DNA of 45,748 nucleotides from a virus. The position numbers and the translations under genes were made by a program. This document shows positions 1 to 45,748 of this stretch, piece after piece. Location of the stretch: positions 1-45,748 of the IMG/VR virus record IMGVR_UViG_3300037493_003728; one strand, written 5' to 3'. Position 1 is the stretch's first letter. Each line of letters starts with the position of its first letter. The notes under the pieces are model-generated. The model searched no databases. It was not told the DNA's origin and saw nothing but the letters and a program-made list of their open reading frames with translations.

Positions 1-458
1 TTTCAAGGAATGCGAATGGCCGGCTGAACGGTATTGACTGGCAGAAAGCTAAGGTGGAATGGGCGAGGAATTACTCGATCGGCAAGAACTCATCATCCCC
101 TGTCGCTGAGGCATTGGAAGCAGAGGTGATCACAGCGAGAAGAGTGACGGCACGCGGAGACGAGGGGGAAATTCTCGATGTGGCCGAGTCGAAGAGGCGT
201 CAGGAGCACTACAAAGCTGAGAAAGGAAGGATCGAGCTGGAGGAAAAAGCTGGTGCGCTGGTATCAAAGGAACAGGTCAGGCGGGATCTGTATGAGTTCG
301 GAATGGAGATGAGAACCGCCATGCAGGGAGTCCCCGACCGAGTGGCCGATGACCTTGCAATTGAGACGGACAGGAATAAGTGCTACCGGATAATGCTGGA
401 CGGGATAAATGAGGCGCTGCGGAAGTTGACCGATATGGTCGAAAGGGATTTTGGGTGA
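1..458 (+). CDS. Terminase small subunit, Nu1-like, 5'-truncated
   Basis: The reading frame is open from base 3, so the gene starts before the window; the GTG at 54 is an internal codon. The first visible residues (GRLNGIDWQKAKVEW) look like the end of the winged-helix DNA-binding domain of Nu1-type small terminases. They are followed by the charged stretch typical of the family (AESKRRQEHYKAEKGRIELEEKAG). Small terminase binds packaging sites and delivers DNA to the large subunit, which here is far away at 16924-18792 on the other strand. Joining the right end of the window to base 1 gives a TAG seven codons upstream and no ATG in this frame, so a simple circular junction does not restore the N-terminus. 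Family call is by sequence pattern only. Confidence 0.65.
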   Translation, partial: SRNANGRLNGIDWQKAKVEWARNYSIGKNSSSPVAEALEAEVITARRVTARGDEGEILDVAESKRRQEHYKAEKGRIELEEKAGALVSKEQVRRDLYEFGMEMRTAMQGVPDRVADDLAIETDRNKCYRIMLDGINEALRKLTDMVERDFG

Positions 459-483
459 CGTCACTTCTCTCCACCCTGTTCAA

Positions 484-500
484 TGACGGCACGCGGAGAC
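484..500 (+). repeat. 17-bp direct repeat of 145-161
   Basis: TGACGGCACGCGGAGAC occurs exactly at 145-161, inside the small terminase gene, and again here, 26 bases after its stop. A TGACGTCA palindrome lies at 456-463. It could be a packaging or terminase-recognition repeat or a leftover of a local duplication; the sequence does not decide. Confidence 0.6.
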
Positions 501-542
501 TAGCAAGGTTTTGGGTTGGTCGGCCTTATTTTCCTTGTCCGC

Positions 543-574
543 TTGTCGCAATCAAATATTCTTCATTAACTTTG
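543..574 (+). promoter_or_regulatory. Bacteroidota-type promoter for the tail sheath gene
   Basis: TTG at 543-545 and TAACTTTG at 567-574, separated by 21 nt, match the Bacteroidota -33/-7 pattern (TTG, TAnnTTTG). The ATG of the sheath gene follows 20 nt after the -7 box. Confidence 0.6.
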
Positions 575-594
575 CGTCAAACTAAATCACTATC

Positions 595-2001
595 ATGGCG
601 TTCTTCCACGGAGTAGAGACTTTCAATGAACCATCAGGAACCAATCCGGTCACTCAGGTTGATACCGCTGTAATAGGGCTTGTCGGCCTTTTTCCGAAAG
701 GCGCAGTAAATACACTCACGCTTTGCAATTCGATTCAGGACACCGCTCAGTTTGGTGAGTCTCTGTACCCGATGCAAGGAACTCATGCGCTGAGAGCCAT
801 TTACAATGAAGACCCAGGAGCGAAAGTTCTGGTCGTGAACATCTATGACCCCTACACCGCTCTTGCCCTGATCACTGCCGAGGCCATCACTATTGCGAAC
901 GGAAAAGCTCAATTGGACTACGCTGTACTGATCGAAGCTGGTGATCCAGTGGTATCTGGCGGTTCTCCTTGGGCGACATTCGTTGAGGGAACGGACTACA
1001 CTGTTTCGGAACTCGGAGTCGTGACCATCATCCCATCGGGCGACATCGCAGAGGGCGATACGGTCTATGTGACCTACTACACCCATGACGTTTCAGGGTT
1101 CGTAGCTGCTGATTTTGTAGGAACCACCTCACCGAGAACAGGCTTCAAACTTTTCGTTGAGGCCTACGATACTTTCGGACTGAACCCGATGATCCTCGCC
1201 TGTCCTGAGTATTCCGCACTGGACGTGGTTGCGAACGAAATGGAAACTCAGGCCGATTACTTCAGGGCGCGTGCCGTGATAGAGGAGGCTCAGGGATCTA
1301 CCCGAACACAGCTTGTGTCTTACCGAACCACTTCAGGAAAGAGTTCGGCCACCACTTCTACCCGCGTCATCCCATGTGGGCCGTGGGTGAAGGACTATGA
1401 CTACCTCGCTCAATTGGTGAACTATCCGTTCTCTGCTTACTTGGCAGGAAAGATGTCGGCCAATGCCCGTGAACGCGGATACTGGGTATCTCCATCGAAC
1501 AAGACGCTGAAAGGTGTTGTTGCTCCCGAATACGCTATGATCGGAACGGGGCCGAACGATCCAAGCGGAGACGTTCAGCTTCTTAACGCTGCCGGTGTCA
1601 CCTCGATCGTAAAGGTCGGAGGAGCCTACCGAACATACGGCAACCGAAGCGCAGCCTACCCGACAAGCACCGCACCGGAGAACTTCATTGCGATCCAATG
1701 GGTTGACGACATCGTGAGTATTTCAATCGAGCTTGCAATGATCCGATTCATCGATGAGCCGCTTTCACAGGCCACCATCGATGCCATCAGAGGAACGGCC
1801 AATGGATTCATCGCCACCCTCATCGGGCGTGGAGCACTATTGGACGGGTCTGAGGTTTATTATGACCCAGCAGACAACTCTGAACTCGAACTGGCCGCTG
1901 GTCATGTCACATTCAGAAGGAACTACGCGTCTCCGACCCCAGCAGAAAGAATCACATTCATTTCAACCTTCAATATCAACCTACTCGCTCAACTGAGCTA
2001 A
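595..2001 (+). CDS. Contractile tail sheath protein (P2 FI-like)
   Basis: A 468-aa protein of usual sheath size. The N-terminus (MAFFHGVETFNEPSGTNPV) and the C-terminal part (INLAFQ-type domain with RRNYASPTPAERITF and a final INLLAQLS) fit the P2 FI sheath family. The sheath surrounds the tail tube and contracts to drive it through the host envelope. Residues about 98-180 form an inserted beta-rich domain (FVEGTDYTVSELGVVTIIP, then VYVTYYTHD), probably exposed on the outside. It is directly followed by the tube gene, as in P2. The start is the ATG 20 nt after a good -7 box. Confidence 0.93.
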   Translation: MAFFHGVETFNEPSGTNPVTQVDTAVIGLVGLFPKGAVNTLTLCNSIQDTAQFGESLYPMQGTHALRAIYNEDPGAKVLVVNIYDPYTALALITAEAITIANGKAQLDYAVLIEAGDPVVSGGSPWATFVEGTDYTVSELGVVTIIPSGDIAEGDTVYVTYYTHDVSGFVAADFVGTTSPRTGFKLFVEAYDTFGLNPMILACPEYSALDVVANEMETQADYFRARAVIEEAQGSTRTQLVSYRTTSGKSSATTSTRVIPCGPWVKDYDYLAQLVNYPFSAYLAGKMSANARERGYWVSPSNKTLKGVVAPEYAMIGTGPNDPSGDVQLLNAAGVTSIVKVGGAYRTYGNRSAAYPTSTAPENFIAIQWVDDIVSISIELAMIRFIDEPLSQATIDAIRGTANGFIATLIGRGALLDGSEVYYDPADNSELELAAGHVTFRRNYASPTPAERITFISTFNINLLAQLS

Positions 2002-2007
2002 ACGAAC

Positions 2008-2529
2008 ATGGCAACTACACGTAAGAAACTCAGTAATGCGAACGTCTATCTGACGGGCAATTCCCTTCTTGGAAAAGTGTCTGAGGCTACCATGCCCGAC
2101 ATTAGTATCAAGCAAGTGGATCACACCCCGCTCGGACAGCATGGCGTGACATCACTCCCTGTCGGATTCGATAAGATGGAGATGTCATTGAAGTTCACCT
2201 CGTTCTACGGTGATACGATGATCCAAATGGCAAATGGGTACGCTTCCCTTGATGGTCAGGTCAGGTCTTCTCAGGAAACCTATGACGCAGGAGGTAGCCG
2301 ATCTAACGAAGAGGCATTCGTTTACTTCTTCCGTGGCCGCTCAAGCAACATTCCAACTGGATCGTTCAAGCAGCACGAGAACGTAGAGGTCGAGAGCAAG
2401 GTTCAGCTTGATTACCTCAAGTTGGAGATCGCTGGCTCAACCATATTTGAAATCGACATCGTGAACAATAAGTACGTGGTTAACGGGGTTGACCTGTTGG
2501 CTACTTACAGAGCGAATTTGGGAATTTAA
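2008..2529 (+). CDS. Major tail tube protein (P2 FII-like)
   Basis: A 173-aa protein starting 6 nt after the sheath gene, the same order as FI-FII in P2. Length and pattern (N-terminal NANVYLTGNSLLG, central PVGFDKMEMSLKF, C-terminal FEIDIVNNKYVVNGVD) fit the FII tail tube family, which stacks as hexameric rings inside the sheath and forms the DNA channel. An intrinsic terminator follows 33 nt after the stop, so sheath and tube probably form a two-gene late transcript ending before the tmRNA. Confidence 0.92.
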   Translation: MATTRKKLSNANVYLTGNSLLGKVSEATMPDISIKQVDHTPLGQHGVTSLPVGFDKMEMSLKFTSFYGDTMIQMANGYASLDGQVRSSQETYDAGGSRSNEEAFVYFFRGRSSNIPTGSFKQHENVEVESKVQLDYLKLEIAGSTIFEIDIVNNKYVVNGVDLLATYRANLGI

Positions 2530-2562
2530 GATAAACGGGACGGGGAGTCCTCGTCCGAACTA

Positions 2563-2605
2563 AGCCGACCATGCCTCTCGCTGAAGCATACTTGGTCGGC
2601 TTTTT
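2563..2605 (+). terminator. Intrinsic terminator after the tail tube gene
   Basis: AGCCGACCA at 2563-2571 pairs perfectly with TGGTCGGCT at 2593-2601, followed by a T-rich tract. It separates the sheath-tube transcript from the tmRNA. Confidence 0.8.
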
Positions 2606-2632
2606 CTTTTCAAAAAAGTTTCAATACCTTTA
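2604..2632 (+). promoter_or_regulatory. Probable promoter of the phage tmRNA
   Basis: TACCTTTA at 2625-2632 is a 7/8 match to the -7 box, with TTC at 2604-2606 in the -33 position (18-nt gap). The spacer contains AAAAAAGTTTC, the same word found in the promoters near 14285 and 21755. The predicted start is near 2638-2640. Confidence 0.45.
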
Positions 2633-2644
2633 ACCCGTTCTTTG

Positions 2645-2895
2645 ATTGATACGTGAAAAGCGTAATGCGACACGTGGGTTCGAACCCCACCGCCTCCACC
2701 GGCTTAGTATAGCTGAGGATAAGGGCTCCTGAAAATGGATAAGGCCAACCTCCTCGAATATTCGGGGGCGACTTGGATTTGACCGCATTGAGGCATCATG
2801 GGTAGAAGGGCAAGCTGTAACAGGCGAAGAAGAATACCAATTGAAAATGGTCGCTTAGAGCGAACATTTGAGACGTCCAAGGAAACGAAATTCCG
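2645..2895 (+). ncRNA. ssrA: Circularly permuted (two-piece) tmRNA
   Basis: The 3' acceptor piece comes first: helix-2 strand TAATGCG at 2663-2669, T arm GTGGG-TTCGAAC-CCCAC at 2674-2690, acceptor strand CGCCTCC at 2691-2697, then A and CC. After a 63-nt intervening segment comes the coding piece. Its 5' GGGGGCG (2764-2770) pairs with the acceptor strand in 7 bp with one G-U, followed by the D-loop-like GACTTGGATTTGAC. CGCATTG (2784-2790) then pairs with the helix-2 strand. The tag reading frame at 2823-2858 encodes GEEEYQLKMVA and a TAG that sits in the loop of a TCGCT/AGCGA hairpin. The CCA end is not fully encoded. tmRNA rescues stalled ribosomes and tags nascent peptides, using host SmpB. 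The piece ends are estimated, not mapped; the PK1 pseudoknot was not resolved. Confidence 0.85.
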
Positions 2896-2934
2896 AACCG
2901 CATTTGACTCTGTGTCGGATGCGGTTTTTCTTTT
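2896..2934 (+). terminator. Intrinsic terminator of the tmRNA
   Basis: AACCGCAT at 2896-2903 pairs with ATGCGGTT at 2919-2926, followed by TTTTTCTTTT. It gives a primary transcript of about 290 nt. Confidence 0.8.
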
Positions 2935-2973
2935 GTGTAAAAACGGGGTAGCTGCATATTTTTATATATCGTG

Positions 2974-3002
2974 TTCAATGTTTGTTAATTGTGATACATT
3001 TG
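2974..3002 (+). promoter_or_regulatory. Promoter for the metallophosphoesterase gene
   Basis: TACATTTG at 2995-3002 is a perfect -7 box; TTC at 2974-2976 lies at the -33 position (18-nt gap). The ATG at 3029 follows 26 nt later. Confidence 0.5.
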
Positions 3003-3028
3003 ACAAGTTTTTGCCTAATAACCATTTA

Positions 3029-4105
3029 ATGGGATTCAAAAAGGGGCATGGTGATAGTAATCGGCTAAGACTAAGTGCCGAAGAAATTGAACTGATCACT
3101 GCATTCCGCGACCGTGGACATCTGCCCGAACTATTTGAGCAATGCAAAGCGGCAGGCATCGAGTTAAAAGACGTTAAGCACTACTGGCATAAAAGCGAAA
3201 AGTTCTCAATCTTCGCCAAGAACGAGGGGCTAACTTTAGAAGATACGTTTGCCCCGATACTCGAAGAACTACAAACATACAGCCCGAAGTTTGAACGCAT
3301 TGAGCGGTCAATTATAGCAGATCCACATTGCCTAATTATAGACCCGTCAGATGTTCACGTTGGCAAGTATGCAGCCGCATCTGAGACTGGACAACATTAC
3401 GACATTGAGAAGGCGGTTGACCAAGTTGATCAAGGAATTGACGGAATACTTTCTAAGGCGTTCGGGTTCAACATCGACAAAGTGATATTTGTCATCGGTA
3501 ACGATTGCTTGCATATTGACACACCCCGAAGGACAACGACAAGCGGAACGCCACAAGATACTTCGGGAATGTGGCACGAGGCTTTTATAGCCGCCAAAGA
3601 AATGTATGTTCGTGCGATTGAGAGGATATTGCCTTACTCAGATGTTGAGATAATCTTCAACCCAAGCAATCACGATTACATGAGCGGCTTCATGCTTGCT
3701 CAAACGATTGAGGCTTATTACAGATGGTCAACTAACGTGACCTTTGACGTTAGTATTTCGCACAGAAAGTACACTAAGTACGGCAACAACATGATCGCCA
3801 CAAGTCACGGAGACGGGGCGAAGCTAGAGCAGACACCGATATTGATGGCAACGGAAAACCCGCAGATGTGGAATGATTGCCATTACCGTTACATCTATCT
3901 CCACCACATCCACCACAAGCAGACGCACAAGTTTATGAGCGGCAAGGACTTCATAGGTGTAACGGCTGAGTACCTACGAACGCCAAGCCCGTCCGATGGG
4001 TGGCATGACAGAAATGGTTATGTAGGCGCAAAGAAAGCGATAGAAGGCTTTATTCACTCGTTCAATGATGGGCAGGTCGCGAGGCTTACTCACAATGTTA
4101 TATAG
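3029..4105 (+). CDS. Metallophosphoesterase-like protein
   Basis: I start the gene at ATG 3029, not at the upstream in-frame ATG 2798, because the latter lies inside the tmRNA and before its terminator; 3029 also fits the -7 box at 2995. The 358-aa product carries the ordered metal-ligand motifs of calcineurin-like phosphoesterases: PSDVHVG, GNDCLH, NPSNHD, SHGDG and a His-rich HHIHH. An N-terminal segment (ELITAFRDRGHLPELFEQCKAAG) looks like a short helical domain. Similar phage proteins occur as stand-alone genes; the substrate is unknown. It sits as an extra gene between tube and chaperone with its own promoter, so it is probably not a structural protein. Confidence 0.7.
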   Translation: MGFKKGHGDSNRLRLSAEEIELITAFRDRGHLPELFEQCKAAGIELKDVKHYWHKSEKFSIFAKNEGLTLEDTFAPILEELQTYSPKFERIERSIIADPHCLIIDPSDVHVGKYAAASETGQHYDIEKAVDQVDQGIDGILSKAFGFNIDKVIFVIGNDCLHIDTPRRTTTSGTPQDTSGMWHEAFIAAKEMYVRAIERILPYSDVEIIFNPSNHDYMSGFMLAQTIEAYYRWSTNVTFDVSISHRKYTKYGNNMIATSHGDGAKLEQTPILMATENPQMWNDCHYRYIYLHHIHHKQTHKFMSGKDFIGVTAEYLRTPSPSDGWHDRNGYVGAKKAIEGFIHSFNDGQVARLTHNVI

Positions 4106-4186
4106 TGTTCACTAAATCAATCTGTTCACGTTTTGTGAACGAGGTGAAAATGTGAACGCATCACATCTGAGCCATTAATCGGCTCA
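4106..4186 (+). promoter_or_regulatory. Nested symmetrical GTTCAC/GTGAAC sites and hairpin
   Basis: GTTCAC occurs at 4107-4112 and 4124-4129, GTGAAC at 4135-4140 and 4152-4157. Inner and outer pairs share the same centre (4132) and each arm repeats with a 17-bp step. A second dyad, TGAGCC at 4168-4173 with GGCTCA at 4181-4186, follows and has no T tract. This looks like an operator or a transcript-ending structure between 4105 and the chaperone gene at 4337. In the remaining 4187-4323 I see nothing else clear. Confidence 0.5.
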
Positions 4187-4323
4187 CACCCCGTTAACGC
4201 ATCATATTTTAATCATTGCCAATCTTGCGTTGTGTCATATAAGTGACAAATTGCTAAGGATGGGAGGGTTGACGCACCATGTTTGAGTAACATGTTCTTT
4301 TCCAATATTTACGGAAACTTTTC

Positions 4324-4331
4324 TACATTTA
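4324..4331 (+). promoter_or_regulatory. -7 box next to the tail chaperone start
   Basis: TACATTTA ends 5 nt before the ATG at 4337, so the predicted transcript starts at or next to the ATG. The same TTTTCTACATTTA context occurs on the minus strand before the gene starting at 14242. Confidence 0.45.
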
Positions 4332-4336
4332 CCGAC

Positions 4337-4696
4337 ATGAAAAAAGAAAGATCAAGTTTCGCAGCGACCGAAACGGTACTCGAATTACTCAAAAGAAAAG
4401 CATCAGAAGGAATGGGCGAATTCACCCTTCCTGTATCTGGGATAGCTTGCAAGATGTCATTCTTCTCAACCAAGACCGCAAGGAAGTGTCAGGAGATAGC
4501 CACCTCTGGAGTGGGCGAGAACGCAAAGATGAACGAAGACCTCATGTACGCATCCATGGCAGCGGAGTCTTGCACGTTCAATGGTGAGAAAATGATAGCC
4601 GAAGACATACTTCAATACCTACACGGGATCGACTTCATGACGATACAGGGAAAGTTAGGGGGTGCTTCATCAGCCGAAGAGAACAGCTCTTCTTAG
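4337..4696 (+). CDS. Tail assembly chaperone, short form (P2 E-like position)
   Basis: A 119-aa acidic protein with no recognisable domain, placed directly before the tape measure gene as expected for tail chaperones (P2 E, lambda G). ATG 4337 is chosen because the -7 box ends 5 nt before it; in-frame codons upstream back to 4283 would place the start before that box. Near its 3' end the gene holds the slippery heptamer at 4648-4654, which allows a longer second product. Tail chaperones coat the tape measure during tail assembly and are not in the finished virion. The call rests on position and the frameshift, not on sequence homology. Confidence 0.7.
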   Translation: MKKERSSFAATETVLELLKRKASEGMGEFTLPVSGIACKMSFFSTKTARKCQEIATSGVGENAKMNEDLMYASMAAESCTFNGEKMIAEDILQYLHGIDFMTIQGKLGGASSAEENSSS

Positions 4697-4815
4697 CCCA
4701 CTTCAGCAGCACTCCTTACCCGATGCTGGACGAAATGCCAGCGAATGAAGTGAGGGAATTGTACAATGATGCCATATCTTTGTACAAGGAAATGAACACG
4801 CCTATCGAAGAGTAA
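4337..4815 (+). CDS. Tail assembly chaperone, -1 frameshift long form (E'/GT-like)
   Basis: Slipping -1 at GGGAAAG after codon 106 moves translation into a frame open to TAA at 4813-4815 and gives a 159-aa protein. The extension has 53 residues: it begins VRGCFISRREQLFLAHFSS and ends ISLYKEMNTPIEE. It stops one base before the tape measure ATG at 4817, so it fills the only gap between the two genes. The extension has no start codon of its own near its beginning, as in lambda G-T and P2 E-E'. In those phages the extension contacts the tube protein while the common part binds the tape measure. Confidence 0.75.
4648..4654 (+). other. -1 ribosomal frameshift slippery heptamer
   Basis: G-GGA-AAG in the chaperone frame is the same heptamer used by the lambda G/T tail genes and has the required X XXY YYZ phase. 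The zero frame ends at 4696; the -1 frame is open to 4815. Confidence 0.8.
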
Positions 4816-4816
4816 A

Positions 4817-6583
4817 ATGGCAAACACCATGCGCCTCACACTGCAATTGAGCGCCATCGACAACATGTCGAGGGTGGTTTCTAGCGCAGCACAACGATCC
4901 CTCAACTCGCTCCAGCAGATGCAAGCTGGCGCACAACAAAGGGCAAACGAGGCGAGGTCAGCCATGTTCGATTCTGGCGTGATGGCCGCTGGTGGTGTGG
5001 CTGCGTTGGCCTACCCGCTAAAGATGGCCGGCAACTACGAGCGGCTTCGTGTTTCCATGGACGCGCTGACGGGATCTAGCATTGCTGGGGCAGAGGCGTT
5101 CAATGCTGTGGTGCAAATGGCAAAAGAAACCCCATTATCCCTCGATGAAGTTGCCAAAAACTCCGTCATGATGATGGGTTACGGCCAATCTGCGAGAGAA
5201 GCGGCTAGATCGGTCAAGATACTCGGAGACATAACAGCCCTCACCAACGGAGACATGGGCAATGCTATTGTAGCCTATGGTCAGGCACGTCAGGAAGGCA
5301 AGATGCTGACCCGCGACCTTCGACAGTTCATTAACGCTGGCGTTCCGATCATTTCCATCCTGAAAAAACAACTCGGAGCACAGACCGACATCTTTAAAAT
5401 GGCCGAAGAAGGTCAGATCTCGTTCGCCTTGCTCGAAGACGCATTGACGAAAGCTACGCAAGCTGGAGGTCAGTTCGCAAACGGTATGGAAAAGCTATCA
5501 GGCACGGCTCCTGGACTTTGGATGCGATTGACAGACGAGGTGGGTCAGTTCGCGGCCATATTCGGTCAATCCGCGCTCCCGTTGCTGAAAAGTTGGGGAG
5601 AGACACTTATCCCGATCATTAAGAGCACAGGGGAGTTCATCAAGGAAAATAAGTGGCTGGCATCCACTGTAATGATCGCAGTCGGAGCTTTCACCGCGTT
5701 TGCTGCCATTGGTTTTATTGTGAACGGAACTATATGGGTAGCTGTAACTGCGTTTAGCGGTTTTGTCAAAGCCATCGGAATCGCTGGTAGCGTAATGACC
5801 GGAGTCAAGTGGATATTTACGAGCCTTCATTTCATCGTACACATGACCGGCAACATTTTCATTTGGATGGGTAGAGCCTTAATGGTGAATGTAATTCCCG
5901 CCCTATTATCTACGGCCACTGCTGCGTGGGCTGCTGTGGCCCCCTTTTTAGCATTTATCGCTCCAATAGCATTAGTGGCCGCAGTGGTTGTTGCATTGGC
6001 AGCATACATCTACGTAGCTGTTACTAGGTGGAGAGAATTCGGAGCGACCATGCTGTTTTTGCTCGGCCCTATCGGGTGGATTGTTAACGGATTTATTGAG
6101 ATTATTGCCGCATGGGACTACATTCGTTGGGCATTTGCTGATGGGGGAATATTGAATGGGCTTCACGCAATAGGCCGAGTCCTATTCGACTCTATGCTAT
6201 ATCCATTGCAACAGTTACTCGGGATCATTGAGAAACTTACAGGATTCGAATGGGCCAAAACCGCTCGCATATCTATTGAGCAAATAAGATACGACAAGGA
6301 TTTAGACTCGGTAACACAGCTACCGAACTCAACGAGTAAGTGGCATAATCCCGAATGGGGGCCTATGGAGGCGTCAGCAAGAACAAGCCTATCCCCAAAA
6401 TCAAGTTCGAACAGCAACTCATCGACAGTAAACTACTCTCCTGTCATTCACATCGGAACAGGTGTAACTGGCGCTGAAAAGGAAGAATTTACATCAATGC
6501 TTGAAAGGCACAAGGGGGAAGTAGCAAGAATGGTTCAGGAATCAAACAGGCAACAAGACCGAAAGTCGTTCAACTATGCTTAG
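4817..6583 (+). CDS. Tail tape measure protein
   Basis: A 588-aa protein. The N-terminal part has the tape measure region common to Mu- and P2-type phages (FDSGVMAAGGVAALAYPLK, then SGSSIAGAE-like and ETPLSLDEVAKN motifs, then LTNGDMGNAIVAYGQARQEGKM). Two long hydrophobic stretches at about residues 283-335 and 353-397 are membrane-active segments typical of tape measures. The Ser/Asn-rich C-terminus precedes a final helix. The length sets tail length; at roughly 0.15 nm per residue it predicts a short tail near 90 nm. It overlaps the next gene by 8 nt. Confidence 0.92.
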   Translation: MANTMRLTLQLSAIDNMSRVVSSAAQRSLNSLQQMQAGAQQRANEARSAMFDSGVMAAGGVAALAYPLKMAGNYERLRVSMDALTGSSIAGAEAFNAVVQMAKETPLSLDEVAKNSVMMMGYGQSAREAARSVKILGDITALTNGDMGNAIVAYGQARQEGKMLTRDLRQFINAGVPIISILKKQLGAQTDIFKMAEEGQISFALLEDALTKATQAGGQFANGMEKLSGTAPGLWMRLTDEVGQFAAIFGQSALPLLKSWGETLIPIIKSTGEFIKENKWLASTVMIAVGAFTAFAAIGFIVNGTIWVAVTAFSGFVKAIGIAGSVMTGVKWIFTSLHFIVHMTGNIFIWMGRALMVNVIPALLSTATAAWAAVAPFLAFIAPIALVAAVVVALAAYIYVAVTRWREFGATMLFLLGPIGWIVNGFIEIIAAWDYIRWAFADGGILNGLHAIGRVLFDSMLYPLQQLLGIIEKLTGFEWAKTARISIEQIRYDKDLDSVTQLPNSTSKWHNPEWGPMEASARTSLSPKSSSNSNSSTVNYSPVIHIGTGVTGAEKEEFTSMLERHKGEVARMVQESNRQQDRKSFNYA

Positions 6584-7046
6584 GACTGGCCGAATATCCG
6601 AGACAGACCCGTCTAAGGCGCTCGTGAGAGTCTCTTTTACTTCAGAAGGAGTGACGACCGGATGGCTTCAGACGCTTCACAACGGAGCGAACGGAGCGAG
6701 TTGGTTTCACACGTTCGCTATAAACGAACTCGTGGCCGTGGCAATGCAGCCTGACGGGGTTTACGGGTTCGTGCTCGGAGCAGTTTACTCAGGCAACGAC
6801 ACTCCGACCGAATCGGGAGACAAGATCACATCGGTCGTATTTGAGAACGGGGACAAGGTGATCCACAACGGCACGACCGGAGAGATGGAGATCAAGGCAA
6901 GCGGAGGACTGACAGTCACGGGCAATCTGAAAGTGACAGGAGACGTTAAGGCCGGAGCAACCGAAATAAGCCTGACCACGCATACACATCAGGTCATTGT
7001 GTCAGGCAACCCAGAAACGGCCACAACGCAACCGCCATTGCCATGA
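6576..7046 (+). CDS. Baseplate spike protein (P2 gpV / Mu gp45-like)
   Basis: A 156-aa protein with the N-terminal OB-fold (LRTGRISETDPSKALVRVSF) and a C-terminal beta-prism with repeated strands (GEMEIKASGGLTVTGNLKVTGDVKAG). It ends in THTHQV, an HxH motif like the one that holds metal at the tip of membrane-piercing spikes. The gene overlaps the tape measure by 8 nt and the next gene by 4 nt (ATGA), giving translational coupling. Order V-W-J-I matches P2. The start is an ATG within the tape measure 3' end. Confidence 0.9.
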   Translation: MLRTGRISETDPSKALVRVSFTSEGVTTGWLQTLHNGANGASWFHTFAINELVAVAMQPDGVYGFVLGAVYSGNDTPTESGDKITSVVFENGDKVIHNGTTGEMEIKASGGLTVTGNLKVTGDVKAGATEISLTTHTHQVIVSGNPETATTQPPLP

Positions 7047-7480
7047 CCATAACCCTGCACCCCGATATTCAATCCTCTAACTGGCAGCTATCAACCTCGG
7101 AAGACGGGGCTGTGGTGAGAGGTGTAGAAGACCTGAAACAACAGGTACTTAACTGCCTATCTACGGATAAAGGCACGGTTCCCTTTGCACCGAATGACGG
7201 TTTTAATATCAATCAGCTATTGGACGAACCCGTGAATTGGGTCATACCGAACGGCAAGCTCGGAATACTTGACGCGCTCGAAAATGGGGTTCCGCTCATC
7301 ACGGTCAATCGGATTCAGCACGTTTTTTCCCAATACGATCCATCAACCGTTATTTTCATCGTTCATTGTGTCAGCAATTTGGGTAATTTTGAGGTTGCAA
7401 TCTCAAACAATCCGAATTTCACGCCTCAATCAAGTCAAGGTGGGTTCAGTTCGGGTTTTAGTTCTGGATTCTTTATCTAA
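7043..7480 (+). CDS. Baseplate wedge protein, gp25/gpW-like
   Basis: A 145-aa protein of the T4 gp25 / P2 W family: an early GAVVRGVEDLKQQVLNCLSTDKGTVPFAPNDGFNINQLLD segment, where the family has its conserved EDLxQ...LxTxxGxxPxxPxxG pattern. The C-terminus ends in a Gly/Ser/Phe repeat (SSGFSSGFFI). Its role is a baseplate wedge part that helps start sheath polymerisation. It overlaps the spike gene by ATGA. Confidence 0.82.
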   Translation: MTITLHPDIQSSNWQLSTSEDGAVVRGVEDLKQQVLNCLSTDKGTVPFAPNDGFNINQLLDEPVNWVIPNGKLGILDALENGVPLITVNRIQHVFSQYDPSTVIFIVHCVSNLGNFEVAISNNPNFTPQSSQGGFSSGFSSGFFI

Positions 7481-7490
7481 AAACAACAGT

Positions 7491-8153
7491 ATGCGAAACT
7501 TGATAATCATCTTCCTGTCACTGATAACACTGACAGCTTCAGCACAGTCTGACACGACCGACCTAAAAACAACCATCACGAGCAACTTTCCCGATAATAC
7601 TGCGGGATTCATCACTCCGGCAAAGCTTAGGAATGTCGCTTTGGAACTGATGAGGTCGAATGCGAATCTGCTGGAAAATAACAGCTTTACAGGGACTGTT
7701 ACGGCCACGGATTCGATAAAGTCGCTTGATGGCTTCTACACTTGGTCTGGATCGGAATGGGTAGGCATAAGCGGGGTTCCTCAAACTAAGAAGATCTCAA
7801 TATCCTCTGCTGAAGTTTTGACGCTGAACTCCGATTCAATTCAATTCGACATTGACGTTCCGAGTGGATATGCTATTATGCCAATCTCGTGCATCTTTAA
7901 AAGCACGTATGGGGGAACACCCTATGCAACGAATATAAATCTACGGGTACGCTCGGTCGGGGCTGCATCCCAGGTGTTTGGATTTTCCATAAATTATAGT
8001 GCCGACCAGTTTGCTTCTATGGGCATTTCTGGACTTGGAGCGATTCAATACATAGACGGGGCAGACTTTCAGGTCTATGTCAATACAGGAAACCCAACCG
8101 CAGGAAATTCAACCATCGTACTTTACCTCACATATATCTTGATGAAGCTATGA
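7491..8153 (+). CDS. Signal-peptide protein encoded within the baseplate cluster
   Basis: ATG 7491 gives a 220-aa protein with a clear N-terminal signal peptide (MRNLIIIFLSLITLTASAQ, cleavage after ASA expected). The longer in-frame extension upstream overlaps the W gene and is not used. After the signal comes a short motif (FPDNTAGFITPAKLRNVALELMRS), then a beta-rich body with VRSVGAASQVFG and a C-terminal TSTIVLYLTYILMKL-like end. I do not recognise a family. A signal peptide is odd for a virion protein, so it may be exported during infection or belong to the lysis-like genes that follow; it overlaps the next gene by 4 nt. Confidence 0.65.
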   Translation: MRNLIIIFLSLITLTASAQSDTTDLKTTITSNFPDNTAGFITPAKLRNVALELMRSNANLLENNSFTGTVTATDSIKSLDGFYTWSGSEWVGISGVPQTKKISISSAEVLTLNSDSIQFDIDVPSGYAIMPISCIFKSTYGGTPYATNINLRVRSVGAASQVFGFSINYSADQFASMGISGLGAIQYIDGADFQVYVNTGNPTAGNSTIVLYLTYILMKL

Positions 8154-8386
8154 ACAAAATGTCGAAACATACCATACGATTCCTGTTCGCAGCGTTCTGG
8201 TCGCTCGTGACGGCTGGATACATGCTCGGAATCACGTTTTTCGAAGTTCCAAAGGATAATCAAGGGACGGTAAACACTGTACTCGGATTTGTTCTTGGTA
8301 CTGTTGTAGCAACAGTCATGGGGTTTTACTTCGGCTCAAGCCAAGGCAGCGCAGACAAATCAGAACAATTAAATAAAGACCGATAA
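8150..8386 (+). CDS. Small two-TM membrane protein, holin-like
   Basis: A 78-aa protein with two hydrophobic segments at about 9-31 (FLFAAFWSLVTAGYMLGITFF) and 41-65 (VLGFVLGTVVATVMGFYFGSS), and a charged C-terminus (SADKSEQLNKDR). Size and layout fit phage holins, and the FGSS motif after the second segment is common in small phage membrane proteins of that kind. Start overlaps the upstream gene by ATGA. The function is inferred from topology and context only; no endolysin is adjacent, the likely one being at 39174. Confidence 0.55.
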   Translation: MNKMSKHTIRFLFAAFWSLVTAGYMLGITFFEVPKDNQGTVNTVLGFVLGTVVATVMGFYFGSSQGSADKSEQLNKDR

Positions 8387-8389
8387 CGA

Positions 8390-8695
8390 ATGGATCAGAT
8401 ACAAGAGCGCGAGAGCGAGGCGAAAGCTGTGGTCGACATATTGGCGGGGGTAAAAGTATTAGTCCCATTCGCAGTCAGCATATCCATGATAACTGGTGTA
8501 TGGATCAAACTGGAGGGTGACGTGACAACACTGAAGGCCGCACAAGCAAAGCAAGAGGCTAGAGTTGATGCTATCGCAGCACAAGTTACGGCACAGGAGT
8601 TGACACTTACAGAAGTCAAGTCGGATTTAAAGCATATTAAAGATGACACAAAAGAAACATTGGATCTTGTTCGTGAGTGGATGCGTAAGCGTTAG
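8390..8695 (+). CDS. Membrane-anchored coiled-coil protein, i-spanin-like or XhlA-like
   Basis: A 101-aa protein with a charged N-terminus, one transmembrane segment at about 22-42 (VLVPFAVSISMITGVWIKL) and a long heptad-rich helix to the end (LKAAQAKQEARVDAIAAQ). This is the layout of inner-membrane spanins or XhlA-type proteins. The next gene, a short exported protein, starts inside its 3' end by 53 nt, as Rz1 does inside Rz. Family not proven. Confidence 0.5.
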   Translation: MDQIQERESEAKAVVDILAGVKVLVPFAVSISMITGVWIKLEGDVTTLKAAQAKQEARVDAIAAQVTAQELTLTEVKSDLKHIKDDTKETLDLVREWMRKR

Positions 8696-8843
8696 TCTAG
8701 CGCAAGTGGCCCCATCAAAAACAACTGTGAGTGAGTACCGAATGGAGATTAGCGACACCTTGTACCTTGACAGCATACGGTCGCTTCAGGACGAGTTGCA
8801 ATACGAATTGAAAAGAGCTATTAACGAGACACCCTACGAGTAA
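8643..8843 (+). CDS. Small exported protein, possible o-spanin-like lipoprotein
   Basis: A 66-aa product starting in a different frame inside the preceding gene. Positively charged n-region (MTQKKHW), short hydrophobic core, and either a lipobox (VSGC, Cys14) or a signal peptidase I site (SLA before Gln21). The mature part is polar and helical (YRMEISDTLYLDSIRSLQDELQYELKRA). Overlap, size and export signal resemble Rz1-type outer-membrane spanins, but the lipobox is not decisive. It ends 2 nt before the J gene. Confidence 0.5.
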   Translation: MTQKKHWILFVSGCVSVSLAQVAPSKTTVSEYRMEISDTLYLDSIRSLQDELQYELKRAINETPYE

Positions 8844-8845
8844 AA

Positions 8846-9961
8846 ATGCCAACCACCCCACCTATCATAATAGAGCGCACTCCGCAAGAGATAATCGACT
8901 CTCTCATCGCCCGATATGAGGGATACACGGGCAATACACTTCAGCCTTTTCAGGTTGAGAGGTTGATGATACAGACCGTAGCTTACGAACTGTCCCTCAA
9001 ATTAGAGCAAGTTCAAGCCGCTGGCATAAACAACCTCCTATCCTTCTCGACTGCACCGGTATTGGATTACTTGGCCGAGTTACTTGGAGTTACGAGGCTT
9101 GCTTCTTCTTCCGCTATTGTTACAGTGAACTTTGTCGCGACCCTTGGACACCCAGGCACAACAATTCCATCTGGAACCAGAGTATCAAGCGTGGATGGCA
9201 TGGCAGTATTTCAAACGCTAGGAGACGTGATAATCTCTGCCGGCATAATAAACACGCCCATTGTATGCGAGTCCGTAACAGCGGGGTCTAACTTCAATAA
9301 TTACCAGACAGGAACGATAACCAACATACTCGACCCTGTTCCGTACATCAGTTCCGCGTCTAATACTGATGTGAGCGCTGGGGGAGCATCGCAGGAAACG
9401 GATGACGCGCTCCGAGAAAGAGCAAGACTCGCTCCAGCAGCATTCGGAACAGCGGGGGCAAACGATGCCTATGTTTTCTGGGCATTATCAGCAAATCCCG
9501 CCATTATTGACGTTCACGTTCCTATTATTCCTGCACAGCCTGGAACAGTGGTCGTTTACCCACTACTGGAAGACGGGTCAGTAACACCACAAGTCATACT
9601 TGATCAGGTAGAAGAGGTTTTGACCGCGCGGTACGTGAGGCCGATGTGCGATACGGTCAATGTTGTAGCGCCAACTCAGATCACATACTCACTTATTGTC
9701 AATTTGGTCATATACGAAGACGCTGACCCACAAACTGTTCAACAGACGGTTCAAGACAATCTTACCGCATTCGTTCTGTCGCTGAGGCAAGAGTTGGGTA
9801 GAGACGTGATGAGCGATCATATCATAGCTATATGTGCGCCAATCGGGTCTGGAGTGTATGACGTTGATCTTGGCGCGTTCACAGACATTGTAATAGCTGA
9901 AAACGAGTACGCTTTTTGCACTAGCGTTGGCGCAATTGTAACAGGAACCAACGCGGGATAA
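8846..9961 (+). CDS. Baseplate protein J-like
   Basis: A 371-aa protein of the P2 J / Mu gp47 family: the N-terminal helical part (ERTPQEIIDSLIARYEGYTG) and the conserved LDYLAELLGVTRL and GGASQETDDALRERARLAPAAFGTAGANDAYVFWALSANPAIIDV. C-terminal domain with the alternating strand pattern seen in baseplate wedge proteins. J forms baseplate wedges around the hub. Its stop overlaps the next start by one base (TAATG), so I follows by coupled translation. Confidence 0.93.
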   Translation: MPTTPPIIIERTPQEIIDSLIARYEGYTGNTLQPFQVERLMIQTVAYELSLKLEQVQAAGINNLLSFSTAPVLDYLAELLGVTRLASSSAIVTVNFVATLGHPGTTIPSGTRVSSVDGMAVFQTLGDVIISAGIINTPIVCESVTAGSNFNNYQTGTITNILDPVPYISSASNTDVSAGGASQETDDALRERARLAPAAFGTAGANDAYVFWALSANPAIIDVHVPIIPAQPGTVVVYPLLEDGSVTPQVILDQVEEVLTARYVRPMCDTVNVVAPTQITYSLIVNLVIYEDADPQTVQQTVQDNLTAFVLSLRQELGRDVMSDHIIAICAPIGSGVYDVDLGAFTDIVIAENEYAFCTSVGAIVTGTNAG

Positions 9962-10584
9962 TGAACTACCCCGCTCCCATACAACATAACGAACACCTTC
10001 TTGCATTGTCGAGGTCGTTCACTGACGAGTTCGATACCATGCCAATAGAAGACGTCATGACATTCATGTTCGGGCTACTTCAGGCCACCGCGCTATCCAC
10101 AATGGCAACGGATCTTGGAGTGAACGGAGTGGGCGGATTCGCTCAGGCTGCAACAGAACAGGCGCGTAGAGACATTCTTTTCAATGCGATCAAGACGAGG
10201 AAGCGCATTGGTACGCTCGGAGCTTTGCAGGACGCGGTAATGACGCTTGGTTATTCAGAGCCGGTCGTCATAGAAGGGGCGACAGATGCTCCAGTGCTTT
10301 ACAATGGAGGCAATAACTATAATGGACTTATCGATTATCAGGGAGGTAATGGCGGATGGGCCACCTTTGCTGTCGTACTGCCAGAGTCAGAACTTGTCGG
10401 GCTGACCGTTACTGAGGTCGATCAACTCGTTCAGTACATCAATCACTGGAAAAGAGCATGCACCAAACTGATCGGGATAGGTTACTTTGATAGCGCAGAC
10501 CCAGAGTATGATGGACTGTTCAATTATGACGGCACACTTAACTACGATGCCATTCCGACCCAAACCATTATCTTTGTGACTTAA
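9961..10584 (+). CDS. Tail protein I-like
   Basis: A 207-aa protein downstream of J as in P2. N-terminal helices (LLALSRSFTDEFDTMPI) and the ATEQARRDILFNAIKTRKRIGTLGALQDAVMTLGYSEPVVIEG segment fit the P2 gpI family, which links wedges to tail fibres. Repeated YNGGNNYNGLIDYQGG and YDGLFNYDGTLNYDA motifs near the end look like short beta-turn repeats. Confidence 0.85.
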   Translation: MNYPAPIQHNEHLLALSRSFTDEFDTMPIEDVMTFMFGLLQATALSTMATDLGVNGVGGFAQAATEQARRDILFNAIKTRKRIGTLGALQDAVMTLGYSEPVVIEGATDAPVLYNGGNNYNGLIDYQGGNGGWATFAVVLPESELVGLTVTEVDQLVQYINHWKRACTKLIGIGYFDSADPEYDGLFNYDGTLNYDAIPTQTIIFVT

Positions 10585-10598
10585 ATACCTGAACAGAA

Positions 10599-11228
10599 AT
10601 GGCAAACCTAACTCCAGCAGATACTTTTGATGACGTTTACAAACTCGAAACCTCCGACCCTGTAAAAGCCGGAACAGTAGCTGGAGCACTTACCGCGCCA
10701 ACTGACGGTCAGACGAACGCACCGATTCAGTCGCTGACGAACAGGACATACTATCTGTACCTGAGAATGTTACCAATTGGAACAGTCCTTCCGTATGTTG
10801 GAACGACCGCTCCTACCGGATTTCTGGTCTGCAATGGGGCCAGTATTAGCAGAACTACTTACGCAGCACTGTTCGCTGTCTGCTCCACTCGATTCGGAGC
10901 GGTAAATGGGTCAAACTTCAATATTCCAGACATGCGCGGCATGTTCATGCGCGGATGGGACAATGGCGCTGGAGTGGATCCCGATGCCGCGTCTCGGTCT
11001 GCACACTCATTCGGTGGAGCGACAGCAGATAGTATAGGCACTGAACAGGCAGACGCCTTTGAGTCGCACGTCCATGAGGTTATTCCAGTCACCGGTGTTG
11101 GAGCTGTTCAATCAGCTTTAGAAGATAATAATGGGGCAGGAACCCCGTTCGATACTGAAGCTACTGGCGGCAGCGAAACCCGACCGATCAACTTAGCGTT
11201 CAACTTCATCATCAAAGCTCTTGTGTAA
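10599..11228 (+). CDS. Tail collar-domain fibre protein
   Basis: A 209-aa protein with a phage tail collar domain at about residues 55-130: IGTVLPYVGTTAPTGFLVCNGASISRTTYAALF, then FNIPDMRGMFMRGWDNG. The C-terminus (ETRPINLAFNFIIKA) is the usual end of this family. The N-terminal 50 residues are a short attachment region. This corresponds to the receptor-binding fibre position (P2 H) but is very short for a fibre, so the receptor-binding part may instead be the beta-helical protein at 27753. Confidence 0.88.
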   Translation: MANLTPADTFDDVYKLETSDPVKAGTVAGALTAPTDGQTNAPIQSLTNRTYYLYLRMLPIGTVLPYVGTTAPTGFLVCNGASISRTTYAALFAVCSTRFGAVNGSNFNIPDMRGMFMRGWDNGAGVDPDAASRSAHSFGGATADSIGTEQADAFESHVHEVIPVTGVGAVQSALEDNNGAGTPFDTEATGGSETRPINLAFNFIIKALV

Positions 11229-11230
11229 CC

Positions 11231-11455
11231 ATGAAAACAATTCACGATAATCGCCAACCGAAGATTGCATGGTCGTTCAGTCTAAAGACAGGAACGCTTA
11301 CGGGAGAGTCCCAAGTTTATCCAGACCCGAATGACGCTTCGAACTACCTCATCCCAAGAGGAGTGACCACGACTGAGCCTCCAAAGGAAAAATCAGGTTA
11401 CGTGAACATCTGGAACGGGGAAAAGTGGGTCGCTACTAAGACCCCAGCAATTTAA
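11231..11455 (+). CDS. Small tail-fibre-associated protein
   Basis: A 74-aa protein directly after the collar gene. It has VYPDPNDASNYLIPRGVTTTEPPKEKSGYVNIWNGEKW, the pattern of the N-terminal part of tail fibre assembly proteins (PDP, IP, T..PP, G....W....W). The long C-terminal chaperone region of P2 G is absent. Its last 20 bases overlap the 3' end of the convergent D gene. Confidence 0.6.
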   Translation: MKTIHDNRQPKIAWSFSLKTGTLTGESQVYPDPNDASNYLIPRGVTTTEPPKEKSGYVNIWNGEKWVATKTPAI

Positions 11456-12578
11456 CATCAGCGCGAGTGGTGTAGCCACCCGACCGTGTTATCTGGTGAT
11501 ATGACTTCTCAACGAAGTACCGACCACTAAGCCATCCTAGTCCACTCACATTGAAAGCGGTTCCAGCAACAATCTTTGGTGTCCCCTCCATGTTTATCGA
11601 CCCCTCAACCTGACGGGAGATCGACTTGTAGAGCCTCGCAGACGCGACCGCCTCGGCCTGTTGACCATTCTCAACCTCATCGAACACGGTAAGTCTTCGT
11701 ATAGCCCTGGCAAGCACATCTTTCGTGATAGCGTCTATCATGTACTGTGCGTAGCTCTTATTGTTGTCGAGCCTGAATATGAAAGCCTCTCCAGTGATCG
11801 GGTTCTGATACTTCACGTCCACTCCGGCCACAACTTTTTCAGCACAGTCTTTCAGGTCGTAATCTTTCATTTGAACAGCGGCCTCGGAGCGTGCTTCTAT
11901 GTCTGCTTGAATATCTGTTATCTCGTAATGGGCCACGTCAATCTTAGCCGGCACAGACTCCACGTCATAGATAAGGAAGAAGTACATGTGCTCACCCCTT
12001 ACCGAGAAGGATATTCCGAACTTATTTCCAATCCTATTTAAGAACTGAAGGTCAGTCTCCCTATGCTGAACAGCACGGAGCAGCTTCAGGTCAAGTATCT
12101 TATTTGCGGCCATTGACTGCCCGATTGTCTGAACAAACTCCGCCTGGATTATTGGAAAATATGACACAAGTGTCAGTTCATTCTCCTCCGCAATAGCTTT
12201 CGCTATCTGCCTGAGCGTCTGATTTTCAAACGGCCTTGACTTTATTTCCCTGAGCGAATTGTTCACGCCTATTGCTAAGGCGCTTATCTCCACCGTGTCG
12301 GGCTGGCCTTTATAGTGAACCTCATCTATTTCGAACGAGCCGCAATCGAGAAGACTATCTTCGGAATACCCCATCTGAACTGAAATGCGATCCCCGTTAT
12401 TCGAGCGCCATTCAGACTTCCACTTTCCATGAAAGTCGTGAAGAACGATTCTAACCTCGTCTGACTCTCCCTCAACAGCATCTGAATAAGCGATACTGAT
12501 CACGCTTTCGGTCAGGTCGTTCGTAATGTCAACACCTTCATAAACGACTTTGAAATACGGTGATTTTACAGTAGCCAT
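11436..12578 (-). CDS. Baseplate hub / tail protein D-like (late control gene D)
   Basis: ATG at 12578 gives a 380-aa protein; an upstream in-frame extension would run through the X gene and is not used. Motifs of the P2 D / T4 gp27-like hub: N-terminal FKVVYEGVDITNDLTESVISIAYSDAVEGESDEVRIVL, middle IAKAIAEENELTLV, then QHRETDLQFLNRIGNKFGISFSV. Late control D proteins form the hub that carries the spike. It is the last of four minus-strand genes (GT, U, X, D). Its stop overlaps the convergent plus-strand gene by 20 bp. Confidence 0.9.
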   Translation of the reverse strand: MATVKSPYFKVVYEGVDITNDLTESVISIAYSDAVEGESDEVRIVLHDFHGKWKSEWRSNNGDRISVQMGYSEDSLLDCGSFEIDEVHYKGQPDTVEISALAIGVNNSLREIKSRPFENQTLRQIAKAIAEENELTLVSYFPIIQAEFVQTIGQSMAANKILDLKLLRAVQHRETDLQFLNRIGNKFGISFSVRGEHMYFFLIYDVESVPAKIDVAHYEITDIQADIEARSEAAVQMKDYDLKDCAEKVVAGVDVKYQNPITGEAFIFRLDNNKSYAQYMIDAITKDVLARAIRRLTVFDEVENGQQAEAVASARLYKSISRQVEGSINMEGTPKIVAGTAFNVSGLGWLSGRYFVEKSYHQITRSGGYTTRADVKLLGS

Positions 12579-12579
12579 C

Positions 12580-12810
12580 TTAGCTTGCGGTCTGAGGTCG
12601 TTTCCAAGGTGGAAGGTCGTTGAAATCCAGCAGGGGCTGAGGATCGAAAATAGGAATGTAAAGAGTAATGCCTTCATCTAATTGGGGTCTGATCGGAACA
12701 AGTGGATTAGCCTCGATTATCGGGGTTACATTAAGGGAATCGCCCAAGTAAACGTAGGCCAAGTAGTCCCACCTGTCCCCTGATTTTGTAATGTGAACGG
12801 TATATGTCAT
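12580..12810 (-). CDS. Tail protein X-like (LysM-type)
   Basis: A 76-aa protein with the P2 X pattern: GDRWDYLAYVYLGDSLNVTPIIEANP, then a Pro-rich end. X-type proteins carry a LysM-like fold and act at the baseplate hub. It starts with an ATGA overlap on U and ends one base before the D start codon. Confidence 0.88.
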   Translation of the reverse strand: MTYTVHITKSGDRWDYLAYVYLGDSLNVTPIIEANPLVPIRPQLDEGITLYIPIFDPQPLLDFNDLPPWKRPQTAS

Positions 12811-13676
12811 CGTCTTGATCCAGTTAATCCCGCCAATGGCTGAGAAGTGTTCGACATGACCGAAACAGATGACGTCATCTGCCCCATGTCTCCCGTGATC
12901 GATTCCAGCGCGGTCAGTGGGTTAGAGAAGTCTGCATTGGCAATTGAATCTGCTGCGGTTTGTAGATCGACCGCCATTTGATACATGTTGGCAGCATACG
13001 AAACCGCCTGTTGAGCCGTAGCAACTGCGGCCTGAGCCTTATCAACCGCTTGCGAGATCTTCTCTTTAGCGGCCAGTAGTTTTTCTCTAGCGATAGCCAT
13101 TTTCGATTCGGCTTTATCTGGGTCTTCTGGACAGGTAGAGTATATCTCGTTCGCTGATAGCGCCTCCGACCTTGCCTCTACGACATCGAGCGCTGCGGAA
13201 ACCTCCATTGTCGGGGCTGGCCGTCTTACTGGAATAGCATATATCGGAGGGTTGTTCCTACTGTTCGCTATTGCACCCTTGACCGAATCGAGTTTTGGGT
13301 TTGACCCCGAAAGTTCGATCAACGTATGCTCAAGGACGACCCAAACATAGTTGCCTTGTCGGTCAAGTTGCTTGGTCTTTTCGGTGGTCTTCTGTATCAC
13401 AAAAGTACCTTTAACATTCCCTGAGCCCGTAATGTACTTTAAATGAGTCGCTGAGTTCCGGTAGTTCCTGAACTTGGTGATAGCCGCCTCGATGTCCACG
13501 AATGAGTTGTGGAGGGTTATCGACATCTTGATAACGCCAAGGTCAACACCTGTGAACTGTTGTAATGGACGAAGATTTATCCTGTTCAATTGAGGCAAGG
13601 ACACAGAATCGGTACGATCCTCTTCGTCAGGAGCGTAAAGCCGTTCAAATATGATGTCTCCGAGTTGTCCGTACAT
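12807..13676 (-). CDS. Tail protein U-like with C-terminal extension
   Basis: A 289-aa protein. The first 130 residues fit P2 gpU (MYGQLGDIIFERL, then PLQQFTGVDLGVIKMSITLH, YVWVVLEHTLIELSG). gpU-type proteins are about 150-160 aa, so about 130 extra residues follow. They are largely helical and Ala-rich (KEKISQAVDKAQAAVATAQQ) and probably form a coiled coil. The order U-X-D on the minus strand is compact and opposite to the rest of the tail genes. Start ATG 13676 lies 11 nt from the end of the glycosyltransferase gene. Confidence 0.8.
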   Translation of the reverse strand: MYGQLGDIIFERLYAPDEEDRTDSVSLPQLNRINLRPLQQFTGVDLGVIKMSITLHNSFVDIEAAITKFRNYRNSATHLKYITGSGNVKGTFVIQKTTEKTKQLDRQGNYVWVVLEHTLIELSGSNPKLDSVKGAIANSRNNPPIYAIPVRRPAPTMEVSAALDVVEARSEALSANEIYSTCPEDPDKAESKMAIAREKLLAAKEKISQAVDKAQAAVATAQQAVSYAANMYQMAVDLQTAADSIANADFSNPLTALESITGDMGQMTSSVSVMSNTSQPLAGLTGSRR

Positions 13677-13687
13677 GGGTGGTAAAG

Positions 13688-14242
13688 TTACCGCAAAATC
13701 GGATACCTTTCAAACATCGCAGAGTAGTCAACCTCGGTTCGGGAATGCTCCGACCATCCCGCGCGGGTGACGGCCACCATTGGTTGACATACGGCCACCT
13801 TGTAAGTATCGGCCAGCCAATTATCGATATGGCAGTTCTTGGGACAATGATCGAACGTGACGGATGGATTCAATACTGCATAGAAGAACATGCCGCTCAA
13901 TTGCGATACGGGCGCAAGTACACCTTTAAAATGACTTGCGCCACCCAAAAGAATGTCGCTACCTTCATTCTTTGCCAAATTCAATTCGAAAAGAAAATGA
14001 TCAATACTCTCCATACTCGTCAACTCCACGTCATCCTCCACAATGATGCTCAACCCTTCCAGTGTCCTCGATAATGCCAGCGCGTTCGAGTGCGCCTGAC
14101 GTATCCCGTAACGCACGGGCGAATCATAGACAGCAGGGACGGTATAGAAATTGAATGGTCGGCCAGCTTTCTCAGTGAATTCTGAAAGAGCATCGCCAGC
14201 CCCGCGCTTTCCTGTTATGCAGATGACGTTCAGTCCATTCAT
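13688..14242 (-). CDS. Glycosyltransferase family 25-like
   Basis: A 184-aa protein. N-terminal strand (LNVICITGKRGAGD), then LSIIVEDDVEL, the EDD/VEDDV signature of GT25 lipooligosaccharide-type transferases, and LGGASHFKG. It heads the minus-strand operon GT-U-X-D. The start ATG follows a TACATTTA box by 4 nt, so the transcript is probably leaderless. Role inferred: transfer of a sugar to host surface glycan or to a virion protein. Confidence 0.6.
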   Translation of the reverse strand: MNGLNVICITGKRGAGDALSEFTEKAGRPFNFYTVPAVYDSPVRYGIRQAHSNALALSRTLEGLSIIVEDDVELTSMESIDHFLFELNLAKNEGSDILLGGASHFKGVLAPVSQLSGMFFYAVLNPSVTFDHCPKNCHIDNWLADTYKVAVCQPMVAVTRAGWSEHSRTEVDYSAMFERYPILR

Positions 14243-14246
14243 GGGA

Positions 14247-14254
14247 TAAATGTA
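14247..14254 (-). promoter_or_regulatory. Minus-strand -7 box before the GT-U-X-D operon
   Basis: Read on the minus strand, TACATTTA ends 4 nt before the ATG at 14242. It is in a TTTTTCTACATTTA context almost the same as that at 4318-4331. No clear TTG lies at the -33 position. Confidence 0.45.
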
Positions 14255-14274
14255 GAAAAACTTTCAAGTAGTAG

Positions 14275-14303
14275 TTGCGCGTTAAAAAAGTTTCATAGAT
14301 TTG
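14275..14303 (+). promoter_or_regulatory. Promoter for the 14.3-16.8 kb operon
   Basis: TTG at 14275-14277, 18 nt, TAGATTTG at 14296-14303: a full Bacteroidota promoter. The spacer contains AAAAAAGTTTC. It is divergent from the minus-strand box at 14247. Confidence 0.7.
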
Positions 14304-14327
14304 TCGAAACAATTTTAAAAGACGAGT

Positions 14328-14741
14328 ATGGAATGGATTAAAAACCAATTGCCATGGGGCCTCTCTTCTGAGAGGGATATGTATTTAGACAAGGATTTTG
14401 TAAAATACAATGGTGGCGTGTTTTTGAAAAAACACATCGAATCAGAGGTGATACCAACGAGCAGAGAGTTTATTATTGACATGTGGAATAGTTGCGCAAG
14501 GAAATTAGATGCGCGTCACTCGAACTCTGTTTTCTTTGTGAACGAGGCTGGTTTTATTCTTTTTGAAAGAGTATTATCTGAAAACATGTTGTATGTAAGT
14601 CGAGTAGCTGTATTTGACACTCTAATGAATATGACTTACGGAAAATGTTCATTTGAACAGAAATACCACTCGGTCTGCCACGAGATAAAAGAGGCCATGC
14701 GAAAAACGGAATGCAAATCATTATTCATATCGCTTAAATAG
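14328..14741 (+). CDS. Hypothetical protein
   Basis: A 137-aa protein I do not recognise. It has no signal peptide or membrane segment; it is rich in aromatic and charged residues (HSNSVFFVNEAGFILFERVL). It is more AT-rich than the neighbouring glycosyltransferase genes. First gene after the promoter at 14275; the glycosyltransferase at 14746 follows 4 nt downstream. Confidence 0.6.
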   Translation: MEWIKNQLPWGLSSERDMYLDKDFVKYNGGVFLKKHIESEVIPTSREFIIDMWNSCARKLDARHSNSVFFVNEAGFILFERVLSENMLYVSRVAVFDTLMNMTYGKCSFEQKYHSVCHEIKEAMRKTECKSLFISLK

Positions 14742-14745
14742 AACC

Positions 14746-15423
14746 ATGAACCAATCAGTAACCGTCATCTGCACCAGTTTCAACCGTCCCGACCTATTGG
14801 AACGGACATTGACCAGCTTTTTCAAGTTCAACACCCATAAGCACATTGACGCGATCATTGTCCTTGATGATTCAGGCACGGTGGGTTGCAACGATCACCT
14901 GAAAGCAAAATTCCCGACCGTTCAATTTCAATACAACTACGAGCGAATAGGGCAGATCAAATCTATTGATAAGCTCTACGCCCAGATTCAGACTCCCTAC
15001 GTATTCCATTTGGAGGAAGATTGGGAGTTCTACAAAGGCGGGTTCATCGAGGACAGCTTTGAGGTGCTGGACTGTCAACCATCGATCCATTGCGTTTGGA
15101 TCAGGTCGGAAAAAGACACGAATGGACACCCCTTTGATGCTTGGATAGCTCAGGCTGAGGGAAGCAATGTTGGGTGGTCTAAGGTCAAGACGAACCACCT
15201 CGGATCGTGGCATGGGTTCACATTCAATCCTTGTCTGAGAAGGGTGGCCGATTACTTTACGCACGGCCCCTATTCCAGACTGGCTGTATTCAATCCCAAG
15301 AAGCCATGGGAGTCAGAAATGAAGGTCGGGAAGTACTTTTACGAGAAGGGGTATCACGCAGCGATCATTCGAGGTGACGGGTACGTAAGACACATTGGAG
15401 ATGGCAGGGGTATCAGGGCGTGA
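14746..15423 (+). CDS. Glycosyltransferase family 2-like
   Basis: A 225-aa protein with the GT-A opening VTVICTSFNRPDLLERTLTSFFK, the nucleotide-binding IIVLDDSG, then YVFHLEEDWEFY, which stands where the DxD-type motif is expected. GT2 enzymes transfer a sugar from a nucleotide sugar. It lies in a run of sugar and methyl transferases between tail and terminase genes, so it may modify a virion protein or host glycan. The 3' end overlaps the next short gene by 29 nt. Confidence 0.8.
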   Translation: MNQSVTVICTSFNRPDLLERTLTSFFKFNTHKHIDAIIVLDDSGTVGCNDHLKAKFPTVQFQYNYERIGQIKSIDKLYAQIQTPYVFHLEEDWEFYKGGFIEDSFEVLDCQPSIHCVWIRSEKDTNGHPFDAWIAQAEGSNVGWSKVKTNHLGSWHGFTFNPCLRRVADYFTHGPYSRLAVFNPKKPWESEMKVGKYFYEKGYHAAIIRGDGYVRHIGDGRGIRA

Positions 15424-15583
15424 CTTCACCGAACTCGGATTTAAGCTAGAGGGTGAGCACTACGTTCGAGGCTCGGTGGTAGTTTGGATCTGCGAGGACG
15501 AGGATATGTCGGATCAGTACTTTTACGGTGACGAGAAAATTAGAACGAGGGAACAATTAAACGCGATAATCAACCAAAAATGA
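15395..15583 (+). CDS. Small hypothetical protein
   Basis: A 62-aa acidic protein (MEMAGVSGRDFTELGFKLEG) with a VVVWICEDEDMSDQYFY middle. It overlaps the glycosyltransferase before it by 29 nt and the methyltransferase after it by 4 nt (ATGA), which supports expression. An alternative ATG lies at 15401. No family recognised. Confidence 0.55.
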   Translation: MEMAGVSGRDFTELGFKLEGEHYVRGSVVVWICEDEDMSDQYFYGDEKIRTREQLNAIINQK

Positions 15584-16137
15584 AATCAACAGGAATTTTC
15601 ACTCTCAAGCAAGCGATGACGGAACATCAGACATCGCCAAGACTGGCAAAGGCGCTAGGGGTTATTCTGCCAGCGAACAAGCACGTCAACGACTTCGGCT
15701 GCGGTCGGGGCGAGTACATCAGACACCTCCATTCACTCGGATTCAAAGTGACCGGATATGAAGGTACGGAGGACATGGCCGAACTGGTCGGGACTGACCT
15801 AGTAAAACAGGCCGACATCACTCAGCCCATCAAAGCCAAGGCCGGCTCCGTTATTTGCCTTGAGGTATTGGAGCATATTGAACCCGAATTAGAATTCGCA
15901 GCGATAAACAACCTCGTCTATGCGTGCAATGGGCGGCTCGTTCTGTCATGGGCGGTCGAAGGTCAGGGAGGTTGTGGTCACGTCAACGAGAGGAATGAAG
16001 ACTACGTTATCCTAAGAATTGAGCGGGCGGGATTTGTCCTGAACGTAGAGGTAAGTGAAAAACTGCGAACCGAGGCTGGAAAAGACCTGTGGTGGTTCAG
16101 GAAGAGTATTTATGTATTTGACAAAGTGACACAATGA
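15580..16137 (+). CDS. Class I SAM-dependent methyltransferase
   Basis: A 185-aa protein with the class I methyltransferase core: motif I VNDFGCGRGEYIRHL, the acidic strand VTGYEGTED, and motif IV-like GSVICLEVLEHIEPE. Length is short but the Rossmann core is complete. Placement among glycosyltransferases suggests methylation of a sugar or glycan rather than DNA; this is inference. It overlaps both neighbours by 4 nt. Confidence 0.8.
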   Translation: MKSTGIFTLKQAMTEHQTSPRLAKALGVILPANKHVNDFGCGRGEYIRHLHSLGFKVTGYEGTEDMAELVGTDLVKQADITQPIKAKAGSVICLEVLEHIEPELEFAAINNLVYACNGRLVLSWAVEGQGGCGHVNERNEDYVILRIERAGFVLNVEVSEKLRTEAGKDLWWFRKSIYVFDKVTQ

Positions 16138-16823
16138 AAACCTACACCCGATTCAATAATCAAGCCCTGTTCGACAAGGCTCAATCACTATGCCCGTTCC
16201 CGATAATCAAAGGTGAGGGCTTCAATCACTGGACTGACGCTGCCCGATACTTGGAATGGCTCATCATGCAAGGTGACGAGTATGCCATGAACATCGACCA
16301 GGACTGCTTCATCACAGACGAGGCGGTACTTGCCGACCTTATCCGAGATTTCAAAGTTGGCGGCTACACTCACGCTGGCATCTCGGATGGGGGCTGCTTA
16401 TCTGGCAGGAACAACATAAGCTGGGCGGTTATGAACCCGTTCTTTAATCTGTTTGCCGCAGGGAGGATTCGAGATAAGCGCAACGTCACCGACTTCAATC
16501 CAACGTGGGAAAACATAAGAGAGTTCGGGTTTATGCCCAAGTGGAATCAGAAGGCGTCTGGAAAGTCCCGCAAACCGCACTTCATCCCCGACTATGAGCG
16601 ATCAATGTGGGAGCCGTTCAATGGATTCTTCAATTGGCTTTTTGAATACGGTCAACCGATGTGGCTACATGGCGATCTGCACGAGGATGGGGTTTCGACC
16701 ATCATCAAATACCAAGGCAAGCCGTTCGCGCTCCATACGTGGTATTCCAGAGAGTATGGGAAGGACACGTATCACCATGACCGGATTGACGACAGATTTG
16801 AAGAGGCTAAACGACACGGTTGA
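16134..16823 (+). CDS. Glycosyltransferase-like protein (GT-A type)
   Basis: A 229-aa protein with YAMNIDQDCFI, a DxD motif at about residues 56-58, followed by a region that reads like a nucleotide-sugar transferase (DGGCLSGRNNISWAVMNPFFNLF). It is translationally coupled to the methyltransferase by ATGA. It closes the plus-strand sugar cluster; the terminase gene converges from the other side 100 nt later. No terminator is obvious in between. Confidence 0.6.
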   Translation: MKTYTRFNNQALFDKAQSLCPFPIIKGEGFNHWTDAARYLEWLIMQGDEYAMNIDQDCFITDEAVLADLIRDFKVGGYTHAGISDGGCLSGRNNISWAVMNPFFNLFAAGRIRDKRNVTDFNPTWENIREFGFMPKWNQKASGKSRKPHFIPDYERSMWEPFNGFFNWLFEYGQPMWLHGDLHEDGVSTIIKYQGKPFALHTWYSREYGKDTYHHDRIDDRFEEAKRHG

Positions 16824-16923
16824 TTGTATGGCAAGCTCAATTTGGTGCAACAGTAGAGGTTTTAACATAACCACCTTCACCGACCTGTTGACACTAATCC
16901 GCTTTCTGTCGCCTCCGTGAATC

Positions 16924-18792
16924 TTACCTCCCTCCCCAGAAATCACTCTTCGGGGCCACCTTCTTCTTCGGTGGCGTAACTGGCTCAGAGTGGCCGTCCT
17001 TGACGATCCGATACCGACCGACCATTACGTCCCAATGCTTCGGAGTAAATCGGTCAATCCCTAAGACGTGAGCCGCTGCACGATTATACACGCGCAAATC
17101 CAGCGGCTCATTCCGGTTGTAGATCTTCTCCCATTCATACTTGGGATAACCTTTATGAACCTTCATTGTCAGAACCTCGGCCGTGATCCCCTTGAAATAC
17201 TCGACCTGATAGTTCGGGAAGTGACAATACCCTGACGGCACTGTTCCGTCCTCGTTTCGGATGAGGCGCAGATCAGAATACAAGGCACTCTTCAGCATCG
17301 ATACTCCGACATTCCAGACCTTTGTTTTTCCCATCGCCTTGCCTCCGAGAGTAAAGTCAACACTACTCGGACTGCTGACGATCGTTTTTTGCTGATCCCG
17401 ACCACGAACCGGTATCACTTGGGTCGCGCTGAACTTTCGGCAAAAGTTATAGACGTGCTGCGAATTGTAGTTTGAATCCACTGCCATCATCATCATGGGC
17501 AGCTCCACTCCATCGGGGCGCATCCACGTCTCCTTGACGACCTCGGCCAGTTTATCCCAAACCTCGGTTTTGGTGGTGTCCCCATCCAGAACCCGATAGT
17601 CAAGCGACCACGTTACCTTGCTCCTTGTCCATCCGCAGACCTCCAGTTCTATCCTGTCCTGCTGAACGTCAACTCCGACCGTGATCATCTCAACCTGTAC
17701 GGGCGGTTGGTTCCTGTCGTAGTCTTCCCTACGCTCAAACAGCCTTTCCCATTCGGGCGCGTCACCCCTATCTTCCCACGGCTCACCCAGAACGGTATTC
17801 ACAAAGGTTCGGAATAGGATCGGATCATCTTTCTCAGACAGGAACTTCTCAGCTATCTTCGCCCAACTCATCCAACCCAAAGGGGAGTAGAGCGAATTGA
17901 TACGGTATCCTGCCTTCAGTTCGTTTGACAGGTGCGGATATTTCGCTTTCCATATACCCGCTTCGAGCATCTTTGTCTTATGCTTTTCATGGATCAGGCA
18001 AGCGCAATGCTCACACATGTACTGAGCGGTTTCGGGCTTGCCCTTATCCCATTTCAGATTCTCGAATTTCAAAGTCTGAAACTCATCACAATGAGGGCAT
18101 GGAACGTGGTATTCCCGCTCATCCGTCCCCTCCATGGCAAAGGCTATCGCGCTACGTCCGGCCACGGTCGGGGTGCTCAACTTGAAGATCTTCTTGTTCT
18201 TGGAATACGTGGTCGTCCTTGCCTCGGCCAGCTTGATCGGTGATCCTTCATTCTCAAGGTTCAATGGGTATGCATCAACCTCATCGAGTATCAGAACCCG
18301 CATCGGCTGAGATCGCAGTCCAGCGGCTGAGTTTGCTCCAGTAAGATTGAGCGACCCTCCTGGAAAGAACTTCTCGATCTGAGTCGAGCTTCCTTCTCTC
18401 CGATTCATCTCGGAAACCTTCGACTTCAATGACGGACAGTCGCTGATCATTGGCGCCAATCGCTTCTTCGAGATGGTCTTTGCCATGTCAACCGTTGGCA
18501 TCACGTAAAGGATCGGACAGGCTTCTAGGTCGATGTAAGCGCCCACGACATTCAATGCCGTCTCCGTCCCAGCTATCTGAACCCCTTTCATGAATACGAC
18601 CTCCTGACACGGATCGGACGGGGACAGCTTTCGAAAGATCTCACGCATGTACGGAACCCTACTGGTACGCCACGGCCCAGGCTCTGCCGAACTGACGGAA
18701 GACAGCATTCGGAATCGGTCAGCCCATTCGTCAACGGTCAGGTTAGGAGTGGGGCGCAATCCTTCGAGGAATCCTTGAATGAGTAGCGTCAT
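16924..18792 (-). CDS. Terminase large subunit, lambda GpA-like
   Basis: A 622-aa protein of the GpA family (lambda A is 641 aa). N-terminal LTVDEWADRFRML; ATPase motor with a Walker A-like KGVQIAGTE at about 69-77 and LILDEVDAYP as Walker B at about 167-175; a zinc-binding CPHC...CEHC pair; C-terminal nuclease with EMITVGVDVQQDRIELEVCGW. It cuts and pumps DNA into the procapsid with the small subunit at 1-458. It lies alone on the minus strand, away from the plus-strand portal and capsid genes, which is unusual for a lambda-type head module. Confidence 0.94.
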   Translation of the reverse strand: MTLLIQGFLEGLRPTPNLTVDEWADRFRMLSSVSSAEPGPWRTSRVPYMREIFRKLSPSDPCQEVVFMKGVQIAGTETALNVVGAYIDLEACPILYVMPTVDMAKTISKKRLAPMISDCPSLKSKVSEMNRREGSSTQIEKFFPGGSLNLTGANSAAGLRSQPMRVLILDEVDAYPLNLENEGSPIKLAEARTTTYSKNKKIFKLSTPTVAGRSAIAFAMEGTDEREYHVPCPHCDEFQTLKFENLKWDKGKPETAQYMCEHCACLIHEKHKTKMLEAGIWKAKYPHLSNELKAGYRINSLYSPLGWMSWAKIAEKFLSEKDDPILFRTFVNTVLGEPWEDRGDAPEWERLFERREDYDRNQPPVQVEMITVGVDVQQDRIELEVCGWTRSKVTWSLDYRVLDGDTTKTEVWDKLAEVVKETWMRPDGVELPMMMMAVDSNYNSQHVYNFCRKFSATQVIPVRGRDQQKTIVSSPSSVDFTLGGKAMGKTKVWNVGVSMLKSALYSDLRLIRNEDGTVPSGYCHFPNYQVEYFKGITAEVLTMKVHKGYPKYEWEKIYNRNEPLDLRVYNRAAAHVLGIDRFTPKHWDVMVGRYRIVKDGHSEPVTPPKKKVAPKSDFWGGR

Positions 18793-18851
18793 TTGGAAAT
18801 AGCTATATCCATGCTGAAAGTATTGATTTTACTGGTGTTTCAGAAGACTGC

Positions 18852-18874
18852 TTACATATACATGTTATGTGTAA
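18852..18874. repeat. Left boundary palindrome of the cassette-like insert
   Basis: A hairpin with arms TTACATATA and TATGTGTAA (one G-T pair) lies just beyond the 3' end of the gp88-like gene. On the minus strand it carries ACACATAAC, the outer-box word of the two attC-like elements at 19609 and 20847. It may be a truncated attC site or simply a terminator-like stem. Confidence 0.35.
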
Positions 18875-18880
18875 TTGCTA

Positions 18881-19549
18881 TCATTCCGTTTCAAATAAAG
18901 TTCCGTTAGAAAAACTTTTATTAAAATCTGCCACCGCACTTTTTTTAGATACTTTCATATTGTCTAACAAAGCAAAATTTATATTTGGTTTCCTTGCCCA
19001 ATCATCGTTATTGTCAATAGGGCGTTCTTTTGGTACTAATATTTGGCTTTTATAAACAATAACATTTTTTAGATTATGCTTTTCAATTAGTTCGTCTTGC
19101 CTACCTCCATAACTTGCAGTCAATATTAAGTTCTCTGGTATATCATTCATTCTATTTACCCAATATTGTAGCGATTTTGTATAAGCCCACATTTCAATAT
19201 TAGGATTGTCTTTTGCAAGTTGCACCCACATATCAAAATATTTTTGGTTAAAAAAGTCTCCGCTCATGTGTATTCTTATTGCGTTACAGTCTTTTGGTAT
19301 TGTAGGTACGCCACCATTTTTAACCAAGTCAAAATTTTTCCACCTATGTTCCCTAACAGCAGGGAATCTTTCAGCACTTGCAGCGTAGCACCTATACGCA
19401 CCTTTTTCAACATCGAACTTACCCGATATTCTATCAACTGTTACCTTACATTCTAATGCAAATGGGCAACTACTACCAGTCGGCAAGTTCCACTCATACA
19501 CTACTCCTGTGTAGTATGTTCTCTTTTTAATAAATTTTCCTTCGCTCAT
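18881..19549 (-). CDS. Gene product 88 (gp88)-like protein
   Basis: A 222-aa AT-rich gene. Cys-rich start (GSSCPFALECK, then YRCYAAS), a basic middle with AIRIHMSGDFFNQKYFDMWVQLAKDNPNIEMWAYTKS, and a C-terminal LILTASYGG; this pattern matches the phage gene product 88 family. Function is unknown. Base use (poly-A/T runs, Lys/Asn codons) is unlike the phage genes on both sides. It stands as the second gene of the attC-like-flanked insert. Confidence 0.65.
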   Translation of the reverse strand: MSEGKFIKKRTYYTGVVYEWNLPTGSSCPFALECKVTVDRISGKFDVEKGAYRCYAASAERFPAVREHRWKNFDLVKNGGVPTIPKDCNAIRIHMSGDFFNQKYFDMWVQLAKDNPNIEMWAYTKSLQYWVNRMNDIPENLILTASYGGRQDELIEKHNLKNVIVYKSQILVPKERPIDNNDDWARKPNINFALLDNMKVSKKSAVADFNKSFSNGTLFETE

Positions 19550-19608
19550 TTTAATAAAGTTTTTAATTCGTTTTCAATTTAAGTTCACTACTAAATAACC
19601 GCAACTAC

Positions 19609-19701
19609 ACATAACACGGGTTTGGCAAAAGTGGGCAGAAACATTCTGCTAAAATTGAGCATCCTACAAGCCCACCTTCGCCAAGCCGAGAACCGTTAGG
19701 T
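19609..19701 (-). repeat. attC-like imperfect palindrome after the C5 methyltransferase
   Basis: On the minus strand, the 93-bp element begins ACCTAAC (19701-19695), a perfect RYYYAAC R'' box, and ends GTTATGT (19615-19609), 6/7 of GTTRRRY. The inner arms pair: TTTGGC and GTGGGC on one side with GCCAA and GCCCAC on the other. Size, box order and position after a gene stop match integron attC sites. The alternative is an unrelated Bacteroidota intergenic palindrome. Confidence 0.5.
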
Positions 19702-19755
19702 GCAAGTTTTAAAAAAAGAAAAAGCCAACGCACTCTTTCAGTTTTTTCAAAACTG

Positions 19756-20796
19756 TTAAAGGTTTGATAACCATTGTTTATGTATTTCATTAGCAATTTT
19801 AGCAGTCATTAATGGAGGCACACTCATTCCAATTAAATAACCTTCCTTTAGTTTTCCGAAATCATAATCTTGTGGATATGTTCCTATTTTACATAAATCA
19901 GATTTGCTCATCCACTTCGGACACCAATTAGGCATTGGGCTTGCCTTTGATTTATAACCAGCGATAACAGTAGGATGCACTTCATCTATATCAACCATAA
20001 CCGATTGTTGATATTTTTTATGTTCTCCGTTTTTCATTCTTGTCCAATCCTGTATGGCAAATCCTTTTAAATCATCTCCAAGTTCAACATTTATTTTTCT
20101 TAATGTTAGTCGCTCTTCATTAAAATCTAAATCTAACTTAGGTGCTACTTGAAACATATCAACTTGTTCCATAAACTTATTTGCTAAGTCGTTTCTGATT
20201 GCTATAAAAAACACCCTTCTTCTTCGTTGTGGAACTCCCATAGCAGAGGCGTCAAGCAAATAAGGTTCAATTCTTAATTGGTATCCTGCGTTTTGAAAAT
20301 CTATATAAATCTTTTTAACATAATCTTTTGCTGCTCCCATCATAAGTCCAGATACATTTTCAGCTACCACTACTTTTGGTTGTAGTTTTTTTGCTAATTC
20401 AATAAAGTCAAAAAACAAAGTATCTAAAACTTGCTTTGCCTGTCCTTCTCTAAATACTTTTTCTTCTCCCCATCCATCCTCTCTGCTTCCTGCTATTGAA
20501 AAGCTACTGCAAGGCGGTGAACCATCCAAAATATCTAAATTGTATAATTCATCAGGTAAATCAGTTCTTGATTTAAAGGTCTGTATTGGCTCTAAATAAG
20601 CATATTTTGGGTTATGGTTAACTTTATATGCTTCAATCATTTTAGGGTCAATTTCATTGCATCCTAAAACGTCAAACCCCGCCAACTTGTATCCCATAGT
20701 TGAACCGCCACCACAGGCAAAGCAACTAAACACTTTGCCCTTATCCTTTGTAAAGGTTGCATCTTTTAATGTCCAATTATAATTCAATTTATCCAT
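19756..20796 (-). CDS. DNA (cytosine-5) methyltransferase
   Basis: ATG 20796 (a GTG lies 21 nt upstream) gives 346 aa. C5 motifs in order: I (VFSCFACGGGSTMGYKLAG), IV with the catalytic Cys (DGSPPCSSFS), VI (VVAENVSGLM), VIII (VPQRRRRVFFIA) and X (GYLIGMSVPPLMTAKIA). A target-recognition stretch lies between VIII and IX. It methylates cytosine at a sequence not predictable here; as there is no partner endonuclease it is an orphan. AT-rich codon use differs from the phage core. It is flanked by attC-like elements at 19609 and 20847. Confidence 0.93.
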   Translation of the reverse strand: MDKLNYNWTLKDATFTKDKGKVFSCFACGGGSTMGYKLAGFDVLGCNEIDPKMIEAYKVNHNPKYAYLEPIQTFKSRTDLPDELYNLDILDGSPPCSSFSIAGSREDGWGEEKVFREGQAKQVLDTLFFDFIELAKKLQPKVVVAENVSGLMMGAAKDYVKKIYIDFQNAGYQLRIEPYLLDASAMGVPQRRRRVFFIAIRNDLANKFMEQVDMFQVAPKLDLDFNEERLTLRKINVELGDDLKGFAIQDWTRMKNGEHKKYQQSVMVDIDEVHPTVIAGYKSKASPMPNWCPKWMSKSDLCKIGTYPQDYDFGKLKEGYLIGMSVPPLMTAKIANEIHKQWLSNL

Positions 20797-20846
20797 AATT
20801 TTAAGAAGCCCTCGCACCCCTCCTTTTTTTCTTTTTTAAACCAGAC

Positions 20847-20919
20847 ACATAACAGCACCTTAGCGCAATTCCCTTCCCACAAGCCAACGCAAACTGCGCC
20901 AAGCTGCAAACCGTTATTC
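20847..20919 (-). repeat. attC-like imperfect palindrome before the C5 methyltransferase
   Basis: On the minus strand the 73-bp element starts GAATAAC (a weak R'' box) and ends GTTATGT at 20853-20847, identical to the end of the element at 19609. Inner arms CTTAGCGCA and TGCGCCAAG pair with one wobble. The stop codon of the 52-aa lipoprotein gene lies inside the first box, as is common for cassette genes. Confidence 0.45.
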
Positions 20920-21072
20920 CAATCTTGTTTCATCTTTATTGATCTGCGATACCGTCACCCTCACCAAACTCAACTGACACACCTCGACCCGTTCGTGCTT
21001 GATCGCAGGTTCGTTCTGAATGATCGGGGCAAGTATGCACGCTAGAAGGTAGAAGTGGATAAGGTATTTCAT
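20914..21072 (-). CDS. Small lipoprotein, 52 aa
   Basis: ATG 21072 overlaps the stop of the GT7-like gene (ATGA), so it is probably translationally coupled. N-terminus MKYLIHFYLLACILAP has a short signal with the lipobox LLAC. The mature part is about 40 residues (NEPAIKHERVEVCQLSL) with no recognised family. Its TAA lies in the outer box of the attC-like element at 20847-20919. It is too short to be well supported except by the overlap and lipobox; it could act as a small exported protein at the envelope. Confidence 0.5.
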   Translation of the reverse strand: MKYLIHFYLLACILAPIIQNEPAIKHERVEVCQLSLVRVTVSQINKDETRLE

Positions 21073-21722
21073 ATCTCAACAACAACTTTTAATCTGCGCC
21101 CGACCGTCCACGCGACAGCAAGATATTCCAGCGTATTCAATCCTTCCTTACTCGTATCGTATCCGCTCGTCATTCGGGCGCAGTTAAGTCGATGCGTCTC
21201 TTGGGCTCCATCCACGGCCAACCCATGTCGGTGCGGAAGCGATTCGAATTTGTTCGGCTTGGAAGGACGGGTCATGGCGAATCCCGCCTTCTCAATCCGG
21301 TTCAGCATGTCATCATCTTCCGCGCCCCAGCCCCAATATTCATTGGAGTAACCGTTCGCGGCCTCGAACGCCTTGCGAGAGAAAGCTGTGACGCCACCGA
21401 AATATCGCTCGTATGGGAGGCCGTATTTGAATTGACTTGCCGCAGTAGCCAAATGAACAGCATTCCCCTCCATGTAGTAAGTGCCTGATCCTCGCATCGG
21501 GATCATATCAACGTCATGTGCGATGATGTGCGTGGCCTGTCTGTCAAAGGCCAGTTTTGCTCCGATGTTCAAGAGTTTGCCACGATTGAACGGCTTGCCT
21601 TGCACTTGCTCTACTACGATGATCTGACTGGGTTTGAATCCGTATGATGCAAGCGCGGGAATGAGTTGAGCTAAGTGTTCCGCTCGGTCGCGGTAGGGGA
21701 TGATTATGAAGGGCTGATCCAT
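21069..21722 (-). CDS. Glycosyltransferase family 7 (beta-1,4-galactosyltransferase)-like
   Basis: A 217-aa protein carrying the full set of GT7 signatures: IIPYRDRAEHL, KPFNRGKLLNIG (FNRAKLLN motif), HDVDMIP (metal-binding DxD), YFGGVTAFSRKAF, NEYWGWGAEDDDM (WGWGGEDDD acceptor/catalytic motif) and an HRH. It is shorter than animal enzymes because the membrane anchor is missing. Expected reaction: transfer of galactose or a related sugar from a UDP-sugar. The start is the ATG 18 nt after a full promoter on the minus strand. Confidence 0.82.
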   Translation of the reverse strand: MDQPFIIIPYRDRAEHLAQLIPALASYGFKPSQIIVVEQVQGKPFNRGKLLNIGAKLAFDRQATHIIAHDVDMIPMRGSGTYYMEGNAVHLATAASQFKYGLPYERYFGGVTAFSRKAFEAANGYSNEYWGWGAEDDDMLNRIEKAGFAMTRPSKPNKFESLPHRHGLAVDGAQETHRLNCARMTSGYDTSKEGLNTLEYLAVAWTVGRRLKVVVEI

Positions 21723-21740
21723 CTATCAAATTTCTTTCAG

Positions 21741-21769
21741 CAAACATAAGAAACTTTTTTAACTACCAA
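21741..21769 (-). promoter_or_regulatory. Minus-strand promoter for the GT7-like gene
   Basis: On the minus strand: TTG (21769-21767), 18 nt, TATGTTTG (21748-21741). The spacer holds AAAAAAGTTTC as in the promoter at 14275. Confidence 0.65.
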
Positions 21770-21783
21770 ATACTTTAATTTTG
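21755..21783 (+). promoter_or_regulatory. Promoter for gpW-like / head operon
   Basis: TAATTTTG at 21776-21783 with TTT at 21755-21757 (18 nt). The ATG at 21788 comes 4 nt later, so the transcript should be leaderless. It overlaps and diverges from the promoter of the GT7-like gene. Confidence 0.55.
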
Positions 21784-21787
21784 CAGC

Positions 21788-21997
21788 ATGGCATTCACTC
21801 AGACAGATCTCGACACGCTGAACGCGGCAATTGCGACAGGTACGCGATCCGTTAGGTATGGGGACAAACAGGTTGACTACAAGACGCTTGACGAGATGCT
21901 TCGCGCCCGTCAGATAATCATGGCTGAACTTGGACTACTCACGGTGGCCTCAAAGAAATTCTACGCGCGACACAATAAAGGAACTGACACACTATGA
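21788..21997 (+). CDS. Head-tail connector, lambda gpW-like
   Basis: A 69-aa protein (lambda W has 68). Pattern: TQTDLDTLNAAIATGTRSVRYGDKQVDYKTLDEMLRARQIIMAEL, the two-helix and beta-hairpin gpW fold. It plugs the portal after packaging. It overlaps the portal gene by 4 nt as W and B do in lambda. Confidence 0.85.
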   Translation: MAFTQTDLDTLNAAIATGTRSVRYGDKQVDYKTLDEMLRARQIIMAELGLLTVASKKFYARHNKGTDTL

Positions 21998-23487
21998 GGA
22001 ATCTGAACTGGTTAGAACGAGCTATCGGATTCGTGTCTCCGTCCATTGCCCTAAAGAGGCAACAGGCTATACTTCATACCGAACATCTCAGAAGTTACGA
22101 TGCCGCGTCAAGGGGGCGCAGAACTGAATCGTGGAAAGCGACCGGAACATCATCCAACACCGAGATCCTGACCGCTGCCACCACGCTCAGAAACAGAAGT
22201 CGCGACCTTTCCAGAAACAATCCATTCGCTAAAAAAGCGGTTCAGTCCATCTCGAACAACACCATCGGAACGGGTATCCGAGCCAAGGTATCAGCGAATA
22301 GCAAGGGGGCTAAAAAGCGCCTCCACGATGCTTGGATAGGATGGGCTGACAAGACGGCCTGTGACAATGAGGGCAGAAAAACCTACTACGGGATTCAGAA
22401 AATGGTCATGCGTGCCGTCATCGAATCTGGTGACTGCCTCATATTGAAGAGAATCGATAAGGACGCGAAGATCCCACTCAAACTGATCGTGCTTGAGATA
22501 GACCATCTCGACATGAACAAGAATGACGCGAGTGCAGACAAGGACGGTAATTTCAACTTTCTTGGAATACGGTTCAATAAGAAGGGGCAGCGAATCGGTT
22601 ACTGGCTTTTTGATTCTCATCCAGGCGAATACAGGTCATTCACAAACCTGACGTCAAAGCTGGTTCCTGCAAACTCGGTGATACACGTATTCGAACAACT
22701 GCGTCCCGCGCAGCAATTGGGCGTTCCGTTCGGGGTAAGTTCATTCCTTCGAGCGAGGGACATGGACGAGTACAATGACGCACAGGTTATCCGTCAGAAG
22801 ATAGCTGCTTGCTATTCCGTGTTCATCCAGACTGACGCGTCTATTGGAACTGCGGTTGAAAGAGCGGAGATGGAGCGCGTAGAGCCTGGAATTATTCAGC
22901 AGCTTGGAGCGGGAGAAACCGTCAGCTTCGGTCAACCACCTACCGTTGAGAACTTCGCTGAATTCCACCGAACCATCATGCAGGGTATCGGAGCAGGATT
23001 CGGGACAACATACGAGAACATTACTGGTGATTACTCAAACGTCAATTTCTCTTCAGGCAAGATGGGTCACATCGAGCATCATCGGAACGTGGAGGACTGG
23101 CAATGGAATATGATCATCCCTCAATTGAACGACCCTATATGGGAGTGGTTCATTGAGGCTGCTGACCTTGCTGGAGTCTCCACGGCCGGAGCGGGTGCTG
23201 AATGGACACCACCGAGACGCGAGATGATCGATCAGGCCAAAGAGGTCAAGGGTATCTTGGGCGCGGTCAGAATGGGGCTCATGTCAGTTCAGGACGCGAT
23301 CAGAGAGCAAGGATACGACCCAGAGGAGGTTATCGAGGAGATGGCCGAATGGAATAAGATACTCGATGAGAAGGGAATCATTCTCGATTCCGATCCACGT
23401 CAAGGAAAGGGTATGCCACCAGACGGGAGAGGCCGGCCAGCAGATACTGGTGGAAAGATCGGGTCGGGTGTGGATGAAGGGAAATGA
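21994..23487 (+). CDS. Portal protein, lambda gpB-like
   Basis: A 497-aa protein of the lambda portal family (lambda B is 533 aa). Conserved segments: TEILTAATTLRNRSRDLSRNNPFAKKAVQSISNNTIGTGI, VIHVFEQLRPAQQLGVPFGVSSFLRARDMDEYNDAQVIRQKIAACYSVFI and YENITGDYSNVNFSSGKMGHIE. It forms the dodecameric ring at one capsid vertex. The next gene is the protease-capsid fusion, as usual for this head type. Confidence 0.94.
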   Translation: MRNLNWLERAIGFVSPSIALKRQQAILHTEHLRSYDAASRGRRTESWKATGTSSNTEILTAATTLRNRSRDLSRNNPFAKKAVQSISNNTIGTGIRAKVSANSKGAKKRLHDAWIGWADKTACDNEGRKTYYGIQKMVMRAVIESGDCLILKRIDKDAKIPLKLIVLEIDHLDMNKNDASADKDGNFNFLGIRFNKKGQRIGYWLFDSHPGEYRSFTNLTSKLVPANSVIHVFEQLRPAQQLGVPFGVSSFLRARDMDEYNDAQVIRQKIAACYSVFIQTDASIGTAVERAEMERVEPGIIQQLGAGETVSFGQPPTVENFAEFHRTIMQGIGAGFGTTYENITGDYSNVNFSSGKMGHIEHHRNVEDWQWNMIIPQLNDPIWEWFIEAADLAGVSTAGAGAEWTPPRREMIDQAKEVKGILGAVRMGLMSVQDAIREQGYDPEEVIEEMAEWNKILDEKGIILDSDPRQGKGMPPDGRGRPADTGGKIGSGVDEGK

Positions 23488-23488
23488 T

Positions 23489-23496
23489 TAAATTTG
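23489..23496 (+). promoter_or_regulatory. -7 box next to the protease-capsid gene start
   Basis: TAAATTTG, then CAGC, then ATG at 23501; the identical TTTGCAGCATG layout stands before 21788. The -33 position has GTG rather than TTG. Confidence 0.5.
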
Positions 23497-23500
23497 CAGC

Positions 23501-25507
23501 ATGACAAAAACAGCTAAGAACAGATCACTACCCCCAATGATGATACGAGCGTCATTCGCTCCTGATTCATTTAATGAGGAAGACCGAACCGTAGATATGG
23601 TATTCGGAACTGATACCCCTGTCAGAATGTACGACTGGGATATGGGTCACTTCATGGAATCCATGTCGTTCGAGGCGGGTCACGTCCGATGGGACAGGCT
23701 TAATAGTGGCGCTCCATTGCTGAATAACCACAAGTCCTACGAGGGCGTCCTTGGTGTTCTCGGAAAAGTTGAGAGGGCTTGGGCAGAAGGCGGGATCGGA
23801 AAATGTACCGTCAGATTCTCAAAAAGAGCCGATGTTGAGCCGATATTCCAAGATGTTAAAGATGGCATCCTGACGGGTGTTTCTTTCGGATACCGCGTCT
23901 ATAAATACGAGAAGACCGAATCGGCCGAGGGGGAGCTTCCGAGGCTGAGAGCGATCGATTGGGAGCCGTATGAAGTGAGCCTCGCTCCGATTCAGGCCGA
24001 CATAAATGCGTCTGTCCGAGAAAAAAATTCAGAAGAATTGCAGGAAGTCGAAATTATTGATTTAACTTTGCGAGCACAACCGATAACGGAACCAAAAACA
24101 CGCACAATGACCGAAGACGAAAAAGCTGCTGCCGACCTTGTTGAGAAGCAACGAAAACTTGACGCTGAAGCTACCGCTAAGGCTGCTACTGCCGCTGCTG
24201 TGAAAGCAGAGAACGCTCGGTCAACGGGCATTATCGAACTGTGCCGCAAGCACGGTCTTGATGAGAAGTTCCGTGACGCCCTCATTACCGACACCGAAAC
24301 CACGATCGATAAGGCGCGAGAACTCGTTCTTGCTGAGATCGAGAAGAAAGACCCGACTCAAGGAGTCCGAGGTGTGAACGTGGTTGTCGGAGAAGACAAA
24401 TCACGCAAAATGGCAATTGAAGCTACTGCTGCTGCTCTTGCCATCCGTGCCGGTATCGACCTGAACAAAGGCGACAAAAAAGTGGTTTCCGATGACGTCC
24501 TTACCGAAGCGAGAAGCTACAATGGTAAGACCGCTCTTGACCTTGCGAAAGATTCGCTTGAGAGAGCCGGAGAGAACATCAAAGGAATGACATCAATGGA
24601 GATCGCTGGCCGAGCCTTTACAAGCTCAACCTCTGATTTCCCTGTTATCCTCGAAGGAGCTGCCCGAAATACACTGCAAGCGAACTACACCGCTCAGGCT
24701 GACACATGGAGGCGATTCGCTGCTGTTGGGTCGGTCGTTGACTTCCGTGAAGCAAAGCGTCTGAGAATGGGGACATTCACTGACCTTGAGACGGTGAATG
24801 AGCTTGGAGAGTTCAAGACTAAATCGATCACTGATGCTGACTACGAGAAGGTGTCTGCCACTACAAAGGGCAACATCATCAACGTATCGCGTCAGATGAT
24901 CATCAATGATGACCTTGGGGCATTCCTCCGATTGGCTCAGATGCTTGGACGTGCTGCTGCCCGTTCAATCGAGAATGACGTTTACGCGCTCTTGGCCGAA
25001 AATGCTGGTGCTGGCCCTACTTTGGTGGATGGTGTCACTTTGATCCATGCGAACCACAATAACGTGGGCGCTGCTGCCGCTCCGACAACTGCTCAGATCG
25101 ATGCGATGCGTCAGATCATGGCGGTTCAGAAGGACAAGGACGAGAACGACTACTTGGATATTCGCCCATCATTGGTGCTGGCTCCAGTATCGCTTGGTGC
25201 TACTTTGAGGGTGTTGAATCAGGCTCAATACGAACCGACAGACAACAAATTCCAAAAGCCGAACGTGGTGGCCGGACTCTTCAAAGACGTCATCGACACT
25301 CCTCGCTTGTCAGGAACCGCTTACTACATGTTTGCTGATCCGAACGAAGAGCCTGTCATTGAGGTATCATTCCTGAATGGTGTTCAAACTCCGTTCATGG
25401 AGATGCAAGAAGGTTTCAGTGTTGACGGAACAAAATGGAAGATCCGACTTGACTACGGTGTAGGAGCGGTAGGATTCCGTGGAGTTGTGAAATCTGCTGG
25501 AGCGTAA
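23501..25507 (+). CDS. Prohead protease / major capsid fusion protein
   Basis: A 668-aa protein joining two head functions. Residues about 12-190 are an S78/HK97-type prohead protease: catalytic His in LLNNHKSYEGVLG (His77), Ser in ILTGVSFGYRV (Ser128), and a W-E-x-x-E-x-S-L-like WEPYEVSLAPIQ. Residues about 205-330 are a Lys/Glu/Ala-rich scaffold-like region. About 340-668 is a Mu T-like HK97-fold capsid (GNIINVSRQMIINDDLGAFLRL, RPSLVLAPVSLGATL, GTKWKIRLDYGVGAVGFRGVV). The protease is expected to cut itself and the scaffold away. Such fusions are known in phages. Confidence 0.9.
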   Translation: MTKTAKNRSLPPMMIRASFAPDSFNEEDRTVDMVFGTDTPVRMYDWDMGHFMESMSFEAGHVRWDRLNSGAPLLNNHKSYEGVLGVLGKVERAWAEGGIGKCTVRFSKRADVEPIFQDVKDGILTGVSFGYRVYKYEKTESAEGELPRLRAIDWEPYEVSLAPIQADINASVREKNSEELQEVEIIDLTLRAQPITEPKTRTMTEDEKAAADLVEKQRKLDAEATAKAATAAAVKAENARSTGIIELCRKHGLDEKFRDALITDTETTIDKARELVLAEIEKKDPTQGVRGVNVVVGEDKSRKMAIEATAAALAIRAGIDLNKGDKKVVSDDVLTEARSYNGKTALDLAKDSLERAGENIKGMTSMEIAGRAFTSSTSDFPVILEGAARNTLQANYTAQADTWRRFAAVGSVVDFREAKRLRMGTFTDLETVNELGEFKTKSITDADYEKVSATTKGNIINVSRQMIINDDLGAFLRLAQMLGRAAARSIENDVYALLAENAGAGPTLVDGVTLIHANHNNVGAAAAPTTAQIDAMRQIMAVQKDKDENDYLDIRPSLVLAPVSLGATLRVLNQAQYEPTDNKFQKPNVVAGLFKDVIDTPRLSGTAYYMFADPNEEPVIEVSFLNGVQTPFMEMQEGFSVDGTKWKIRLDYGVGAVGFRGVVKSAGA

Positions 25508-25548
25508 TCAATCAAATCGAACAATCACTAAGCTAAAAACGAACCAAA

Positions 25549-25899
25549 ATGGCTCAAAATTTCATACAGGACGGGAAAACCATTGACTACGTGGTTCCTG
25601 CTGGGGGTGTAACTTCCGGTGACATTGTAGTGATGGAGGATAACCTTGTCGGAGTTGCGCTCGTAACTGGCGCTGAAGACGATGAGGTGTCTGTCATGCT
25701 GCAAGGTGTTTTCGATCTTGCCAAAGCGTCAGGCGCTATCAGTGCTGGAGCCAAGGTGTATTGGGACGCTGACAACGGGAACGTGACGACCACAACCTCT
25801 GGAGGTTCGCCTTGGGCCAACTTCCCACTGGTAGGCCGAGCCACTGAATCAGTTCTGTCAGGTGCTACACTCATTAACGTGAAGTTGAGCTTGGCCTAA
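25549..25899 (+). CDS. Capsid cement / decoration protein (DUF2190-like)
   Basis: A 116-aa beta-rich protein with the DUF2190 pattern: FIQDGKTIDYVVPAGGVTSGDIVVMEDNLVGVAL, GAKVYWDADNG and LVGRATESVLSGATLINVKLSL. It lies straight after the capsid gene, where decoration proteins that reinforce the shell are placed. Confidence 0.85.
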   Translation: MAQNFIQDGKTIDYVVPAGGVTSGDIVVMEDNLVGVALVTGAEDDEVSVMLQGVFDLAKASGAISAGAKVYWDADNGNVTTTTSGGSPWANFPLVGRATESVLSGATLINVKLSLA

Positions 25900-25905
25900 G
25901 ACCCG

Positions 25906-26271
25906 ATGCCGCTATCGAACCAATTCGACAGTCTGTCGAGCAAAGTGTTCGATGTGTGCTCAAAGGTCATGGGCTATGACGCTTCGTGGACACCCTCTGC
26001 TGGAGGCGCAACACAGACCGCAAGGGTTCTTTTCGGAGAACCGACAAAAGACGATAGATTAGGAGAGTACGGAGATAATTACAATCTCCGTACTTTTTTT
26101 ATGGAGTATTACTCCAGAGACTTCATCGGTCTGTTTGAGTCGGTTCAGGACGTTACGGAAGAACTTGTCACCATATCAATTGACGACATCGACAGAACAT
26201 TCGTAGTACTTTTGGATGAGGCCAAATACGATGGTAGAAACTACCGCGTCAAGATAAACGAGAGGCTATGA
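25906..26271 (+). CDS. Head-tail adaptor-like protein
   Basis: A 121-aa protein in the position of head completion proteins (lambda FII / Mu gp36-type). It has an N-terminal helix (FDSLSSKVFDVCSKVMG), a beta-rich middle (ARVLFGEPTKDD) and ISIDDIDRTFVVLLDEAKYDGRNYRVKI at the end, like tail-completion folds. It overlaps gp37 by ATGA. Identity is by position and general pattern. Confidence 0.6.
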   Translation: MPLSNQFDSLSSKVFDVCSKVMGYDASWTPSAGGATQTARVLFGEPTKDDRLGEYGDNYNLRTFFMEYYSRDFIGLFESVQDVTEELVTISIDDIDRTFVVLLDEAKYDGRNYRVKINERL

Positions 26272-27470
26272 ATTACGCGCTATTAGAAGATGAAATAGTC
26301 GCAAGGCTGGCTCCGCTCGTGACGGCCGGACATGAGGTTGAAGTCATGCCTGACGTTCAGTCCGCTGACACTCCTGTTGAGTTCAAAGGTCGCGTCACGG
26401 TTCAGGTCGGAATGGCAAAGGGTGACATTGAGAATATTCAATCCCAAAGCTCCATATCAGAACAGTTCGAAAGCGTCTATGTCGAGATAATACTGCGATC
26501 GAGAAGGCTTCGAACGAGCGGTGGACACGTTGGGGTTTTACCGTTATCCGAACTCTGCCGAAAATTGCTTCAGGGGTGGAGGTCAACTCAATCATGGATG
26601 CCATTCGTATTCGTTGACTTTTCCCCGCTATCACCGGAGAACATAGTCGATGGAGTGTTCATGTATTCCCTCAGGATGATGACGAGGACGGCAGTGGGCG
26701 CCACTGAGGATGCCGACCTGACACCTCTCATTACGGAGATCACGATACTGCCCAACATGCAGATAGGGCCACTGTATCCTACTGCGGAACTGTTTGCCTC
26801 AGAATACTCGGTTGACAATGCAGGAGATCAGATAGTTTTGGCTTGGATCACCGAGAACGGGTACTCGGTTTCCTTGAGCGGAATTGGAGCGGTGTCGGAG
26901 ATGGGGTCGGCAACAGTTACTGTGAATGAAGACACGACCTACACCCTAACGGTGACGCGAGGAAATGAAGTTGCCACTGCTGAAGTGACCGTGACGGTCG
27001 GACTGGCTTGTGCCGCAGCAACGTGGTCGCTGGTCGATACGGCCACACCTACCCCGAACCAACTTAATTCAGGGTCGATAATTTCTGGAGGAAGCGGGGT
27101 AATAGTTGCGCCAAATGGAGGTGTCAAAATATACAACTCTGTCGGAACCATATTGTTTGAATCTGACGTTAGGAGCAACCAAGCATTAACGAACACGCTA
27201 TCAGACGTTACTCACACTCAATCAGACGGGAGTCCAGAGGTGTTGCCGATGGGAGTGCCAATGGTGTGCGATTTACCAGACCCGACTCTCATCTACCGCT
27301 CAGACTTTGTGGCTCCATACCATTATTCAGCCACAGCCGTGGAGGGTTCTCTTGAAAGCGATGCCGTATGGCTCATCACGAGAACGATAGTCAACATAGA
27401 CTTCACAGTAACTAACACCACTGCAACAAACGTAGCGTGGGATGATAGACTAACCGAAACTTACACTTAG
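26268..27470 (+). CDS. Mu gp37-like protein with Ig-like C-terminal region
   Basis: A 400-aa protein. The first 165 residues fit Mu gp37 (tail terminator position): MNYALLEDEIVARLAPLV, then FKGRVTVQVGMAKGD, VYVEIILRSRRL and VFMYSLRMMTRTAV. The remaining 235 residues are extra: an Ig-like repeat at about 180-245 (GYSVSLSGIGAVSEMGSATV, TVNEDTTYTLTVTRGNEVA) and further beta-rich sequence. Ig-like domains on phage structural proteins often bind surface carbohydrates. A tail-junction protein carrying one would be exposed at the tail neck. Confidence 0.7.
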   Translation: MNYALLEDEIVARLAPLVTAGHEVEVMPDVQSADTPVEFKGRVTVQVGMAKGDIENIQSQSSISEQFESVYVEIILRSRRLRTSGGHVGVLPLSELCRKLLQGWRSTQSWMPFVFVDFSPLSPENIVDGVFMYSLRMMTRTAVGATEDADLTPLITEITILPNMQIGPLYPTAELFASEYSVDNAGDQIVLAWITENGYSVSLSGIGAVSEMGSATVTVNEDTTYTLTVTRGNEVATAEVTVTVGLACAAATWSLVDTATPTPNQLNSGSIISGGSGVIVAPNGGVKIYNSVGTILFESDVRSNQALTNTLSDVTHTQSDGSPEVLPMGVPMVCDLPDPTLIYRSDFVAPYHYSATAVEGSLESDAVWLITRTIVNIDFTVTNTTATNVAWDDRLTETYT

Positions 27471-27477
27471 AAAACAA

Positions 27478-27750
27478 ATGAAAATAGCAGCAACAGTACC
27501 AACAGAACACGAAGGAGAAACCTTCGACCATTACAACGTGTCAATCGCAATGTCGTCCAATCAAGGAACGACAGCATTGAATATCAGTCTTCTTCCGTCA
27601 CAAGCAACGGGAGACTTGACCGTTCCATCTCACATGAGCAAAGCTGTTCAGTCAATGGATCTTAATGTAGAGCCGGATGCGGATCTTGTGGCGTTGGGTG
27701 AGACCATCAAGGCCGCAATTGAAGTATACATAACCATTAAAGGAATCTAA
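27478..27750 (+). CDS. Small hypothetical protein in the head-fibre region
   Basis: A 90-aa protein, mostly predicted beta (YNVSIAMSSNQGTTALNISLLP) ending in a helix (ALGETIKAAIEVYITIKGI). Not recognised. It lies 7 nt after gp37 and 2 nt before the beta-helical protein, so it is probably co-translated with them and may be a small fibre-associated protein. Confidence 0.6.
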   Translation: MKIAATVPTEHEGETFDHYNVSIAMSSNQGTTALNISLLPSQATGDLTVPSHMSKAVQSMDLNVEPDADLVALGETIKAAIEVYITIKGI

Positions 27751-27752
27751 AG

Positions 27753-28919
27753 ATGCCTACGAAAAAAGCAATAGCAACAGGCTTATGGAGCAATCCAGCT
27801 ATTTGGAATGGCGGAACTTTGCCTCTATCAACTGAGGACGTGTATGCCAACAACTTCACGGTCACCATTGACCAAGATGTGACTTGCGTACTGCTTTCAA
27901 CGACATCTGGAACGGGCATCACAGCAGGCGGAGGGTTTATTCTGAATGCCACAAGAACTATTAATGCCAACCTGACAAGCGGTGTAAATATTGTGACCTT
28001 TTCGGCAGCATTGCCAGCGTCTGCAACGATCAACGGGAATGTGCAGTCTACTGGAAATGGATGGGGAATCATACACTCAGGAACAGGCACGCTTAATGTA
28101 AATGGCAATCTCACTCAAGTGGGTGGTGACGCAAAAGGCATCAACATCACAAGTACGGGAACACTGAACCATGTCGGCAACATCACTATGTCGGGCAACG
28201 GTGCATGGGGCATCAACACGTCAACGGCCTGTACGATCAACACTACTGGAACGCTCACACAGAACTCTACATCATCAAATACATATTGCATTACAGCTGG
28301 TGCACTAGCAACCGTCAACCATGTCGGGAACGTAGTGAGTAATGCTGCTCATGCAACGGCCTACGTTATCGCTGGAGGTATTTCGGTGACGGTTACAGGA
28401 AACGTCACAGGCTCAAATATTACACATAGCCACGCAATTTTCAATTCAACGACTTCTGCTGTCCTAACCGTGATAGGAGCTCAAACCGCAGGGTCGGTTG
28501 GACATACGGTGATTGCGCAGGGAACAACGCAATACGTATTCTTCACAGGGCCATTCATTTGTCATTCTCTTGGAATGTTTCCTTTTGTCGTTCAAAGAAT
28601 GTTCATGATCCCAACGCCAACGACCTACTTCCGATTTCGAGATAACTCAACAGCTGGTTCGTTGGTGACTCCTGCACCGACCTACACACTCTATCCAGCA
28701 GCGGCAGCGATTGACGCTCCGTCAGAGGACGATGTGAGGTCGGGAGTAGTATATGCGAACGCAACGCAAACGGGAACGCTTGCAGTTCCACCAGCTGCAT
28801 CGGTAGCGATTGGCGTTCCTGTCGATGCAACGGTCGGAATCGCTGTTCTTACTGCTCTTGATATGGCTAATGTAGTTGGAGAAGTTGTTGGAGCGAAGAT
28901 TGAGGCTGCGATGCCATAA
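27753..28919 (+). CDS. Beta-helical adhesin / tail spike-like protein
   Basis: A 388-aa protein. An N-terminal GLWSNPAIWNGGTLPLSTEDVYANNFTVTIDQDVTCVLL motif begins a parallel beta-helix, with repeated turns of the form G-T-L-N-H-V-G-N and T-V-T-G-N-V at about residues 90-230 (Asn/Gly/Thr-rich). The C-terminal DDVRSGVVYANATQTGTLAVPPAASVAIGVPVDATVGIAVL is a domain seen in other phage surface proteins. It probably binds receptor or surface glycan. It sits after head genes rather than with the baseplate fibre genes. Confidence 0.65.
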   Translation: MPTKKAIATGLWSNPAIWNGGTLPLSTEDVYANNFTVTIDQDVTCVLLSTTSGTGITAGGGFILNATRTINANLTSGVNIVTFSAALPASATINGNVQSTGNGWGIIHSGTGTLNVNGNLTQVGGDAKGINITSTGTLNHVGNITMSGNGAWGINTSTACTINTTGTLTQNSTSSNTYCITAGALATVNHVGNVVSNAAHATAYVIAGGISVTVTGNVTGSNITHSHAIFNSTTSAVLTVIGAQTAGSVGHTVIAQGTTQYVFFTGPFICHSLGMFPFVVQRMFMIPTPTTYFRFRDNSTAGSLVTPAPTYTLYPAAAAIDAPSEDDVRSGVVYANATQTGTLAVPPAASVAIGVPVDATVGIAVLTALDMANVVGEVVGAKIEAAMP

Positions 28920-28929
28920 TAAACAACCA

Positions 28930-28992
28930 TGAGCCTCACCCTCCTTTCCTTTCCAGAGCCAGCAGACATCGAAGGGTTTGTCGCCACCTAGT
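28930..28992 (+). pseudogene. Very short ORF, possible truncated gene start
   Basis: ATG followed by MSLTLLSFPEPADIEGFVAT and TAG. The opening resembles starts of longer structural proteins and the stop comes at codon 21. It may be a decayed gene or a chance ORF. From here to 29082 I see no other gene. Confidence 0.2.
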
Positions 28993-29082
28993 CTAAACGC
29001 ATCAATCAAAATAATTTCAAAATAATTTGGAAACTAATTAAATGTTTCCATACATTCGTTGCGTAATCAAAAACGAGAACGA

Positions 29083-29604
29083 ATGGAAAAGACACATTGG
29101 AAAAAGAACATTGACTCCAATTTCATTTCAGGTGAAGACCTTGTAAGTGAAATAAAAGGACTGAAAAAGTCCACGAATGTAGAGGTCGTAAAGTTTGACG
29201 ACCGAGAGGCGTTTGACAAGAACATTCAGGCCAAGATCATCAAGTCTGCGCTCTACTTGAAAGAGATGGGTGGAGAGGCGCTATACAAGCCTGTCCTGCT
29301 CAACAAGACCAACGCTCAATTCTTTGAGAAGCTAACGGGCTCCTCCTTCATCGATGATTGGATCGGAGCAAAGGCGGTACTGTTCGCTCAGGCCGATCCG
29401 CGCCACGGTCATGTGGTTCGGTTCAAGAATTACCGCGAACCCGTCAAGGTGGACGTCCCTGCCATCCTCGCAAAGATCGCAGCGACAAAGACCCTTGACG
29501 AATTGAAGGATCTATTCTTAGCCCTGAGCGTTGAGGAGCAGACGCCTGAAGTGGTTGCCGCTAAGGACGCTCGGAAATCAGCTCTGACCCCTCCTGCCAA
29601 ATGA
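29083..29604 (+). CDS. Recombination-associated phage protein of unknown function
   Basis: ATG 29083 gives 173 aa; an in-frame non-ATG start at 29059 is less likely. MEKTHWKKNIDSNFISGEDL opens the protein and KPVLLNKTNAQFFEKLTGSSFIDDWIGAKAVLFAQADPRHGHVVRFKN is the central part. Phages often carry proteins of this kind next to YqaJ or annealing proteins. It overlaps YqaJ by ATGA. A DNA-annealing or DNA-binding role is inference from that partner only. Confidence 0.6.
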   Translation: MEKTHWKKNIDSNFISGEDLVSEIKGLKKSTNVEVVKFDDREAFDKNIQAKIIKSALYLKEMGGEALYKPVLLNKTNAQFFEKLTGSSFIDDWIGAKAVLFAQADPRHGHVVRFKNYREPVKVDVPAILAKIAATKTLDELKDLFLALSVEEQTPEVVAAKDARKSALTPPAK

Positions 29605-30260
29605 GATCCTATCCCGAAATAGAGCAAGGAAGCCTCGAATGGCACGTCATCCGTCATGGCAAGGTCGGTGGCAGTTCAAGCCATCAGCTACACGTCAAAT
29701 CCGATACACTCCTGAACCAGTTGGTATCGTGCCGACTGGAACCGTTCAACGAGGAAGAGATCGGCTATCAGAACGCAGATATGCTCCGAGGTCAGGACAT
29801 GGAGCCCGAAGCGCGTCAGTCATTGGAGGCTGCAACTGGACTGAGGTTCGAACAGGTCGGGTGGATCGAGCGGGAAGATTGTGCCATCATGGGGATTTCA
29901 CCCGATGGTATCACAGAGGATCTGAAGGCCGGCTGCGAGATAAAATGCCCGTCCAGACCTATTCACATAGGCTACGTTCGGGCTGGAATACTCCCGCTTG
30001 ACTACGTGGATCAGGTCGTTCAGTTCTTCGCGGTCAATGAGAAGCTGGAGGCGGTTTGGTTCGCTTCGTACCGCCCAGAGTGTCGCGTGCCACTGTTCAA
30101 AGTGGAGGTGACGCGGGATTCAATGGTCAATTCAGGGACGAAGGCCAAGCCCGTCATGGTTCAGGTTGGGGTGTACGCTATGAATAAGCGCGTCCTTGGA
30201 CTTCAATTGGAAGAGGACGTTGAGAATGAAGTCAAACGAGTAATCAATAATCAGTTTTAA
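29601..30260 (+). CDS. YqaJ-like viral recombinase / exonuclease
   Basis: A 219-aa protein of the PD-(D/E)xK lambda-exonuclease-like YqaJ family: N-terminal EQGSLEWHVIRHGKVGGSS (W...R...GSS), the MRGQDMEPEARQSLE-type helix (LRGQDMEPEARQSLEAATGL), catalytic GISPDGI...GCEIKCPSRPIHIGYV (D, ExK) and YVDQVVQFFAVNEKLEAVWFASY (Q). It degrades dsDNA 5'-3' to give single-strand ends for recombination and DNA end processing. Coupled to the preceding gene. Confidence 0.9.
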   Translation: MRSYPEIEQGSLEWHVIRHGKVGGSSSHQLHVKSDTLLNQLVSCRLEPFNEEEIGYQNADMLRGQDMEPEARQSLEAATGLRFEQVGWIEREDCAIMGISPDGITEDLKAGCEIKCPSRPIHIGYVRAGILPLDYVDQVVQFFAVNEKLEAVWFASYRPECRVPLFKVEVTRDSMVNSGTKAKPVMVQVGVYAMNKRVLGLQLEEDVENEVKRVINNQF

Positions 30261-30272
30261 CCCAAGAAGAAA

Positions 30273-30395
30273 ATGAAAAAGCAAGAAGAAAGTGCCGCAC
30301 CAGTGGTGGCAGAAGTGATCGACCCCGCACAGTTCGGGATTGAAAAGGAAACAGCGGCAGGGATAGAGCAAGCGTTCGCTCCCGCCAGTGGATAA
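30273..30395 (+). CDS. 40-aa protein, possible gene remnant
   Basis: ATG 30273 opens MKKQEESAAPVVAEVIDPAQFGIEKETAAGIEQAFAPASG. The DPAQFGIEKETA...IEQAF segment resembles the N-terminus of longer phage proteins that lie near recombinases; here it ends at residue 40. The next micro-ORF overlaps it. It could be a remnant or a real small protein. Confidence 0.35.
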   Translation: MKKQEESAAPVVAEVIDPAQFGIEKETAAGIEQAFAPASG

Positions 30396-30471
30396 CGAAA
30401 CGACCGTGAACATCGCAGCAAAGTTTGAAGGGTTCAAGAAGTGGGCGTTGGAACGGGTTGAGGAAATCTGA
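30388..30471 (+). CDS. 27-aa micro-ORF overlapping 30273-30395
   Basis: GTG 30388 in the +1 frame encodes VDNETTVNIAAKFEGFKKWALERVEEI, a well-formed amphipathic end. It overlaps the preceding ORF by 8 nt, so the two could be one gene split by a frameshift or a coupled pair. Very small; low confidence. Confidence 0.25.
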   Translation: MDNETTVNIAAKFEGFKKWALERVEEI

Positions 30472-30530
30472 ACCGTTAAGAAAGTAATTTTAACCAGCCA
30501 ACCGAATAGCGCGGCACAAAACCAAGTATC

Positions 30531-30830
30531 ATGAGTTTCAAAGTAAAAGGAAAAGTGAAGGAGATCCTCGGAACAGAGGCAGTGGGTCAGAACGGAACCC
30601 TGAAAAATACCGTTATAGTCACCACTCGTGACGGAGAATACGATACCGACATCGCCATCGATTTCATGAAGGAGAAGGCTGATCTGGTCGATTCAAAAGT
30701 GAAGGTGGGAGATGAGGTCGAGATCGACTTCAATCTTCGGTCGAATCAAGCGAGTGGTGGCCGATGGTTCACCAATGCGAACGGGTGGAAGTTCAGTGTT
30801 ATCAAGCCTAGCGATGGTGCTGCGTTCTGA
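30531..30830 (+). CDS. DUF3127-family OB-fold protein
   Basis: A 99-aa protein with the DUF3127 pattern: VKGKVKEILGTEAVGQNGTLKNTVIVTT, then KVKVGDEVEIDFNLRSNQASGGRWFTNANGWKFSV. The family has an SSB-like OB fold and is frequent in Bacteroidota phages, so a role in ssDNA binding is plausible. Lies in the recombination and replication block; the next gene overlaps it by 17 nt. Confidence 0.85.
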   Translation: MSFKVKGKVKEILGTEAVGQNGTLKNTVIVTTRDGEYDTDIAIDFMKEKADLVDSKVKVGDEVEIDFNLRSNQASGGRWFTNANGWKFSVIKPSDGAAF

Positions 30831-31131
30831 CCCATCAAATCCAGAGGCCGCTCTTATCCCGAAAGGGAAGGAGCGGCCTTCTTTAGAGTGGATACACTTC
30901 GCCATCGAAGAACTGACGCTGCTAAAAATAAGTGTCGATAATAAAGGCAATGGTACTAGGTTGGTCTTTATGAAACTGGCTAAGGTGGCAGGATGGAGTA
31001 AGAACGAGATAGGAACCTACTTAGGGTGGGCCAACTTAGCCACGGCAAGGGATGGCTACAACAGCGTAGGAAGCAATGACCCCGAACTAAGGGAAGCTCA
31101 TGCTGCAATAGAACAAATGATAACAAGATGA
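30814..31131 (+). CDS. Hypothetical protein
   Basis: ATG 30814, inside the 3' end of the DUF3127 gene, gives 105 aa; upstream in-frame codons would overlap that gene almost completely. Not recognised. It is mostly helical, with SLEWIHFAIEELTLLKISVDNKGNG and KVAGWSKNEIGTYLGWANLATA, and ends HAAIEQMITR. It overlaps the next gene by ATGA. Confidence 0.5.
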   Translation: MVLRSDPSNPEAALIPKGKERPSLEWIHFAIEELTLLKISVDNKGNGTRLVFMKLAKVAGWSKNEIGTYLGWANLATARDGYNSVGSNDPELREAHAAIEQMITR

Positions 31132-31526
31132 AAAAATCAGAAAGAGAAATTAGTATTGAGTGGTCAGAAAAAAATGGAGTTTATTCACTTGAATCTGACG
31201 GCAATAGCGGACACTATGTGGAGTTATCTGCGTTGGAATCGAGTAGTCAAACCTTTGACGCGGAAAGATTGTCTAAAGCGCTAGGGATTGCCATTGAGGA
31301 CGCACTACTTCTGTCATCACGCGGAAAGACATACGTTTTTGCCAAAACAGAAGACGGTCGAACTCTATTATTATATCATCCCAGCTTTTTTTGCAATGAT
31401 TTAAGCATTCATGTTGAGTTTGTGGGAGACGACCGGATTAAACAGTTCAATCATTCGGAATGGCTTTCGGCCAAGTATGCTAGACGCGTAGGAATGACGG
31501 ATGCGCCTAATCACTTCGTCTGCTAG
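31128..31526 (+). CDS. Hypothetical protein
   Basis: A 132-aa protein, last gene before the origin-like region. Not recognised; it has ISIEWSEKNGVYSLESDG, RLSKALGIAIEDALLLSSRGKTYVFAKTEDG and an end with LSAKYARRVGMTDAPNHF. It is more AT-rich than its upstream neighbours. An intrinsic terminator follows its stop by 24 nt. Confidence 0.5.
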   Translation: MKKSEREISIEWSEKNGVYSLESDGNSGHYVELSALESSSQTFDAERLSKALGIAIEDALLLSSRGKTYVFAKTEDGRTLLLYHPSFFCNDLSIHVEFVGDDRIKQFNHSEWLSAKYARRVGMTDAPNHFVC

Positions 31527-31550
31527 TTACTGCTGCTCGATAAAGTCAAT

Positions 31551-31579
31551 GAAAAACCTACCTACTGGTGGGTTTTTCT
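31551..31579 (+). terminator. Intrinsic terminator before the origin-like region
   Basis: GAAAAACCTACC at 31551-31562 pairs with GGTGGGTTTTTC at 31567-31578 (one mismatch/wobble), giving a stem whose 3' side is the T tract. The palindromic base can terminate in both directions. Confidence 0.75.
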
Positions 31580-31586
31580 GTTTTTA

Positions 31587-31851
31587 GTGTACATGTCGCG
31601 CAAAAGTGTACACATGAAGATGTCCGGTGTACACATGTCTCGTGCCTAAAGTGTACATATTGTACACTCTGTACACTACTTTAGGAGAAAATAAATCTGG
31701 AAAATATTTTTCAATTAAATCAAACAGGTGTACAAAACGTACACTTTCACCTTCAAAAAACGACAAGTAGCTGATAATCAGTATTTTAATGTGTACACCC
31801 ATACTGTACACTTTTCAAAAAAAAGTGTACAACTCGTTATTTTACTGTACA
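31587..31851. other. TGTACA iteron cluster, putative replication origin
   Basis: At least eleven TGTACA cores, most within (A)GTGTACA or TGTACAC(T), lie at about 31587, 31606, 31627, 31651, 31661, 31670, 31728, 31791, 31805, 31825 and 31846, plus a CGTACAC variant at 31738. An AT-rich stretch at 31681-31727 between sub-clusters could be an unwinding element. There is no gene here and the replication gene starts 155 nt later. This is how iteron origins look; a regulator-binding region for the replication gene is the alternative. Confidence 0.6.
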
Positions 31852-31855
31852 GATT

Positions 31856-31885
31856 TTGTAATGTCGAGAAATACTTATACGTTTG
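31856..31885 (+). promoter_or_regulatory. Promoter at the end of the TGTACA cluster
   Basis: TTG at 31856-31858, 19 nt, TACGTTTG at 31878-31885, full match to the Bacteroidota pattern. The predicted start is near 31892. Confidence 0.65.
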
Positions 31886-31891
31886 TTCCGT

Positions 31892-31974
31892 ATCAGGTAG
31901 CCGACTGATGTATAGGTCATCACATTTAAACCCAATGGGGGAAGAGCGGCTACTCTGAACCCTTGGGTTTTTTT
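31892..31974 (+). ncRNA. Possible small RNA or attenuator leader upstream of primpol
   Basis: The promoter at 31856 and the terminator at 31928-31974 bracket about 83 nt. It contains a 16-codon ORF (MYRSSHLNPMGEERLL) whose TGA lies 5 nt before the 3' arm of the terminator. Either an independent short RNA (for example a replication primer or antisense control) or a leader in which termination controls the primpol gene. No experimental or homology support. Confidence 0.35.
31928..31974 (+). terminator. Intrinsic terminator upstream of primpol
   Basis: AAACCCAA at 31928-31935 pairs with TTGGGTTT at 31963-31970, followed by further T residues. Confidence 0.65.
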
Positions 31975-31992
31975 ATGCGCTAAAACGAAAGG

Positions 31993-32000
31993 TAACTTTT
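31993..32000 (+). promoter_or_regulatory. -7-like box before primpol
   Basis: TAACTTTT (7/8 of TAnnTTTG) ends 6 nt before the ATG at 32007. No TTG at -33 (TTT instead). Confidence 0.35.
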
Positions 32001-32006
32001 ATCAAA

Positions 32007-34283
32007 ATGAGCAAGCACATCAAATTAGATCAAGGAAAACTACTACTGTCAGCAGGGTACAGTCTTCTTGTTGCTGGAGAGAATAAGATTCCGTCTCACC
32101 CGTGGGCAGAATTGCAAAAGACCCAATGGACTACACCCGAACTCGAAAGGGCTATTCAGATACCTGATATTTGGCGCTACGGCTACTGCACGGGATTCAA
32201 TGATGTTTTTGTAATAGACATCGACCTGAAAGTTCTGCCAATAGAGAGGCGCGCTCCGTTCTTTAATGAGTTCATGTCCTTTGCGAGAGATTCCATCATG
32301 GGTTTTGACGACCGCGTATCAATCCATAGGACTGTCAATCAGGGATACCACCTCACTTACAGGACAAAGACCGATATGGGCAATATGAAACTGGCCGTCC
32401 CTACCGTGACAGGAATGAAAAAAGAGGGAAAGTCAAAAGTGGAGGCTCTGATCGAAACAAGGGGGAGGGGCGGTTACTGTGTGGTTTACGATGAGTGCGT
32501 GAATGGAACCGACTACACTGCCATTGGACACCTTGATGACGAAGAGCACGAAACGCTGTTGAGTATCTGCCGGACTTATGATGAGAGCACGGTCAGTGCG
32601 GAACGCCCAGAGGTAAAAAAAGTCCAACAGATAGATGGCGGTCGCCTCAGCCCGTGGGATGACTATAACAAGCGTTTTGATGTATTCGATGTGTTTGGTG
32701 ACGATTTCAAGATAGTTCGACAATTGACCTCGAAGGTTGTGATAAAGAGGCAGGGGGCGACCTCGGCACACTCAGGATATGTTTATAGGGATAGTGGGTG
32801 CATGTACCTGTTCAGCACGGGTACGGTTTACCCGCACGAAAAGCTACTCAGCCCGTTCGCTGTATATACTTACAGAAATCATGGTGGTGACTTTTCGGCT
32901 GCTGGAAAACAACTCTACATTGACGGGTATGGAGATAGGGTAAAGCGGAACCCACCCATAAAACTAACACCTCCTGAACCAGCGCCTATATCTACCCCGC
33001 CCGTTTTTCCAATAGACGTATTCCCTACTGAAGTGTCTAATTTCCTCATAGAGATGAACGCTGCGCTAGGTCACAATATCGACTTCATGTCGAGCGGAAT
33101 ACTCTGGATGACGTCACTGATAATCGGAAACTCGATGAAGATCAGAGTAAAGAGAGGGTGGAACGAATGCTCTGTCCTATGGCTGGCTGTTGTAGGCGAC
33201 CCAGGCACGGGAAAAACACCGGCTATGAGGGCAGTTATTGAACCACTCCAAAACCTCAACGGAAAAGAGATCCGTGAGCATAGGAGGCAGATGGATAAGT
33301 GGACTCATTACGAATCATTGACAAAAGACGAAAAACAACATGCAAATGAAGTCCAGCGACCAAGAAAGAGCCAGTTCATCGTGAACGACACGACCATTGA
33401 GGCGCTTGTGGAGCTGCATGAGCAGAATCCGAACTCCGTAGGGATATTCAAAGATGAGCTTGCGGGATGGATCAAAGACATGAATAAGTATCGAGCTGGG
33501 TCGGATCTTGAGTTTCATCTGTCTGCATTCTCGAATAGCCCAGCTTACACCACAAGAAAGACCGTTCGGGACAACTACATTCACTCTCCAGTGATCCCTG
33601 TTCTGGGAGGTATTCAGCCGAAAGTGATGATAAAAGTGTTCACGGATGATTACTCAGATAACGGATTCTCTGATAGGCTACTCTTGTGTTTTCCAGACGT
33701 GTCTGTGAATGAATTCACACTGAACGAGATCGACCAAGACCTGATAGATTGGTGGTCGGAATACATTCAGAGCTTGTTCAGTCATGTCAAATCAGAGGTA
33801 AAGATGGATGAGGATGGAGACGTCATAAGTGAATATATTGGATTCACAGAGTCAGGTACACAAAGGCTTCTTGAAGTAATGAACGAGATCACCGCCATGG
33901 AAAACTCGGACGAGACGACCGAAACAATGAAGTCCATCCTCCCTAAGCAGAAAACGTACATTCCAAGGTTCTGTTTGGATCTGCACGTTCTCGAATGTTA
34001 TTCGAACGGAGAGTCATTCTCGTCTCCGATAGAGGTAGAAACCATCGACAAGGCATACAAAGTTTCAAAGTACTTCATAGCTATGGCCCATAAGGTTCTT
34101 GGTAATTCGATAGAGTATCAAAAACTTAGAGACAGTCTTGTTCAAAAAGACAGTCTGAGTGACATGGAGAAGTTTCAGAAGATGTATGCTGTCAATCCGA
34201 ATCTGAATAAAGCTGAAGCTGCGAGGATGCTGAAAGTGGCAAGGACTACTATTTACAATTGGGTTAAAGAATTAGGAGGATGA
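32007..34283 (+). CDS. Primase-polymerase / DUF3987 ATPase replication protein
   Basis: A 758-aa multidomain replication protein. Residues about 1-190 are an archaeo-eukaryotic type primpol: IPSHPWAELQ and catalytic FVIDIDLK (Asp71, Asp73), later EALIETRGRGGYCVV. The middle and second half are a DUF3987 helicase-like ATPase with Walker A VGDPGTGKTPAM (about residue 397), Walker B-like VGIFKDELAGW and a conserved FSDRLLLCFPD. The last 35 residues are a helix-turn-helix (NLNKAEAARMLKVARTTIYNW). It is the best candidate initiator for the TGTACA cluster immediately upstream. Overlaps the helicase gene by ATGA. Confidence 0.88.
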   Translation: MSKHIKLDQGKLLLSAGYSLLVAGENKIPSHPWAELQKTQWTTPELERAIQIPDIWRYGYCTGFNDVFVIDIDLKVLPIERRAPFFNEFMSFARDSIMGFDDRVSIHRTVNQGYHLTYRTKTDMGNMKLAVPTVTGMKKEGKSKVEALIETRGRGGYCVVYDECVNGTDYTAIGHLDDEEHETLLSICRTYDESTVSAERPEVKKVQQIDGGRLSPWDDYNKRFDVFDVFGDDFKIVRQLTSKVVIKRQGATSAHSGYVYRDSGCMYLFSTGTVYPHEKLLSPFAVYTYRNHGGDFSAAGKQLYIDGYGDRVKRNPPIKLTPPEPAPISTPPVFPIDVFPTEVSNFLIEMNAALGHNIDFMSSGILWMTSLIIGNSMKIRVKRGWNECSVLWLAVVGDPGTGKTPAMRAVIEPLQNLNGKEIREHRRQMDKWTHYESLTKDEKQHANEVQRPRKSQFIVNDTTIEALVELHEQNPNSVGIFKDELAGWIKDMNKYRAGSDLEFHLSAFSNSPAYTTRKTVRDNYIHSPVIPVLGGIQPKVMIKVFTDDYSDNGFSDRLLLCFPDVSVNEFTLNEIDQDLIDWWSEYIQSLFSHVKSEVKMDEDGDVISEYIGFTESGTQRLLEVMNEITAMENSDETTETMKSILPKQKTYIPRFCLDLHVLECYSNGESFSSPIEVETIDKAYKVSKYFIAMAHKVLGNSIEYQKLRDSLVQKDSLSDMEKFQKMYAVNPNLNKAEAARMLKVARTTIYNWVKELGG

Positions 34284-35740
34284 TAAAACTGAGAGATTAC
34301 CAAACAAATACTGTTGGAGGCATTCGAGACAATTTTTCTCGCGGAAAGAAGCGAGTGGTCATGTGCGCGCCCACTGGCGCTGGCAAGACGGCTATGTTCA
34401 GTTACATGGTTTCACAAGCTGTCAAAAAAGGAAGTAATGCACTTATCGTTACAGATAGAATCGAACTATTAAAGCAGGCCGGAAGTAGTTTTGATAGGTT
34501 TGGGATACACCCCCAATATATATCAGCAGGGTCTTACCCGAATATGAATGCCCCGTGCCACGTTGCAATGGTTGAAACACTTGCAAGAAGGGTTGAGCAG
34601 TATAAGGATTTCCTTGAAAGTAGGAGGCTCGTCATATTCGATGAAGCACACAAGTCAGCATTTGACAAGATCTTCCCATTCCTTGGAGAGAACACGTTTG
34701 TTATAGGGGCAACTGCTACTCCGTTCAGAAAAGGTAGGTCGCAAAAGGGTATGGATGAGTTTTACAACTCGATAGTTCAATCGATCGACACCCCAGAGCT
34801 GATCGAACTCGGATTTCTGAGTCGGCCATCATATTTCGGTGTCGATGTTGACCTGACCGATGTGAAGAAAGTTGCTGGAGAGTTTGATGCGAAATCAATG
34901 CAGAAGCAGTATGAAAAACTAAAAACATTCAATGGGGTAATAGACAACTACGTTAGGCTCACGCCAGGAAAGAAGGCAATCGTTTTTTCAGCGGGGATAA
35001 ATAACTCAAAGCAGCTTGCCGATGAGATGGATAAGAGAGGCATTCCATCCATGCACCTCGATTCTGAAATGAGTGACGCGGATAGACGGGCTATTCTGAA
35101 TTGGTTCGATCAGAGTCATAACGGGGTGCTGTGCAATGTGGGGATAGCTACAACAGGATTCGACCAGCCGGACATTGAGACGGTTATTCTTTACAGAGCT
35201 ACTACGTCATTGCCGCTCTACCTGCAAATGGTGGGGCGTGGGTCAAGGGTTACTGACAGGAAGAAGAAGTTTACAATACTCGATTTCGGGAACAACGTGA
35301 AGCGATTTGGGTTTTGGGATGACCCAAGAGACTGGAGTCTTGAGAAGGTCGGGTCTTCAACTGTCGGACTCGCGCCAGTTAAAACGTGTCCGAAATGTGA
35401 CGCGCTTCTTGCTGCCTCTGCGAAAATGTGTGTGGTGTGCGGTTACGAGTTCCCAAAAGCAGAGGCAGAACCAGCGCCAGAAGTGACGCTGACCGAGGTA
35501 AAATCAAAGGTTCCTAATGGGCTTGTGGGTAAAATGGTGTCAGACCTGAGTGTTTTGGAGTTGTCCGACCTACAAGACAGTGGCGCGTACAAACCCACTT
35601 TCATCTGGAGGGTTATCCGCTCAAAAGGAAGGGACGAGCTTGTTCAGTATGCGTCAATGAGAGGATATACAATGGGGTGGGTTTATAGGCAGGAGCGAGA
35701 ATTGGAGAATTCAAATTTCAGTAATTACCGACTAAGATGA
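34280..35740 (+). CDS. SF2 DEAD/DEAH-type helicase with zinc motif
   Basis: A 486-aa protein with RDYQTNTVGGIRDNF (Q-like motif), Walker A APTGAGKT (31-37), FDEAHKS (DEAH), GATATPF (motif III), QMVGRGSRV (motif VI), and a C-terminal zinc pair CPKC...CVVC. It is an ATP-dependent DNA translocase/helicase of the kind found in phage replication modules. It is coupled to primpol and to the VRR-NUC gene by ATGA overlaps. Confidence 0.9.
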   Translation: MIKLRDYQTNTVGGIRDNFSRGKKRVVMCAPTGAGKTAMFSYMVSQAVKKGSNALIVTDRIELLKQAGSSFDRFGIHPQYISAGSYPNMNAPCHVAMVETLARRVEQYKDFLESRRLVIFDEAHKSAFDKIFPFLGENTFVIGATATPFRKGRSQKGMDEFYNSIVQSIDTPELIELGFLSRPSYFGVDVDLTDVKKVAGEFDAKSMQKQYEKLKTFNGVIDNYVRLTPGKKAIVFSAGINNSKQLADEMDKRGIPSMHLDSEMSDADRRAILNWFDQSHNGVLCNVGIATTGFDQPDIETVILYRATTSLPLYLQMVGRGSRVTDRKKKFTILDFGNNVKRFGFWDDPRDWSLEKVGSSTVGLAPVKTCPKCDALLAASAKMCVVCGYEFPKAEAEPAPEVTLTEVKSKVPNGLVGKMVSDLSVLELSDLQDSGAYKPTFIWRVIRSKGRDELVQYASMRGYTMGWVYRQERELENSNFSNYRLR

Positions 35741-36075
35741 GCGACCTAAGTGAAGCAAGAATCCACCAAGAGTTGTTCACATGGCATTGGAACACCTATC
35801 CTGAACACCGGATGCAACTTTTTATGATCCACAACACACCTAAGAACAGGATTGACGGAGCGCGCTTGAAGGCTATGGGAATGGTCGCTGGTGTGGCCGA
35901 CCTGTGCTTCCTCGGACGGGACGGAGTGACGGTATTCTTGGAAATGAAGACCGATATTGGCGTCCAAAGTTGGGATCAGAAGCGGTTCGAGGAGGTCTGC
36001 AAAAAGGTCGGAGCGAAGTATTTTCTCGTCAGATCCGTGCTTGAAGGGCAGGAGTTGATAAAAAAGTTTCAATAA
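35737..36075 (+). CDS. VRR-NUC domain nuclease
   Basis: A 112-aa stand-alone VRR-NUC protein. Core: MIHNTPKNRIDGARLKAMGMVAGVADLCFLG, then TVFLEMKTDIGVQSWDQKRFEEV, with the PD-(D/E)xK residues GVAD and EMK. Such phage nucleases resolve branched DNA. Overlaps the helicase by ATGA. Confidence 0.88.
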   Translation: MSDLSEARIHQELFTWHWNTYPEHRMQLFMIHNTPKNRIDGARLKAMGMVAGVADLCFLGRDGVTVFLEMKTDIGVQSWDQKRFEEVCKKVGAKYFLVRSVLEGQELIKKFQ

Positions 36076-36161
36076 ATGTTGGAAATAATTTGGTTGGTAA
36101 GGATGGAGTGGTTAGGTTTGTCAGGTCGAAAGCAATGAAGCACGACTAAACTACAAAGAAG

Positions 36162-36332
36162 ATGAAAGTATCACAAATTGAAAAGGCATTCGAGAAAAGA
36201 GGTTACAAGGTGGCCTATTGCTCATCTTCATCCAATAGCGGTAAGTGTTCGTTCATTCTAAAGATGAACGGGTTCGTAAAGCACTCATTCACAAGCGCGA
36301 ACGCAGCTTACAACGCATTGATTAAGAACTGA
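36162..36332 (+). CDS. Small hypothetical protein, 56 aa
   Basis: ATG 36162 to TGA 36332: MKVSQIEKAFEKRGYKVAY, a Ser-rich linker, then KCSFILKMNGFVKHSFTSANAAYNALIKN. The compact helix-strand-strand-helix pattern with good coding character supports a real small protein; no family recognised. It lies 86 nt after the VRR-NUC gene and before the split methyltransferase. Confidence 0.5.
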   Translation: MKVSQIEKAFEKRGYKVAYCSSSSNSGKCSFILKMNGFVKHSFTSANAAYNALIKN

Positions 36333-36395
36333 AACTTGGTAGGTCGGGGGATTGGCACTTACCATGAACCCGTTACCACAACCTTAACCGAAATA

Positions 36396-37162
36396 ATGAA
36401 AAAGCTGATCAACACTGAAAAAATGATAAAAGGCAATGAATCCCCATTATGCCAATCCGACTTTAGCGGAGGGCTCAGGCTATTTCAAGGAGACGCAATG
36501 GACTTGATTTGCGATTTAGATGACCACAGTATAGACCTAACAATATTAGACCCTGATTATCAGGACTGGGACAAACTTTGCGAAGGCGGCTTGATTTGTC
36601 AGGCCGTAAGGGTTACGAAGCTGACGGGAAACATTGTTTGCTTTACTAAGCAACCATTCGATTATAAGTTGAGAAACGAAGTGAACCACGTATTTAGACG
36701 AGAAATAATTTGGAGCTTTTCAAATGGGGCGCTTGGGTGAGTAAGCGGATGCCACTCGTCTCCTTTCAGAAAATATTCTGGCTTACACTGAGTAAGGATT
36801 TTTATATAGACGTAAGAACCGGACTGGATTACAGCGAAGCAACAAAATCAATGAAGCGAAGCAGTAAGGTGTTTGGTGACTACAAAGCGGAAGGAAGGCA
36901 ATTTGATAAGTCAGACGAGGGGACTTGGATAAGAGATCACTATCATTTTAACAAGCCGCATTCTGGAAAAATACCCGCAAAGCCAAAAGACTTGATGCAG
37001 ATACTCATTAAATGCTTCTGCCCTGAAAACGGAGTGGTTTTAGACCCGTTTTTCGGTAGCGGAATAGTTGGGGACGTTTGCAGGGAATTAAATAGAGACT
37101 TTATCGCATACGAGATTGATGAGCAAAGAGTGAGAGTGTTTAACGATAGATGGTCGCGCTGA
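36396..37162 (+). pseudogene. N4/N6 DNA methyltransferase split by a frameshift
   Basis: Two ORFs together form one beta-class methyltransferase. The first (ATG 36396 to TGA 36740) has LFQGDAMDLICDL and the catalytic LTILDPDYQDWDKL, DPDY in place of DPPY. It ends after IIWSFSN. The second frame (from about 36712 to 37162) continues with KWGAWVSKRMPLVSFQKIF and has the SAM-binding LDPFFGSGIVGD. Reading one extra G in the GGGG run at 36726-36729 restores NGGAWVSK. This could be sequencing error, a decayed gene or G-run variation. The upstream ORF codons before 36396 are probably not used. Confidence 0.7.
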
Positions 37163-37196
37163 AATGCCACTCTCAATCACAAAAACGCGATCTATG

Positions 37197-37862
37197 ATGC
37201 GATCAAATAAGATAACCTGTTCTGATTACAGGAGTGGGGATGGCGTTTATGACCTCGCAATGTTTGACCCGCCTTTTGATATTTGGAAGGATATTGACTG
37301 GAAGCCAGTTGCAAAAACATACTGCTGCTTTACAAACTTTCAAAACAGGCATCACGTTGAAAAAATGTTCGGTGTTCCAAAGTTTGAAATGATTTGGTTT
37401 TTCAAGGATGGTAGGTGGGTGAGTCACAATATGCCACGCCTTACTCATGAGCACATAATGATCTATGGTGAGCTTCGTCACGATGCCTACGTTGGAGAAT
37501 ACAACATGGATAGAACCCCCATGAAAAAAGGTAAGGGATGCATTGGAAGAGATAAGGGCCTTGGAGATAGAACCTACACGCCAAGAGAGAGAAAAATGCT
37601 CAACAGCGTCATTGAAGTGCCTCGAAACGTGGGTAAGGAGCTCGGCGTCTGGGGCAAACCAATCGACCTGATAAAACCGATAATGGAATGGCTTACCAGT
37701 AGGAACGAAAGTGTTTGGGATGGATTTGCGGGTAGCGGAACCTTTGGAGTAGTTGCAAAGGATCTGGAATTGCAATATGATGGATACGAAATAAATGAAA
37801 ATGCCTGTCAAAAGGCCAATTTTAGAATTCAGTCGCAGAACAAGTCAGCTCAATGCCTTTAA
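37197..37862 (+). CDS. N4/N6 DNA methyltransferase
   Basis: ATG 37197 (or 37194) gives about 221 aa; the in-frame extension upstream to 37164 (MPLSITKTRSM) is less likely. DPPF motif in YDLAMFDPPFDIWKDI, later VWDGFAGSGTFGVVAKDLELQYDGYEINENA (SAM-binding). Motif IV before motif I makes it beta-class, adding a methyl to adenine N6 or cytosine N4. Follows the split methyltransferase closely, and the next small gene overlaps its 3' end. Confidence 0.85.
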   Translation: MRSNKITCSDYRSGDGVYDLAMFDPPFDIWKDIDWKPVAKTYCCFTNFQNRHHVEKMFGVPKFEMIWFFKDGRWVSHNMPRLTHEHIMIYGELRHDAYVGEYNMDRTPMKKGKGCIGRDKGLGDRTYTPRERKMLNSVIEVPRNVGKELGVWGKPIDLIKPIMEWLTSRNESVWDGFAGSGTFGVVAKDLELQYDGYEINENACQKANFRIQSQNKSAQCL

Positions 37863-38032
37863 AACCTTTCAAATACAACGGCCAAACGCTCAGGGTGACA
37901 GGCACGTTCAGGACTGGTCAGTGGCCGAAAGAGCAATGGTTCCACTCGATCAAGAATGAGGACACTGGAGAGTTCAAGGATAAGCCGGATGAGTGGTTAA
38001 GAGAAGTTATGAAACGAATTAAACAGCAATGA
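37853..38032 (+). CDS. Small hypothetical protein, 59 aa
   Basis: ATG 37853, overlapping the methyltransferase by 10 nt, ends in TGA that overlaps the next ATG (ATGA at 38029). MPLKPFKYNGQTLRVTGTF, then QWPKEQWFHSIKNEDTGEF and a charged end. The two overlaps argue for real translation; no family recognised. Confidence 0.55.
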   Translation: MPLKPFKYNGQTLRVTGTFRTGQWPKEQWFHSIKNEDTGEFKDKPDEWLREVMKRIKQQ

Positions 38033-38685
38033 ACACAGTAGAACTATTCTCAGGAGACAGGTCATTCGGCAAAGCTGCCGAGGCCGCAGGACACAACGTA
38101 TTCTCCGTGGACTGGAGCGATTACCCGAACACACACCTGAAGATCGACATCGAATGGATGCGACCAAGTGACGTGCCATTCATCCCTGACGTGGTGTGGG
38201 CCAGTTTCGATTGCACGACCTATTCGATAGCCGCGTGCAGCACTCATCGAAATCTGGACAGGTCGCCCAAGACCGAATACGCCCACAAGTGCGACCGAGT
38301 GAATCAGCATGTCATAGCAATGGTCGATCATTGGTTGAAACTGAACCCTAACTTGATATTCTTCTTCGAGAATCCTCGCGGGAATCTCCGTCACATGCCG
38401 TGGATGCAGAAGTTCAAAAGACACACTATTTGGTATTGCCAGTACAATGATGAGCGCGCAAAACCAACTGACGTGTGGACGAACTCGACCGCTTGGGCTC
38501 CTCGTCCTGAATGCCACAACTTCAAATATGACGCACGGGGAGCCATCATCGACAGGCATTGCCACCACGAATCAGCCCGTAGAGGCGCAAAGACAGGAAC
38601 TCAGGGAAGGAAAGGTAGCTTCGAGCGGTCTAAGATCCCCGCTGAACTTTGCCGAGAGATCGTTGATTCGTTGCAATCAAAATAA
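38029..38685 (+). CDS. Cytosine-C5 methyltransferase-like protein
   Basis: A 218-aa protein with motif I VELFSGDRSFGKAAEAAGH, an acidic strand VFSVDWSD, WASFDCTTYSIAAC where PCxxxS stands in C5 enzymes, and IFFFENPRGNLR (ENP). The catalytic Cys is kept but Pro before it is not. It is short for a C5 enzyme and lacks a separate recognition domain, as do small phage-type C5 methyltransferases. It could instead act on another base; no partner nuclease is present. Confidence 0.75.
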   Translation: MNTVELFSGDRSFGKAAEAAGHNVFSVDWSDYPNTHLKIDIEWMRPSDVPFIPDVVWASFDCTTYSIAACSTHRNLDRSPKTEYAHKCDRVNQHVIAMVDHWLKLNPNLIFFFENPRGNLRHMPWMQKFKRHTIWYCQYNDERAKPTDVWTNSTAWAPRPECHNFKYDARGAIIDRHCHHESARRGAKTGTQGRKGSFERSKIPAELCREIVDSLQSK

Positions 38686-38699
38686 TTTCAGTAGTTTTG
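38671..38699 (+). promoter_or_regulatory. Promoter for the DnaA-like gene and lysis genes
   Basis: TTG at 38671-38673, 18 nt, TAGTTTTG at 38692-38699. It lies at the 3' end of the preceding gene. The upstream ATTTCA/AATCAAAATAATTTCA context recurs at 29008-29024. Confidence 0.65.
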
Positions 38700-38721
38700 G
38701 CAAACTAATTCACAGCTTCCA

Positions 38722-39177
38722 ATGTTAGAGAACGACATTTACGTACGAAGGTTTAAGGATAAGGCCGAATCACTCGGCTTTACCGACATGCCAGCAGACG
38801 AAAGAATAGATAAGTACCGCACAGATGGGGTTGCTCCGTCATTGGCCGTCTCCAAGTATTTCAGCAAGCTGAAGATCAAGTCGCGGGTCAGTAAAGATGA
38901 GCTGGAGCCGCTTGTGATCTCGGCCTGTAACGCATTCGGAGCAGACCCGATGGACGTGGCGCTTTCAGATACTGAAGAAATGCGCGACCTGAAGACCATT
39001 GTGTGCCGACTGGCCGTGAACGAAATGAATATCCGGCCTCACACCGTCATCCGAAAGCGTCTCGGTCTGAAATACAACAGCATGGTCAATCACCATGTCG
39101 ATCGTTTCGCAACAAGGACGGACAGGGTGGGATTCCTTGACAAGTTTGAGGTAACCAAAAAAGCGATGGCGTTATGA
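38722..39177 (+). CDS. DnaA domain IV-like DNA-binding protein
   Basis: A 151-aa protein. Residues about 66-130 read like DnaA domain IV: VISACNAFGADPMDVALSDTEEMRDLKTIVCRLAVNEMNIRPHTVIRKRLGLKYNSMVNHHVD, with the helix-loop-helix spacing of DnaA (start ...ACEYF/CNAFG, R.I...L..E, IG.GR.H..V). The N-terminal half is Lys-rich and helical, and there is no AAA+ domain. A domain IV without ATPase may compete for or bind DnaA-type boxes. Similarity is by eye. Confidence 0.45.
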   Translation: MLENDIYVRRFKDKAESLGFTDMPADERIDKYRTDGVAPSLAVSKYFSKLKIKSRVSKDELEPLVISACNAFGADPMDVALSDTEEMRDLKTIVCRLAVNEMNIRPHTVIRKRLGLKYNSMVNHHVDRFATRTDRVGFLDKFEVTKKAMAL

Positions 39178-39593
39178 GCAAACCGTTCAAACTTTCCAAG
39201 ACGAGTCGAGAGAGGCTTGTAGGCATCGAGCCGATCCTCATCACCATCGTAGAGGACGCTATAAAGACGAGCCCTATCGATTTTGGAATACCGCAGGACG
39301 GAGGGCTCAGGACAGCACATCGGCAGAACGCAATGTACGCTCAGGGCCGTACCGACCTAAGCAAGCCGAAGATCACGAACGCTGACGGGTTCAAGAAGTT
39401 CAGCCGACACCAATCTGGAGAGGCGTTCGATATTTACGCCTTCGTGGATGGAAAAGCCTCATGGGACGTTAACCACCTGGAAACAATTGCCCGTCACCTT
39501 ATTGTGGTCGCGGCCACTCACGGAGTTGAACTCGAATGGGGTGGCGGCTGGCCGAAATTCAAAGATATGCCGCACTTTCAGATAAAGCGATGA
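39174..39593 (+). CDS. M15-family peptidoglycan peptidase (endolysin)
   Basis: A 139-aa single-domain enzyme of the M15 L-Ala-D-Glu/D-Ala-D-Ala peptidase family: LRTAHRQNAMYAQGRT, SRHQSGEAFDI (S-x-H-x2-G-x-A-x-D, zinc ligands His79 and Asp86) and a C-terminal MPHFQI (His134). No signal peptide, so a holin is needed for release. Its stop overlaps the following membrane gene by ATGA. This is the lysis enzyme of the phage. Confidence 0.93.
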   Translation: MSKPFKLSKTSRERLVGIEPILITIVEDAIKTSPIDFGIPQDGGLRTAHRQNAMYAQGRTDLSKPKITNADGFKKFSRHQSGEAFDIYAFVDGKASWDVNHLETIARHLIVVAATHGVELEWGGGWPKFKDMPHFQIKR

Positions 39594-39970
39594 CGAAACC
39601 GACCCTCATAACCATCGCCATCACAGTCGGCCTCGCTCTCACAGTAGGCGCTACGATCCTCACTATGCGCTCCTGCTCCGACCGACCGAAACTCGACACT
39701 ACGGCTCAGGACACCACCATCTACCGGACAGACCGATTGAGGGCTGAATACGAAGCGGATGCCGATAAACTCCGCACTGAAATCGAAAAACTAACCACAA
39801 AAGAGAGGGAAAATGAATTACAGAACAGTATTAAACGGTCTAAGAAGACCACTCGCAGCAACGCTAATGACGTTGCTGATCTCCCTTTCGCTGCCCAAGG
39901 CGAGTTTTTCACAGACGGGGTCGCCCATCTTGATTCAGTCAAGAGGGAACTCACTGGTAGCGATTACTGA
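39590..39970 (+). CDS. Inner-membrane spanin-like protein
   Basis: ATG 39590 overlaps the endolysin by 4 nt and gives a 126-aa protein. One transmembrane segment at about 6-26 (ITIAITVGLALTVGATILTM), then a polar coiled-coil region (RLRAEYEADADKLRTEIEKLTTKEREN). This layout fits the Rz-type i-spanin. A second gene starts inside it at 39813 in another frame. Confidence 0.65.
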   Translation: MTKPTLITIAITVGLALTVGATILTMRSCSDRPKLDTTAQDTTIYRTDRLRAEYEADADKLRTEIEKLTTKERENELQNSIKRSKKTTRSNANDVADLPFAAQGEFFTDGVAHLDSVKRELTGSDY

Positions 39971-40391
39971 AAGGCAGTATGCTTCCGTACTCTTCGGATT
40001 CTCATACATCAGCCACCTCGAAAGGACGGCCGAGGCATCACTGGACGAGATCGATCGCCTCGACTCCATCCGTGACGCACTCCAAGCCGAGGTCGATGCG
40101 CTTAAATCTGCTCTTAAACAAGTCGATGAGGGTAGAGCAGCACTCAATTCCAAGCTGGCCGCTACGGAAAGCGCCTATGCTTCAGAAAAGAGAAGGTCAG
40201 GATTCCAAATGATAGCCTCGTTGCAAGGGGGTATCGGAGCCAGTTACGCCCAAATCCCCAATTACGCGGGAGGTGGAATTGACATCGGATTGAAGTTCCG
40301 ATCAGGAACTTACTTCTCAGTCGGATACATGGCAGGGACAGGACACATGGGGACGATCAGGATAGGTCAGGTCATTCGGTTGAGGAAGTAA
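39813..40391 (+). CDS. Exported coiled-coil protein with beta-rich C-terminus, o-spanin candidate
   Basis: A 192-aa protein starting 158 nt inside the i-spanin-like gene in another frame. Signal peptide (LAATLMTLLISLSLPKASFS, then QTG), long coiled coil at about 68-128 (RTAEASLDEIDRLDSIRDALQAEVDALKSALKQ), then outer-membrane-like alternating strands (QMIASLQGGIGASYAQIP, GGGIDIGLKFRSGTYFSVGYMAG) ending RLRK. There is no lipobox. Rz1-like nesting with a beta-rich end instead of a lipid anchor is unusual. Confidence 0.6.
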   Translation: MNYRTVLNGLRRPLAATLMTLLISLSLPKASFSQTGSPILIQSRGNSLVAITERQYASVLFGFSYISHLERTAEASLDEIDRLDSIRDALQAEVDALKSALKQVDEGRAALNSKLAATESAYASEKRRSGFQMIASLQGGIGASYAQIPNYAGGGIDIGLKFRSGTYFSVGYMAGTGHMGTIRIGQVIRLRK

Positions 40392-40451
40392 CACCTTATT
40401 TAGACCGATTCCAAATTACACCACAACTGTACAAGTGTCAAAATAGTTTCA

Positions 40452-40459
40452 TAGATTTA
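40452..40459 (+). promoter_or_regulatory. Promoter-like box before 40487
   Basis: TAGATTTA in an AGTTTCATAGATTT context shared with the promoter at 14275. No TTG at -33; instead a single TGTACA lies at 40428-40433, like the origin-region motif. Nothing else is visible in 40392-40486. Confidence 0.4.
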
Positions 40460-40486
40460 CCGAAACTTTTTAATCAAACGACTGAT

Positions 40487-40762
40487 ATGACACTAAACCA
40501 CCTCAACACCAAATTCCTCCAGTCGAATCCTGTGCCGGCCACGCCATTCGGGACGGCACTGATCAAGCAGATAAGGGAGGCCATTCTACTCCATCGCCCA
40601 GATCCCATCCATGTTGGTGAGGAGCTATTCGACTGGCTTCTCACGATAACAGAGACAACACCCACCGCAACAACTCAGGGAAAGAAATTCCTCCGCGTGT
40701 ATTCGGGAGAGAGCTTCGTTGACATTAACCAAGTCCTCAATAGTGAGGCAAATAACAAGTAA
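40487..40762 (+). CDS. Hypothetical protein, 91 aa
   Basis: Not recognised. No membrane segment. It is mostly helical with IRE AILLHRPDPIHVGEELFDWLLTI in the middle, then a Thr-rich stretch and a KKFLRVYSGESFVDINQVL end. It starts after the box at 40452 and is followed 16 nt later by a membrane coiled-coil gene. Confidence 0.55.
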   Translation: MTLNHLNTKFLQSNPVPATPFGTALIKQIREAILLHRPDPIHVGEELFDWLLTITETTPTATTQGKKFLRVYSGESFVDINQVLNSEANNK

Positions 40763-40778
40763 CCTAAATCAAGTAATC

Positions 40779-41147
40779 ATGACACCAGTATTCGCAGTAT
40801 TGACAGTAGTATTCGTAACAATCTCAGGCATCCTTGCCAATTCGCTCCGACACCGGAGTAAGGAGTTGAAGCTGGTTTCGGCAAGAGTGGACGCAAAGGA
40901 CGTGTTAATCAAGGATCGTCAAACTCTGATTGACGGGCAGAGCTCGGCTCTGCGACAGAAGAACGAGCAGATCATCCGATTGGAGGCCTTCAAGGCCAAC
41001 GCATTGAAAGGGGAGAATGACGCGCGAGAACATTTGACACAGACCATTGCCGAAAGAGACATTGCCAAGCGCGACCTGACTTCCGCCAAGGATAAGCTCA
41101 AGGGTGCGTACAGAAGGGTCGGGAAGAGGTTTGAGAGGATTTCGTAA
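40779..41147 (+). CDS. Membrane-anchored coiled-coil protein
   Basis: ATG 40779 (the longer in-frame start at 40719 overlaps the previous gene) gives 122 aa. N-terminal transmembrane segment (VFAVLTVVFVTISGILA) and an almost continuous charged helix to the end (RHRSKELKLVSARVDAKDVLIKDRQTLIDGQSSALRQKNEQIIRLEA). Layout is spanin-like but it is outside the endolysin overlap group, so its role is open. Confidence 0.55.
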   Translation: MTPVFAVLTVVFVTISGILANSLRHRSKELKLVSARVDAKDVLIKDRQTLIDGQSSALRQKNEQIIRLEAFKANALKGENDAREHLTQTIAERDIAKRDLTSAKDKLKGAYRRVGKRFERIS

Positions 41148-41164
41148 CGGTAAGATCAAGAGCA

Positions 41165-41893
41165 ATGAGAAACAGAAGAAAAGTCGTCTTTTTTGACGTG
41201 GAGACAACGGGAGTTAACGTGGTTTCTGACAGGATAGTTAGCATAGCCTTGATCATTTGGAACGAGGACGGCACGAGGGATGAGCATGATTTCCTTGTCA
41301 ACCCCACCATCCCGATCCCAAGGGAAGCCTCAGACGTGCATGGGATACTGGACGAACAGGTGGCTGATTGCCAGAAGTTCATCGAGGTCGCACCGAAAAT
41401 CTTTGACCTGTTCAAAGGTGCTGACATCGCTGGCTATAATTCAAACCACTTTGACGTTCCGATATTAGCGGAAGAGTTCGAAAGGTGTGGCATCAGCTTC
41501 ATGTCTGAGAAGAGAAGATTCTTTGATGCCTACAAGGTGTTTGCCAAGATGGAGAAGCGAGATCTGACGGCAGCATACAAGCGGTACTGCGGAAAGGAAA
41601 TGGTCGGAGCGCACGATGCGGGGAACGACATTCGTGCCACGGCAGAGATATTGGACGCTCAGATCAAGGAGTATCCAGAACTGGCCGATGCTGACGCGCT
41701 TCACGAGTTCTGCGAATATGGGGACAGGGCAGACTTTACTGGCAACCTGATCTACACTGACGGGGTTCTGACCTACAATTTCGGAAAGAACAAGGGAAGG
41801 CCGGTCTCGTCCGACAAGGGCTACGCTAACTGGATGCTCGATAACGACTTCAGTCTCGTCACTAAGGCGCTGCTCCGAAAGGAACTTACCTGA
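41165..41893 (+). CDS. DnaQ-like DEDD 3'-5' exonuclease
   Basis: A 242-aa protein with ExoI KVVFFDVETTG, ExoII IAGYNSNHFDVPIL and ExoIII GAHDAGNDIRATAEI (H-x4-D, DEDDh). About 70 residues follow the exonuclease core (FGKNKGRPVSSDKGYANWMLDNDFSLVTKALLRKEL), a pattern found in RNase T/DnaQ-type phage proteins. It degrades 3' ends of DNA or RNA. Two hairpin terminators follow its stop. Confidence 0.9.
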   Translation: MRNRRKVVFFDVETTGVNVVSDRIVSIALIIWNEDGTRDEHDFLVNPTIPIPREASDVHGILDEQVADCQKFIEVAPKIFDLFKGADIAGYNSNHFDVPILAEEFERCGISFMSEKRRFFDAYKVFAKMEKRDLTAAYKRYCGKEMVGAHDAGNDIRATAEILDAQIKEYPELADADALHEFCEYGDRADFTGNLIYTDGVLTYNFGKNKGRPVSSDKGYANWMLDNDFSLVTKALLRKELT

Positions 41894-41916
41894 CAATACC
41901 CAATCAACCAGTTCTC

Positions 41917-41946
41917 AGGCCGTCTATCCTAACCGATGGACGGCCT
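41917..41946 (+). terminator. Hairpin terminator 1 after the exonuclease
   Basis: AGGCCGTC at 41917-41924 pairs with GACGGCCT at 41939-41946; a moderate T-rich run follows. Confidence 0.55.
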
Positions 41947-41966
41947 AACTATTTCTCTGAGCATCT

Positions 41967-41988
41967 ACCCCCACAAAGAGGCGGGGGT
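41967..41988 (+). terminator. Hairpin terminator 2
   Basis: ACCCCC at 41967-41972 pairs with GGGGGT at 41983-41988 and is followed by CTTTCC. Confidence 0.5.
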
Positions 41989-42023
41989 CTTTCCGTAAAT
42001 TAGCGCACTCAAACCCGAACCCT

Positions 42024-42221
42024 ATGAGCGCTCCAGAAGAAACCTACTGTAAGTCCTGCGAGAAGCGATGGTTCCGGTCGTTTGCTGGCCTTGGAGGAAG
42101 TTGCCCGTATTGCCATGCTGACCCATCCTTCGTTATTCAGACCTTCAGTATCGAATATCTCAACCACGTCAGGCTGAAGAATCCTGAGATGGGGCTGAGA
42201 GCTGTGATGAGGGTTCGGTGA
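42024..42221 (+). CDS. Small zinc-ribbon-like protein, 65 aa
   Basis: A 65-aa protein with CKSC near residue 9 and CPYC near residue 27 (two CxxC pairs, 18 apart), a zinc-ribbon pattern. The rest is a basic helix (LNHVRLKNPEMGLRAVMRVR). It may bind nucleic acid. It lies between terminators, so it needs its own promoter, which I could not locate. Confidence 0.6.
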   Translation: MSAPEETYCKSCEKRWFRSFAGLGGSCPYCHADPSFVIQTFSIEYLNHVRLKNPEMGLRAVMRVR

Positions 42222-42390
42222 TCGAACCACCCAGCCAAAACCCAACCAAACCACGCAGACAAGACCCTTAAAAATTTTTCCGCGTACCTCGAGATCCCGT
42301 CACGGGGGAACAGTACCTCTGTAACTTTTTTGGTAGGCACTCCCGATATAACATACCGCACCCGTTAGGCCGTTTGTGCCTTGTTGAATC

Positions 42391-42425
42391 GGGACGTATG
42401 GGCATAACATTGCGCGTCCCTTTTT
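42391..42425 (+). terminator. Terminator-like stem-loop
   Basis: GGGACG at 42391-42396 pairs with CGTCCC at 42415-42420, then TTTTT. Confidence 0.5.
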
Positions 42426-42571
42426 CGGGTCGTTCATGGTGAACTGCAAACATGCGGAAAAGAATTTGAACTTAAAAATAGTTTGTTTGAAACTTTTTCG
42501 TTATACGAGCGCGCGTTATTCCTTATATAAGAAAAAGAAACCGGCACTACCGGCACTACCGGTCCGCTCTT

Positions 42572-42590
42572 ATTTAGAATGATTCTAAAT
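42572..42590. promoter_or_regulatory. 19-bp perfect palindrome, putative operator
   Basis: ATTTAGAATGATTCTAAAT has two 9-bp arms around one base. It lies 35 nt before the TTG of the module promoter, a usual distance for an operator. No repressor gene is visible nearby. Confidence 0.5.
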
Positions 42591-42624
42591 TAGCGAAAAA
42601 CTTAACTTTTTCACTTGATATATT

Positions 42625-42654
42625 TTGCAGCCTCATTTGATCGTTATACTATTG
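42625..42654 (+). promoter_or_regulatory. Promoter of the amidoligase module
   Basis: TTG at 42625-42627, 19 nt, TACTATTG at 42647-42654 (7/8 of TAnnTTTG). The predicted transcript begins about 30 nt before the first ORF at 42691. Confidence 0.5.
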
Positions 42655-42690
42655 TCAGGCCATAAGGCAACAACTAAAAAACTCACCACA

Positions 42691-42789
42691 ATGAAAACAG
42701 AAACACTTCAAAATTTAATGATCGCAGCCCTGGGCGCGATTACGCTAACGATCGGCCTACTTTGTCACTTTTACGGGATCGGCTACTAA
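42691..42789 (+). CDS. 32-aa membrane microprotein
   Basis: ATG 42691 directly after TCACCACA. MKTETLQNLMIAALGAITLTIGLLCHFYGIGY is a single transmembrane helix with almost no other sequence. First gene of the module; a small membrane protein may help target the amidoligase or disturb the membrane. Supported by its position under the module promoter and the shared TCACCACA. Confidence 0.5.
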   Translation: MKTETLQNLMIAALGAITLTIGLLCHFYGIGY

Positions 42790-42826
42790 ATTGAAAATCA
42801 CCACAAACATCTAAAAACAAGAAAAA

Positions 42827-44056
42827 ATGAGCGCACAATTTAAATTATCAGTTTTACGCGCATCGATCAATAGTGGGCATCTTGATCTGTCGGAGCATAG
42901 GGATAAACTTGTCGAGACGGTCAACGGCTTTGCGGCATACCGTTACAACTGTGTCGAGATTGATGGTGGTTTCTTTCACAAAGACATGGACGAAGATGGT
43001 ATTGCATGGGACGAACTGAACATGTGCCATATACATTACGAAGATGCAGTTAGCGCGATCAGCAAAAGAGGGAGTGAGATAATTACCCATAGAAATAATT
43101 CAGAATTAATCTACGTCAACGGGACATATTACACCGAAGAAGGCATAGAATGGGCCGATCTTGTTCGCCTTCATGATGGCGAATATATCGACCGCGACCG
43201 ATCGCGTTATGTTGAAAGTGAAGACGATTGTTACCATCAAGATGACTGTTACTACTGGGAATCAGACGGGGAATATCATCTTGAAAGCGAACCAGAAGAA
43301 GAAGAAGGCAAGTTGTACGATTATCACAACGGCCCAAGGCGTGATAATTCCACCACAAAAATAAAAGTTGGTTTTGAGGTTGAAAAAGAAGACGAAATGC
43401 GATCTGATTTTGATGTGGCTAAAATTTTCAACGACACCGAATGGACAATAGAACGGGACGGTTCTTTGGATGAGGAAACGGGATTCGAATTGATCAGCCC
43501 CGTTTTTGATCTTCACGAAACGAACTTTTCTGAAGCGTTCCTACCAGTTGCTAAATACTTAAACGCTGACCAATCACATCGATGCGGAGGACATATAAAT
43601 TACTCAAACGAACTTGAGAGGCCAAAGGATATGGCCAAGTCAATTTCGGGCTATTTTCCTTTATTATACGCTCTTTATCCCAAAAGGGTCGGGGCGCATT
43701 ACTGCAAAGCAAAGCCGAAAAATGAAACACTAGAGTCTTTCGACAAATTTCAGGCGATCGCAATAAAGAACGACCGAATCGAATTTAGAATTTTTTCTGC
43801 TGTTCGAAGTTTGACTAGTCTTTTGTGGCGTACTGAATTGATCCGCATAATAGATCAAAATAGAACTGAAAATGAGATTGAAGTTTTAAAATCAATGTGC
43901 GGTGAGGGATCAACGCTTCGCGATCATCTTTTGAAAGTGTTCACCGAAGATGCGGTAAACGAACGTGTTACGCGCTTTGTTAATTACTTGAAAGACATTG
44001 AAGGCGTAACGGTCACGTCTAAGCAATTAACCAGCATGAAGAAAAAGAGTAAATAA
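42827..44056 (+). CDS. Amidoligase (glutamine synthetase-like COOH-NH2 ligase)
   Basis: A 409-aa protein. Residues about 180-330 carry amidoligase motifs: KVGFEVEKED, TIERDGSLDEETGFELISP (D-G-S...E-L-I-S-P), HRCGGHINYSN (C-G-x-H-I-N), and RIEFRIFSAVRS. These match the phage amidoligase group, which forms amide bonds using ATP. The N-terminal 170 residues have short repeats of Tyr/Asp (YVNGTYYTEEG, YVESEDDCYHQDDCYYW) and an acidic run, probably a substrate-binding or beta-repeat region. The next gene is a class II glutamine amidotransferase, a known partner that supplies ammonia. Confidence 0.75.
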   Translation: MSAQFKLSVLRASINSGHLDLSEHRDKLVETVNGFAAYRYNCVEIDGGFFHKDMDEDGIAWDELNMCHIHYEDAVSAISKRGSEIITHRNNSELIYVNGTYYTEEGIEWADLVRLHDGEYIDRDRSRYVESEDDCYHQDDCYYWESDGEYHLESEPEEEEGKLYDYHNGPRRDNSTTKIKVGFEVEKEDEMRSDFDVAKIFNDTEWTIERDGSLDEETGFELISPVFDLHETNFSEAFLPVAKYLNADQSHRCGGHINYSNELERPKDMAKSISGYFPLLYALYPKRVGAHYCKAKPKNETLESFDKFQAIAIKNDRIEFRIFSAVRSLTSLLWRTELIRIIDQNRTENEIEVLKSMCGEGSTLRDHLLKVFTEDAVNERVTRFVNYLKDIEGVTVTSKQLTSMKKKSK

Positions 44057-44092
44057 TTCACCACAGATAAAAACAACTTAAAACTAAAAGTC

Positions 44093-44773
44093 ATGTGTAT
44101 AGCCATCTTAAACACCCCTGAAAACAGGCTGCCGTTCGAAACGATCGAAGCGAGTTTATATTCAAATCCAGACGGTTTCGGAATAATCGCCACCAATGGA
44201 AGTAAACTTATCAGTCAAAAATCAATGTCGATGAACCCCGATAAGATCTACGGCATCTACCTGAAACACCGCGAAGACCTACCTGAATCGAACATTGTTC
44301 TACATTTCAGAATAGCCACGGCCGGGAAAGTGAATGTCGAAAATTGTCACCCGTTCCACGTAAACGAAAACTTAGCGTTCGTTCACAATGGGATCATAGG
44401 ACAAGGCTCGAGAAAATATTCAGACACATATCTGTTTAATGAGACGTTGAAAAAATTGCCGTCTTCATTCCTGTCCAATCACGGAACGCTCGATTTGATA
44501 AAGCGATCAATCGGAGCGTCTAAATTAGTTTTCTTGAATGATAGCAATGAAGCTACCATAATCAACGAAGATATGGGGCATCGTGACGCGTTCGGAAATT
44601 GGTTTTCAAACCGTTCTTATGAGTGGTCTAAATTTTCAACGCTAAAGGACTACGAATATCCAACGACCGAAAGTTGTATCTGGTGCGATCCATATTCACC
44701 CGATGGATCAAACTACGTTTGTAAAAGTTGTGAGGATTGGATTAGTAAGGATAATAAATATGCGTACCGTTAA
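44093..44773 (+). CDS. Class II glutamine amidotransferase-like protein
   Basis: A 226-aa protein. The N-terminal Met is followed by Cys2, the nucleophile of Ntn-type GATase II after Met removal. Typical motifs follow: LHFRIATAG (HFR), NCHPFHVNENLAFVHNGII (N...HNG) and KYSDTYLFNE (SDT). It ends in a zinc-like C-x2-C...C-x2-C (CIWC, CKSC). It hydrolyses glutamine to ammonia, here probably passed to the amidoligase. Shares TCACCACA 28 nt before its start with the two genes upstream. Confidence 0.8.
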   Translation: MCIAILNTPENRLPFETIEASLYSNPDGFGIIATNGSKLISQKSMSMNPDKIYGIYLKHREDLPESNIVLHFRIATAGKVNVENCHPFHVNENLAFVHNGIIGQGSRKYSDTYLFNETLKKLPSSFLSNHGTLDLIKRSIGASKLVFLNDSNEATIINEDMGHRDAFGNWFSNRSYEWSKFSTLKDYEYPTTESCIWCDPYSPDGSNYVCKSCEDWISKDNKYAYR

Positions 44774-44834
44774 ATTCATTCGTTTGTGGTGAACGAGGAT
44801 CGGAAAACCTTTAGAGACCGATCCGAACACTACC

Positions 44835-44872
44835 GACCCGCGCAGCCCTAAACTGCGCGGGTCTTTCTTTTT
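44835..44872 (+). terminator. Intrinsic terminator after the amidotransferase
   Basis: GACCCGCGCAG at 44835-44845 pairs perfectly with CTGCGCGGGTC at 44853-44863, then TTTCTTTTT. A GATCGG...CCGATC stem precedes it. An inverted TCACCACA copy (TGTGGTGA) lies at 44785-44792. Confidence 0.85.
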
Positions 44873-44874
44873 CC

Positions 44875-44882
44875 GACCTTTG
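44875..44882 (+). promoter_or_regulatory. -7-like box next to the gpZ-like gene
   Basis: GACCTTTG (6-7/8 of TAnnTTTG) is 4 nt before the ATG at 44887, the same spacing as at 21783 and 23496. Weak at its first base. Confidence 0.35.
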
Positions 44883-44886
44883 CCGA

Positions 44887-45624
44887 ATGTCAGTTAGATT
44901 AAACGTCCGATTAGATACTTCAGAACTTCGCACTCTTGTCTCTAAAATGAAACCGACCCGCGCTGCCGCTGCAATCGCGCGAGGTCTTAACGACTCTTTA
45001 AAAGTGGGTCGGACGGTTGCTATAAAGCAAATGACCAACCGTTACAATATACCACGTTTTGAATTAATGGGGTCGCGTTCCGGTCTAATTAGAATGACGG
45101 CCGCAAACCGTTCGAACCTTTCGGCAGCGATATTTGCCGATGCAAAGCGTTCTATTTCAATTTCAAAATTTCGTGGCCTGAAAGGTGACGGACTGAACAT
45201 TACCAGGAAACGAGATAAGAGCGACCGGTCGCGCGTTAATTCCTTTATTAAGAAAGGACGTAAATTTCAAACTGGCATAACGCGAAGTAAGCCAAGAACG
45301 GCCGTCTCGTTCGAAATTGTCAAAGGACAAAGGAAGACGCTAAAAGCAGGTTTCATTGCCCGGATGAAGTCAGGGCACATTGGAGTCTTCAGTAGGTCGC
45401 AATCTTCGAAGGGCTACGCGGCCGGAGCTTTCCAATATCGTGAAGGCAAAGGATCAAGAATAAACGACCCCGATGAGAATGATACACCAATAGCCGAACA
45501 TTATTCGTTCACTCTTCATAAAGCAATGGCGAATCATGCCACAAGGCAACCAATAGAGACTGCCATGCAATCGCGAGTGCCGGACCGGGTAAAATATCAG
45601 CTTGAAAGAGAATTAAGTAGGTAA
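44887..45624 (+). CDS. Minor tail protein Z-like
   Basis: A 245-aa basic protein with the gpZ pattern of lambda tails: AAAAIARGLNDSLKVGRTVAIKQMTNRYNIPRFELM (first 60 residues: start of the family's N-terminal helix bundle), TAANRSNLSAAIF, and KSGHIGVFSRSQSSKG in the centre. GpZ-type proteins join head and tail. In a closed genome it would lie before the small terminase. Follows a strong terminator, so it begins a new transcript. Confidence 0.65.
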   Translation: MSVRLNVRLDTSELRTLVSKMKPTRAAAAIARGLNDSLKVGRTVAIKQMTNRYNIPRFELMGSRSGLIRMTAANRSNLSAAIFADAKRSISISKFRGLKGDGLNITRKRDKSDRSRVNSFIKKGRKFQTGITRSKPRTAVSFEIVKGQRKTLKAGFIARMKSGHIGVFSRSQSSKGYAAGAFQYREGKGSRINDPDENDTPIAEHYSFTLHKAMANHATRQPIETAMQSRVPDRVKYQLERELSR

Positions 45625-45629
45625 GACAC

Positions 45630-45669
45630 ATTGTTAAGGGGTCAATTAACAATACACGTTGTAACAATG
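45630..45669. promoter_or_regulatory. TTGTTA/TAACAA operator-like cluster
   Basis: ATTGTTAA (45630-45637) and TTAACAAT (45646-45653) are perfect inverted halves; a further TTGTAACAA (45659-45667) follows. Four half-sites near the right end suggest a regulator-binding region. Confidence 0.45.
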
Positions 45670-45680
45670 TAAACAATTAA

Positions 45681-45698
45681 TGCAAAGCTACGTTTGCA
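45681..45698 (+). promoter_or_regulatory. -7 box inside an inverted repeat near the right end
   Basis: TACGTTTG at 45689-45696 lies within TGCAAA...TTTGCA (45681-45698). The -33 position has ATG rather than TTG. It would drive transcription off the right edge, towards the terminase if the ends are linked. Confidence 0.4.
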
Positions 45699-45748
45699 CT
45701 TTATTACATAGGTTCTCCGCACTAACTATGTGTAGCGGGTCAGAAAAC

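Follow-up and report, generated by a model that had tools for sequence, protein, structure and literature searches.

A compact, circularly permuted tmRNA gene in a contractile-tailed phage with a probable Bacteroidota host

Introduction

tmRNA rescues stalled ribosomes and adds a tag to the protein left incomplete. Its two-piece form has been described from three bacterial lineages, plus phages that mostly belong to those lineages. The alpha, beta and cyano permuted tmRNAs (RF01849, RF01850 and RF01851, merged as RF04321) have the same gene order and tRNA-like domain as the gene described here, which lies in a 45,748-nucleotide stretch of viral DNA that was analyzed as a whole (hereafter the window). 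All 23 tags read from these permuted genes start with A, whereas the tag of the window starts with G. A survey of phage tmRNAs counted 402 phages with a tmRNA, 133 unique structures, and 53 two-piece forms among these, mostly aquatic (PMC9004378). The two-piece tmRNAs of marine phages (Melnitz, the pelagimyophages, and cyanophages, e.g., S-CAM1) are likewise phage-borne and permuted, with a tRNA-like domain and a tag frame, but the lineages of their hosts are themselves mostly two-piece, and the two cyanophage tags read start with A (ANTSDS... and AKSSDT...), unlike that of the window.

Phages of the crAss-like group are held to infect Bacteroidota. One of these, cr7_1 (NC_055895.1), and Chryseobacterium phage MA9V-3 (PV245944.1), which has a Bacteroidota host, both carry a permuted tmRNA with a short coding piece, as the window does. 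The MA9V-3 tag begins with G (GNVIDINKYVAKLEVAA) and the cr7_1 tag ends in -VA, each as in the window tag. Both genes have a 12-nt D segment and a GGAC linker, where the window has 13 nt and ACAC, and both records are annotated as SsrA only, with the permutation unremarked. A marine IMG/VR family with tags of the form GEQVE(L/M)AMAA (e.g., L117) resembles the window gene in being compact and permuted, with the resume site TAACNGGC, a G3.U70 pair, and a covarying helix 2. It differs by a spacer of 15-21 nt in most members, a 12-nt D segment, and a tag ending in MAA, and it is carried by T4-like contigs whose hosts are uncertain. The one-piece tmRNA of Bacteroidota (e.g., L204) shares the GE...Y tag, the GGC resume codon, and a similar D segment with the window, but it is a single piece of ~350-400 nt.

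A permuted phage tmRNA is already known in kind, from the published two-piece phage tmRNAs and from MA9V-3 and cr7_1. What is new is a compact, little described permuted family with mostly G-initial tags, along with hints of its possible descent from the one-piece gene of Bacteroidota. In a literature search that covered mainly open-access papers, no published account uniting permuted tmRNA, Bacteroidota, and phage was found.

Anatomy of the locus

Four points are direct results of computation: the anatomy set out here, the helices that are conserved and covary among relatives, the lack of an SmpB gene in the phage, and the insert-like location. A complete circularly permuted tmRNA is encoded at positions 2651-2933 of the window, with the 3' tRNA half preceding the 5' half (Table 1). 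The preliminary description had placed the T arm and 3' acceptor strand before the 5' acceptor strand, and both the coordinates and ARAGORN confirm this order. The tRNA-like domain is complete, with an acceptor stem, a T arm, and a D segment without an anticodon arm, and it includes the alanine identity pair G3.U70 (G2766 with T2695). Joint folding of the two pieces, a check suggested in advance, recovered all expected helices: the acceptor stem, the T stem, and helix 2 are in the minimum-energy structure, where helix 2 is extended by pairing of 2652-2656 with 2796-2800. The 7-bp acceptor stem and the CGCATTG/TAATGCG helix of the earlier reading are thus both present with 7/7 pairs. A terminator had also been proposed and was found. 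The promoter proposed alongside it was not confirmed in a search for promoters of the sigma-70 type, none of which lies upstream of the tmRNA on the + strand. The claim of a stop codon in a hairpin loop stands in part, as the hairpin forms in the fold of 2764-2875 and is missing from the minimum-energy fold of the longer piece, 2764-2935.

The linker before the T arm deviates from other members, being ACAC in the window, GGAC in almost all others, and GCAC in the L095 type. Since GCAC also occurs, GGAC in this position is a usual tmRNA feature and not a strict requirement. The ACAC linker might weaken the window tmRNA.

Table 1. Features of the permuted tmRNA gene and its surroundings (window coordinates)
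Feature	Position	Strand	Remarks
Tail-tube gene, Rho-independent terminator; left edge of insert	2563..2610	+	GCCGACC...GGTCGGC, then TTTTTCTTTTC
Acceptor piece (3' half of tRNA-like domain)	2651..2700	+	ARAGORN; ends ...CCACC; CCA incompletely encoded; 5' end approximate
Helix 2, 3' strand TAATGCG	2663..2669	+	7/7 pairs with 2784-2790
Linker ACAC	2670..2673	+	replaces near-universal GGAC; deviation seen against other members
T arm GTGGG TTCGAAC CCCAC	2674..2690	+	T stem 2674-2678/2686-2690, 5/5 pairs
Acceptor 3' strand CGCCTCC and discriminator A73	2691..2698	+	U70 opposite G3
Intervening sequence, 63 nt	2701..2763	+	between CC75 and G1; expected to be removed
Acceptor 5' strand GGGGGCG	2764..2770	+	7/7 pairs with 2691-2697
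D-loop-like segment ACTTGGATTTGAC	2771..2783	+	13 nt
Helix 2, 5' strand CGCATTG	2784..2790	+	7/7 pairs with 2663-2669
Resume site GTAACAGGC	2817..2825	+	resume codon GGC at 2823-2825; same TAACNGGC in relatives and some Bacteroidota one-piece tmRNAs
Tag reading frame GEEEYQLKMVA and TAG stop	2823..2858	+	ARAGORN and resume motif of relatives
Hairpin TCGCT-TAG-AGCGA	2851..2863	+	stop codon in loop; in fold of 2764-2875, absent from fold of 2764-2935
Coding-piece terminator	2895..2933	+	14-bp stem (2895-2927), then U run
DNA repair exonuclease gene, same insert	3029..4105	+	phrog_704, 3.7e-68

Detection by ARAGORN and covariance models

The sole RNA gene that ARAGORN calls in the window is a permuted tmRNA (2609-2949), and the program calls no tmRNA in 200 dinucleotide-shuffled windows of the same size, an outcome that upholds the first of two suggested searches. 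The second, with permuted covariance models, succeeded in part: RF04321 (tmRNA_permuted) matches 2672-2782 with E 9e-6 over the searched stretch, its score of 36.8 bits falling short of the gathering cut-off of 47, and at the gathering threshold Rfam has no match anywhere in the window. The Rfam beta model reaches 26 bits against a cut-off of 84. Most of the relatives tested pass the RF04321 cut-off, with 63-70 bits. Because one-piece Bacteroidota tmRNAs score 33-39 bits with this model, its score is weak evidence of permutation on its own, and it is the gene order, not the RF04321 score, that shows the permutation. Divergent tmRNAs can fall below the Rfam cut-off and stay unannotated.

A covariance model built from 14 related phage tmRNAs, with the window excluded (R1), matches the window end to end with 65.9 bits (E 5.5e-14) and has no other match in it. 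The same model gives 70.2 bits for cyanophage S-CAM1, 52.4 for S-SSM7, 42.3 for the permuted gene L062 of a Gammaproteobacteria MAG, and 17-25 for alpha genes. As S-CAM1 is matched, R1 does not separate the compact phage group from cyanophage tmRNAs. When the locus was compared with phage records by distant blastn, tRNA-like T arms were all that matched. A weak abiF RNA match at window 2565-2600 (26.3 bits, cut-off 37) overlies the hairpin of the tube-gene terminator and is probably due to chance.

Relatives and covariation

A standard tmRNA above cut-off is present in 141 of 148 Bacteroidota genomes, and a permuted one in a single genome of 395 (G279, locus L066). The earlier claim that ssrA genes of Bacteroidota are one-piece therefore holds as a rule, the sole permuted gene lying in an apparent prophage. 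There, L066 (G279:C1:986035-986308) adjoins tRNA-Met and tRNA-Ile genes, and the ORFs, read by eye, include a likely tyrosine integrase; an ordinary one-piece tmRNA (L204) lies at another place in this genome. As the resume site of L066, TAACTGGC, resembles that of the window, TAACAGGC, IMG/VR was searched for a 5' half followed by such a resume site. This pattern matched 82 contigs, and ARAGORN, run on 80 of them (L086-L165), called most of them permuted although the pattern had left the 3' half unspecified. The sharing of TTTGAC and TAACNGGC among these contigs arises partly by selection, because the pattern fixed both motifs. Most of their tags read GEQVE(L/M)AMAA, GTQINVDFAAGRKLAA and GKTITMVPQPLRAVA being two of the exceptions, and spacers in the relatives measure 15-233 nt.

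Two narrower patterns for close relatives of the window tmRNA itself gave 0 matches. The single IMG/VR contig found by the first permuted pattern (L002) has an alpha-like gene for which the ARAGORN tag is wrong. Relatives of the exonuclease (L008-L033) and of the tail sheath (L003-L007) contain no tmRNA, a match of L012 to the window's tag region being due to chance, and the sheath alignment, when run against genome contigs, yielded nothing that was confirmed.

Conservation of the acceptor and helix-2 pairs in related phages had been named beforehand as a test of the locus, and in 14 relatives these pairs are both kept and covarying. In this set of diverse related phage tmRNAs, from which the window was left out, 18 pairs make up the two stems (acceptor and T) and helix 2. 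Of their cells, 95.6% are paired, and both partners have changed at 10 pairs; none of 500 shuffles reaches any measure, and slid controls fall to 52-60%. Helix 2 is the cleaner test because the alignment was drawn from ARAGORN calls, which require the acceptor and T stems, and double changes occur at 5 of its 6 pairs. All 43 distinct tRNA-like domains, including that of the window, have 7/7 acceptor pairs and G3.U70.

Tag peptide

ARAGORN starts the tag one codon later than the preliminary description, at GAA (EEEYQLKMVA). The longer reading, GEEEYQLKMVA, is supported because in the relatives the resume codon is the GGC of TAACNGGC. The likeness of its GE..Y start to Bacteroidota tags also holds up, as 12 of the 33 Bacteroidota tags read start with G and almost all of these follow the GE.NYALAA pattern, rough frequencies that come from the best-scoring loci. 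It had further been proposed that the tag may be tuned to a different protease outcome and so send proteins to another fate, and it does end in MVA where nearly all Bacteroidota host tags read end in LAA or MAA. Endings in -VA recur in other phages, however (...RAVA in L165 and ...NVA in cr7_1), and an engineered ssrA tag ending in LVA was the fastest degraded of an LVA/AAV/ASV set in E. coli and Salmonella (PMC11003136). We regard tuning of the tag as very improbable; that it ends in MVA is no reason to expect tagged proteins to meet a special fate.

Genomic location and host

The phage is contractile-tailed, with genes for a sheath, tube, tape measure, baseplate, GpA-type terminase, portal, and fused protease-capsid. 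The tmRNA and the exonuclease gene fill ~1.7 kb between the tube-gene terminator and the tail chaperone gene, in keeping with the earlier view of an independent gene within the tail cluster. In L003, the closest relative (sheath 80% identical), which has its own version of the tube-gene terminator, and in L004 (60%), the chaperone gene directly follows the terminator, and the pair is an insert because these two sites are empty. Exonuclease relatives of up to 85% identity are found without a tmRNA, so the two genes are not always linked.

The tmRNA gene could be a dead relic, a fragment of host ssrA captured through imprecise prophage excision, as tmRNA genes are often integration sites and fragments of them occur in prophages (PMC9004378). 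Such an origin is improbable for a gene that is complete, with every pair intact and a terminator of its own, and permuted where the likely hosts have the one-piece form; no integrase was found among the window ORFs scanned.

The host is likely to be a bacterium of the Bacteroidota. Shine-Dalgarno motifs are no commoner than in shuffles (0.07 vs 0.07), as in Calle; two unassigned faecal contigs aside, the replication protein is nearest to those of Cellulophaga phages; and homologues of the exonuclease in genomes are mostly from Bacteroidota. Counter to this assignment, the structural genes are nearest to Proteobacteria phages, and the related phage in a Bacteroidota MAG (G198) shows some Shine-Dalgarno use.

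Other genes of the phage include a Glyco_transf_7C galactosyltransferase-like gene (window 21069-21722, -), a family 2 glycosyltransferase (14746-15423, +), and a class II glutamine amidotransferase-like gene (44093-44773, +).

Proposed function

The window very probably contains an intact phage gene for a two-piece tmRNA that performs trans-translation with host factors. Its processing, charging, and tagging, like its use to the phage, we infer from what is established for tmRNAs. The locus would be transcribed as one precursor, from which host tRNA-processing enzymes would excise the 63-nt spacer, with the host completing the CCA end. The acceptor piece (~50 nt) and the coding piece (~170 nt) would then be held together by the acceptor stem and helix 2, and the RNA would be charged with alanine via G3.U70. 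As no SmpB gene is present in the window, host SmpB would be used in freeing stalled ribosomes. Unfinished proteins would receive the tag A-GEEEYQLKMVA and be destroyed by host proteases. The benefit would most likely be the recycling of ribosomes while infection generates many broken mRNAs. For Melnitz, it was proposed that the tmRNA keeps the hijacked machinery running or recycles amino acids from host proteins (PMC9004378), and this proposal would apply equally to the window tmRNA.

Alternatively, the phage RNA may act as a decoy or inhibitor: bound to SmpB or alanyl-tRNA synthetase of the host, it would damp host trans-translation instead of carrying it out. A sequence from phage DS6A with the tRNA-like domain only is inhibitory to the endogenous tmRNA of E. 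coli, an effect that may come from titration of SmpB (PMC4131195, PMC11915505), and the deviant linker of the window tmRNA would fit such a role. We consider a decoy unlikely, however, as it would need no tag frame, resume site, or stop, and here all three are intact and conform to the pattern of the family.

Origin of the permutation

Many phages have a permuted tmRNA while their probable hosts have the one-piece form, and the present gene of the host has therefore not simply been copied. Sequence comparison hints that the compact phage family derives from a Bacteroidota one-piece gene. D segments of 12 nt are found in L066, L168, and cr7_1, all recovered without the biased pattern, as in some Bacteroidota one-piece genes, with identity in two of the three, and those of L066 and MA9V-3 are identical to Bacteroidota one-piece genes letter for letter. 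In contrast, the D segment is 13 nt long in 23 of 23 alpha, beta/gamma, and cyanophage permuted genes read, and its sequence differs too. The GGC resume codon is present in L066 and L168 and absent from cr7_1. The genome with both a permuted and a one-piece tmRNA also speaks for a derivation of this kind. For the 13-nt D segment of the window, the best scores are 10 with phage relatives and 9 with both Bacteroidota one-piece genes and L062.

In a tree built from 41 columns, the phage genes fall among one-piece genes of Bacteroidota and the window lies beside L095 and L204, both with weak support. With a p-AU of 0.079, a common clade for all permuted genes is not rejected, and a clade of alpha genes with the window, L066, L168, and L169 is weakly rejected (0.029); the values are 0.075 for the window with alpha and 0.21 for the window with cyanophage genes. 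Descent from the cyanobacterial form may be an alternative origin. That Bacteroidota phages made a fourth, independent permutation of tmRNA from the one-piece gene of their hosts is a tentative idea that we hold to be rather doubtful. If true, phage and host would carry the same RNA in two gene architectures. Such a set of phages makes two questions testable: the number of times that tmRNA has been permuted, and the reason for phages to supply a ribosome rescue RNA themselves.

Other tmRNA genes

Several genes met in these searches have unusual features of their own. Cellulophaga phage Calle_1 has a one-piece tmRNA (L172:42950-43309) with a tag read as 22 residues and ending in VGV (AQIEANMEAVNAILNLEVAVGV). 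Two identical 3.3-kb stretches of the Hyphomicrobiales MAG G044 carry permuted tmRNA matches of 86.9 bits (L063 and L065; G044:C30:13929-14234 and 164622-164927). ARAGORN misses both copies, and the MAG has a third, ordinary alpha-type tmRNA gene; the duplication may be an assembly artefact or a mobile element. A tRNA gene inside the intervening sequence of a permuted tmRNA has been called unique in a nominally archaeal MAG (PMC11915505), and L096 likewise has a complete tRNA-Ala(TGC) gene (3674-3748, -) within the intervening sequence of its permuted tmRNA. Lastly, four marine IMG/VR contigs (L091, L092, L109, and L155) have permuted tmRNAs with a 37-codon tag frame from GGC (e.g., GKQVNTTIASIFASLSAIRSLSQETIVAKEQVFAMAA) that ends in the AMAA of the family, where usual tags have ~10 residues.
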